This document shows positions 1 to 44,689 of a stretch of DNA of 44,689 nucleotides, one piece after another. Below the pieces are notes generated by a model, which was not told the origin of the DNA, searched no databases, and saw only the letters and a program-made list of their open reading frames with translations. This DNA is from Stramenopiles sp. TOSAG23-2 (taxonomy: Eukaryota > Sar): the NCBI GenBank assembly GCA_900128395.1, contig LT649292.1, positions 1 to 44,689 on the forward strand, written 5' to 3'. Position numbers and translations under genes: made by a program. The first letter of the stretch is position 1. Every line of letters starts with the position of its first letter.

Positions 1-715
1 TCTAATGGAAGAATTGTATATAGATCTGATTTATATATATCGTATATATATTTCATTTATTTTGTAGTTTGATATATTATTAATTACTTTATAGTTATAT
101 ACATTATATATTATACCAGTATACAGAGCGGAGAGGTATGAATGATGTTGTTGCGTATAGTATTATTTTTTATAATGCCACCAGGGGAATGTAATCTGGT
201 AATCTGGTAATGTTTTAATGTTAATGTGCTAATAATAAATTACCTGGTATAATTATTAAATATAGTCCTATTCCCTATTCCATATAATATAAAAACCTCT
301 ATTCCCTATTATTAAAATACAGGTATTACAGTATAAGTAGTATGTGAATGCCACAATGGTAAATGAAAACGGATCATTTTTCCCACAGAAAAAAACACTG
401 CAATCGATCCCACGGCCAGAACCCTAAGGCCAGTTTTTAATGCTATGTAGTGCTAAATTTTCCGTAAGTAATTAATGCACAGACGCCAGCCTTCTGGCCG
501 CCGACCGAGGAGGCATTTCCTGGTGGGTTGCAAAAAATATATACTGTATATCTGTATAATATTACATGTATTAATATTAATATTATAACAACAACGTATA
601 TGATCGATTTGAAAAATGTATGATATTTGATAGAAGTATATTAGGTTACGAGTAACAATATACCATTACAGGATACGACATTGATAACATTGTACATACA
701 TAGAATAACTAAATA
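1..715. other. Intergenic region upstream of NPL4
   Basis: I see no gene here. The stretch is AT-rich with simple-sequence tracts, a small run of three 'taatctgg'-like units near 190-215, and one more GC-rich island around 480-530. Stops are frequent in all frames. It presumably contains the NPL4 promoter and 5' UTR, but no motif can be assigned. Confidence 0.6.
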
Positions 716-2560
716 ATGCATAAACAATCAGAAGATGAAATGGTAATTGTCAGGATTCATGGTCCATGGGGAATATCAAGAATAAAAATACATAAAAGTG
801 ATTCTTTAGCAGATTTGAAACGTTTTATTAGTGAAAGAGTTGAAGGCTTACCGCGTTCATCAATATCTATTTCTTTGTTTCTTGATCAACATTGTAGTCG
901 TTTGTTTGATGGTGATGATTCATCAACATTAAGAACTTTGGATGTAGAGAATGGGGATATATTTTATGCAAGACCGTCTTCACAAATGGAACAAATAACG
1001 TCAACATCTTCGTCTAAAGATAATAATACTTCTACTGCTAATAATAATAATAATAAAACTATGATGTCTTCGTCTATAAATAATGATAATAAAAATAGCA
1101 CAAGCAATTTATCAAATTCAAGGCTATTGATACCAAAAGACACAACATCAGAAGATTTTTTGGCATCACTAACCATGCATGCATCTTTGGAACCGGGCGA
1201 GAATGGGGCGGTGCGCGTTATAGGTGGTAGTTTAAAAATACAAGCAAATGATTCATTTTCAAAAACTGCTCAAAATTTAAATCGTAGATATTTAGTTAAT
1301 AATAATAATAATACACGTGATGAAAAAAATAGTAATGGTCATAATAATAGTAAATATAATATGTCTTCGAAATATATAGATCCAACTATGAATGGTAAAA
1401 TGATAGATGTACAAGGAAGATCAATTTATTGTAGTTGGGGGGAATATTTAAAACATAGGGGCTGGACTGCAAACAACAATAGTTCCTTCTCCTTTGATTT
1501 GGAAGTCATACCAAAGTCACAAATTATACGACGCGGTGGTGCACCAAACAAAGTTCCACATCCAATTTCATTGAAAAAGCAAACTTATAGACATGTAGAT
1601 TATGTAGAATTTTTCAATTTAAACGAGGTGAACAATTTCGTGAGTTTCTGGTTAAATCACGGGATGCTTGTGCAACGAGTAGGTTTATTGTATGGGAGGT
1701 ATGAAAATGATGAAAATATAGATGTTGGCAGTACAAAAATAGCAATTCATGGAATATATGAACCACCTCAAACTGTAAGCGATACGGGTGGTGTTCAATT
1801 ATTACATGATCCAGATGAACACAATGTAACGAAAATCACAAAAGCAGCTGGGCTAGATCGTGTAGGTTGGGTATTTACGCATCCGCCGCGCAATCAGGCG
1901 ATAACTGCCGCGGAAGCACATTTGATGGCAAAGTTTCAAAATGCTCATTTACGAGTAGATGATATTACAGGATTGAAAAGGTCACAGTTTGCATGTTTAA
2001 CAATTACGAAAAATGTTGCTGGGCATGTTGTACCTCGTGCCTTTATGGTATCCGATCAAGGAATGGTAATGGATCGTTCTAAAATGTGGGCACAAAGCTC
2101 TAATCCATATTATTGCAAAGTAACAGAAGCAGTTCCAGGGAAAATATTGCCTGCTGTTAAAAAGACATCTGCCCCAGAAGCATTGAAGATGTTTGAACCA
2201 GACTTAGTATTGGTACCAATACCATGTGGTCAAATACGAATAGATCCAAAACAACCAGCAACTATGGCAGCACAGAAATATCAAACACGTCAACTGTTTT
2301 ATCATGCTAAATTTCCGGTTGAAAATAGAACCCAATTTGGGGAAGTACAAAATGAAAATACCATCCGTACATTTTTGTCACAAAATTCAAATCAAACCAT
2401 GGAGCAACGCGTATCTGATTTTCATTTATTGTTATGTATGTCAAAATTGTTTACTGTTGATATTGCTATAAGTATTGCTAAATCGATAGGTGAAAAAAGT
2501 ACATTGGATGATTATTGCCGTGCATGTATGAATGCGTTTATGGAGCATAAAAGGATATGA
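716..2560 (+). CDS. NPL4: NPL4-like cofactor of the Cdc48/p97 segregase
   Basis: This 614-residue protein matches NPL4, which with Ufd1 recruits ubiquitinated clients to the AAA ATPase Cdc48/p97 for ER-associated and nuclear protein degradation. Residues 8-88 form the N-terminal ubiquitin-like fold. Asn/Ser-rich linkers occupy about 95-140 and 190-220. The NPL4 core with its catalytically dead MPN fold runs from about 290 (YRHVDYVEF) through IYEPPQ near 348 and GLDRVGWVF near 379. The family's C-terminal VSDFHLLL motif is at 566-573. The zinc-finger part is odd: the region before YRHVDYVEF has no CxxC pair, whereas animal and yeast NPL4 carry zinc-binding cysteines there. Plant NPL4 also lacks them, as far as I recall. 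The start is the first in-frame ATG and puts the ubiquitin-like fold at the N-terminus. The gene ends in TGA and has no intron. Confidence 0.9.
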   Translation: MHKQSEDEMVIVRIHGPWGISRIKIHKSDSLADLKRFISERVEGLPRSSISISLFLDQHCSRLFDGDDSSTLRTLDVENGDIFYARPSSQMEQITSTSSSKDNNTSTANNNNNKTMMSSSINNDNKNSTSNLSNSRLLIPKDTTSEDFLASLTMHASLEPGENGAVRVIGGSLKIQANDSFSKTAQNLNRRYLVNNNNNTRDEKNSNGHNNSKYNMSSKYIDPTMNGKMIDVQGRSIYCSWGEYLKHRGWTANNNSSFSFDLEVIPKSQIIRRGGAPNKVPHPISLKKQTYRHVDYVEFFNLNEVNNFVSFWLNHGMLVQRVGLLYGRYENDENIDVGSTKIAIHGIYEPPQTVSDTGGVQLLHDPDEHNVTKITKAAGLDRVGWVFTHPPRNQAITAAEAHLMAKFQNAHLRVDDITGLKRSQFACLTITKNVAGHVVPRAFMVSDQGMVMDRSKMWAQSSNPYYCKVTEAVPGKILPAVKKTSAPEALKMFEPDLVLVPIPCGQIRIDPKQPATMAAQKYQTRQLFYHAKFPVENRTQFGEVQNENTIRTFLSQNSNQTMEQRVSDFHLLLCMSKLFTVDIAISIAKSIGEKSTLDDYCRACMNAFMEHKRI

Positions 2561-2971
2561 AGTTATTCTGGAGAAAGAAAGAAAGAAAGAAAAGAGAGGT
2601 CCAAAAGCGAGAGAGAGACACAGAATACGCACATTAAATAAAATATGAAAACAAAATATTGTTTCTCACGGCACCACGTGTGTTATAACAGTGTACGAAG
2701 TTTTGGTGTATTGAAATCATAACTGCGTATTTTTACAGTATTTATATATTAATAATAAGCATATATTATAATACATTCATACCCCCACCACCACCACACA
2801 GTAAAATAATAATAATACTCATAATATATCCAATATGATATAAAATACTATTATCATACAAATAATTGTTAATATACTATATAAATATATATATATATAT
2901 AGATACATACGTACAATAGTAATATATTCTAATAATAATAATAAAGTCAGCATATATATCATTCAATAATA
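2561..2971. other. Intergenic region with simple repeats
   Basis: This holds the NPL4 3' UTR and the promoter region of the next gene. It contains a GA-rich (GAAA)n tract at about 2572-2600, a CCA/CAC run near 2785, and AT dinucleotide runs near 2885-2900. No gene is visible. Confidence 0.6.
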
Positions 2972-3607
2972 ATGTATAGAATAATTATTGCATTTATATT
3001 TGTATTAAATGTACAAAACTTTTGTCCATCAATAGCAATAAATGTACAACCGTTAACCGACAAAAATTTTGAACATTTAACACAAGCATCTTCAGGAATG
3101 ACCACTGGTGCTTGGTTTGTTAAATTTTATGCACCTTGGTGTGGTCATTGCAAAGGTTTAGCACCAACATGGGAAGAATTAGGCGTGGAATTGAAAACGG
3201 AAATGACAGTTGCAAAAGTCGACTGTACTAAAGAAAAAATGACATGTAAAAGGTTTGGCGTACGTGGATATCCAACTTTAATTTTATTAAAAAATAGTTT
3301 GCAATATCGATATGCTGGTGAACGAAATAAAAAAAAATTACTTGAGTTTGCGCGTGTGAAAGGTACGGATGAAGATGACGATGACGATGAAGGTATGGTT
3401 ATACCAAAACCAAGAAGTGCTATGGAACAATTTATTGGTGATACAACAGCAATGTTGAATAAAGATTTAATTGAATTATGGCGATATAAAAAAACTGCAA
3501 TTGGTTTTACATTATTTATTGGATTTATGTTGGGTGTCGTAGTTGGTTGTTTGTTTAGTGGCGGTAGTACTTCTTCTTCTTCATCACCAAAACGAAAAAA
3601 TGAATAG
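2972..3607 (+). CDS. Membrane-anchored thioredoxin/PDI-family protein (TMX-like)
   Basis: This 211-residue protein is a single-domain PDI-family oxidoreductase anchored in the ER membrane. A hydrophobic signal peptide covers about residues 1-22. One thioredoxin domain follows at about 25-128, with active site WCGHC (Cys57 and Cys60) and the cis-proline in GYPT (Pro101). An acidic Asp/Glu linker lies at 133-140. A single transmembrane helix runs about 175-196, followed by a Ser-rich tail ending KRKNE. The tail fits a KxKxx dilysine retrieval signal (Lys at -5 and -3), so residence in the ER with the thioredoxin domain in the lumen is a good inference. The likely role is making or isomerising disulfides in secretory proteins. 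The order signal, Trx, one TM, short cytosolic tail is that of the TMX family. The gene has no intron and ends in TAG. Confidence 0.88.
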   Translation: MYRIIIAFIFVLNVQNFCPSIAINVQPLTDKNFEHLTQASSGMTTGAWFVKFYAPWCGHCKGLAPTWEELGVELKTEMTVAKVDCTKEKMTCKRFGVRGYPTLILLKNSLQYRYAGERNKKKLLEFARVKGTDEDDDDDEGMVIPKPRSAMEQFIGDTTAMLNKDLIELWRYKKTAIGFTLFIGFMLGVVVGCLFSGGSTSSSSSPKRKNE

Positions 3608-3800
3608 AGAGAGAGAGAGAGGAAAAAGGGAAAATATGTGTGTGTAAATTAAAAAAAATACAACATGCACATCATTCATATTTATATAATATATACGTTC
3701 GTATTATAATATATTACGACAATTATAATCTCTGTGTTATATGTGCGTTTAAAAAACATTTTTTATAAAATATGTGCATATAATTTTTCTCCTTTTCAAA

Positions 3801-4814
3801 TCAAGCTGTTTGGTTGTTGTTACTACTATTATTATTACTATTATTACTATCAACGTTACTATTATCTGTACTAGGTTTTGGTTCAATATTACCATTATTT
3901 GTTGCAGTAATATTATTGCTTTCACCCGCTTCAACATTGCTAATTTCACTTTTTGCTACTGGTGCGAAAAAATTATTAATTGTATTATTTTGTTCCTGTT
4001 CAGTAGCTGCACCAACTGCACTATTACGCTTTTTAGAAACTTTTGAACGGCGATTAATTGGTGGAAAATCTTGTGCTAAAAATAACATTTGTTCATTTTT
4101 ACGTACAGTTGCAGAGATATCTTCATATTTAATCATCTTTTTTTTCGTTTTTTTACATACACTAAATGCTTCATCGGTCAATTGGCCAAGAAACAGCTCA
4201 GTGCACCATTGAACAAGCAAAGTAGCTTCCTTGGAAGTTCCTTTAACTTCTTTATCCAATTTCATAATTTTTCTAACTCTTGCCGTTGGCAATATATCCA
4301 CAATACGAGGTGGACCCATCATACCATCAGGTCCAAATTTAGCAGCTTCGAATAATTTCAATTGGTTATTGTATTCTTCCAAGTCTTCCTCGTATTGTTG
4401 TTGCAGTGGAATACGTTGCGCACTGTATTCCGCCTTTTTCTCGTCTGAAAGTTCGTTCCATAAACGTCCCAATTCTTTCCCAATCTGACCGATACCCCAT
4501 GTTGGAAATTTTTCCCGAACACTACTTCGAACTTCATTCATAAATATAAAATAAGCAGATTGTGGCCTTTTAGGTTTCACTGGTGGCATACTATTATCTC
4601 TGGCGGGTTTTTTACTATTGGTAGCACTACTGTTACCATTACTATTACTACTACTATTGTTATTGGACATTTGATCATCTCCATCTACGTATTCCGATTG
4701 AAATGATTCCACATGTTGTTCATTCATATCTGTATCCATTTCTTTCGCTTCCCCATTTTCATTTTTCGTTTTTGTTGGGCTTGGTGCTTCGTTTGTTGTT
4801 GTTATCGATGCCAT
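3801..4814 (-). CDS. HMG-box plus NF-YC/CHRAC15-type histone-fold fusion protein
   Basis: This 337-residue protein begins at the ATG at 4814. The frame stays open upstream to 5075, but that part is an AT-repeat translation duplicated on itself, so I do not count it. Residues 1-80 are acidic and Asn/Ser-rich. An HMG box spans about 82-150 (KPKRPQSAYFIFMNE, then GKELGRLWNELSDEKK). A histone-fold domain of the NF-YC/CHRAC15/POLE4 class spans about 172-255, with LPTARVRKIMKLD at its start and FLAQDFPP at its end; the FLxD-x-PP ending looks most like CHRAC15/Dpb3-type subunits. The tail (260-337) holds TINNFF at 278-283, like a weak PCNA-binding box, then Asn/Ser repeats. The HMG box would bend DNA and the histone fold would pair with an NF-YB/Dpb4-like partner not present in this window. 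Acting in chromatin remodelling, replication or transcription is inference. Confidence 0.85.
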   Translation of the reverse strand: MASITTTNEAPSPTKTKNENGEAKEMDTDMNEQHVESFQSEYVDGDDQMSNNNSSSNSNGNSSATNSKKPARDNSMPPVKPKRPQSAYFIFMNEVRSSVREKFPTWGIGQIGKELGRLWNELSDEKKAEYSAQRIPLQQQYEEDLEEYNNQLKLFEAAKFGPDGMMGPPRIVDILPTARVRKIMKLDKEVKGTSKEATLLVQWCTELFLGQLTDEAFSVCKKTKKKMIKYEDISATVRKNEQMLFLAQDFPPINRRSKVSKKRNSAVGAATEQEQNNTINNFFAPVAKSEISNVEAGESNNITATNNGNIEPKPSTDNSNVDSNNSNNNSSNNNQTA

Positions 4815-4867
4815 ATTTTTTGTATATATATAATATATATATGTGTGTGTGTGTATGTATGTATGAA

Positions 4868-5061
4868 TGAATCGTATATTTTGTAGGTATATAATATTTA
4901 TTCTTATTCTTGTATATATATATCTACATAATATATATATATTGTTGTGATATGTATTTCTCCTTATGAATCGTATATTTTGTAGGTATATAATATTTAT
5001 TCTTATTCTTGTATATATATCTCTACATAATATATATATTGTTGTGATATGTATTTCTCCT
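4868..5061. repeat. 99-bp direct tandem duplication upstream of the HMG/histone-fold gene
   Basis: A unit beginning TGAATCGTATATTTTGTAGG occurs at 4868 and again at 4967, nearly identical over about 95 bp. It lies just upstream of the start codon at 4814, probably in the 5' UTR or promoter. It explains the repeated amino acid string in the upstream extension of that reading frame. Confidence 0.9.
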
Positions 5062-5501
5062 TGTTGTTTGTACATTCTAATTTTTCTAGTAATAAAAAAT
5101 GAAGTTTTCTATCTTGTTGCGCGATGTGGTGTGAGTCGTGTGGTGTGTGATCTTCATTCATTTTTTATTATTTTTGTTGTTTGTTGAATTTGATAATTTG
5201 AGGTATGTTTAATGTTGTGGCCCTGTTGCCGCCATCTGTTTTAGTTTATTCAAATCTTTTTTTGGAAATTATCACACTTTTCAAGCACAAAAAAACAGTA
5301 TAGCTCCCAGGGGAGCTCCTTTCCTATATATTATGGCGTCTAAAATTATACCTTAATTGGCCACACAGCAGAGATACTCCTCATACTATATGGCCTTCCA
5401 GCCTTCCAGCCTTCTTCTTTTTTTTTCTAGTTCAACAATTGCTGGAATTATTTTATTTACAATGCACCAATGTTGTGCCAATATTGAATATTGAATGTTA
5501 T

Positions 5502-5677
5502 AAACTAAAATAAAATAAAATATTGAATACATAAATCCTTCTGTACATTAACATATATGGAGGACAATTGATTTCACTAGATATAGACCAAACTAAAATA
5601 AAATAAAATATTGAATACATAAATCCTTCTGTACATTAACATATATGGAGGACAATTGATTTCACTAGATATAGACC
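5502..5677. repeat. 88-bp direct tandem duplication
   Basis: The segment starting AAACTAAAATAAAATAAAAT at 5502 is repeated immediately at 5590 with what looks like complete identity to about 5677. Perfect identity suggests a recent event. It ends about 30 bp before the ATG of the 47-residue ORF at 5706. Confidence 0.92.
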
Positions 5678-5705
5678 ATTGTTACAAAGTACCAACATTT
5701 AAAAT

Positions 5706-5849
5706 ATGGAAGCATATGGTGGTGCACATGTAGTTAATGGATTTGACATATTGTTCATAGTATTATTAATTTTATCAATAGCGGTTGCATTTAAAATGTT
5801 ATTGAAACCAAAAAATAATAATAATAATAATGTAAATAAAAATCAGTGA
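5706..5849 (+). CDS. Small single-pass membrane protein (47 aa), unrecognised
   Basis: ATG at 5706 opens 47 codons to a TGA. The product starts MEAYGGAHVVNGFD, continues with one strongly hydrophobic helix (about residues 15-34, ILFIVLLILSIAVAF) and ends in a Lys/Asn tail. The absence of random-looking AT-codon residues before the helix and the clean one-helix, basic-tail layout argue for a real small membrane protein. I cannot match it to a family. A tail-anchored or small complex subunit (for example of an ER or mitochondrial membrane complex) would look like this. With the lumen/cytosol orientation set by the positive-inside rule, the Lys-rich tail would be cytosolic. Confidence 0.5.
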   Translation: MEAYGGAHVVNGFDILFIVLLILSIAVAFKMLLKPKNNNNNNVNKNQ

Positions 5850-6246
5850 AAAAATAAAATGTAAAAAATCATTCAGAAAGTATATATATACGCTTTTATA
5901 TAATACCATCAAACGTACGAAATTATTTTATCAAAAAATATGATAGATATGTGTGATATATGTAATTTATTTTTTATTTTTTAATAGACTTGGAGGATAT
6001 AATATGAAAAAATATATATGATATTTAATTCTGCATATCATAATATACATACTGATACGAACGTAATATTAATAATATATTATTATCATATATAATAATT
6101 AAGTTATCACTGGACCGTTTTTAAGTATATATATATATATATATATATATAACTATCACCACTATGAGATATATTATCATATATATTAATAATTAAGTTA
6201 TCACTGGACCATTTTAAGTATATATATATATATACGAACACATATA
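5850..6246. repeat. AT-rich spacer with a ~94-bp tandem duplication
   Basis: The sequence AATTAAGTTATCACTGGACC followed by TTTTAAGTATATAT occurs near 6097 and again near 6191, with flanking similarity giving a period of about 94 bp. Long (TA)n runs follow each copy. No gene is visible. Confidence 0.8.
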
Positions 6247-7353
6247 TTATATTATATTCGTAGTTGATATCCCATCATTTTCCTTTATATATCCATATAA
6301 TATTTGTTTAATTGTTTCATCTTTTTTCTCAGATTTATATTTTTCTTTTTTCAATTTTATTTTATATTCTTCATATAAACGGCGGAGTACCGGCATATAT
6401 TCTTTTTCTACCACACCTTGCTTTTCGGCCGTTCCTGATTTTGTTGTAACATTGCCATTATCATTATTTGATGAACTTGTAAAATATGAATATGACGATG
6501 CAACCGATGTTTTTTTACTTCTATCTGGGTTATAATATTCACTAACTGAGGTTCTTCGATCGTATTTAATTGGTGATTTTTTATTATTTGTCGTTATTGT
6601 TGCTGCTGATGCTGTCGTTGTTGTTAAATTATGATATGGAACGGAATCATCAATTATCTCGTTTGCTGGTAATTTGGATAAATCCTTTACAGCATTTTGT
6701 CTTTTTAATAACAAGTCGCTTCTCTGATGTTTTTTTTTGTTATTACTTAATATCGTTGTTTCGCCAGTTGTTTTATTCATCAATGTCACCCCATCATCAG
6801 TAATCTTATTTTTTGACAGAGTAGTTAAAATAGTTCTTGTAATTTGTGGAGTTTCAAATAATGCGGTACGTATAAGGACTGTAACAACATCTCCATTTTC
6901 CACAATAAAGGTCTTCTTATCAAATATAATTCTAGTATTTTCATACCAGCGATTTAATCCGCTGTAGTACATACATTATTCATGGATGAATGATGTGTTA
7001 GAATGGATATATTTTACAAGTTCAAGGTGAATAGAATATACTTACTATCTTAATCTTTCATAACCCCAATGATCTATAGCCGATCGAGTTAATTTTTTTA
7101 CTTGTTTTGCTTTATATGTATAAGCAATCCATGAATTTATACTTTTACGTAATGATAAATTTAACCAGAATTTCATTGCTATTCTAATTTCATCAAATTT
7201 ATTTTTACGAGTAGCACCTTGTTGTTTTCGCTTTGAATGTTGTTGACTTTGTTTCAATATATCAGTTAAGAAATTACGTTTCCCACCGGCTAATTTTGAA
7301 AAAAATAACGATGCTTTTTTATTATCACCATTACTATTTACGACACGTGGCAT
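6247..7353 (-). CDS. Two-exon gene with Sfi1/centrin-binding-like Trp repeats (340 aa)
   Basis: Exon 1 is 7353-7046 and exon 2 is 6961-6247. Joining them gives one 340-residue frame across a codon split TA|C (Tyr). The 84-bp intron starts GTAAGT, has TTCTAAC near 6997-7003 and ends CAG. Across the junction the protein reads AIDHWGYERLR|YGLNRWYENTR. This continues a helical pattern of Trp residues spaced 12, 21 and 12 apart from KFW near residue 63, resembling Sfi1 repeats that bind centrin in centrosome and basal-body fibres. The rest is Ser/Thr/Asn-rich, with a charged, probably coiled-coil C-terminus (EYMPVLRRLYEEYKIKLKK). Neither exon alone makes sense as a gene. The Sfi1 link rests on pattern only and the repeat count is small, so function is tentative. 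Confidence 0.7.
6962..7045 (-). other. Spliceosomal intron (84 bp)
   Basis: Read on the minus strand it begins GTAAGTATATTC, carries CCATTCTAACAC as a branch-point match about 35 nt before the end, and ends TACTACAG. Removal restores a frame that otherwise stops at TAG directly across the donor. Confidence 0.85.
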
Positions 7354-7442
7354 AAAATTATTATTAAAAATTCACCAAATCTATCCAAAAAAATAACGAT
7401 GCTTTTTTATTATCACCATTACTATTTACGACACGTGGCATG
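7300..7442. repeat. 88-bp-period duplication of the Sfi1-like gene's first codons
   Basis: About 54 bp, from AACGATGCTTTTTTATTATC to GACACGTGGCAT, occurs inside the gene at about 7300-7353 and again at 7388-7441. The copied block is the first 18 codons including the start codon. The upstream copy therefore gives a second ATG (7441), and its frame would need checking in transcripts. Confidence 0.88.
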
Positions 7443-8651
7443 AAATCCCGAAATATATTATCATTATTCGTGAGGTGTGTTTTTAGTTTCCATTTTTTTA
7501 TACCTAGTATGTGGTAACGTTTCTATATACAGGTAAGTTAAAATAAGGTTTGTACATATATCTATTGAGGAGATGCTTTTTGTATTCTATTTTTATATCA
7601 GCACATCACAGGAACAAATATTGATATATTTCAACCGTACTCTGTTACTTTTCTATTTACTTAAATTATAGAGACAATACACATTTAGTCCTATATGGAA
7701 TTAACCTCACAACATCATTGTGACCTAATAGTAACTACGAGTCGTAAACCTTAACCTACTGTTTATGCGAATAACATAGCGGGGTTTCCTGAGTAGGGCC
7801 AATAAAGGAAGGAGTAAATATTTTAAGGGAATACATGTGTACATGATCCATGTGGCAAATTATACGAGGCCTCGTACTGGTAGCTACCTCGTACATTCTA
7901 CCGATCAGGTATCGCAATTATTATTGACATTTTGATATTTATATTACAGCCTTATGGAGGAAGCGAATAATTGGGGCAAGATTACTAAAGTGTTGTGGCA
8001 GAAATACCATTGGTCGTAGTATGTCTGCTGTATATACAATGTTTAAAGATAAGAAAATGGAATTAATGATATTCGCTACCGGAAATATATCGGGAAACAG
8101 GGACTGCATCGAAGGAAATTGAAGATAAAACATTTTCAATGAGGATAAAACGAGAAAAAACAACATCAAAGGACAAAGCCACAGTGTAGTAATTTACTCA
8201 TGATAATTTCTACTCTTTCAAAAGAATACATAGTAACTAAACCTTAACCTGCGCACCAGCTGCCAAGCTTACATGAGAATTCTCTCTGACTGTACCTGGT
8301 ATGTATTAGTATAGTTGTTTCCTGAGTGACGAGGCCCCTTAATTAAAATAAAGGAAGGAGTAAATATTTTAAGGGAATACATGTTAATGTGTACATGATT
8401 ATAAATATAAGAAGCTTATTATATAAATATAAATATTATATATATATAAATTATATATGTATTTTTGTATAAAAGAGTATGTACACTATGTAAAGATATA
8501 CAAAAAGATATGATTACTCTCCTCTAGTATAACCTCACACAACACATACATAAAGATGTTATTGTCACCATCATACCAGAATCACCATGCCATTACACGG
8601 CGTATATGATTACTCTCCTCTAGTATAACCTCACACAACACATACATAAAG
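7354..8651. other. 1.3-kb spacer with dispersed repeats, no clear gene
   Basis: Two related blocks sit about 550 bp apart. A 38-bp identical run (AATAAAGGAAGGAGTAAATA and onward) is at 7801-7838 and 8348-8385, each followed by GTACATGAT and preceded by TTTCCTGAGT. A 32-bp piece at 7764-7795 recurs in reverse complement at 40597-40628 with one difference. Between the blocks (about 7950-8190) short open stretches exist on both strands, but nothing I recognise. This looks like decayed transposon or repeat material. Confidence 0.6.
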
Positions 8652-8703
8652 ATGTTATTGTCACCATCATACCAGAATCACCATGCCATTACACGGCGTA
8701 TAT
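8508..8703. repeat. 96-bp tandem duplication that creates a uORF at the sulfurtransferase start
   Basis: The block from ATATGATTACTCTCCTCTAG to CATTACACGGCGTATATG is present twice in direct succession (ATG at 8556 and again at 8652). In the first copy, the ATG is followed by 16 sense codons and then TGA because the copy joins back to its own start. In the second copy the frame runs on into the enzyme. The transcript, if it starts upstream of 8556, carries a 17-codon uORF encoding the same first residues as the enzyme leader. Confidence 0.9.
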
Positions 8704-10190
8704 GTATGATTCAAAGAGCATTATGGTTCTCCTCATCAACAACAAAAAGTAATAGACAAAATGTTTTAATGTCTACTGATGATTTATTACATAAAATTAA
8801 TTCAGGAAATAAATCTTTGTACATTTTTGATGCATCTTGGCATATGCCAGCTGCTAACCGAGATGGCAAAGCAGAATTTATACAACATCGGATACCAGGA
8901 AATACACATTTTTTTGATATTGATCGTCTTGCGGATATAAATACTGATTTACCACACTCATTTCCAAACAAAGATATTTTTCAGAATTATATAAATAACG
9001 ATATTCAATTAGTAAATAATTCAGAAGTTGTTGTTTATGATTCTGTTGGTATGTTTAGTGCCGCGCGATGTTGGTATATGTTTAAGTACTTTGGTCATCC
9101 AAATGTAAAAATGTTAGATGGAGGTTTAACAAAATGGATTAGTGAAAATAAACCTATTGTTTCTGGAGATGAAGCTCATCATTTTAACGATACAAATAAT
9201 AATATTTTTCAAGCATCTGATCATTTAGACTCATCCACATCAATTGTTCCTTTGATTGATATGGATCCAAACAATACTAAATCTTCTAGTAGTGACATGA
9301 ATCAATTCACTATTTTAGATGCTAGGTCATCTGATCGATTTTATGCAAAAGTTTCAGAACCAAGGGCAGGTATACGTTCTGGTCATATTCCTGGATCCAA
9401 CAATATCCCATTCAATACACTGCTTAAAAATCCAAGTGACATGGATTCATTTTTAGAAGACAAAGAGTTATTGAAATTATTTCATGATGCAGGAATAGAT
9501 TTATCCAATGATTCAAAACCAATAGTAACTACATGTGGATCCGGTGTTACTGCATGTGTCATCATAGCTGCAATGGAAATATTAGGTAGAACAAATAAAG
9601 TTCGACTTTTTGATGATAGTTGGACTGGCTATGGTGGTAGTGACTTTGAAGTTTCAATTAAAAATAAAAAATTAATCGACAAGCTATTTGCAAAATGTGA
9701 TATACGTGTTGGTGAAATGTTAAAAGTTACTCCAGTATTTGGAAGTGACAAATTATACTGCGAAGAAATTGATGTTGGCGAGGAAAAGCCTAGGCAAGTT
9801 GTTAGTGGTATAGCACCATATTATACACCAGAAGAATTAGTAGGTAAAAAAGTATTGGTTGTGTGCAATATAAAAAAGAACAAAATTAGAAAAGTTGATT
9901 CGTTTGGAATGATTCTTTGTGCGGAAGATACGGAGAGTGGAATAGTAGAAATTGTTGAACCACCAAGTCATGTAAAAAATGGAGAGCAAATATTTTTAAT
10001 TGGTGAATTTGAAAAGGATATAACAACTGCAAATCAAATGAAGAAAAGGAAAATATTTGAAAATGTTGTCACACATTTAAAAAGCAATGATAACTGTATA
10101 GCAACGTTCGATGACATCCCGTTAATTGTTGGAAATGATAAGAACAATATTTGTATGGTAAAAAATGTTAGAAACGGTTGGATAAAATAA
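8652..10190 (+). CDS. MPST: Mercaptopyruvate sulfurtransferase (tandem rhodanese) fused to an EMAPII-type tRNA-binding domain
   Basis: This is a 512-residue fusion. Residues 1-40 are basic and Ser-rich and could be a mitochondrial leader, with Met40 as a possible alternative start. The first, inactive rhodanese domain is at about 41-170 (FDASWHMP, MLDGGLTKW) and the second at about 218-335, with catalytic loop CGSGVTAC (Cys295), the form typical of 3-mercaptopyruvate sulfurtransferases. From about 348 to the end the protein is an OB-fold tRNA-binding domain plus the EMAPII-specific C-terminal extension: IRVGEM near 351, RQVVSGIAPYYTPEEL near 381, then NDNCIATF and the ending GWIK. That module normally sits on AIMP1, MetRS or TyrRS. 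MPST/Tum1 passes persulfide sulfur to Uba4/Urm1 for tRNA wobble-uridine thiolation. Delivering sulfur at tRNA is therefore an attractive inference. There is no intron, and the frame is unbroken through the domain junction. Confidence 0.9.
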   Translation: MLLSPSYQNHHAITRRICMIQRALWFSSSTTKSNRQNVLMSTDDLLHKINSGNKSLYIFDASWHMPAANRDGKAEFIQHRIPGNTHFFDIDRLADINTDLPHSFPNKDIFQNYINNDIQLVNNSEVVVYDSVGMFSAARCWYMFKYFGHPNVKMLDGGLTKWISENKPIVSGDEAHHFNDTNNNIFQASDHLDSSTSIVPLIDMDPNNTKSSSSDMNQFTILDARSSDRFYAKVSEPRAGIRSGHIPGSNNIPFNTLLKNPSDMDSFLEDKELLKLFHDAGIDLSNDSKPIVTTCGSGVTACVIIAAMEILGRTNKVRLFDDSWTGYGGSDFEVSIKNKKLIDKLFAKCDIRVGEMLKVTPVFGSDKLYCEEIDVGEEKPRQVVSGIAPYYTPEELVGKKVLVVCNIKKNKIRKVDSFGMILCAEDTESGIVEIVEPPSHVKNGEQIFLIGEFEKDITTANQMKKRKIFENVVTHLKSNDNCIATFDDIPLIVGNDKNNICMVKNVRNGWIK

Positions 10191-10364
10191 ATATTATACA
10201 GTTCGTATGTATTACGCGTATGCCATACATACAAGGAAAAAAATAATTGTTGGAAATGATAAGAACAATATTTGTATGGTAAAAAATGTTAGAAACGGTT
10301 GGATAAAATAAATATTATACAGTTCGTATGTATATATATGTATGCCATACGTACATACAAGAAA
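10123..10364. repeat. 121-bp tandem duplication of the sulfurtransferase 3' end
   Basis: The last 22 codons, stop and start of the 3' UTR (from TAATTGTTGGAAATGATAAG) are at 10123 and again at 10244, almost identical except near ATTACGCG/ATATATATG. The second copy lies after the stop codon and is presumably untranslated. Confidence 0.9.
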
Positions 10365-10890
10365 AAAAATGGATATTTTCACATCATGTGTAACAGAAAA
10401 TTTACATTTCTCGTACTCTGATAATACCACATTATTCATTTTAAAAAATATAAAATATATTTATGTGTGTATGTAAGAGAAAATTTTTATATTTATTGTG
10501 TACGAACCTCGTATTTATATAATATATATTCACTCTTCTCTTCTCTCTCCTTATACGTCGTACGTATATTATTAGTTCGTACATTTATAAAAATATAAAA
10601 GACAATGATTAATGATTTTATATGGTCATATATGCATATATCATCTCTCAAACTTTATAAACATACACACTTCCAAATTGATAACACGAGAAGTGTAAAA
10701 TTATTATAACTTAGATTTTAACCATCATATATATATTTAAAAATATAAAAAAAAAGCACGAACACTCTTCTCTTCTCTCTCTCTCCTTATACGTCGTACG
10801 TATATTATAGTTCGTACTCGTACATTTAAATATGACATATAAAAGACATGATTAATGATTTTATATGTTCATATATGCATATATCATCTC
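10191..10890. other. Convergent 3' spacer between the sulfurtransferase and RecQ genes
   Basis: This is made largely of two tandem duplications (121 and 232 bp units, listed separately). No gene is present; open stretches on the minus strand are translations of the duplicated gene ends. Confidence 0.7.
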
Positions 10891-10923
10891 TCAAACTTTA
10901 TAAACATACACACTTCCAAATTG
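10531..10923. repeat. ~232-bp duplication covering the RecQ 3' end
   Basis: A block beginning CACTCTTCTCTTCTCTCTCC at 10531 recurs at 10763. The copies run through GTACGTATATTA, AAAGACA, ATTAATGATTTTATATG and ATATCATCTCTCAAACTTTA to CACTTCCAAATTG. The second copy contains the last codons and stop of the minus-strand RecQ gene. The first copy is a detached duplicate of that gene end. Confidence 0.88.
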
Positions 10924-13734
10924 TGGAGTAAATCCAGCACGACGAAGATTCATCCACCATGTAATTTTTCTATACCAATAAGATATTTCTTGTTGCAAAC
11001 TTTCGCTTCTCTCTTTGTAATCAACAGAAGCTTTGGCTTCACCTACGATAAATGGCAACAACAATTTCATTTGAAACTTTTCAGTTGCCACGACATTCAT
11101 GTTAGCACTATTACTAGCAATTTCAATCTTTTCCCACTCTTTTTCGGTTGGTGGAGGAATAATATTGTTGTTTGGTGCTGCTAACCTTTTCAAATTTACA
11201 GGATCACCAAGTGTAAGTGCCTTCATTACATGTGATACAACCGTGAATGGTTGAATCGTTTTACCATTTTCAGGTCGCATTGCTATTTGTTCTATGGTCT
11301 CACCACCATTTTGAAACCTTTCATAACTTGAACGATGGGAACCTTTTCCCTCTTTTGCAAATAACCATGGTTTTTTTGGTTTAAAACTTTTATTTTCTGG
11401 AAACACCATTGGAGGATCAGAAGCATCCAAGGATAAGCTATCAGTTTTGCTAAAAAATTCGTTAACAGACTTTAACATAATTGCAGCAAGCTCCTTAACT
11501 GTGCGAATTCTAACACCAATTGACTCTAATGCCTCTACCGTAGTTGGTTTGACATAAGCAATTTGTCGCATAACATGTCCCGACATGACATTATGAGGCG
11601 CCATTCCAAATTCTACCGATGTTGCTAAACGCCACTTTTCAATGCGTCCCAAGAGCTCTTCATGATTCTCTGCCTCTTTGTTCCTTCCACGATCACAGAG
11701 CGATTTTAATTTGTATATCCAGTTAGTATATGCATTCAAAATAGGGCCAGCTCCTGCTTGTAATTCTGACAATGGAATCACAGATAAATCGATACCCTTT
11801 GATATTAAATCATTCTTGGTTCTCTCAATGCGCTCTTGCTTCTTTGTTTCAATTTCAATCAATATGTCCGGTACTGGCAACATAACTTTTTCGTTGTTAA
11901 TGTTATTTAATACTCTTCTAGCTTTTACAGTGAGATTGTAGACTTCGTAAGAACGATATCCCATCGGATTCTTTTTGGTACTCCTTGATAAATATTGATT
12001 TCTAACCAAAGCAGGCAGTAATGAAGCAAAAATAGCTTTGGATTGCTCATTTCTTTCAAAGTTACGACGAAGATTTGGATTGTTCTCAAATACTTCCTTC
12101 ACTTCATCCACTATCTTCGTCTTAGCAATTGCTGTATTCCCAAAGTTTTTCATGGCAGTAAAAATAACATGAGCATGATTTATGAAATCTCTTGTCATTG
12201 ATTGGCTGCTGTTGTTATTCTTATTGCTATCTTGTTTTATGCAATTATCACAATTCCCACAAGTAGTTCCAAAAGCAGGTGTTTCATTAAAATACTTCAA
12301 TATTTGGCATCGTCGACATGTAAAACCATCTTCAACAAAGTTTCTTAAATAATCACCACTTTTATTTGACATTTCAATTGCTTTTGCAGATAAATTTTTT
12401 GTATAAAATGGTGATTTATATCGAACAAAATCGGATGAAGAATAAAACATATGGCACACGGACTCTAAACCATCTCTTCCACCTCGTCCAATATGTTGAT
12501 AGTATTCTTCCATAGTTTTTGGTGTGCCATAATGAACAATTCTTCTAATATCTGGTTTGTCAATACCCATACCAAATGCGATGGTGGCAACAATCACAGT
12601 AAATTGTGAGCTTAAAAACCCTAGGTGTGCTGTATTACGAGCTTCCGTGGTCATACCTCCGTGATACGATGCAACAGCGGTAGTGCCTAAAGCATTTCTT
12701 AGAAACGTCACAACTTTCTCTACGTCATTCTTTGTTGGGCAATAAATTATAGTACTCTCATTTTTATTCTTCCATGTATCCATTAACTGTTTAAAATCAC
12801 TCCCAATTCCACCTGTACTTTTTGATTTTATGACAAGTTTTAAATTCTCTCGATCGAACGATGATTTTGAAACAAACGTATTATTTTTCGACAATCCCAA
12901 GCAATCTAGAATGTCGCTTTGCACTTGACTCCCTGCGGTAGCTGTAAGTAAACAAAGTGGAACGCCAGGAAGTTTTTGCTTTATTATAGATAATTTGCGA
13001 TAATCGGGGCGAAAATCATGCCCCCATTCGGATACGCAGTGTGCTTCATCGATTGCAACAAATCCAATCTTGTTTCTCATTTGATCTAAAAAGGAAGATG
13101 CGGCAATTTTTTCAGGTGTTAAATACACCAAAAGGTAATCTCCATTAAGTGCTTTTCTTTCAACCAAAGGATTCATTTGTGCAGAACCTAAATAACATGC
13201 GATATCAACAGATGTGAGGCTGTTTAATTTCTTCACTTGATCAACCATTAGTGAAATTAACGGCGATATCACTAACGTAATCTTTTTACTATACAAAGAT
13301 GGTAGTTGGTAGACCATGGATTTACCTTTTCCTGTAGCCCAAAATACGGCTGTATCGATTCCGTTTAACAATGCTTTAATACAATCTAATTGTCCATCAC
13401 GAAATTGATTGTAGCCGTAATATTTGAATAACGTGCCTTGAAGCGCTGAATCATCATTATTAGAAGAAAAACTTGGAATTTCAAGTGTTTCTGTCGTTGC
13501 TTTCTCCATTTCAACCATTGCAACATCACTATTATTACTATTTATACGGCGTTTCTTATTTGCAGATTGTTTCACTTCTTCTTCAATAATCTTATTCCAA
13601 TCAATATCGTCATCATTACTGGCTCCATTTAAATCATTGTTATTGGGCGTTGTAGTAGTTCGCTTTTCTTTTATTTTCCTCGATTCTTCGAGCAATATCA
13701 GGGGAAATAGTAGTTGTTTTTTTCTTTCCGCCAT
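10891..13734 (-). CDS. RecQ-family DNA helicase
   Basis: This 947-residue ATP-dependent 3'-5' helicase acts in recombination, repair and replication-fork handling. Motif 0 (FRDGQLDCI) is at about 111-119. Walker A is ATGKGKS (133-139) and the DEAH box is at 229-232 with the RecQ aromatic loop SEWGHDFRPDYR after it. Motif VI includes QHIGRGGRDG. A zinc-binding Cys4 cluster (CRRC, then CGNCDNC) is near 475-500, followed by a winged-helix RQC domain at about 515-610 and an HRDC-like domain at about 660-770 (APHNVMSGH, EALESIGVR). A C-terminal helicase-associated HTH follows (SSYERFQNGGETIEQIA). The start ATG lies inside the 3' end of the PIF1 frame. Met73 (13518) is the next candidate, but the acidic DIDWNKIIEEEVK stretch before it looks coded, favouring the upstream start. 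Bicistronic transcription with PIF1 is possible. Confidence 0.9.
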   Translation of the reverse strand: MAERKKQLLFPLILLEESRKIKEKRTTTTPNNNDLNGASNDDDIDWNKIIEEEVKQSANKKRRINSNNSDVAMVEMEKATTETLEIPSFSSNNDDSALQGTLFKYYGYNQFRDGQLDCIKALLNGIDTAVFWATGKGKSMVYQLPSLYSKKITLVISPLISLMVDQVKKLNSLTSVDIACYLGSAQMNPLVERKALNGDYLLVYLTPEKIAASSFLDQMRNKIGFVAIDEAHCVSEWGHDFRPDYRKLSIIKQKLPGVPLCLLTATAGSQVQSDILDCLGLSKNNTFVSKSSFDRENLKLVIKSKSTGGIGSDFKQLMDTWKNKNESTIIYCPTKNDVEKVVTFLRNALGTTAVASYHGGMTTEARNTAHLGFLSSQFTVIVATIAFGMGIDKPDIRRIVHYGTPKTMEEYYQHIGRGGRDGLESVCHMFYSSSDFVRYKSPFYTKNLSAKAIEMSNKSGDYLRNFVEDGFTCRRCQILKYFNETPAFGTTCGNCDNCIKQDSNKNNNSSQSMTRDFINHAHVIFTAMKNFGNTAIAKTKIVDEVKEVFENNPNLRRNFERNEQSKAIFASLLPALVRNQYLSRSTKKNPMGYRSYEVYNLTVKARRVLNNINNEKVMLPVPDILIEIETKKQERIERTKNDLISKGIDLSVIPLSELQAGAGPILNAYTNWIYKLKSLCDRGRNKEAENHEELLGRIEKWRLATSVEFGMAPHNVMSGHVMRQIAYVKPTTVEALESIGVRIRTVKELAAIMLKSVNEFFSKTDSLSLDASDPPMVFPENKSFKPKKPWLFAKEGKGSHRSSYERFQNGGETIEQIAMRPENGKTIQPFTVVSHVMKALTLGDPVNLKRLAAPNNNIIPPPTEKEWEKIEIASNSANMNVVATEKFQMKLLLPFIVGEAKASVDYKERSESLQQEISYWYRKITWWMNLRRAGFTPQFGSVYVYKV

Positions 13735-15418
13735 TCATATTATCATTATCAACATCCATACTACTGCTGCCCGTATTACTGTTGTTATTATTATTATCAA
13801 ATGCATCGACATTTATATTATCCCAAAACGCAGCTGTTTCGTCATCGTCATAAATACTTCCTTCAGGTTTCTTGTAAAATTCAAGTACTGCTGGATGTGC
13901 TTTCACTGCTCTGTTAGTAATTGGGGGGCCGGTTATCCACAACCCTTCCCGGGAAACGCAACGGCTTAAAGCTACATATGTTTGGCCATATTCAAAAGCT
14001 TTTGATGCATCTATAAGGCATCGTGATAGTGTCATTCCTTGACTTTTATGAATTGTTAATGACCATGCTAACTTCAATGGAAATTGTATTCGTGTCATGC
14101 TCCCTGAATTACCCATTGCAACAAAGAAATCAAACGGAAAAATGCATACCTTGCGACCATTATCAAACTCAATGTATGGACATAGTACGCCTTTATTTTC
14201 GTCACTTTTATTATTCTCTGCATTGTAAAACAATCTAAGAACTTTTCCTCTTATTTTTGATTTATCAACATCATTGGCCCTTTTACGGACAAATTTACGA
14301 ACAACCCCACGGGAACCATTTACCAAAGTATCATCAAGGTTTCTCAACAATACAACTTGTGCACCAATCTTTAACTTGAGGTCTTTCGCAATCCTTTTTT
14401 CTGTCAAATCCTGTAATTTGTCCATTATTCGTTTTTCTATATTTGTTGTCTCAAATTCATCTGTAGCTTCAAATTTTACTAAACTTGAGTCTAAAGTATT
14501 TAATCTCCGTTCGTTTTCAGCGTCAACGTTTCTATTAAGACTCCGTAATTCTGTTGGAAGTATTCCATCCTTTGGCAAAGGTTTGTTATTTATATGACAA
14601 TTTTGAAACAGTTTTAACGCAGCATCTGTTACATTTCCCAACCTCACTTGATTCAGAATTTCAATAAGTTCCATGTCCCCTTGTTGACGAACTACTTCTG
14701 TTAATTTTTGTGTCCTCATGTTCATCTTGTTCCAAACTGAAGAACGAAAAGCAAAATCTTTCCCGTTTCCGAGTCCAACCGGTGGTAATTGTAGAAAATC
14801 ACCACACGTCACTACTTGTACACCTCCAAATGGTTCGGAATTTTCTCTTACATACTTTCCTACTTCACTTAGTTTTTCCAATAACTCACTGTCAACCATT
14901 GAAATTTCATCAATTAGAATGACCTTTGCGGATATCCAACGACCTCTAGCAGCTCGAGACAATTTTTTACTAAGAAAATGAGCACTCTCCTTCCCTAATC
15001 CAATACCAGCCCATGAATGAAGAGTTTGACCGTTAATATTTACAGCAGCAATACCAGTGGGAGCAGTGATGGCAATTTCATATACTTTGTACTTTTCCTT
15101 CAGTGTTTGAATTACATATTTGAATAAATATGATTTGCCAGTGCCAGCAACACCAGTCAAAAATATATTTTCTCCTGTAAGGATTAAATCTGCAATCTCT
15201 CGCTGTTTTGTATTTAAAGAGGAACGTGTTATGGTTGATTGCATTTCACGAATTTTTTTCTCTGTCTTCTCTGCAATCTTTTTGTGTTTTGAACTGATTC
15301 CACCGACATTATTTATTAAAACCCTTGATGCCTTTTTTTTCTTATTGTAATTTTTTGATGAGGAGGAGGAAGAGGAGGAAGCTCCCCCGTTACCATATGA
15401 ATAGTGCCAATTGCTCAT
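13640..15418 (-). CDS. PIF1: PIF1-family DNA helicase
   Basis: This 592-residue 5'-3' superfamily 1B helicase probably unwinds G-quadruplexes and forks in nucleus or mitochondrion. The N-terminus is Ser/Lys-rich (1-60). Walker A is GVAGTGKS (89-96), followed by TAPTGIAA and TLHSWAGIG. The DEIS motif is at 170-173 and GDFLQLPPV near 206-214. The C-terminal helicase motifs read TIHKSQGMTLSR and TYVALSRC. After a Ser/Asn linker the last 20 residues contain ARRIEENKRKA (576-586), which resembles the RPA32C-binding helix of XPA, SMARCAL1, TIPIN and UNG2. The last 95 bp overlap the start of the downstream RecQ frame, offset by +1. A poly-A stretch (seven or more A) lies in the overlap, so a homopolymer length error or frameshift joining the two frames should be considered. 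The overlap region has no GTAAGT donor. Confidence 0.9.
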   Translation of the reverse strand: MSNWHYSYGNGGASSSSSSSSKNYNKKKKASRVLINNVGGISSKHKKIAEKTEKKIREMQSTITRSSLNTKQREIADLILTGENIFLTGVAGTGKSYLFKYVIQTLKEKYKVYEIAITAPTGIAAVNINGQTLHSWAGIGLGKESAHFLSKKLSRAARGRWISAKVILIDEISMVDSELLEKLSEVGKYVRENSEPFGGVQVVTCGDFLQLPPVGLGNGKDFAFRSSVWNKMNMRTQKLTEVVRQQGDMELIEILNQVRLGNVTDAALKLFQNCHINNKPLPKDGILPTELRSLNRNVDAENERRLNTLDSSLVKFEATDEFETTNIEKRIMDKLQDLTEKRIAKDLKLKIGAQVVLLRNLDDTLVNGSRGVVRKFVRKRANDVDKSKIRGKVLRLFYNAENNKSDENKGVLCPYIEFDNGRKVCIFPFDFFVAMGNSGSMTRIQFPLKLAWSLTIHKSQGMTLSRCLIDASKAFEYGQTYVALSRCVSREGLWITGPPITNRAVKAHPAVLEFYKKPEGSIYDDDETAAFWDNINVDAFDNNNNNSNTGSSSMDVDNDNMNGGKKKTTTISPDIARRIEENKRKANYYNAQ

Positions 15419-16463
15419 TCCTAAAGATAGTTATTACTGTAATAGTGTATCTTTATTGTGAAATGCAATTTACAATTATTATAACAATTAAACGTAGCAC
15501 GTATATTTGTTTGTTTTGTTAGTTTTACAATTTTCAAAAATCAAAAGTTTCAAAGAAAAAAAGAAGATTTGGTTATTATTATTGTATATATATATAGTAG
15601 TAGTAGTATAGCATTTATTAAAATGATGATGTACCAGGTAATACAGGTAAAGTGCTAAAAAAAAATACTATTATTACCGCCTTTTTTTTTTCAATAATTC
15701 GTGCATTCTAATAATTTCAATAATATAAATGAAATAAAAATATAATAATAAATAATAATAAATTTTTTTTCAATAATTTTAGGCGTAGAGTAAGAGTACA
15801 CGCGAAGTTTCGTTTGCAAAGACCCTTAAAGTTTGCGAAGTCTGTGTGGTATTGTGGTTATGGTAATGCCATGATAAAAAACCTTATTTGATAGATAGAT
15901 GTAGCCCAATTTGAGAAAGGGGTGCTTGCCTTACCTAGTACATAACCGGTGAAAGATGGAAAAAGGTCATCGAATAAAAACAGAATATAGTACCGTTTGT
16001 AGTATTGATTGCTATACCATTACTATAGCAGCAATGATGACATAGGCACACGCACACGTACACGATGATAAATAATAATAATATTATAGAAGGAATAATA
16101 CTACTACTACCATCAGGAATACAAACAACATATTATAGTCTTCTTTTATAAATATATATATTTAATATACTATTATATATATTATGTTATGCAACCCTTC
16201 TGTTACATATTATGATAACTAAATTACTTATTATGGGATAATAATTAATCGTATAAGCAACTTAACTCTTAAAATAAATTTGCAAAAAGTATACGTACGT
16301 AAAATAGAAAAGTAGTGCTCTACCATCGTCTTTTAAAAGTAGCAGTACAAGTGTACAAAGTTTAATATAAAAAACAATTCGCTTAAACAACGTTTAGTCT
16401 ATAATTTAGTCAAGTTGCCTTTAATATTTGATAACTCAAGCATCTTACTCGTATATTTATAAG
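15419..16463. other. Divergent intergenic region between PIF1 and the channel gene
   Basis: About 1 kb with no gene. It contains TAGTAG and AATAATAAT microsatellites near 15590-15760, a CACACG/CACACGTACACG stretch near 16050, and a region at 15800-15850 with partial repeats of GTTTGCAAAG and GTTTGCGAAG. Promoters for both flanking genes must lie here. Confidence 0.6.
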
Positions 16464-19400
16464 ATGGCATATCATGTGATGTTGGCCAAACAACGGCAAG
16501 ATGACAGGAACCAGGAGCATTTAACTACACCCTCCCATAGTGGTAGATGGGACGGTGGTCAAGAAAATGTAGCGAAAAGTCCTGAAACTCCAGGATGGCA
16601 AAGTCACGAACAACATACACGTCACTTTTGGAGTGGTGTAATCAACCATCATAAGAAGAGTTATAAAGTCTCAGCTGGGGATGGAATGTCCATTAGTCAA
16701 GTAATCCAAGACACGTCTGCAAAAAAACGAATGGAGGAGTTTGAATCTCAAAAAAAATTAAAGGGAAAATTGTTCATTGGCGGCGAAAAATACAAATACA
16801 TTTGTAATCCTAAGCATTACAAAAAAATGCGGTGGGATATGTTCATAGGTGCAATTATTTTATATACAGCAATATGGACTCCAATGCAGATAGGCTTTAA
16901 TATTGAAACGAAAATCTTAACATTTTTTGGGATTATCAATATATTAATCGACATTATGTTTGTAGCTGATTTAATAGTATCCTTTCGAACGGCTTATCCG
17001 GACGATCATGACGGTTTTTTAGTAGTACAGCCAAAGAAAATTGCTATACATTATTTTAAAACGGGGTGGTTTTTTATCGACTTTGTCAGTACGGTTCCAA
17101 TTGACTATATCGTAATGATTGCTTCGCCGGAGGGAAGCGCTAGTAGCGGCGCCAGAGCGAGTAAATTAGTGCGGACATTACGATTGTTTCGTTTAATGAA
17201 ATTAGTTAGGCTCTTAAAGCTTCAAAAGCTACGCGATATTATTCAGGAATTAGAAATTAACCCAGGCATTATGTCCCTTCTTCAATTGCTTGTGGTCATC
17301 TTTTTTATTGCCCATTTATTGGCGTGTTTTTGGAATTTAGTTGCTATTTCCAACGAAATTCCAAGTACTAGTTGGGCTGATCAGTTAGGCGAAAGTTATA
17401 ATGCGACACTTGGAGATCAGTACGTCTGGGCACACTATTGGACGACAGCGACAATGATGGGAGTAGGATATGGTGATGTCTCTGCAATTACGACAGGTGA
17501 GCGAGTTTACTCCATTCTTGCACAGACAGTCGGCGCATTTGTTTTTGGTTGGATTTTAGCAACTATGACGATATTTAATGAATCGTCTGACCCACGCACT
17601 GCAAGAATTGACGCCCATGTTCAAGAATTGAAAAGTTATATGCGTGAAAGAAAGTTACCCAAAAAATTACAACTACAAGTAATAGAAAATTTACATTATG
17701 TTTACGAAGTTAAATCAATCTTTGGGGAAGAGGAAATTCTTGCGGAACTATCCGATCATTTAGCCGATGAAGTAGCTATTAATGCATATAGGAAAATTAT
17801 CAATATATTTCCATTGTTGCAACACTCAAAAGGTAGATTGGTTCGTCTATTGTGTGTAGCCATGCGGCCCGTATACGTCGAGGAAAATGATATATTGTAT
17901 TATCAAAATCGATCGTCTCCAGGTTTATACTTCGTGAAAACGGGTATGATAATATTCACAAGAATCAACGATTATAAGGATAATGATGATAAAACTATAG
18001 ATGTGAAAGGTGAATTGATAGCAATGTTTACTCCCAGTGGCCATTTTGGACACGAGTGCCAAGGTACTAAAGATAAATCTCTTTGTTTTGTGCGTGCTGC
18101 TGCAAATTGTGATATATTAGTTGTATCAAAAGAAGACCTCGAAAATATAAACGAAGTACCTGGTCTTATGACATCGCTAATTAAAGATGGGAAAGCGTTA
18201 AAAAAGAAAATATCAGAGGTGGTAACTCTTCATGATGACATTAGAGAAGGAAAAACGCCATCAAACAAACGTGGAGTCAAAGTTGTTCAAAACGGAAAAT
18301 TTAAAAGTAAAATTAAAAAGAGATCGCTGTCAATAGCACGGGCAAAGTCATCAAAGCACGTTTTTTCTCAACCAAGTACTACCCTTCAAAGTAATATTTC
18401 CAAGGAAAATTTAATCCATTGTATTTTTAATGCTAAATATAAATCCAAATTACCCATAGGAGACGACGAGGAATATGAAGTCGATGAATCTGAGGACGAT
18501 GAAGAACAAAAGGATGGGAATGAGGAAGGAAAAAAACAGACTAATAGTGCGATAAAAGCTTTACAACGGCGCTTTTCTAGGGTAGCGCACTTGCCCGCTA
18601 CGATGATAGAGGCTAATGTAACGACAAACTTTTTACATGAAATTGGTTTTATATACCCACATGGATCGACAAAACAAAAATGGGACGGTTTTGTTGGTAT
18701 ACTAATTATTTACAGTTGTATATGGATACCATTTACGCTAGCATTTGATATACAAGCGACAACTTGGTTTGAGATAAGTATGGAATGGCTAATAGATATT
18801 CTGTTTTTTATAGATATCTTGATTACCGGTAGAACTGTTTATCCAGACCCTGAAAAACGGGCATATGTAGTTGACCATAAACTAATATATCGTCAATATT
18901 TGAAATCATGGTTTGTAATTGATGTTTTATCAACAATTCCAATAGATAGAATTGCTACATTCATTGCTGAACTTGGAAGTACCGGTAATACCGACGCAGG
19001 ATCTTCATTAAGGCTAATGAAATTAATTAGAGGTTTGCGATTAATACGTTTGTTAAAACTAGCCCGGGTGTTGAAACTTGGTAAGATACAAGATTCTATT
19101 GAAGAAATATTTGACAGTCCAAATACATTCAAGATGCTCAAAATGATTCTCCTGCTAGTTGTAGCTGCTCATTTCATTGGGTGCATATGGTTTGGTGTTA
19201 GTGGTAGTTATAATACAACCGCAGACTTTCAGGCAAATCATACGTGGTGGGGTGCTATAAACTTACATCTTCCACAATATGGCAAACTCGATCACTATGT
19301 TGCATCTTTGTATTGGGCATTCACTACAATGACAACTGTTGGTTATGGAGACATTACGCCTGTCAACCGTGATGAGCGTATTGCGGCAATTGCTATTATG

Positions 19401-20396
19401 ATTGTTGGGGCAACTCTATTTGGTTATGTTATTGGTAATGTAGCTGCAATTACTATGTCAAATGATATTGCAAAAGCCAGAAAGGAGGATAAATTGCTGG
19501 AAGTATCGTCATATTTAAAAGAAAAACATGTGGCAAGATCATTGAAAAAAAAAGTGGAAGAATTTTTCCGTTATCTATTTGAAAATAGATCTGCGTTTGA
19601 TGAGCAAGACCTGTTGCATGAGTTACCGAAAAGCACGCGGGATAAAATTTGGTTACATTTATATGGAGAAGACGCCGATAGGTTCCAGCATACTCTTTTT
19701 AAATTGTTGAATAAGCCTGAAGCGTGCCAACTGTTATCGCACATGAAGCCACAGGTATACTCTTCCAACGATATAATTTATGAAACAGGAGATCCTGGAA
19801 ATGCTCTATATTTAGTACAGGTAGGAACAATTGTTGAGTTAAAAGGTGATGATGCAGTAATTGAAAACGGGGAACATAAAGACGATGTATTTCGAACTTA
19901 TAGGGAAGGTTCATACTTTGGAGAAAAAGCGTTAATGTTGAACATTTTACGTTTAAGTACTACGAAAGCAAAATCCCTTTCCACGGTTCTAATTCTATCG
20001 AAACACGCAATTGGGAGAATGGTAGAAAGTAGCTACGATATAGCTAGTTCCCTTGAACGGGTGATGAAAACTACTGTTAAATTAACTTTATCTAGGGAAC
20101 AGATGTCGCGCGCGACAGAAAATTCAAATCTGAGACATCGTGGTCAACAAAAAGTTTATTCCATGTTGTTGTCTAAAGCAAGAAACATTCGCAAAAAAAA
20201 AGGTGGAAGAAGCTCGCCTTTGCTTCGAACACAGTCTGCGTTTGAAGCAAAACCGAAAAAAAGAACAAGTAATGATGGAAATGCCAAGAAAGAAGGTGTT
20301 AATAATTTTCTTGAAGATGTGACAGATACAATAGTCGATGACATGGGCGAGGAGCTTAATCGAGTAGATGCTGATCGTGCTGGAGGCGGGTTTTAA
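16464..20396 (+). CDS. Double-unit voltage-gated cyclic-nucleotide-gated/EAG-type K+ channel
   Basis: The start is the first ATG (16464), giving 1310 residues; a TTG 12 codons upstream is in frame but not a likely start. The protein holds two complete channel units in one chain. Unit 1 has S1-S4 at about 120-255 with an Arg/Lys-rich S4 (LVRTLRLFRLMKLVRLLKL), pore filter GVGYGD near 333-338, then a C-linker and cNMP-binding fold near 445-580. A basic then strongly acidic linker follows (about 600-720). Unit 2 has S1 near 740, S4 RGLRLIRLLKLARVLKL near 860, filter TVGYGD near 957-963, and a second cNMP fold near 1075-1185. Fold 2 keeps FGEKAL and Arg-Leu-Ser-Thr of the phosphate-binding cassette. 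Fold 1 reads FGHECQ and lacks the Arg-Ser/Thr pair, so it probably does not bind nucleotide. Two such chains would build one four-unit pore. K+ selectivity is inferred from the filters. Confidence 0.88.
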   Translation: MAYHVMLAKQRQDDRNQEHLTTPSHSGRWDGGQENVAKSPETPGWQSHEQHTRHFWSGVINHHKKSYKVSAGDGMSISQVIQDTSAKKRMEEFESQKKLKGKLFIGGEKYKYICNPKHYKKMRWDMFIGAIILYTAIWTPMQIGFNIETKILTFFGIINILIDIMFVADLIVSFRTAYPDDHDGFLVVQPKKIAIHYFKTGWFFIDFVSTVPIDYIVMIASPEGSASSGARASKLVRTLRLFRLMKLVRLLKLQKLRDIIQELEINPGIMSLLQLLVVIFFIAHLLACFWNLVAISNEIPSTSWADQLGESYNATLGDQYVWAHYWTTATMMGVGYGDVSAITTGERVYSILAQTVGAFVFGWILATMTIFNESSDPRTARIDAHVQELKSYMRERKLPKKLQLQVIENLHYVYEVKSIFGEEEILAELSDHLADEVAINAYRKIINIFPLLQHSKGRLVRLLCVAMRPVYVEENDILYYQNRSSPGLYFVKTGMIIFTRINDYKDNDDKTIDVKGELIAMFTPSGHFGHECQGTKDKSLCFVRAAANCDILVVSKEDLENINEVPGLMTSLIKDGKALKKKISEVVTLHDDIREGKTPSNKRGVKVVQNGKFKSKIKKRSLSIARAKSSKHVFSQPSTTLQSNISKENLIHCIFNAKYKSKLPIGDDEEYEVDESEDDEEQKDGNEEGKKQTNSAIKALQRRFSRVAHLPATMIEANVTTNFLHEIGFIYPHGSTKQKWDGFVGILIIYSCIWIPFTLAFDIQATTWFEISMEWLIDILFFIDILITGRTVYPDPEKRAYVVDHKLIYRQYLKSWFVIDVLSTIPIDRIATFIAELGSTGNTDAGSSLRLMKLIRGLRLIRLLKLARVLKLGKIQDSIEEIFDSPNTFKMLKMILLLVVAAHFIGCIWFGVSGSYNTTADFQANHTWWGAINLHLPQYGKLDHYVASLYWAFTTMTTVGYGDITPVNRDERIAAIAIMIVGATLFGYVIGNVAAITMSNDIAKARKEDKLLEVSSYLKEKHVARSLKKKVEEFFRYLFENRSAFDEQDLLHELPKSTRDKIWLHLYGEDADRFQHTLFKLLNKPEACQLLSHMKPQVYSSNDIIYETGDPGNALYLVQVGTIVELKGDDAVIENGEHKDDVFRTYREGSYFGEKALMLNILRLSTTKAKSLSTVLILSKHAIGRMVESSYDIASSLERVMKTTVKLTLSREQMSRATENSNLRHRGQQKVYSMLLSKARNIRKKKGGRSSPLLRTQSAFEAKPKKRTSNDGNAKKEGVNNFLEDVTDTIVDDMGEELNRVDADRAGGGF

Positions 20397-20836
20397 AATA
20401 TTTGTTTTACTAATATATTATATTCATACGTCGTACACCACTCTTTTTAGTGATTATTATATATATGAACAATTATCACAGTACAGTATGGAAGTCATAA
20501 GTTTCCATAGTGTACTGTGTTAATGGGAGAGAAAATATGGACATAACGATGGTATGCTGGTATGCCAGCATGCCAGGTATGCCCTGGTATTAGTATGCTG
20601 GTATGCTAGACGCCTTAATAATTCTCGCCTTCTCTCCGCAATCATCACACATCATCTACTGTACTTATACTAATACATCATTTTTTTTGAAAATATACAA
20701 CAAAAAACACATACACATCTTTAATGATTGAATGAATGAATGGTATTATAAACAGTTTCAAAAGAGATATTAACTACCTATATATTAAAGTAAGACATCG
20801 ATTCCATAGGTTAGCGTAAATAATCTAAATATAAAT
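20397..20836. other. Spacer with hairpin and GGTATGC repeats
   Basis: It contains the hairpin listed at 20477-20519 and a cluster of GGTATGC/GCATACC-like repeats at about 20550-20612 (TATGCTGGTATGCCAGCATG and relatives), itself partly palindromic. It also holds the start region of ESS2. No gene is visible. Confidence 0.6.
20477..20519. repeat. Hairpin downstream of the channel gene
   Basis: CACAGTACAGTATGGAA (20477-20493) pairs with TTCCATAGTGTACTGTG (20503-20519), 15 of 17 positions, around a 9-nt loop. It lies 80 bp after the channel stop codon, so it would fall in the 3' UTR if the transcript extends that far. Confidence 0.75.
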
Positions 20837-21119
20837 ATGAGCGAGGATGATGGAGTATTTGCTCGTCCAAATATTGCAAATAATGATAATAATAATCTTT
20901 CTTTTATTGGACATTCGTTAATAGCTCCGTCTGAAATTTCTGTATCATCAATGGCATCCTCATATATGTCTACGAAAATGTTAGGTAAAAAGCGTATATT
21001 GCGAGAACACGAATTTGTTGAAGGCCTTAGCAATGTTATAGAAAAGCAATTTTTCCCAGATTTAAAACGATTAAAAGCTCAAGCTGCTGGGATAGAATAT
21101 GATGAAGAAGTTGATAATC

Positions 21120-21151
<32 letters not shown>

Positions 21152-22090
21152 TTTGTTGGTGTAGTTGATAATGAGGATGGAACAACGACGCAGTATACTG
21201 CACCACGAGAGGGTGACTTAGACCATCTTGATAGTGCACAGTCCAAATTATTTGAATTGGCTGGTCTTGTCCCACCGTCTGCGTTGTCTACTTCATCCGA
21301 GGAAAAGCCATTAAAAGTCTCTCGTTCCAGTCGTCAAGAACAATATAATAAAATATCATGTAAATCAAATTTAGAAAAAAAAAATGAAACTATAGATGAA
21401 TTTTTATCAAAAAATACTAGTCAAGATAATTATGAATATCATAAATTACAAGAACAATCAAAAAAAGAACATCGTGAAAAACATCCATGGGTATATGATA
21501 ATGATAAAGATAAGAAGGCATTATTAATTGATGATAAGAAGCAACAAGAAAGATTGATGTTAAAAAATAATGTTGATCATGATAAACAAAAAATAATGAT
21601 GTTAGATGATAAGAAGAATGAGACAAAACGTCTTGCAATTGTTAGTAGTAGTAGTATGAAAAAAATGAAAAATAATAATACCATTAATAATAAAGGTAGC
21701 ATACGATATAATGCTACGCAATATGATCAAATTGGTGTTAGGAAAAATCCTACAAAGAGTGTTAAAAAGCAAAGAAATACACAAGATTATCAAAATAGTC
21801 ATTATGGTGGCGGAGATGATCATTATAGTTTAGTTTTATCCTCAACTTATGGTGATGAGGATAATATGAGTATGATGTCTGGTCGATCAAATAGTGTAGC
21901 AGGGACGAGATCAAGAATGCACAATGGTGGGGGTGGTTTGCCAAGATGGGGTAGTGGTACATCTTCAATACAATCTTCCAGTCGATCCAATAGAATCAAT
22001 CGTATGAGTAATAGCGCAAGAGCTTTAGCATTGAAATTATTAGAAAAGGATAGACAAGGAGGGAAAAACAAGTCGTCTGCGTTTTCGTAA
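20837..22090 (+). CDS. ESS2: ESS2 (DGCR14/Es2)-like spliceosome-associated protein
   Basis: This 417-residue protein matches the nuclear Es2/DGCR14 family, found with late (C-complex) spliceosomes. The N-terminal block HEFVEGLSNVIEKQFFPDLKRLKAQ (about 57-81) is the family hallmark. The second hallmark is TIDEFLSKNTSQDNYEYHKL (about 183-202), followed by KKEHREKHPWVYD. The C-terminal GLPRWGSGTSS block and ARALALKLLEK replace the family's C-terminal conserved ends. Between these are Asn, Lys and Ser-rich runs, including about 12 consecutive AAT codons near 21121-21150. The gene has no intron even though the family acts in splicing; the window shows that the organism does splice. The start is the first ATG, 17 residues before FIGHS. 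Confidence 0.82.
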
Positions 22091-22399
22091 AAAAATTATA
22101 TGCATACGACGCGTATCATATCATATACGGGTAATGCATACTGGCCATATATCATATATGATACATTTGACCCATTGGGTACGAAGTTATACATGATGAT
22201 ATATGATATCATACTTATACTATTTTAATAAAAATATATTATATATATATATACATATTTAAATAACCTAGATTAATTTAATATTTTATAATATAATAAA
22301 AATATTTTTTTTTATTTTTTTTTATATTTAAATATTATGTACATGTACGTATTTTATAAAAAATATAAATTTATAATTTATATAATACGATTTTATACG
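22091..22399. other. Convergent AT-rich spacer
   Basis: Many overlapping ATATATG/CATATAT palindromes (for example 22113-22165) and poly-T/poly-A runs near 22300-22340. No gene is visible; it carries the 3' ends of ESS2 and of the FMC1-like gene. Confidence 0.6.
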
Positions 22400-22687
22400 T
22401 CAATCATCATGCATATTTAATCCTACACGTCTAGCAGAGCGGCGAACTAACTCTTTTCCATCAAGCAAACGCTCTGCACCACTATCCAATATGATTAATC
22501 GATTTTTTTCTCTCGTAGCAGCTAACATTTCTGCATAGTCGGCTGCCATATTTTTCATTTTATTTAATTCTTTTTCATCTTGTATATTACTAGATTCACG
22601 AAAGCGCTGGATTACATTAGCGCCACGTGTAGTTTTAGATCCAACACTTCTTAATATTGAACGAAGGGATGCACGTACAGCTGCCAT
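22400..22687 (-). CDS. FMC1/LYR-like mitochondrial assembly factor (95 aa)
   Basis: A short basic protein starting MAAVRASLRSILRSVGSK, with a helical middle and a C-terminus reading ERLLDGKELVRRSARRVGLNMHD. The opening (aromatic/Leu-Arg helix) and the closing ARRVGL-x-M/L-P-like block resemble FMC1-type members of the LYR superfamily, which assist assembly of the mitochondrial F1 ATP synthase. Length (about 95-110 residues) fits. The strict Leu-Tyr-Arg triplet is absent; LRS and ILRS stand in its place. The N-terminus rich in Arg/Ser/Ala is compatible with import into mitochondria. I am fairly sure that it is a real gene and only moderately sure of the family. Confidence 0.6.
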   Translation of the reverse strand: MAAVRASLRSILRSVGSKTTRGANVIQRFRESSNIQDEKELNKMKNMAADYAEMLAATREKNRLIILDSGAERLLDGKELVRRSARRVGLNMHDD

Positions 22688-23723
22688 TGTATCTATAAAA
22701 CTAGTGAAAATTACGATGTATAATACAAAAGAAGAAGATACTGTCTGTTTATATGTTCTTTGGCTAAATAAATGGATGGACCTTTTGCACTTTGCTTTTC
22801 TTCTTCTTCTTCTTCTTTTTTTTTGTTTTCTATGGGTGCATGGATTGATTTTTGGATTTTTTTTGAGCCAAAAAAAAAATCAGTATAGCTATAGATAGGT
22901 TGATGGATTTAGAAATAAGTATGAATTATAATAGTCTAATGTATTACTATAATTTATTTTTTTATAGCTGAAGAAAAACCACCTTAAAAAATATTTTTAA
23001 AAACTCCCTACCATGCTATAATGTAAATGTAAATGGGACCATGGGATAGTAAGCCTTGTAAATAAGACGGATGAAACTCTCCTCAAAACTCAAAACAGGC
23101 GTGGTCAAATTAGTACAGATTTAGTATACTATAAATATATATTTATATAGTATAATATAAAAAATCGGATATTCTAGATATTTTCATCCAATTAACATTG
23201 GTCATTTTTGGATTTTATGGATTTATTATCTTCCAAGATCTACCTATCAAATATTTATAGTATACTAAATCTGTACTAATTTGACCACGCCTGTTTTGAG
23301 GAGAGTTTCATCCGTCTTATTTAGAATATCCGATTTTTTATATTATCCTATCAAATATATATTTATAGTATACTAAATCTGTACTAATTAGACCACGCCT
23401 GTTTTGAGGAGAGTTTCATCCGTCTTATTTACAAGGATTAACAGGATGATTGAACTTCTTTCGTCTAACGCGGTTAATCATCTTCTTCCTTAATAATAAA
23501 AAAAAAAAAATCTTTATTCTAACTACATCATATACAAATTACAATTATACCAAGCATACACATTCTACTATTAGTATTATTTATATTGAATTTCGGAAAA
23601 TGAAAAAAATAAGAAAAAACGTTTTGATGTGTGTATGTGTGTGTGTGGATTATAATATATGAAAATTACTGATAAGCAATTATATAGTTTGAAGAAACAG
23701 GAAAAATAAAAAAAGCAATTAAA
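22688..23723. other. Spacer holding a foldback element
   Basis: Contains the 383-bp foldback element listed separately, CTT and poly-T tracts near 22800-22870, and a TG run near 23625-23648. Open stretches at 22704 and 23450 are low-complexity and unlike proteins, and I see no gene. Confidence 0.6.
23054..23436. mobile_element. 383-bp foldback (MITE-like) element
   Basis: The element starts CCTTGTAAATAAGACGGATG at 23054 and ends with the exact reverse complement, ending ACAAGG at 23436. The arms are long: about 120 bp of the left arm (through GGCGTGGTC, TTAGTACAGATTTAGTATAC and AAAAAATCGGATATTCTA) pair with 23310-23436. An additional, shorter copy of the right arm (about 23250-23322) sits inside. 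The left arm has a small internal duplication (CAAAACTCAAAAC). There is no coding capacity. No clear target-site duplication is visible at the ends. Confidence 0.82.
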
Positions 23724-25817
23724 ATGAAGGTACTTCATATATTTATAATATGTGTGTGTGTAACGTCATGTATATCAATGAGGCTAGTTGAAAATAACTC
23801 ATGTAGTAGCAACGGAAATGGAAACATATGCTCACCAAATACGGTAACATCCTCCTCAACAACAACATCAAATTCTGCTGGAGCAAAAACAGGTACAGAT
23901 GCGACGCCAAAAGTATCGCAAAACATGGGTTTGAGAAACAAATTGAAAACCTCGCCGACAAATGGTAAATCCTCGAATTTAACCCCACATATTCTTGTTG
24001 TATTATTCGATGATCTTGGATACCACGACCTGGGTGAGTTTTCAGATACGAAACGTCACCTATGTAGCACGCCAGTTATGAACAACTTAATGAATACTGG
24101 TATAAAATTGAAAAAATTTTATTCCATGCCTATCTGTTCTCCTACTCGTGCAGCATTAATGACCGGCCGATACCCTATACGTTATGGCGGCCATGTTGGT
24201 ACAACACCAGGTTTAGCTGCAGATCAAGGATGGGCACCAATTGGAGAACCTATCATGGCAGAAAGGTTTCAAGATATAGGATATTCTACGTACATGGCTG
24301 GTAAATGGCATTTAGGACGTGCAGGCCATCCGCAAACTCCAACTGGTCGTGGTTTTCAAGAATTTTATGGAAAGTATGAAGGTGGTGGAGATCATTGGAC
24401 GCATACAGTGGATATTCGAGCAGATTCCAGAGATGGATCAGTATGGCCAGGGCACCCAGATTATACAGCTGCAAGTGGAGCAATGGATTTAAAACACGAT
24501 CGTTGGATATTAAATAAAAACACTGGAAAAAAATCACATGTGCATGAACATATTTTCCATATGAATGGAACACATTCATCAGATGTATTTGGTATGGCTG
24601 CAGAAAAGATGATATTATCCCATGACGCAGATAAACCAATGTTTATGTATTTACCATTTCAAGCACCACATTGGCCGGTACAAAATCCAGCAGGTACGGA
24701 AGAGATTCATGAACATATTCCAGGAAAGCAACGTCGAAAATGGTGTGGCCTAATCTCACACATAGATCAAAACGTTGGCCGTGTAATAAGTGCATTGAAA
24801 GCTAAGAAAATGTATGAAAACACATTTATTTTTGTTTTTAGTGATAATGGTGGTGATGTAAGGACTGGTGCATCGAATCATCCGTATCGTGGAGATAAAA
24901 TGAGTCCATGGGAAGGTGGCACAAAATCTCCAGCGTTTATTCATTCAGCAAATCGAAACTTAATTCCTGAAAATTTACGAGGAACGGAAAGTCAAGCTCT
25001 TGGGCATGTAACTGATTTATTTCCAACCTTACTTGGAATGGTTGGTGGTGATACTAGTCCAACAAAAACTGGACCGTTGGATGGATATGATTTATATTCA
25101 GCTTGGAAATCCGGTTCCAATGATAGCCCACGAAAGGAAATGTTGTACAATATTGATCCTTTCGGATTAGCTACTGCAGCAAGTGGTTTCATGGCTGGTA
25201 ATGTTAATAGTTTAGGGAAGAGAACACAAGCACCAGATCCACGAATGATGACGAGAATGGGTATGAATGGTAACATACCAGAAGATTATGCAGCTATCCG
25301 TGTTGGAAAGTACAAATTAATAACTGGTCAACCTGGGCGATCTGATTGGTATGGTACAGATCCATCGGAGACATGGAAAGCAGCTTACATAATGGGCCCC
25401 GATGCAACAAATTATGAATTACTTGAAAGTGGCGGACCTTATGGAGATATGAAATTGAGTGATGCTGGACAGGCAAAAGTGAAAAGGGAAAAATTGTACA
25501 AGAAAGAAGATTTTGAGCGCACAGTGAAACAATTATTTTTATTTGATTTAGATGTAGATCCAGCTGAACACAACGATATATCTGCACACCATCCCGATAT
25601 TGTTGAAAAATTAAAAGCAAGGCTTGAGACATATGCAGCTACTATGGCTGAACCATTATTGCGAGTACCGGACACTGTGTGGACAAAAGAAAAGAAAGCA
25701 CATATGAAAGCAAGAAGAAGAACTGGGCAAAGACGCTTTCCTGGTGTTCCAGTAGTAGTAGCTGATTGGTGGGATACGGAGGAAGAAATGGCAAAAAATA
25801 TGCAAAGTAAATTGTAA
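23724..25817 (+). CDS. Secreted formylglycine-dependent arylsulfatase
   Basis: This 697-residue sulfatase has a signal peptide (about 1-19) and a Ser/Thr/Asn-rich stem to about 85. The sulfatase fold starts at HILVVLFDDLGYHD, with metal ligands Asp96 and Asp97. The active-site motif is CSPTR (Cys138), the site converted to formylglycine, in the context PICSPTRAALMTGRYPIRYG. GKWHLGR (about 193-199) and FVFSDNGG (about 370-377) supply further catalytic Lys, His, Asp and Asn. The context resembles arylsulfatase B/I/J-like enzymes (GalNAc-4-sulfatase class) more than steroid sulfatase, but the substrate cannot be told. It would act in lysosome-like compartments or outside the cell on sulfated polysaccharides. 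No anchor is seen at the C-terminus. A formylglycine-generating enzyme must be encoded elsewhere. Confidence 0.92.
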   Translation: MKVLHIFIICVCVTSCISMRLVENNSCSSNGNGNICSPNTVTSSSTTTSNSAGAKTGTDATPKVSQNMGLRNKLKTSPTNGKSSNLTPHILVVLFDDLGYHDLGEFSDTKRHLCSTPVMNNLMNTGIKLKKFYSMPICSPTRAALMTGRYPIRYGGHVGTTPGLAADQGWAPIGEPIMAERFQDIGYSTYMAGKWHLGRAGHPQTPTGRGFQEFYGKYEGGGDHWTHTVDIRADSRDGSVWPGHPDYTAASGAMDLKHDRWILNKNTGKKSHVHEHIFHMNGTHSSDVFGMAAEKMILSHDADKPMFMYLPFQAPHWPVQNPAGTEEIHEHIPGKQRRKWCGLISHIDQNVGRVISALKAKKMYENTFIFVFSDNGGDVRTGASNHPYRGDKMSPWEGGTKSPAFIHSANRNLIPENLRGTESQALGHVTDLFPTLLGMVGGDTSPTKTGPLDGYDLYSAWKSGSNDSPRKEMLYNIDPFGLATAASGFMAGNVNSLGKRTQAPDPRMMTRMGMNGNIPEDYAAIRVGKYKLITGQPGRSDWYGTDPSETWKAAYIMGPDATNYELLESGGPYGDMKLSDAGQAKVKREKLYKKEDFERTVKQLFLFDLDVDPAEHNDISAHHPDIVEKLKARLETYAATMAEPLLRVPDTVWTKEKKAHMKARRRTGQRRFPGVPVVVADWWDTEEEMAKNMQSKL

Positions 25818-26340
25818 TATATTATGATGGTTAGAATCTAAGTTATAATAATTGTAATATATAATGCATGGCCCGGCATAGGCAGGGGGGCTGTGTCTTT
25901 TCCTAAAATTTTAAAAAAAAAAAATTATTTTTTATATTTTTTTTTATAATTAATATTAATTCGTACGAGTCGTATATATTTTATTTGGATGCTGTGTTAA
26001 ATAGTGTTAATGCTGAAAACAGTATACTATTTGTGAGTAGATTAAAAATAAGTTAATTGAAGAAGATAGACTCCGGACGACTAATCCTTTTATAATTATC
26101 AGAGTGTATTAAATATTTAGACTTGAAGCTCTAATTTAAATTGCATATATATCCGCACTATGAGTTATATATAGATATATACTTCGTATAGATTAAAATA
26201 TTTTATTTGTACTGTTTTCTCTAATATATGTGTCTCTCGGATTTTACACGAACACGCAATTCACACACCTGTATTTCAATTTTCTGGTTTTCTTTTTTGT
26301 TGTTGTGTATCATATGATTTTCCTCTCGTAAACTTTTTCT
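25818..26340. other. Convergent spacer between the arylsulfatase and the MRH protein
   Basis: AT-rich, with a short GC-rich piece around 25865-25900 (ATGGCCCGGCATAGGCAGGG) and poly-A/poly-T runs near 25910-25950. No gene is visible. Confidence 0.6.
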
Positions 26341-27342
26341 TTAAATGCCACTATTTCTTGAACCTGTTGCTTTGCCATATCTAGCGCCACGTTTTCCACT
26401 ACTACTATTACCAGCGCCAAAATCACCACCGCCTGAACCACCACCGGAGCCACTTAATAAGCTCCCAACTCCATTCTCTTGCACTTGTTTAATCTTTTCC
26501 ATGGTAAATGAGAATCCATCTTGTACTAAATTTGGAAAATCCATCCAAAAATTATAATTTGGTATTAATTCAATTCCCCACGGTTTATTCATGTAAAACT
26601 TTTGTATTGCAACTCCTAATATACAATACAAGGTAAAAATGGTCAAAAGGAAAGTTAACAATTTCATTATATGCGATTTACCTGTAGATGGGCATACTTC
26701 AGCAGATTGAAATACATATTGTGTATTGCATGTTGCCTCTTTTTTTACTTCAGTAAAAAATTTACTTGGATCTTTAGCTGTTAAATCACATTCCAATTTC
26801 AACGTAACACTACGTGATGTTGCTTTTGCTGGATCACACATATCCCCATTTAAATATGTTAGCTCCAAATTTTTTCCCCATGGATTTTTATCTGACTTTC
26901 CAGCATCCGTAACTTTCCACTTTGCACCAGCCAATCGACCTAACACACGGCACGTTTCGCCTGCTGGTATTTTTAATGCCTCTGTTGCTGGGGCTGGCTC
27001 ATTTTGACAATTAACTAATGTATTAGCACATAAGTTCATACGATATATAAATTGTATATTAGGACCAACTTGAATAATTTTTGTATAATCTTCTCCTCCT
27101 GATTTGCGCAGGTGTGAAAAATCATAATGCAATCCTTGTGGAGTTTGGAAGCTACACTGCCCAGTACTCATTGGCTTGCTGTCACCACCTGCATCGCCAC
27201 TACCCGCACCGCCACCAATACCCCCGGATGGATTGGTTGGGTCATTTTTAGGAGAAGCTGGTACAATACCTTGTGCATTCATAAACCAACATTGTGTTGC
27301 TACAACGATAATACCAATAAATAATATTTTATTTAACATCAT
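26341..27342 (-). CDS. MRH-domain single-pass receptor, Atg27/cation-dependent M6PR-like
   Basis: This 333-residue type I membrane protein has a signal peptide (about 1-24) and a Gly/Pro-rich spacer to 60. A mannose-6-phosphate-receptor-homology domain covers about 61-218. Its marks are GQCSFQ, paired cysteines (C63, C105, C112, C131, C169, C185, C205, C217), the LTYLNGDMC block, VTLKLECD and the closing CNTQYVFQSAEVC. One transmembrane helix is at about 226-247. After it comes NKPWGIELIPNYNFWMDFPNLVQDG, the juxtamembrane block typical of Atg27/M6PR-type proteins, and a Gly/Ser/Arg-rich cytosolic tail. It probably cycles between Golgi, endosome and autophagic membranes as a cargo receptor. 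The sugar-binding Arg and Glu cannot be assigned with certainty, so lectin activity is open. Confidence 0.82.
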   Translation of the reverse strand: MMLNKILFIGIIVVATQCWFMNAQGIVPASPKNDPTNPSGGIGGGAGSGDAGGDSKPMSTGQCSFQTPQGLHYDFSHLRKSGGEDYTKIIQVGPNIQFIYRMNLCANTLVNCQNEPAPATEALKIPAGETCRVLGRLAGAKWKVTDAGKSDKNPWGKNLELTYLNGDMCDPAKATSRSVTLKLECDLTAKDPSKFFTEVKKEATCNTQYVFQSAEVCPSTGKSHIMKLLTFLLTIFTLYCILGVAIQKFYMNKPWGIELIPNYNFWMDFPNLVQDGFSFTMEKIKQVQENGVGSLLSGSGGGSGGGDFGAGNSSSGKRGARYGKATGSRNSGI

Positions 27343-28150
27343 TCTTTTTTTTTTTTATTTATATATATATATATTAATTGATATGAAACTTTATCTATCT
27401 ATTTATATAATAAACTAATATCGAATGATTGATTCACTATTTTTTTTCTATTTGTTGTTACTTCGTATTTATGATATGTTCCCCTGATTCATTCTATTCT
27501 CTATGTATTTATGGTATATCCGGATATCTATTATTTATCAACTGTAAATAAAATAATAATAATAATACAAGTTGTAAAGAAGAAGGTGTGGTTGTTGCTC
27601 CCTGGCTGAGGCTGTTGTACAGTCCTGTATGCCTGGTAGACCTTTGCCATGCCGGAGGCTTGGTTTTCTACTTTTCTTGGGAGGAATGTGTCGTTGTATT
27701 ATATTTCAATTATACGAGTTACTAGGAGCACACCATCGTCAAACACTGTATATAGTTACTAGGAGCACACCATTGTATTAGTCGTCTGTGTCGTCAAACA
27801 CAGCTGACACATACGAGTTACTAGTATAGCACACCATCGTTTAAAACTATCATCTAGGCAATATAACACTTTATTATACTTCTACAATACAATTCCCGTG
27901 ATCGAGTGAAGGATTAGCTCTCAAAGAAGAAATTAAAAAAAAGAAGGGGATGTAAAATGCATTTATATACCAATATATACATCAAACAAAAAAATGTAGA
28001 ATATCGTAATCGTTAATTTCATTTCTAAAAATATAACAATTATCATCTTATTTACACTGTCGTTTGTTTTTCTTTAATACGGTAGAAAGAATATATATAT
28101 ATATATACATATACATATTTCAAAAGATTGAAAGAGGAAATTAGGAAAGA
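27343..28150. other. Divergent spacer with imperfect repeats
   Basis: No gene is visible. It holds a more GC-rich stretch near 27600-27660 and three copies of GTTACTAG(GAG/TATA)-CACACCAT at about 27717, 27755 and 27816, with TCGTCAAACAC repeated in between (listed separately). Both neighbouring promoters must lie here. Confidence 0.6.
27713..27840. repeat. Triplicated GTTACTAGGAGCACACCAT repeat
   Basis: ACGAGTTACTAGGAGCACAC at about 27715, TAGTTACTAGGAGCACACCA at about 27753, and ACGAGTTACTAG-TATAGCACACCATCG at about 27813. The spacing is uneven (about 39 and 60 bp). TCGTCAAACAC follows the first and precedes the third. This is a degenerate small direct repeat array upstream of the secreted-protein gene. 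Confidence 0.75.
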
Positions 28151-29071
28151 ATGAAGATTACTTGTTCTATCGTTGCCACGCTCCTGATTGCAGCAACAGT
28201 AGCAAACGGCGCACCGATCACTACGTTAGATACTGCATATATAGGATTACAGAAAGATATTAAATTACCAAACGGTCTCGAAGTAAGAGGACTTTTAAGT
28301 GTAGACGGCCCAAGTACTATTACGAAGGGTGGAGAAGCAAAAGTTGTTAAAGCCATTGCAATGGAAACAAAGAAAATCAAAGCACAAAGAACGACTTCTC
28401 TAGATACGCAAGCAAGACGTATTCGCTCACCAAATGGTAAATTGGATGTAAAAGGTACCATTCAAGTTGCTGGTGCAATACGTTACGCAGAACCAAAAAC
28501 AACAGATTTCCCTGCTTCCCCTTTTGCATTTATTGAGGAAGCAGAAAATGCTGGACCAAGTAATAAATATTGGAAACGCGTAGTGAAGGAAGATTTTAGT
28601 GGTGAGAATGGATTAGATGGATGGAAAGCATTGTTGTTACGTGGTAGTGATATTGGATCCTCCACAGAAGAAGCAACTGTTGGAAAATCAAAATGTGTAG
28701 GCAACCACTTTCTAGGTGGACACTGTAAAGCAAGTTCACACTCGTTGTTTAAAACATTTAATAATTTACCACCACACACAGAAGTCAGAGTCAAAGCTAG
28801 ATTCCATTTCATCGATCAATGGAATGGTGAAAATGCATATTTGAAAGTAGATGGTGGTTATGCATGGTTAGCTTCGCACAAAACAACTGCGAATAAAGGT
28901 GTTGACATGTGTGGTAATAGTGATGTTAAAGAAAGCAAATTTGGTGTACCAATTGATATTATGGAAACCCATTCAAATGCAAAATTGGAATTAAAATTTG
29001 GTTCAGAATTAAAAGCTGATCCATGTTTAGGTTCATTTGGTGTGGATGATATTGAAATCTTTGTACGTTAA
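28151..29071 (+). CDS. Secreted protein with a four-Cys C-terminal beta-sandwich-like domain
   Basis: This 306-residue protein has a clear signal peptide (about 1-20, ending VANG-AP) and no membrane helix or anchor. Residues 40-120 look like short repeated beta strands (GLEVRGLLSVDG, GKLDVKGTIQVAGAI). The C-terminal half (about 140-306) has four conserved-looking cysteines in KSKCVGNHFLGGHCKASS, DMCGNSDV and DPCLGSFGVDD. The blocks LPPHTEVRVKARFHFID, WNGENAYLKVDG and HSNAKLELKFGS lie between. This pattern (Cys pair, 'PPHT..V..+..F.FID.W.GE', then 'SFGVDDI.IF') is one that I associate with extracellular domains in ciliate, oomycete and other protist proteins of unknown ligand. An adhesion, cell-wall or lectin-like role is possible. 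No catalytic residues can be recognised. The first ATG is used. Confidence 0.75.
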   Translation: MKITCSIVATLLIAATVANGAPITTLDTAYIGLQKDIKLPNGLEVRGLLSVDGPSTITKGGEAKVVKAIAMETKKIKAQRTTSLDTQARRIRSPNGKLDVKGTIQVAGAIRYAEPKTTDFPASPFAFIEEAENAGPSNKYWKRVVKEDFSGENGLDGWKALLLRGSDIGSSTEEATVGKSKCVGNHFLGGHCKASSHSLFKTFNNLPPHTEVRVKARFHFIDQWNGENAYLKVDGGYAWLASHKTTANKGVDMCGNSDVKESKFGVPIDIMETHSNAKLELKFGSELKADPCLGSFGVDDIEIFVR

Positions 29072-29270
29072 AAAAAATTGTTTTTTTTATAATTTTTTAA
29101 AATTTGATGCATATTTATTTGATGTATGATTAATACAAATGTATGCACATATATATATGATATCATATTGATATCATACAAAAACTCATGGTGTGCCAAA
29201 AACGATCATATAATATCTCCACCATAGTCCGCTTCTTTTTAAAAAAAAAATAACATCTCTCTCCACACAC

Positions 29271-31170
29271 TCAGTAATAGCTAATTCCACTATTCGTGCT
29301 ATTGCCACTTGAACTGTTACTTGAATTACTTCTAATGCTGCTAGAACTGCTAATAGTAGAACGGCTTTCATCGTCTTTATACAACATGGGCTGTTCATTA
29401 TCATGTTGTTGTTGTTCTTGCTGCTGCTGTTGCCCTTTCTTCTTCTCAACACGATTTGCATCTGTATTACCATACATTATCCAATTTTTTATTATGTCAT
29501 TGTTTGATTTTCTACTTTCAAAAATATAATCAAGCGTTTTCACAGTTCGTTTATTAGGATATACGCAGGTGAAATTTGTTGTGGATGCCCTATCAAATTC
29601 CTCTTTAGTTTCCAATAAAATGTCTCTTCGTGGTTGATTTGTTTGTGATTTTGCTCCTGTTGGCACTCCAACAATATGCAATGCATCGGTCAACATTCCA
29701 TATTTTAATCGTTTATCAAATGGAGAGGCACTCATCATGGATGGATAAATATTTACCTCGATTAAATACACTTTCAAATTTTCATCAAACATTAAATCGA
29801 ATCCAAACAATTCAAAACAACATTCATCGCGCCCACGCATCCCAACGCATTTTGGATAACATTCACTCTCAGCTGCAATTAACGTTTTCGCAGCAACATC
29901 TTGCATATCACGTAATAATTTCTTTGTATCCCTACCCTCCACCTTCAATTTATTTAAAAATGAGCTAAACGATTGTTTCGAACCGGTATCATCTTCATCT
30001 GCACTTCTATTTTCAACAAAATCATCACTATTTTTATTGATAGAATAATTTGTTAAATGTTTGTACGAATCTTTCAATTCATTTGCATTTAAATTGTACT
30101 CATGCGTACATAAACGAACCATGCCTTCATTATACATATATACTCTTAATGGATTAAAGCTTGTAACCATTACATAAAATCTACAATCAAATTTACGATT
30201 GTCAATTAAACATGGGTTGCCGATGTAACGTTGTACCTGAATTTTGTATATATATTTATACATTCATGAAAAATGTTAGATTTTTTTCCTAACAAATATA
30301 AAGTTGTTTTTATACAAACTGTCGAATATATATATATATACAGATAGTACGAATATAAATCTAAATCCTACTTACATTCCAAACCTTATTCTTTGTTTCG
30401 CCAGTGCTTTTTAATTTACGTTTCAATGGTAAATTTTTCACATCTTTTGTTCTCATGACTTTGATGCCACGGCCACAACTTCCGCCTTGTGGTTTACAGA
30501 TCCATACATCATCTAAATCTACCTCGCCTTTTTTCAATTTCTTCTTCTTTCCTCCACGACTTTTCATATTTTTTTGACGTTCCACATCTGCATAAAAACG
30601 CTCAATATCCATAGGATTTCCACGTATAATATGTGTTTCAGGAAGAAAGCTAAATGCATCATCACGCAAGCGACGTTGAAAACGACGAAATAAAGTTGCA
30701 CAACGATCTTTGGCTCCAATACAGCCAGTTCCAGGGAATGAATTGACTCGCTTATGCATCGGTAAATGTCTATATGCATCATTCGGTAAATGTTTTCCCC
30801 ATAATACATCCCATGAATTATCTTCTTTATCAAGACAACGTGCAAAACCAGCTTCTCGAAAAACAGCTTTGACAGAATTTCGCATCCAATACGTTTTATA
30901 TTTTAAATCAAGCAAACGGCGAGGTCCATGTGATTGTTCAGTTGATCGCTTGGCTACTTTAGCAGCATCAGGATAATCGAAAAAAATTGTTTCATTACCA
31001 GTACGATATCTTGATGATAATAAAATAGGCTCTTTTCGTTTTGGTGATAGAGGCCAGTTTTTACGCCCAGAACTTTTAGATGATGCAGAAGAAGTGTTTG
31101 AACTGGTAGAGGATGGCCGTTTTTTTTTCAAAGATTTTTTTTTTTTTTTTGGTTTTGTTGTTAATTTCAT
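29271..31170 (-). CDS. Two-exon tubulin tyrosine ligase-like glutamylase (TTLL4/5-like)
   Basis: Exon 1 is 31170-30376 and exon 2 is 30236-29271. The joined frame gives 586 residues, the junction reading KVWN|VQRYIGNP in phase 0, exactly the TTL-domain sequence expected there. The N-terminus is Lys/Ser-rich. The TTL ATP-grasp domain runs from about 100 to 450. Motifs in order are WDVLWGKHLP, NSFPGTG, AKDRCATLFRRF, FLPETHII, WICKPQGGSCGRGI (ATP-binding Lys and Gly loop), KFDCRFYVMVTSFNPLRVYMY, HLTNYSINK (325-333), DLMFDENLKVYLIEVN (Mg ligands Glu425 and Asn427) and PSMMSASPFDKRLK. The enzyme adds glutamate to tubulin tails, mainly on axonemes and basal bodies. The SPFD variant after PSM favours the TTLL4/TTLL5 branch. 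The Gln/Ser/Asn-rich tail is low complexity. Confidence 0.9.
30237..30375 (-). other. Spliceosomal intron (139 bp)
   Basis: On the minus strand it begins GTAAGTAGGATTTAG, contains a TA run and AAATCTAACATTTT as branch-point match, and ends AAAATTCAG. Without splicing the frame stops three codons past the donor (AGG-ATT-TAG). Confidence 0.9.
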
Positions 31171-31765
31171 AATTTTTTTTAAAAAAAATAATATTTATCT
31201 TAACTTAAAATATATATTATGACTGACTATATCCTATCAATGATATTTTTAATCGGTTTAATTATTTAAACTTACAATAATAAAAAGGAAATGATTGGTC
31301 GACTGATCATATTTCTGTCTACCTCATATTATTTTTCTTTTTCAAAAAAACATTTTAATATTAATTGAAATACATCAATACATAATAATAACGGTGAATA
31401 TTAGTAGCGACATTTTTTTTTTAACATCGTGCCATCATCATCTATTATTTATGAGATGCTATTGCTAGTTATGTAATAATCTGATAGGATGATTATAGTC
31501 AATTGCTACTTACTATAGTACTTTAGCCAGATAGCGTCTCCAGACTGCGACTCCTGACGACTGCTGACCGTATTCATCATATTCCACCATACTGTAATCC
31601 TGGTAGCTCTTATCAAAAAATCACACATTTTTTTAACATTTGTTGTTGTTTTTGTTTTTTTTTTGTGTTGTTGTTGTTGTTGTGTTGTGCTGTTCGGTAC
31701 ATACATATTTATCAAATATAATAAAAAATCTATGGTAAGAGTGAGATAGAGAAATAATATTATTT
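31171..31765. other. Divergent spacer between the TTLL and ABC-F genes
   Basis: AT-rich with poly-A runs, and a GTT/TTG microsatellite near 31640-31685 that reads as poly-Gln on the minus strand. No gene is visible; it presumably carries both promoters. Confidence 0.6.
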
Positions 31766-33976
31766 ATGGAAAATAGTAAACATTCAGAACATAGTACTAT
31801 ATATACATCTAGTTATTTAAAAAAACGACAATCCATATCATATAAGTTAAATCAATTGTGCAACAAAAATATGAATAGGTTGTTACATTTAAAAGGAACT
31901 AAACGATACGTAAGAAGACCATGTACTAACTCTTCTTCGTTTATGAAAAATAATAACAATATAGTAAATAAAAAAAGAATGCCAAATTATATTTTTGATA
32001 AAAAATATTATAATAAAAAATTATTAAATAATATCATCAACAAACGTAAACAATATCATCTACCATCTTTATCTATTGTTAATGCTTTTAACTGGCATCA
32101 AAAGCGATTATTTTCGAAGGCTACAGTAAAACAAAATAAATCTAGTAGGGCATCAACGACTATATTCATATCGTCTTACATAAATAATGCGAATAATACA
32201 ATGTTTGAACAACGACGTACATTTGCAAAACAAAAAAAAGCAAGTAAAAGTAATCCAGGTGGTGGTATACCTGGTGAATTTGTCATGTCAGTACAGCAAC
32301 TGCAAAAAATTGTTGGCACTCGTACTTTATTTGACAATGTGACATTGGGTTTTTTACAAGGTGCAAAAATTGGTATTTTAGGTTTAAATGGTTGTGGAAA
32401 ATCATCATTAATGAAAATTTTAGCTGGTGTAGAGGAAGAATTTGATGGTGATTTTTGGAAAAAAGATGATTTAAAAGTTGGTTATCTAGCACAAGAACCG
32501 GAATTAAATGCTAAATTAAATGTACGTGAAAATGTCATGGAAGCGTTGAGAAAAGAACAAGATTTATTAAAACGCTTTGAAGAAATCTCATTGGAAATGG
32601 GTGAACCGGATGCTGATTTCGATAAATTAATTGAAGAACAAGGTGTAATTACGGAGGAAATTGATAAATACGATGCGTGGACCATTGATGATAAAGTTAA
32701 TCAAGCAATGCAAGCATTGCGTGTGCCAGAAGATGATTTAAGTGTCGAACATTTATCTGGCGGAGAACGTAGAAGAATTGCATTGTGTCGATTATTATTG
32801 GAAAAACCTGATATGTTGCTTTTAGATGAACCGACAAATCATTTAGATGCTGAATCTGTTGAATGGTTGGAACAATTTTTGAAACGATATGAAGGGACTG
32901 TTATTGCAATTACACACGATCGTTATTTTTTAGATAATGTTGCAGGTTGGATTTTAGAAATCGAACGTGGGAGAGCATTACCATTTGAGGGCAATTATTC
33001 TAATTGGTTGATTGCAAAGGAGAAACGAATGAGCTTGGAAAATAAAAAAGATGCATCTCGTAAAAAAGCTATTCAAAAAGAATTGGAATGGATACGTAAA
33101 AGTGCAAAAGGTCAACAAAAAAAAGGTAAAGCGCGTTTAAAATCCTTTGAAAAACAAAAAGATGAAGTTGCAAAATCGGATCAAGCAAATTTAATTGAAA
33201 GTGGATCAATCGTGATTCCAAACGGACCAAGACTTGGGAATAAAGTTGTTGAAGTTTCAAATTTAACACATACATTTGATGATGGGGAAAAACAAATTTT
33301 TGACAATGTATCATTTAAAGTCCCTAAAGGTGCTACAGTGGGTATAATTGGTGGCAATGGAATGGGTAAATCAACATTATTTTCCATGATATGTGGTGAT
33401 TCCGATGGTGGGTTAAAGCCATCGGATGGTGGCATTATTGATCTTGGAGAAAGTGTTCAAATTGGCTACGTTTCACAATCGCGTGATAGTTTAAATGAAC
33501 AAAATAGTGTGTACGAAGAAATATCTGGTGGTAATGATTATATAAATATTAATGGTACCGAAGTGCAAATACGCGCATACGTCTCTGCATTTAATTTGAA
33601 AGGTCCTGCACAGGAAAAACGTGTTGGTGATTTAAGTGGTGGTGAACGTAATCGTGTACATTTAGCAAAAACATTAAGCCAAGGTGCTAATTTGATTTTA
33701 TTAGATGAACCTACGAATGATTTAGATGTTGAAACATTACGTTCATTGGAGGAAGCATTGGGAAATTTTCAAGGTACTTCTATGATAATTTCCCACGATC
33801 GTTATTTTTTAGATCGTTTATGCACTCATATTTTAGCATTTGAAGGTGATGGTCGAGTTGATTTTTTTGAAGGTACATGGACAGAATATTTAAAAGAAGC
33901 AAAAACTAGTATACATCATAAAGATGATAGTGATGAAGGGAAAAAGAAACGATATCGTCCATTGAATTATTTTTAA
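31766..33976 (+). CDS. ettA: EttA-type ABC-F ATPase with a probable mitochondrial leader
   Basis: This is a 736-residue soluble ABC-F protein with twin ATPase domains and no transmembrane part. Domain 1 has GLNGCGKSS, LSGGERRRIALC and MLLLDEPTNHLDAESVEWLEQF. Domain 2 has GGNGMGKST, LSGGERNRVHLAK and ILLDEPTNDLDVETLRSLEEAL. Domain-wide resemblance is to bacterial EttA, the translational throttle that binds the ribosomal E site, including the DNVAGWILEIERGRALPFEGNYSNW and LAFEGDGRVDFFEG blocks. It is less like eukaryotic cytosolic ABCF1-3/GCN20. The first 170 residues are a Lys/Arg/Asn-rich, acid-poor extension containing QRRTFAKQ just before the conserved part, as in a mitochondrial presequence. 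Action on organellar ribosomes is a solid inference. Met181 (32285) begins the bacterial-like core. Acquisition from a bacterium or the mitochondrial ancestor cannot be decided here. Confidence 0.85.
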   Translation: MENSKHSEHSTIYTSSYLKKRQSISYKLNQLCNKNMNRLLHLKGTKRYVRRPCTNSSSFMKNNNNIVNKKRMPNYIFDKKYYNKKLLNNIINKRKQYHLPSLSIVNAFNWHQKRLFSKATVKQNKSSRASTTIFISSYINNANNTMFEQRRTFAKQKKASKSNPGGGIPGEFVMSVQQLQKIVGTRTLFDNVTLGFLQGAKIGILGLNGCGKSSLMKILAGVEEEFDGDFWKKDDLKVGYLAQEPELNAKLNVRENVMEALRKEQDLLKRFEEISLEMGEPDADFDKLIEEQGVITEEIDKYDAWTIDDKVNQAMQALRVPEDDLSVEHLSGGERRRIALCRLLLEKPDMLLLDEPTNHLDAESVEWLEQFLKRYEGTVIAITHDRYFLDNVAGWILEIERGRALPFEGNYSNWLIAKEKRMSLENKKDASRKKAIQKELEWIRKSAKGQQKKGKARLKSFEKQKDEVAKSDQANLIESGSIVIPNGPRLGNKVVEVSNLTHTFDDGEKQIFDNVSFKVPKGATVGIIGGNGMGKSTLFSMICGDSDGGLKPSDGGIIDLGESVQIGYVSQSRDSLNEQNSVYEEISGGNDYININGTEVQIRAYVSAFNLKGPAQEKRVGDLSGGERNRVHLAKTLSQGANLILLDEPTNDLDVETLRSLEEALGNFQGTSMIISHDRYFLDRLCTHILAFEGDGRVDFFEGTWTEYLKEAKTSIHHKDDSDEGKKKRYRPLNYF

Positions 33977-34637
33977 ATATATCAAATATGAGTGTAATAG
34001 TTTATAGTCGTCTATATATACGAAGTATATATATATATATTGTAAAAGGAGAGCTGTGTAAAAAATATTAGTGTAGATTATATACGATACGACTGTGTGG
34101 TAAGAATATAAATTTAGTTGCAACACCAGTTGTCTAATTAAGAGGATTGGTTAAATTCATTAAAGAATAGCGAATGAAATACAGGAAATGCTTTTGGATT
34201 TATAAACCTGATTGGTGACATCTGGTTTAGCATTTTTAATACTATTCAAGAGAAGGAAAATATAATTTGTTTTTTTTTTTCGGATATTTTGTATATGCTT
34301 TGGGGTTTTGATCAAATTCTGTTCTGATGTATATTTTTTGATAGCACTATGTTTTGTATAGTGTACACCTTAAACACATTTACTTTCCCCTGTGTAACCC
34401 AATGGGGTTGTAGCATGTAATAGCATATAAAAAGCTTCCAGCCACTCAATATCTTCAAGTATATTATAGCACTATTATAGATACATATATCTATTCATAT
34501 GTACGTACCAGGCAGAATGTATAAATATATGTACACATATATGTACATAGAAGAACACTCAATCATTTGAAAGATCAGACAAAACAAAAATTAAAAACAA
34601 AAAAAACAAAACAACAAATTATATTTATTTTACAAAC
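33977..34637. other. RACK1 upstream region
   Basis: No gene is visible. The stretch contains TATA-like TATAAAAAG at about 34425-34433, TATACG and TATATGTACATA palindromic runs near 34500-34550, and an A-rich leader (CAAAACAAAAATTAAAAACA) just before the RACK1 ATG. Assignment of these as promoter elements is a guess. Confidence 0.45.
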
Positions 34638-35585
34638 ATGACTGAACAATTAACATACCGTGGCCAATTAGAAGGCCATAATGGTTGGGTAACTGCTGTT
34701 GCAACCACTGCTGAAGATCCAAATATGATCTTAACCGCATCTCGTGATAAAACTATTGTTGTATGGAATTTACAGCGTTCTGATGACTCCTATGGTACCG
34801 CACGTCGTCGTCTTTGTGGTCACTCCCACTTCGTTGAAGATGTTATCATTTCCAGTGATGGACAATTCGCATTGTCTGGTAGTTGGGATGGTACTTTACG
34901 TCTTTGGAACTTATCCAACGGCCAAACCACTCGCCGTTTCGTTGGTCACTCAAAAGATGTTTTATCTGTTGCTTTTTCCCAAGACAATCGTCAAATTGTT
35001 AGTGGCTCACGCGATAAAACTATCAAATTATGGAATACACTTGGTGAATGTAAATACACTATCCAAGATGATGGCCACAAAGAATGGGTTTCCTGCGTAC
35101 GTTTCTCCCCAAGTCAACAAAACCCACTTATCGTAAGTTGTGGTTGGGATGGTCTTGTTAAAGTATGGAACTTGAACAACTGTAAATTAAGAACAAACTT
35201 AGTTGGTCATACTGGTTACTTAAATACCGTAACTGTTTCCCCTGATGGTTCATTATGTGCATCTGGTGGTAAAGACGGTGTTGCCATGTTATGGGACTTA
35301 AACGAAGGTAAACGTTTGTACTCTTTGGAAGCAAATGACATTATCCATAGTCTTGTGTTCTCACCAAACCGTTACTGGTTATGTGCTGCTACAGAGAAAT
35401 GCATTAAAATTTGGGATCTTGAATCAAAAATTGTTGTTGGTGAACTAACACCTGAATTACCAGCAGTTGGCCCAAAAGCAATGCAAGCATACTGTGTATC
35501 CTTGGCATGGAGTGCAGATGGTTCCACACTTTTCAGTGGTTACACTGATAGTAAAGTTCGCATTTGGACTGTTGGTTTGGCATAA
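34638..35585 (+). CDS. RACK1: RACK1 ribosome-associated WD40 scaffold
   Basis: A 315-residue seven-blade WD40 propeller of standard RACK1 length, sitting on the 40S head and linking signalling to translation. GH-WD units recur seven times, for example GHNGWVTAV...[23 protein letters not shown]...[12 protein letters not shown], and [12 protein letters not shown]...[12 protein letters not shown]. The final blade is [11 protein letters not shown]. The SRDKTI and SWDGTLRLW tetrads and the GHTGYLNTV block are RACK1-specific. Its codons end more often in C than its neighbours' (many TCC, CTT, GTC, AAC), consistent with high expression. It has no intron. The gene is followed within about 150 bp by a broken helicase remnant. 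Confidence 0.97.
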
Positions 35586-35729
35586 ATGATATAAAATATG
35601 TCCAAACTAGATTCAAAAAGTTTGTAGAGGAATGAGAGTGAGAAGAGATTATTGAATTTTAAATATAAAAAATTTAATATTTATAAATGCATATTTTAAT
35701 ATTTTATTTTATAAAAATCAAATTAAAAA

Positions 35730-35982
35730 TATTAAAGTATATCCTTCCAAAGAAGCTGAATATGGAAAATTGGAGGTCCAATTGATTCCACCATTATTAA
35801 ATGCAATTAAAAATATGGGAATTAATAAATTGTATACACATCAAACAAAAGGTATCAATGCGGCAATGAATGATGGCTCGCATGTTGTCATATCTACTTC
35901 GACTTCCAGTGGTAAATCGTTGGTTTATAATATACCAGTCCTGCAAGAAATTATGATGGACGAAGATGCTACTGCAATTTAA
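35730..35982 (+). pseudogene. HRQ1: Truncated HRQ1-like DEAD/DEAH helicase remnant
   Basis: An 85-codon open stretch has sequence of the N-terminal helicase core of HRQ1-type RecQ4-like helicases. It reads KVYPSKEAEYGKLEVQ, then NAIKNMGINKLYTHQTKG (Q motif region), GSHVVISTSTSSGKSLVYN (Walker A with SGKS) and a stop right after MMDEDATAI, where the family continues with a PTKAL block. No in-frame ATG precedes it (the frame opens after TGA at 35653) and no later helicase motif is found downstream. It is either a degraded duplicate or an isolated exon of a gene otherwise missing here; loss of start and of all later motifs favours a pseudogene. Confidence 0.7.
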
Positions 35983-36292
35983 CAATATGCTGTGTCAGTG
36001 CTAAGTTAAGGTAAAAATTCACTATATAATTACACTTTATTTCTCATTGTTTTAGCCCTTCAAAGTCGTTTGAAATGCTTCATGGAAGTGTGTACGACAC
36101 ACATGTTTTACACAAAAAATTATGAAAAAATGATATCTGTGCATTTAAACTTCATTAATATGTTCAATAAGTATGTATATTTGAAATATGAACTAACATT
36201 AACTCACAACATACGACAATAATAGTGTTTTATATGGAATTATGTGGTACGACCATCAATTTTTTCGTCTGAGGGACACATTTGCCAAAAAA

Positions 36293-36482
36293 AGACAAAC
36301 ATGGCAAAAATGTGCTAGTTTTTTACGTTTTACGGATTTATGCGGGAAAAAATCGAAAAACAAAAAATGTAGGAACATGCAAGCCCGGGGCTTCCGTGTT
36401 CCTACATTTTTCTTTTTTTGAAATTTTTTTTTCCAAATTCGTAAAATGTAAAAAACTAGCACATTTTTGACATGGTTGTCTC
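36293..36482. repeat. 190-bp near-perfect inverted repeat (hairpin element)
   Basis: The left arm begins near AGACAAACATGGCAAAAATG at 36293 and the right arm ends near ACATTTTTGACATGGTTGTCT at 36482. The arms pair over essentially their whole length, for example TGTGCTAGTTTTTTACGTTT against AAAATGTAAAAAACTAGCAC, and AAAAATGTAGGAACA against TGTTCCTACATTTTT. They meet at the palindrome AAGCCCGGGGCTT (36381-36393) with no real loop. There is no coding capacity. A foldback element or a recent inverted duplication are both possible. Confidence 0.88.
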
Positions 36483-36815
36483 AAAAAGAGAGTAAATGAA
36501 TGACTTGGTCAATGATGGTTATTGTTAATTTTTATACCCTACTCTCTAACCCTCTCTTTGACTCTTAGCTCAGCGCTCTCAATATTGAAATAATTAAAAT
36601 TAATATAAAAAATGAAATATCAAAATAATATAATATGATGGTTAAAATATTACTTTTCGTATTAACGAAGTGTATATAATGTAAGTTTACGCATAATTTT
36701 TATATATTACGAGTATATAAAACTTTAAAATTAACAATCTTATATTTTTAAATTTAATAAAAATATGTGGTTTTAAAAGAACTTAGTGGCCATATCCAAA
36801 TCACTATTTCTACTT

Positions 36816-38609
36816 CTACCAACTACTACTACTACCCCTCCATATATTATTATCATTCCTCTTTGGATCATCATTATGCGAACCGTACAATGGAAATGCC
36901 TTCCCATTAACAACCATGAAATTGTTATTAGGACCATTGTAATTATTATTATTATTATCACTATTAGAATTAGTGGGTCTCCTCCAACTATGAGTGCTAC
37001 TATTAGCATGATTGTACTGATTATTTTTGCTATTATTACCGCGATTATTATCGTCCCATTTATTATACTTCGCTTGTTTCCACTCTCTTTGACTACTATT
37101 AGCATGATTGTAATAATTATTATTATTGCTATTACTGCGATTATCATCTTCCCATTTATTATTATCATACTTAGTTTGCTTAAATACTTTTTGATCATGG
37201 TGCCTTACATCATTATTATTATTGTTGTCAAATTGTTTTCGTTTCTTAACATTTCTGGGACTACTGCTGCTACTGCTATTACCATTACTATTGTACCCAA
37301 CGCTATTAAGAGGGACGCTTCTAGAATAATTCAATGATGATGATGATGAAGATATATTAGCTGATGGGGTTGATGAAGAAGATACTACACCACCATCATC
37401 ACAACTAGCTTCTATTCCCTTTAATAATTGAACCGTCCTAATCACATTGTCCCTATTCCTATCCCTTTTTCTTTCAATACTTTCAAATATATGCTTTCTT
37501 AATTTTTTTGAAATAGAGGCACCTACAGTAACAACTCGTTTTTTATTGATACTGTTATTCAAATCAGTTGTGCTTGATGCTGTTTTCCATGTGCCCTCTG
37601 GGGTTAATAATGCATTGCTGGCAATGGTTTGTTTACTCGGAATAATAGAACTTGCATAAAAAATTACATTTGATGAAGATGAACTAAAATTAAATTCACA
37701 AATATCCTTTAAATGAAAGGTACCTTCGCCATCACATTCAGATGATACTAATATACTATATGTAGAAGCATCTTTCTCAATATGGTACTTCGTTTGCATA
37801 TCTACGTATGTTGTTGCACTATAATAATAATTTAAGCCACAATGTTCAAGTTTTGATATAGTAGTACTATATTGTTTGCAAAGTTCTTTTTCTACTAATG
37901 GTGAATTTTTTAAAATACCAGCTTTAGAAAAAACTGCTTTGCTTTTATCGTTCAAATATTCACCAACAATTTTCATGCCTGTGTTAATTGCATCAACAGT
38001 ACCTTGTTGATATTTTGTAATTTCTTCTTTACTTAATGTTTCTTTACCTTCTTTCAAAGGAAATGGACCGTATGAACAGTCATTACTATCAATTTCATCT
38101 TTTGCTGTTATACCGCAAGTAAAACTTAATCCCGACTCAATAAAATCGCTGTCGTCGTCGTTGTCGTTATTGTTGCTGTTATTAGTATTATTGTTATTAT
38201 TATTATTATTATTATATATTTCTGCTATTTGTAAAACGTCTTTTTCTTTTATTGAATAATTTATCATTTCACCACCTTCCGTCTTAAAAAGACCATCCAT
38301 CTTAATACGATTAGCATCATTTTTATCATTTACAAAGATAAAAGCTAAAAGTTCGTTTTGACTTTTGCTAATAAACATTGTTGTTTTTGTAACTTTAATT
38401 GGGACATTATTTGTATTATGATATACTTTTCTCACAGGATCATAATCTAATCTAATCTTTAAAACACCTTTTCCTTTTATTTTCTTTTGTTGATTACCAT
38501 TCAACCAAATTAGGTTTAAATCTGAATTGAAATACTGCTTTGCAAACTGCCATCTTCTACTATTTGCATTTAGCCTTCGTCGTTTTTTGGAAGGTTTACT
38601 TTTATCCAT
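36816..38609 (-). CDS. Asn/Ser-rich protein of unknown function (597 aa)
   Basis: I do not recognise this protein. It starts with a nuclear-localisation-like cluster (MDKSKPSKKRRRLNANSRR). Residues 30-330 look like a folded part (LNLIWLNGNQQKKIKGKGVLKIRLDYD, then ISKSQNELLAFIFVN and GPFPLKEGKETLSKEEITKYQQG). The part near 330-400 includes SKKLRKHIFESIERKRDRNRD. From about 420 on it is Asn/Ser/Tyr-rich with imperfect repeats of the type NANSSQREWKQAKYNKWDD, ending in GSSSSW. No domain, membrane helix or catalytic motif stands out. The KKRRR cluster and disordered Asn/Ser tail suggest a nuclear, perhaps RNA- or chromatin-associated protein, but this is weak. The first ATG is taken as the start. 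Confidence 0.65.
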   Translation of the reverse strand: MDKSKPSKKRRRLNANSRRWQFAKQYFNSDLNLIWLNGNQQKKIKGKGVLKIRLDYDPVRKVYHNTNNVPIKVTKTTMFISKSQNELLAFIFVNDKNDANRIKMDGLFKTEGGEMINYSIKEKDVLQIAEIYNNNNNNNNNTNNSNNNDNDDDSDFIESGLSFTCGITAKDEIDSNDCSYGPFPLKEGKETLSKEEITKYQQGTVDAINTGMKIVGEYLNDKSKAVFSKAGILKNSPLVEKELCKQYSTTISKLEHCGLNYYYSATTYVDMQTKYHIEKDASTYSILVSSECDGEGTFHLKDICEFNFSSSSSNVIFYASSIIPSKQTIASNALLTPEGTWKTASSTTDLNNSINKKRVVTVGASISKKLRKHIFESIERKRDRNRDNVIRTVQLLKGIEASCDDGGVVSSSSTPSANISSSSSSLNYSRSVPLNSVGYNSNGNSSSSSSPRNVKKRKQFDNNNNNDVRHHDQKVFKQTKYDNNKWEDDNRSNSNNNNYYNHANSSQREWKQAKYNKWDDNNRGNNSKNNQYNHANSSTHSWRRPTNSNSDNNNNNYNGPNNNFMVVNGKAFPLYGSHNDDPKRNDNNIWRGSSSSW

Positions 38610-39053
38610 AGTATTGCTGTTAATAATGGATGGTTGTTGATGTTTTGTTCATTCTTCTTCTTTCTGTTTGGAGAGTCGTGTGCACGTGTGTGTTGTTCCG
38701 ACTATTAATAAATAATATTATTTATAGGATAATATAAATATAATAATAATATAAATCGGGCTATACAAATATGTGCAACATGTGCTCTGCCTATTGGTGG
38801 TTGGAATTAATTAAATATTTTTTTTTTAAAAACACGATTCATATGATACATCGTAGATGTGTTAATGATGATACGGAAGAGTTAAAAATTTTACACGCAC
38901 ACATTTTAAGAGGATGCATTTTCGTTAAATGCCACATGTGTCTCCCTACTTCGTACATAACCAACTCAATCTAGATTTTAATATAATCAATTCTCAACAC
39001 AGTATAATATTGGTGTATATATAGTAGCTACACTTTAGTTTTTTTTGTCTTTT
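38610..39053. other. Intergenic spacer
   Basis: No convincing gene. One 67-codon open frame at 38771-38974 has Cys-rich but random-looking composition, and I do not support it. AATAAT runs occur near 38705-38755. Confidence 0.55.
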
Positions 39054-40357
39054 TTATACCAAACTTCTCAACTCTTCCCTTGCTAAAAAATAAATGCCAA
39101 TTGTAATCACAGAAGCAAATGCACTAAATACTTTTTGTGCTAACGAAGATGTTAAATGTACATTGAAGACTTTTAAACCTTTGCATTCATGGCTATCAAT
39201 CCAATGATTGAATCTAACGGATGTCCAGCCTAATTTGACTTGTGCATGATGTATCTTCGCATCTGATAATAATTGCATTTTTGTTTCTTCCCACACACGA
39301 TTTGGTTTAGTAACTGCCTTAATATAAACATACAAAAAACCAATTGTCATTATAAAAAGAAAAGAAAACAAACCTATAACACTTGAACGATAACTGCCTC
39401 CTATCGGCGTAACAAGAAAAAATGCTTCTATAAGCACCCATACAGGAAGATTAACCATATTAGTAGTGTAAAATGAATTTAAGCCGTTAGACATTGATCT
39501 TGAAAAGCTATCGATTTTTTCCTGTTCGTTAGATAACTCCTGTATAATCCATTCGATTTTATTATTTTTTCCTTCTTCCAAGCCAATCTCATGATTTTCC
39601 ATTACTAAAATCTCACGTACTTTTTTTAAATATGCTTTCACTTTTTTTTCCCAAATGGGTGTCAGTGATGGACTGTAGTATATAAAAATAATAATGGAAA
39701 TGTTAGTATTTTTTATTGTATTTTTTACTATACCACAGTATTATTGTATAATAATTGCAGCGCACCAGCTGCAATTATATAATGAATATTTTTTCAGATT
39801 TCAACTTACATTATAATCGCTGGTGCGTTACCAAGTGGGCCGATTAGTAAAAAGCAAACATACGAAATGGATAGAGCAGTGATTGAAATTGTAAATGTGT
39901 GTGGTCCTAAATAAGTCCCAGATGCAAATGGAAGAGCAAAAAAAATAATCATTAATGGGAATACAATTAATCCGACAATGACCGTTCCAAAGATAAGTCC
40001 TTGCTGCATTTCTTGATTGAGTTTCGTTGTCAAATTTTTATCTGCCAAAAGTATATTTAAGAAGAAGCCTTTTGAAAAATCTGGTGGTGTAGCAACATCA
40101 AATGTATTGCTAGTAGAACTTAATACCCCGATTGTAACCCCGGCAGAGAGTACGCCAGTTATCCCGACAAACATCATGATAAACATAGGTGTTGTCAAAA
40201 GAGCTAACAGTATTAACATGCGTCTCCATTTTGCTGCAAATTTGATGCTAAATCTTAAGTATGCTGGCAATTCATCAATGCTATTTAATTTTACATTGGC
40301 CAGTACTTCCACTTCCTCATTGCTGTCGGTCTGCTGTACTTTGTAATTGGATGCCAT
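39054..40357 (-). CDS. Two-exon polytopic membrane protein of unknown function (388 aa)
   Basis: Exon 1 is 40357-39810 and exon 2 is 39672-39054. The joined frame is 388 residues, split as AT|T (Ile), giving NAPAII-IPSLTPIWEKKVKAYL. The start is Met40 of the longer open frame because the preceding codons translate a (TA)n run. After a polar N-terminus (MASNYKVQQTDSNEE), hydrophobic helices occur at about residues 47-78 (one long or two short), 122-145 and 158-178. After the junction there are two or three more (MVNLPVWVLIEAFFLVTP, VIGLFSFLFIMTIGFLYVY, and probably VFSAFASVITIGIYFLA near the end). A charged stretch (HEIGLEEGKNNKIEW) sits between. I do not recognise a family, and no transporter or channel motif is visible. 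Confidence 0.72.
39673..39809 (-). other. Spliceosomal intron (137 bp)
   Basis: On the minus strand it begins GTAAGTTGAAATC, carries AATACTAACATTT as branch-point match about 40 nt before the end and ends TACTACAG. It interrupts the frame two codons before a TAA and rejoins it exactly. Confidence 0.88.
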
Positions 40358-40553
40358 GACAAGATCGGGGAACGAAAATGACAATATATATATATATATA
40401 TATATATGAATATACAAACAGAGTACTGGTTCTTTTGTTCTTTTGGTGATATGTATCTCTTTCTTTGATGACAAGCAACACCAAGAAGAACTGTTTAAAT
40501 GTACTAGGTTTGCGGGTGCCGGGCCACAGTGGGTGTTTGGGGTTTGGGCAAGG

Positions 40554-40986
40554 AAAATCTCTGGTGTCCAGAGTAGTTTGGGGGTACTCCTCCTGGTACT
40601 CAGGAAACCCCGCTATGCTATTCGCATATACTATACTCAGGAAATGAAAGGCACTATGCTTGAGACTTTTTTTTTTTAAATCGAAAAAATATCGACATCT
40701 AAATTCCAAAAATGATTTCACTGATTTTAGTAAAATTTTCAGTGAAAAGTATCTGAATGAAATACTCATAATATTACTATTTAAATGACGAAAACGACAA
40801 ATAACTTGAAAAATTAAATTATTTAATATAATAGTATCCGAAAATACACATCTCGTAAAAAAAAAAAAGTCTCAAGAAAAGTTAAGTAAAGTTAAAGTGC
40901 CTTTCGTTTATCAGGTACCCTTCACGCTAGGACTTACAGTACATACAGACTACAGATGACAGTACTCTCTGGACACCAGAGATTTT
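40554..40986. mobile_element. ~430-bp foldback element
   Basis: Outer repeat AAAATCTCTGGTGTCCAGAG at 40554-40573 is exactly matched in reverse complement at 40967-40986. Inner repeats match too: GAAAGGCACT (40646) with AGTGCCTTTC (40896), and CTTGAGACTTTTTTTT (40659) with AAAAAAAAGTCTCAAG (40861). The parts between the outer and inner arms have diverged. Within the left arm, 40597-40628 is a reverse-complement copy (31 of 32) of 7764-7795, so pieces of this element are dispersed. There is no coding capacity. Target-site duplication was not identified. Confidence 0.75.
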
Positions 40987-41040
40987 CAGCTACAGCCCTC
41001 TCCAGATACTGTAGGAAAAGTACAAATACAGTAACATTAT

Positions 41041-41129
41041 AGTGCTATTTATATACTAAATAGGAACGATACATTTAAGGTTTTTCATCGATTTGTGATT
41101 TTGTGCCTATTTAGTATATAAATAGCACT
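41041..41129. repeat. Perfect 24-bp inverted repeat
   Basis: AGTGCTATTTATATACTAAA with TAGG (41041-41064) is exactly the reverse complement of 41106-41129, with a 41-nt spacer. Flanks continue with weaker complementarity (TAACATTAT against ATGTTA). It could fold as a hairpin; its role is unknown. Confidence 0.9.
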
Positions 41130-41690
41130 TATGTTATTTATACGCTAATCTGTGGCAGGATTGGGTGTTAGCATAGAAAGTGGTAGTCTTTTTTCTCGTG
41201 AAAGGAGAAAATTGCGATTGCAATGATATGACCCTACTAATTGTTTCAAAAGAGGAGAGGGAGCGGCGTGTAAAAAAAAGGGGGCCCGAACATCTGCTCA
41301 ATTCCTATCAGTTGTACTTGTTAGTATATAATTTTTATTTCCCAACGAGAATTAAAATACAAAAAAATAATATAATTTTACAACTATTAACAACTAGAGT
41401 TGATCACTACGAGAGGCATGCGTTGACATGTCGGTGTAGAAGGTAGTTCAGATATCTCTTTCTCGTTATACGTTTTTAATATTATTGTGTGTGTAAACGT
41501 ACATACATAGTTTTTTATAGATATTTGTCTGTGTGTCTCTGTGTGTGTTTTGAAGAAAATACATAGATTCATATAATTTTGTGTTTGTTGTATAATTTAG
41601 ATTATATAATATATATCAAAAAAAATATATAGTAATAGATTTAGGAAAGAGCTTGTTGTGGTGTGTTTTTATATATAAAGAATAACAACC

Positions 41691-43310
41691 ATGAAAACAT
41701 TTTTAATTGTAGTGTTGCTAGCTATATGTATAGCGTTAGCATCATCCGTACATCCAAAACATCATAACAAAGGACGGCTATCATCATCATCAAGTCCTAC
41801 TAGATCATTTAGATTTGCCGCTGCTGCAGCGAACCCACACAGGCGTCCAAGGAAGCCATTGGCAAACAAAAAAAGAGTTAACGTAAGCGAACCAATAACA
41901 ACATATTCAGAGGAAAAAGAAAAAGAAGCAGAGGATAATGAGATGAGGTTGCAACAAGCGTTGGATGGAAAACCACCAAGAGCACCTAAACAAATAATTA
42001 AAAAAAAAGTTATCAAAAAGAAAGTTATCAAAAAGAAAAAGAAGAAAGTTGGACATACTGGAGCAACTGGTAGTAGTAGTAGTAGTAGTAATAGTAAAAA
42101 GGAAACAACGGGTACTAGTGGAACGACTGGTACGAGTAGTGGATCAACAGGTACTACTAGTGAGGAACCAGAAGCAGCATCTGGTCCAGTCGAAGTTAGC
42201 GATACTGGTGCGAGTGGCGTTGAAGAGAACTTAGAAACTGGTGAAACTAGACAAGAATCAAAAGAAGCCGATGAAGATCGGGATATTGTTGAAAAAGAAG
42301 CAGAGAAATTAATGGATGAAGCAGAGGAAAAAGCAACTGTAGAAACTATTGGTGAAGATGCAAAAAATACATCGTTAAAAGAACGCGCAACTGGTAGTAC
42401 CGGCAATACTGGCGCAAGTGGTAATACTGGCGCAAGTGGTAATACAGGATCAACTGGATCCACTGGATCCACTGGCGCAACTGGTATTAGTGGAGCTACT
42501 GGTTCAGAGACTGGCGCAACATCCGCTTCTGGTTCAGAGACTGGCGCAACATCAGCAACTGGTTCAGAGACTGGTAGTGAAACTGGTGCAAACACTGGCC
42601 CAACTGGTGATGCAACTGCTTCAGAGACTGGTAGTGAAACTGGTGCAAATACAGGTGCTACGGGAAAAGCAACTGGTGGAGCAACTGGTAGTAAAAAAAT
42701 TAAAAAACGTAGTAGTAGTAAAACTGGAAGTACAGGAAGTGCATCTGGTGCCTCAGGTGCCTCAGGTGCCACTGGTAGTAGTAAGGATGAAGATGATGGC
42801 ATTCAACTATCTAGTGACGAATTGAAAAAATTCATGTCCAAAATCAAAGAGCATTATGAATTGCAAAAGAAATTACGTGGTGCTGCAAGTGGAAATACAG
42901 GAGCCTCTGGAAATACAGGAGCGACTGGAAATACAGGCATGAGTGGAGCAACAGGTAATAGTAATGATAATAGTGGAACAACAGGTGCAGAATCTGGCGC
43001 AACTGGTAGTGGTACCGCTTCTAGTGGTGGTACGGGTGCAACTGGTGATACCGGTGCAAGTGGTTTAACGGGACCATCTTTAATGATATATGAAGAACGT
43101 AAGCGTAGAAAGGGTACTGGACCAACTGGCACAGCTACTGGTGCATCAACGGGCGCAACCGGTGCTGCAAAACCTAAGAAAGGAAGTGCTGGACATTGGG
43201 CATGGATTTTAAATAGTCATGGTGGACATACTCATCATCGTGCCGAAGCATTTAAAAAATTTGGACTTCATCATCCAGACGACGAAGAAAATAAAAAAGC
43301 AGAAAAGTGA
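41691..43310 (+). CDS. Secreted collagen-like Gly-x-Thr repeat protein (539 aa)
   Basis: A signal peptide (about 1-19, [19 protein letters not shown]) is followed by a basic/Arg-Pro segment, an acidic block, and a Lys block ([16 protein letters not shown], near 104-121). From about 122 to 485 there are many Gly-x-Thr/Ser triplets ([13 protein letters not shown] type), interrupted by two charged segments (about 170-240 and 365-390). The C-terminal domain (about 490-539) is different: [12 protein letters not shown], then [21 protein letters not shown], rich in His. GxT triplets without Pro resemble collagen-like tracts in bacteria, protists and giant viruses, where Thr is often O-glycosylated. 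A trimeric cell-surface or wall protein is plausible. The DNA has many internal near-duplicates of GGTTCAGAGACTGGCGCAAC. No membrane anchor is seen. Confidence 0.78.
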
Positions 43311-43643
43311 AAAGGGATGAAGTTGTAAATATTTTTTAAACTTAAATATAATGTATCATATTAAATTTATTTTATATAAAAAATGGATGTTAAAAATCTA
43401 AAGTTAATAATAATTTTAATCATACTTCCCGTGGTAAATACTATGATATGTCATACGCTCAATGCTCAATACTCAATCTCAGGACTCAGGAATAACATAT
43501 ATTGTTAAAAATCCGCTCAATCTAAAGAAGGATTTTTACTGATTTACTCCTATCATATGATACTAGTTAATAAAGCTCTCATGCGCCGCCGCAAGCTAAT
43601 ACTCTCTATACATTCATATTCACACACACCACACATATCATAT
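43311..43643. other. Convergent spacer before PTEN
   Basis: No gene. It contains CTCAATGCTCAATACTCAATCTC repeats near 43455-43480 and an AATCTAAAG/CTAAAGAAGG piece near 43395-43530. Both genes converge, so this is 3' UTR and spacer. Confidence 0.6.
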
Positions 43644-44689
43644 TTACGCGACTTTTTGTAAGAAAATTTCAATTTTAAAATTACTATCAAATGTTTTATT
43701 TTCCTTATCTTTACATGCTTTATCTATAACTGATTTATCGAAACATAAATAATTATTTTCAATGAAACCAGTATTAAACCATATATGAAACATTTTACCA
43801 CTTGCTTGATCTTTTTCATAAAATTGTATTTTAACATCCCCTTGGACAGTTAAATGATGTTGCGATGTATCTAAATCGACAAAACGATCATCTTTTTTAA
43901 AATGTCGTACGGCAGCAAAATCACGATAATCATAAATCTTTTTCGTTTCGCATGCATGCTGATTTTCATCATCTTGCATATACGATTGTTGATGAATACT
44001 AAAGGTTGGATCACATCCATACCCATGCAACGCACTATCAAACGTAGGGACAGTAATAAAACGTACATGTGTAATTTGATATTTATATTCCGTAATTTCA
44101 TAATTCCGTAATTTCATTTGTTCGTAATAATGTACATAACGTTGTTGTGACGGTATGGTAACACCTTTTGCATTTTCAGTCCTTGCCCTTCCAAATTCAG
44201 CCAATGCTTCGTCTGCAGTGTAACGACCGGTATGGACCAAATATACGCATATTAACGTACCAGTTCTTCCTTTACCAGCTTTGCAATGGATCGAGGCAAC
44301 ATTTTCAGGATCGTCATGCAACCATTTGTCTAAATCTTTGCAAAATGGTAACATTAAATGCAACGGTGGTGGATTATGATCATCAAACCCAAATCTCGCA
44401 GTCCGTGCTTTGGATGTCATTTCCTCTTCATCGGGATTGAACAATTTTTCCACATCGTATGCTTTTTCACTACATAAATTATATATTTTAAACTTATCCT
44501 TATGAAACGTATTGAAAAAACGTCGTACTTCTTTAATTGGATTACGATATAAACCTTCTGTTCCTTCTGATGGAAATCCCATTGCAATTAATTGCGTACG
44601 TTGTGGCGGCGTCGTCGATTCATACGATGAATCGATTGGCAACGTTGGAAATGGAACACCACTTGGTATATAGCTTAAATCTAAATTGA
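43644..44689 (-). CDS. PTEN: PTEN-like phosphoinositide 3-phosphatase, 5' end beyond the window
   Basis: The frame runs off the right edge, so the N-terminus is missing. At the edge it reads LDLSYIPSGVPF, then IAMGFPSEGTEGLYRN, as in the PTEN phosphatase start. WPD-loop equivalent FDDHNPP precedes the P-loop HCKAGKGRTG, with catalytic Cys and both Lys that fit PIP3, and TIPSQQRYVHYY follows. A C2 domain makes up the second half (about ITHVRFITVPTFDS to the end, with VQGDVKIQFYEKD and HIWFNTGFI). The tail ends soon after the C2 (EIFLQKVA), so the long regulatory tail of animal PTEN is absent. It would remove the 3-phosphate of PIP3 at the plasma membrane and oppose PI3K. Compared with animal PTEN there is an insertion of about 25 residues between LDLSYI and IAMGFP. 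Confidence 0.9.
   Translation of the reverse strand, partial: NLDLSYIPSGVPFPTLPIDSSYESTTPPQRTQLIAMGFPSEGTEGLYRNPIKEVRRFFNTFHKDKFKIYNLCSEKAYDVEKLFNPDEEEMTSKARTARFGFDDHNPPPLHLMLPFCKDLDKWLHDDPENVASIHCKAGKGRTGTLICVYLVHTGRYTADEALAEFGRARTENAKGVTIPSQQRYVHYYEQMKLRNYEITEYKYQITHVRFITVPTFDSALHGYGCDPTFSIHQQSYMQDDENQHACETKKIYDYRDFAAVRHFKKDDRFVDLDTSQHHLTVQGDVKIQFYEKDQASGKMFHIWFNTGFIENNYLCFDKSVIDKACKDKENKTFDSNFKIEIFLQKVA

Follow-up and report, generated by a model that had tools for sequence, protein, structure and literature searches.

The sulfurtransferase MPST/TUM1 is documented as a non-essential sulfur donor in tRNA thiolation, its loss lowering cytosolic s2U34 to about 60–70% (PMC9856076), and a non-essential part in the Urm1 route is described for both yeast and human cells (PMC9856076, PMC5372729). 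For mitochondria, a 2017 review postulated an unidentified carrier of sulfur between Nfs1 and Mtu1 and stated that an NFS1–TUM1 interaction in this compartment had not then been shown (PMC5372729). In later papers that role is given to a mitochondrial isoform of MPST/TUM1: the introduction of one states that mitochondrial NFS1 sulfur travels via TUM1-Iso2 (PMC9856076), while another reports one MPST isoform contacting NFS1 in mitochondria and suggests a role in mt-tRNA thiolation (PMC10135228). Sulfur transfer and tRNA recognition share one polypeptide in ThiI of the E. coli type, where CCA binding serves as a ruler and a rhodanese domain is present (PMC4041423). The EMAPII/Trbp OB fold likewise grips the 3′-terminal CA of tRNA and not the anticodon arm, and isolated EMAPII is described as binding tRNA weakly, with a Kd of about 20–40 uM (PMC11286949). 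Arc1p and AIMP1 require an extra domain beside EMAPII. A non-tRNA enzyme is reported to have gained activity on tRNA when the OB domain of Arc1p was fused to it (PMC11286949).

Here, we find a sulfurtransferase of the MPST type and an EMAPII domain encoded in one gene (8652..10190, + strand) of the window, by which we mean the entire contig of 44,689 bases that was analysed. The frame runs from ATG to TAA over 512 codons without an internal stop or frameshift, bearing out the initial annotation of a single frame joining a tandem-rhodanese MPST to an EMAPII domain in a protein of 512 aa. Pfam matched Rhodanese (PF00581) in two stretches of the protein (E 2.6e-22) and tRNA_bind (PF01588) at residues 351–445 (E 3.2e-28; 98.1 bits against a gathering cut-off of 27). 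In the PDB chain search, residues 53–326 aligned with MPST chains 5wqk, 4jgt and 3olh, and residues 58–327 with TUM1 chain 3utn; unlike these MPST/TUM1 proteins, with which it shares the tandem rhodanese domains over residues 53–327 and, for 4jgt and 3olh, the active-site loop, the fusion continues at its C-terminus into an EMAPII domain of some 165 residues. Residues 347–512 aligned with the whole human EMAPII/AIMP1 domain, C-terminal extension included (1euj, 8ong and 1fl0), and the alignment ran to the last residues of 1euj and 8ong, so that a full EMAPII-type OB fold with its extension is predicted, as had been claimed. The fusion thus resembles AIMP1/p43, Arc1p and the stramenopile MetRS and GluRS in carrying the complete domain and differs from them in that the domain is joined to a sulfurtransferase rather than to a synthetase or scaffold.

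The protein begins with a segment presumed, from composition counts, to be a mitochondrial presequence (residues 1–37; 8652..8762). Profile matches place a first, non-catalytic rhodanese domain at residues 58–164 (8823..9143) and a second, catalytic one at residues 217–327 (9300..9632), followed by a short junction of 19 residues (329–347; 9636..9692) that is 50–61% identical among the fusions described below. The OB fold of the EMAPII/Trbp111 type (residues 351–445; 9702..9986) was located by Pfam and PDB alignment, and the EMAPII C-terminal extension, the pseudo-dimer part (residues 447–512; 9990..10187), by PDB alignment and conservation; all of these features lie on the + strand. Translation starts at M1 or at M19 (8706), since the relative P0001 starts with the counterpart of M19. 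Pfam gave no match in the fusion protein to a GST-like or other assembly domain, or to THUMP or PP-loop domains, and neither tRNA genes nor Rfam families were found within the window.

The initial annotation had proposed a search for the same architecture in relatives, and our protein search found it in four environmental sequences, P0001 (99% identity), P0002 (61–62%), P0003 (62%) and P0004 (53%). With the window protein these make five fusions, among which are four distinct sequences. P0001 is located on a separate JGI contig of 2,319 bases and not on the window contig, which excludes an assembly chimera in the window. Three protein searches were made, listing the best 120 of 4456 matches (8000 candidates scored), of 233 and of 219, respectively; among the best 120 of 4456, only P0001–P0004 carried an EMAPII domain on MPST, and the search with the P0004 OB region revealed, among the matches listed, no fusion beyond P0002 and P0003, P0001 being absent from that list. 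Scans of viral and prokaryote contigs gave 62 and 586 pattern matches, respectively, none confirmed by tblastn, a weak negative given that two short patterns were used in each. A full-text literature search found no description of an MPST–EMAPII fusion, and the claim of an undescribed architecture stands as far as that search reaches.

Among the fusions, identity is roughly equal in the rhodanese domains (60–75%) and in the OB domain (61–69%), whereas the N-terminal segment is poorly conserved (27–34%). The OB tree (EMAPII rows thinned from 228 to 69, without P0001) and the MPST tree (every second listed MPST match, i.e. 57 with P0037 left out, together with P0100 and four fusions) share the branching (P0004,(window,(P0002,P0003))). 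In the OB tree, the node uniting the window protein with P0002 and P0003 passes with 99/80; in the MPST tree it is weak, at 95/25, and the rows of the fusions there do not pass the test of letter composition.

The catalytic loop CGSGVTAC begins at residue 295 in the second rhodanese domain (residues 295–302; 9534..9557, + strand; alignment and numbering check), in keeping with the initial assignment of Cys295, and is also present in MPST chains 4jgt and 3olh. We take a CGSG(V/I)T loop to be of the MPST type and CRKGVT to be of the thiosulfate rhodanese type. In an alignment of 26 proteins, comprising four fusions and 22 chosen out of the 116 plain MPST matches listed, Cys295 is invariant and S297, R229 and R238 are likewise kept in 26/26; the two arginines presumably correspond to the substrate-binding R188 and R197 of human MPST. 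R80 of the fusion, which we assume to be the equivalent of His74, stands in a column with 18 H, 6 R, 1 A and 1 C, and the idea that R80 damages catalysis was set aside, as arginine occupies this position in six of the 26 rows, the window protein being one. The NCBIfam equivalog NF008557 scored 179.5 bits for the window protein and 203.5, 198.2 and 192.5 bits for P0002, P0003 and P0004, all below its cut-off of 250; since the model is named for genes of bacteria and archaea, these scores leave room for a eukaryotic MPST member.

In the OB domain, alignment to Trbp111 (1pyb) and motif counts delineate a predicted pocket loop for the tRNA 3′ end (residues 408–420; 9873..9911, + strand), with K408, N410, R413, S417 and M420 among the equivalents of the K73–M85 stretch and the roles of these positions taken from PMC11286949. 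The equivalents of K73, S82, G84 and M85 are kept in 5/5 fusions, although almost every EMAPII row retains K73, S82 and M85, which are therefore not distinctive of the fusions; the K33 equivalent is lysine in four of the five and threonine in P0003. The Trbp111 R75 position is A or N, and the F78 position A or R, in all five. An R75A mutation is reported nearly to abolish tRNA binding by Trbp111, yet Arc1p has V271 at this position and binds tRNA (PMC11286949). With row classes set by Pfam columns and MetRS as the default for rows without another listing, R75 is kept in 76/77 GluRS rows, and alanine is found there in 72/108 MetRS and 13/14 TyrRS rows; other eukaryotic EMAPII rows also depart from Trbp111 at positions 75 and 78. 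Lysines at both positions 74 and 79 occur in 4/5 fusions and in 1/223 other EMAPII rows (P0312, read by eye, this being the one of 228 rows that the regular expression dropped).

Residues 1–35 of the window protein are basic and contain no acidic residue, and the N-terminus is basic and acid-poor in all four distinct fusions, counting P0004 from its M19. By these residue counts, the fusion N-termini suggest mitochondrial import, and the protein is probably mitochondrial. The 18-residue helical moment (0.45 for the window protein, 0.33–0.45 among the fusions and 0.74 for P0004 from M19) does not distinguish the fusions from TyrRS, the cytosolic control (0.39; organellar MetRS, 0.56).

Taken together, we tentatively favor the possibility that this protein is an MPST with its own tRNA handle, donating persulfide at tRNA in mitochondria, and hence a candidate for the carrier between Nfs1 and Mtu1. 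Cys295 would accept sulfane sulfur as a persulfide, either from 3-mercaptopyruvate or from a cysteine desulfurase, and the OB domain would grip the 3′-CA end of a tRNA; the persulfide would therefore be delivered inside a complex that already contains tRNA. The recipient could be a tRNA-thiolating enzyme working on the same tRNA, which, if the protein is mitochondrial, would most likely be a 2-thiouridylase of the MTU1/MnmA type, and the fusion would thereby link mitochondrial Nfs1 to Mtu1. The single frame with both modules, kept by four distinct sequences, and the conserved catalytic cysteine, two arginines and core pocket residues were observed directly; the shared architecture, equal conservation, common branching and retained residues would, as features of sequence, count in favor of this reading. 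The replaced R75 and F78, the weak binding of isolated EMAPII, a location derived from residue counts and the missing MTU1/MnmA match, itself weak evidence, count against it. The CCA end of a tRNA lies far from U34. The initial proposal that the fusion positions a sulfur donor for U34 thiolation therefore survives in part: given the documented donor role of MPST/TUM1 (PMC9856076), a link to thiolation is still plausible, but the OB domain alone would not bring Cys295 to U34, since its class binds the 3′-CA and not the anticodon arm. Such a protein might act as E. coli-type ThiI does, with a CCA-gripping module and a rhodanese module on one polypeptide assembled from unrelated parts; this comparison concerns the manner of working, as ThiI grips CCA by its THUMP domain and the fusion would do so by its OB fold, in a protein without a PP-loop thiolase domain. 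A natural fusion of MPST with a tRNA-binding module is genomic evidence linking MPST with tRNA and offers a single protein in which that link can be tested. Moreover, the EMAPII appendix, found mostly on synthetases and cofactors among the matches listed, is here attached to a sulfur enzyme, and the module may thus be usable to put other chemistry on tRNA.

The initial annotation had invoked the Uba4/Urm1 route, in which the fusion would be a cytosolic TUM1 with a tRNA handle, passing sulfur from Nfs1 to Uba4, Urm1 and Ncs6/Ncs2 for s2U34. The described role of MPST/TUM1 in this route agrees with such a placement, as does the fusion being the sole MPST-like frame among at least ten rhodanese matches in the genome (two within the fusion, and none of the eight others MPST-like by frame). 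However, Uba4 and Urm1 act in the cytosol and the fusion N-termini, by counts, suggest mitochondria; moreover, sulfur reaches U34 through Urm1, so that the donor needs no contact with tRNA. A profile search of the assembly gave no match to Urm1, CTU2, CTU1 (TIGR00269) or MTU1 (PF03054), where control genomes had matches in 1/14 (Urm1), 0/14 (CTU2), 7/14 (TIGR00269) and 14/14 (MTU1/MnmA), and no contig of the assembly had both the ThiF and the rhodanese matches of Uba4. The assembly seems about half complete, with seven proteasome subunits found against 14 expected, and the missing relay partners are weak evidence for that reason. On balance, we regard the Urm1 placement as unlikely.

It is also doubtful, in our estimate, that the protein is a trans-acting tRNA cofactor, in which the OB domain would serve synthetases in the manner of Arc1p or AIMP1 and recruit MPST to an assembly of synthetases, with a sulfur chemistry (H2S, persulfide or cysteine breakdown) that is separate or used for sensing. 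Among the matches listed, EMAPII modules are mostly found on synthetases (MetRS, GluRS, TyrRS and one PheRS-alpha) or beside GST-like domains, and the fusion OB domain is nearest to stramenopile MetRS appendices (best MetRS 144 bits for the window protein), P0004 being equally near GluRS and MetRS (137 bits each). Candidate sisters in the OB tree are oomycete MetRS (82/89) and a long-branch MetRS (80/70), and from such EMAPII neighbors the host may tentatively be placed near the stramenopiles. A cofactor role sits less easily with the lack of a Pfam match to a GST-like or other assembly domain, with the fact that synthetase appendices work in cis and with the conservation of the catalytic residues checked. 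As to the source of the module, derivation from TyrRS was rejected (109 against 144 bits for MetRS). Transfer of an EMAPII domain lost by MetRS was rejected as unproven: the only full MetRS match in the genome (C293, a 599-codon frame) has no EMAPII domain and an organellar-looking N-terminus, and is about 30–35% identical to EMAPII-MetRS (best 40 rows). No cytosolic MetRS was found in the assembly, two weaker MetRS matches being left out.

An ordinary mitochondrial MPST whose OB domain has lost tRNA binding and forms a stabilizing or chaperone-like tail appears improbable. CsaA is a precedent for another use of the same fold (PMC11286949), and the loss of the R75 and F78 equivalents would fit; against this, the K73, S82, G84 and M85 equivalents are retained, the OB domain is as conserved as the enzyme part, and NCBIfam scored metG_C_term (100.8 bits) above CsaA (45.8 bits), both under cut-off. 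More improbable still would be the passing of persulfide sulfur to the cysteine of Cys-tRNA, or to a synthetase-bound intermediate, yielding CysSSH-tRNA for translation-coupled persulfidation in mitochondria. Action at the aminoacyl end may follow from the OB domain holding the 3′-CA, the site of the amino acid, and E. coli CysRS has been reported to produce CysSSH-tRNA (PMC10655014); if true, this would be a dedicated sulfurtransferase working on charged tRNA. Finally, a chance arrangement, or an artefactual joining of two neighboring genes by an assembly or frame error, is effectively refuted by P0001–P0004, three of them diverged and with the same junction, even though exact short tandem duplications at both gene ends (96 nt across the 5′ end and start codon, 8508..8704; a 90-nt direct repeat, 10123–10212 and 10244–10333, duplicating the 3′ end of the coding sequence beyond the stop codon, 10123..10333; both + strand) may signal assembly trouble, for these leave the frame intact.

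Elsewhere in the genome, two genes of the TrhO/UPF0176 (TSTD2-like) type were observed (L008 and L011). Like the fusion, proteins of this type are rhodanese proteins, and they act on tRNA U34 (PMC10135228), but they are tied to hydroxylation and combine a single rhodanese domain with an acylphosphatase-like domain.

The reading frame at 8652-10190 (+) is unbroken and encodes a 512-residue protein, so the single uninterrupted frame proposed for both modules in the initial annotation stands. In this product Pfam detects rhodanese in two stretches and tRNA_bind at residues 351-445. In a search against solved structures, residues 53-326 matched MPST structures (5wqk, E 1.2e-47), with 3-mercaptopyruvate sulfurtransferase (3olh and 4jgt, E 3e-44) and yeast TUM1 (3utn, E 7.7e-37) also matching over this part, which bears out the tandem-rhodanese MPST assignment. 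As likewise proposed, residues 347-512 cover the entire EMAPII domain with its C-terminal extension (8ong, E 2.3e-22; 1euj, E 2.7e-22), and the top structure match of the OB part was the TyrRS C-domain (1ntg, E 5.5e-25, over residues 347-487). The domain junction spans residues 329-347, a length of 19 residues.

The best matches to this protein among about 5.8 billion proteins were P0001 (99%), P0002 (61%), P0003 (62%) and P0004 (53%), each 494-516 aa long with both Pfam domains; the search for the same architecture in other sequences was thus successful. This whole-protein search gave 4456 matches from 8000 scored candidates, and tRNA_bind was absent from the remaining 116 of the best 120 listed. 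Querying with the OB part placed the same four fusions among the best 120 of 233 matches, and the OB part of P0004 recovered P0002, P0003 and itself as fusions among the best 120 of 219. In the alignment, the window protein is 64-68% (rhodanese 1), 60-75% (rhodanese 2) and 61-69% (OB fold) identical to P0002-P0004; the corresponding figures are 50-61% for the linker, 37-51% for the C-terminal extension and 27-34% for the N-terminus. The fusions form one clade both in the OB tree (100/98; 69 of 228 EMAPII rows left after thinning) and in the MPST tree (100/100; 62 rows, namely the four fusions, which failed the letter make-up test, plus 58 plain MPST matches out of the 116 listed). Both trees give the same branching order within the clade; support for grouping the window protein with P0002 and P0003 is 99/80 for the OB part but only 95/25 for the MPST part. 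One fusion event, after which the two parts were inherited together, would fit best. At the sequence level, the fusion architecture is real and conserved. It is apparently an undescribed variant form of MPST/TUM1, as had been supposed: a full-text literature search, with most subscription journals outside its reach, returned nothing pairing an EMAPII or tRNA-binding domain with a mercaptopyruvate sulfurtransferase or rhodanese fusion, and none of the titles listed by looser searches, each a part of the papers matched, concerned such a fusion. The given name of P0002 covers the sulfurtransferase half alone.

In the catalytic part, Cys295, Ser297, Arg229 and Arg238 are invariant across 26 aligned proteins (four fusions plus 22 plain MPST matches chosen from the 116 listed). 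Arg80, which we take to occupy the position of human MPST His74, is shared with P0001 and replaced by His in P0002-P0004; since Arg is present in 6 of the 26 rows, it seems tolerated there. NCBIfam scores the window protein as MPST at 179.5 against a cut-off of 250, a prokaryotic one.

Trbp111 is described as gripping solely the tRNA 3'-terminal C75-A76, and Arc1p as binding it likewise with an extra contact (PMC11286949, in part). Aligned to Trbp111, all five fusion rows, two of them near-identical (P0001 and the window protein), keep the K73, S82, G84 and M85 equivalents, and K33 is kept in four, with T in P0003. Because nearly every other EMAPII row also conserves K73, S82 and M85, these mark an intact pocket of the fold and nothing special. 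At position 75 the fusions have A (three) or N (two), and at 78 A (three) or R (two). MetRS rows usually have A75 (72/108) and mostly V at 78 (72/108), and GluRS rows retain R75 in 76 of 77. R78 is the Arc1p state (R274), found likewise in 10 of 14 TyrRS rows; the window protein is therefore Arc1p-like at this position, the other fusions having a MetRS-like small residue. Binding was nearly lost in Trbp111 R75A, and the R75 replacement is a point against tRNA binding by the fusions, softened by V271 at this position in Arc1p (PMC11286949, same excerpt). Lysines at both 74 and 79 beside the pocket occur in four of the five fusions vs 1 of 223 other EMAPII rows (P0312, missed by the pattern count and scored by eye), and could supply the basic contact that Arc1p draws from its middle domain. 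A non-tRNA enzyme reportedly acquired action on tRNA once the OB domain of Arc1p was fused to it (PMC11286949, in part).

Acidic/basic counts over the first 35 residues are 0/5 for the window protein (2/4 read from M19), 1/5 for P0002, 0/7 for P0003 and 3/6 for P0004 (1/8 from its M19), compared with 0/9 for the genome's organellar-type MetRS and 8/3 for its TyrRS. These residue counts, as distinct from a trained prediction, suggest import into mitochondria; the plastid may be the target instead. The helical moment, at 0.45 (0.33 from M19), 0.40, 0.34 and 0.45 (0.74 from M19) for the same four proteins, did not separate the fusions from the comparison MetRS (0.56) and TyrRS (0.39).

In human cells without TUM1/MPST, cytosolic s2U34 falls to about 60-70% (PMC9856076, in part). 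A 2017 review called the carrier that takes sulfur from Nfs1 to Mtu1 in mitochondria unidentified, and an NFS1-TUM1 contact there not yet demonstrated (PMC5372729, in part); passages of later texts state or suggest that a mitochondrial MPST isoform, contacting NFS1, is this carrier (PMC9856076, PMC10135228). A single chain that combines MPST, an OB fold of a CCA-binding type and a mitochondrial-looking N-terminus would fit such a role. The function we infer is thus that of a persulfide donor tethered to tRNA, probably mitochondrial, a reading to which we give somewhat less than an even chance, an estimate lowered slightly because the helical-moment comparison lends its mitochondrial part no support. 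ThiI offers the nearest analogue in how it works: its THUMP domain binds the 3'-CCA, serving as a ruler, and the E. coli protein carries a rhodanese domain (PMC4041423, in part); the likeness is functional, and common ancestry of the CCA-binding parts is not claimed. A bold alternative places the chemistry of the fusion at the aminoacyl end of tRNA, where CysSSH-tRNA has been reported for E. coli CysRS (PMC10655014, in part). The initial proposal had the sulfur donor positioned on its tRNA for U34; tRNA-linked delivery agrees with an OB type that binds CCA, and direct hand-over to U34 by the same molecule is disfavoured by geometry. Under the tethered-donor reading, the fusion would therefore give its sulfur to a thiolase working on the same tRNA.

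The 17.45-Mb, 793-contig assembly yielded 10 rhodanese matches, two of them within the fusion. No second MPST was recognised in the eight other rhodanese frames, all read and five of them domain-scanned; one, on contig C160, is a second tandem-rhodanese protein without the CGSG loop. Two TrhO/UPF0176-like rhodanese proteins lie at loci L008 and L011, one frame having 617 codons with a long C-terminal extension. None of the 11 ThiF matches shares a contig with a rhodanese match. Searches of the assembly did not find Urm1 (profile control positive in just 1 of 14 genomes), CTU2 (control silent), CTU1 by TIGR00269 (control 7/14) or MTU1/MnmA (control 14/14), and all ATP_bind_3 frames were judged TilS-like. 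The tubulin-tyrosine-ligase gene at 29271-31170 (-) in the window consists of two ORFs, apparently separated by a GT...AG intron that was placed by eye at about 30375-30237; because introns exist and searches ran exon by exon, family searches may miss genes. Since seven proteasome subunit matches were found where 14 are expected, each absence is near a coin toss, and the absences together do no more than hint that the usual s2U34 route is missing.

Among the matches listed, the closest named non-fusion relatives of the OB part are C-terminal appendices of stramenopile MetRS (Chrysoparadoxa, Thraustotheca, Phytophthora, diatoms); for P0004, organellar-type GluRS appendices, one from the diatom Fistulifera, are equally among the closest. 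The OB tree, with 69 of 228 EMAPII rows, gave no clear sister group for the fusion clade. By precomputed Pfam labels among the matches listed, EMAPII tails also occur on organellar-type GluRS (Fistulifera included), one PheRS alpha and one protein with a HutD domain (P0237-P0323 (many), P0227, P0126), and the module seems to move widely among proteins. Elsewhere in the assembly, L002:1300-2943 (contig C166) encodes a TyrRS whose EMAPII tail is nearer to MetRS-type EMAPII than to the compared TyrRS EMAPII rows (162 vs 115 bits). Together with the stramenopile neighbours of the fusion's OB part, this tail indirectly suggests that the genome belongs to a stramenopile. A 205-aa protein at L003:1255-1872 (contig C181), neither TyrRS nor MetRS, combines a tRNA_bind OB fold with CxxC pairs and an N-terminus that is acidic, and matched no other family.

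The window also encodes, at 3801-5075 (-), one 424-aa protein that joins an HMG box to a histone-fold (NF-Y-type) domain. It contains seven exact direct repeats, 41-127 nt long and closely spaced (4867-5020, 5502-5678, 7299-7441, 8508-8704, 10123-10333, 10626-10923 and 23283-23431), with one at each end of the fusion gene. Of 34 other loci examined, some of them overlapping, 10 have such repeats (including L005, L010, L016, L025, L029, L032 and L033; L029 and L030 show one identical repeat). The repeats are either a property of the genome itself or an artefact of its assembly.
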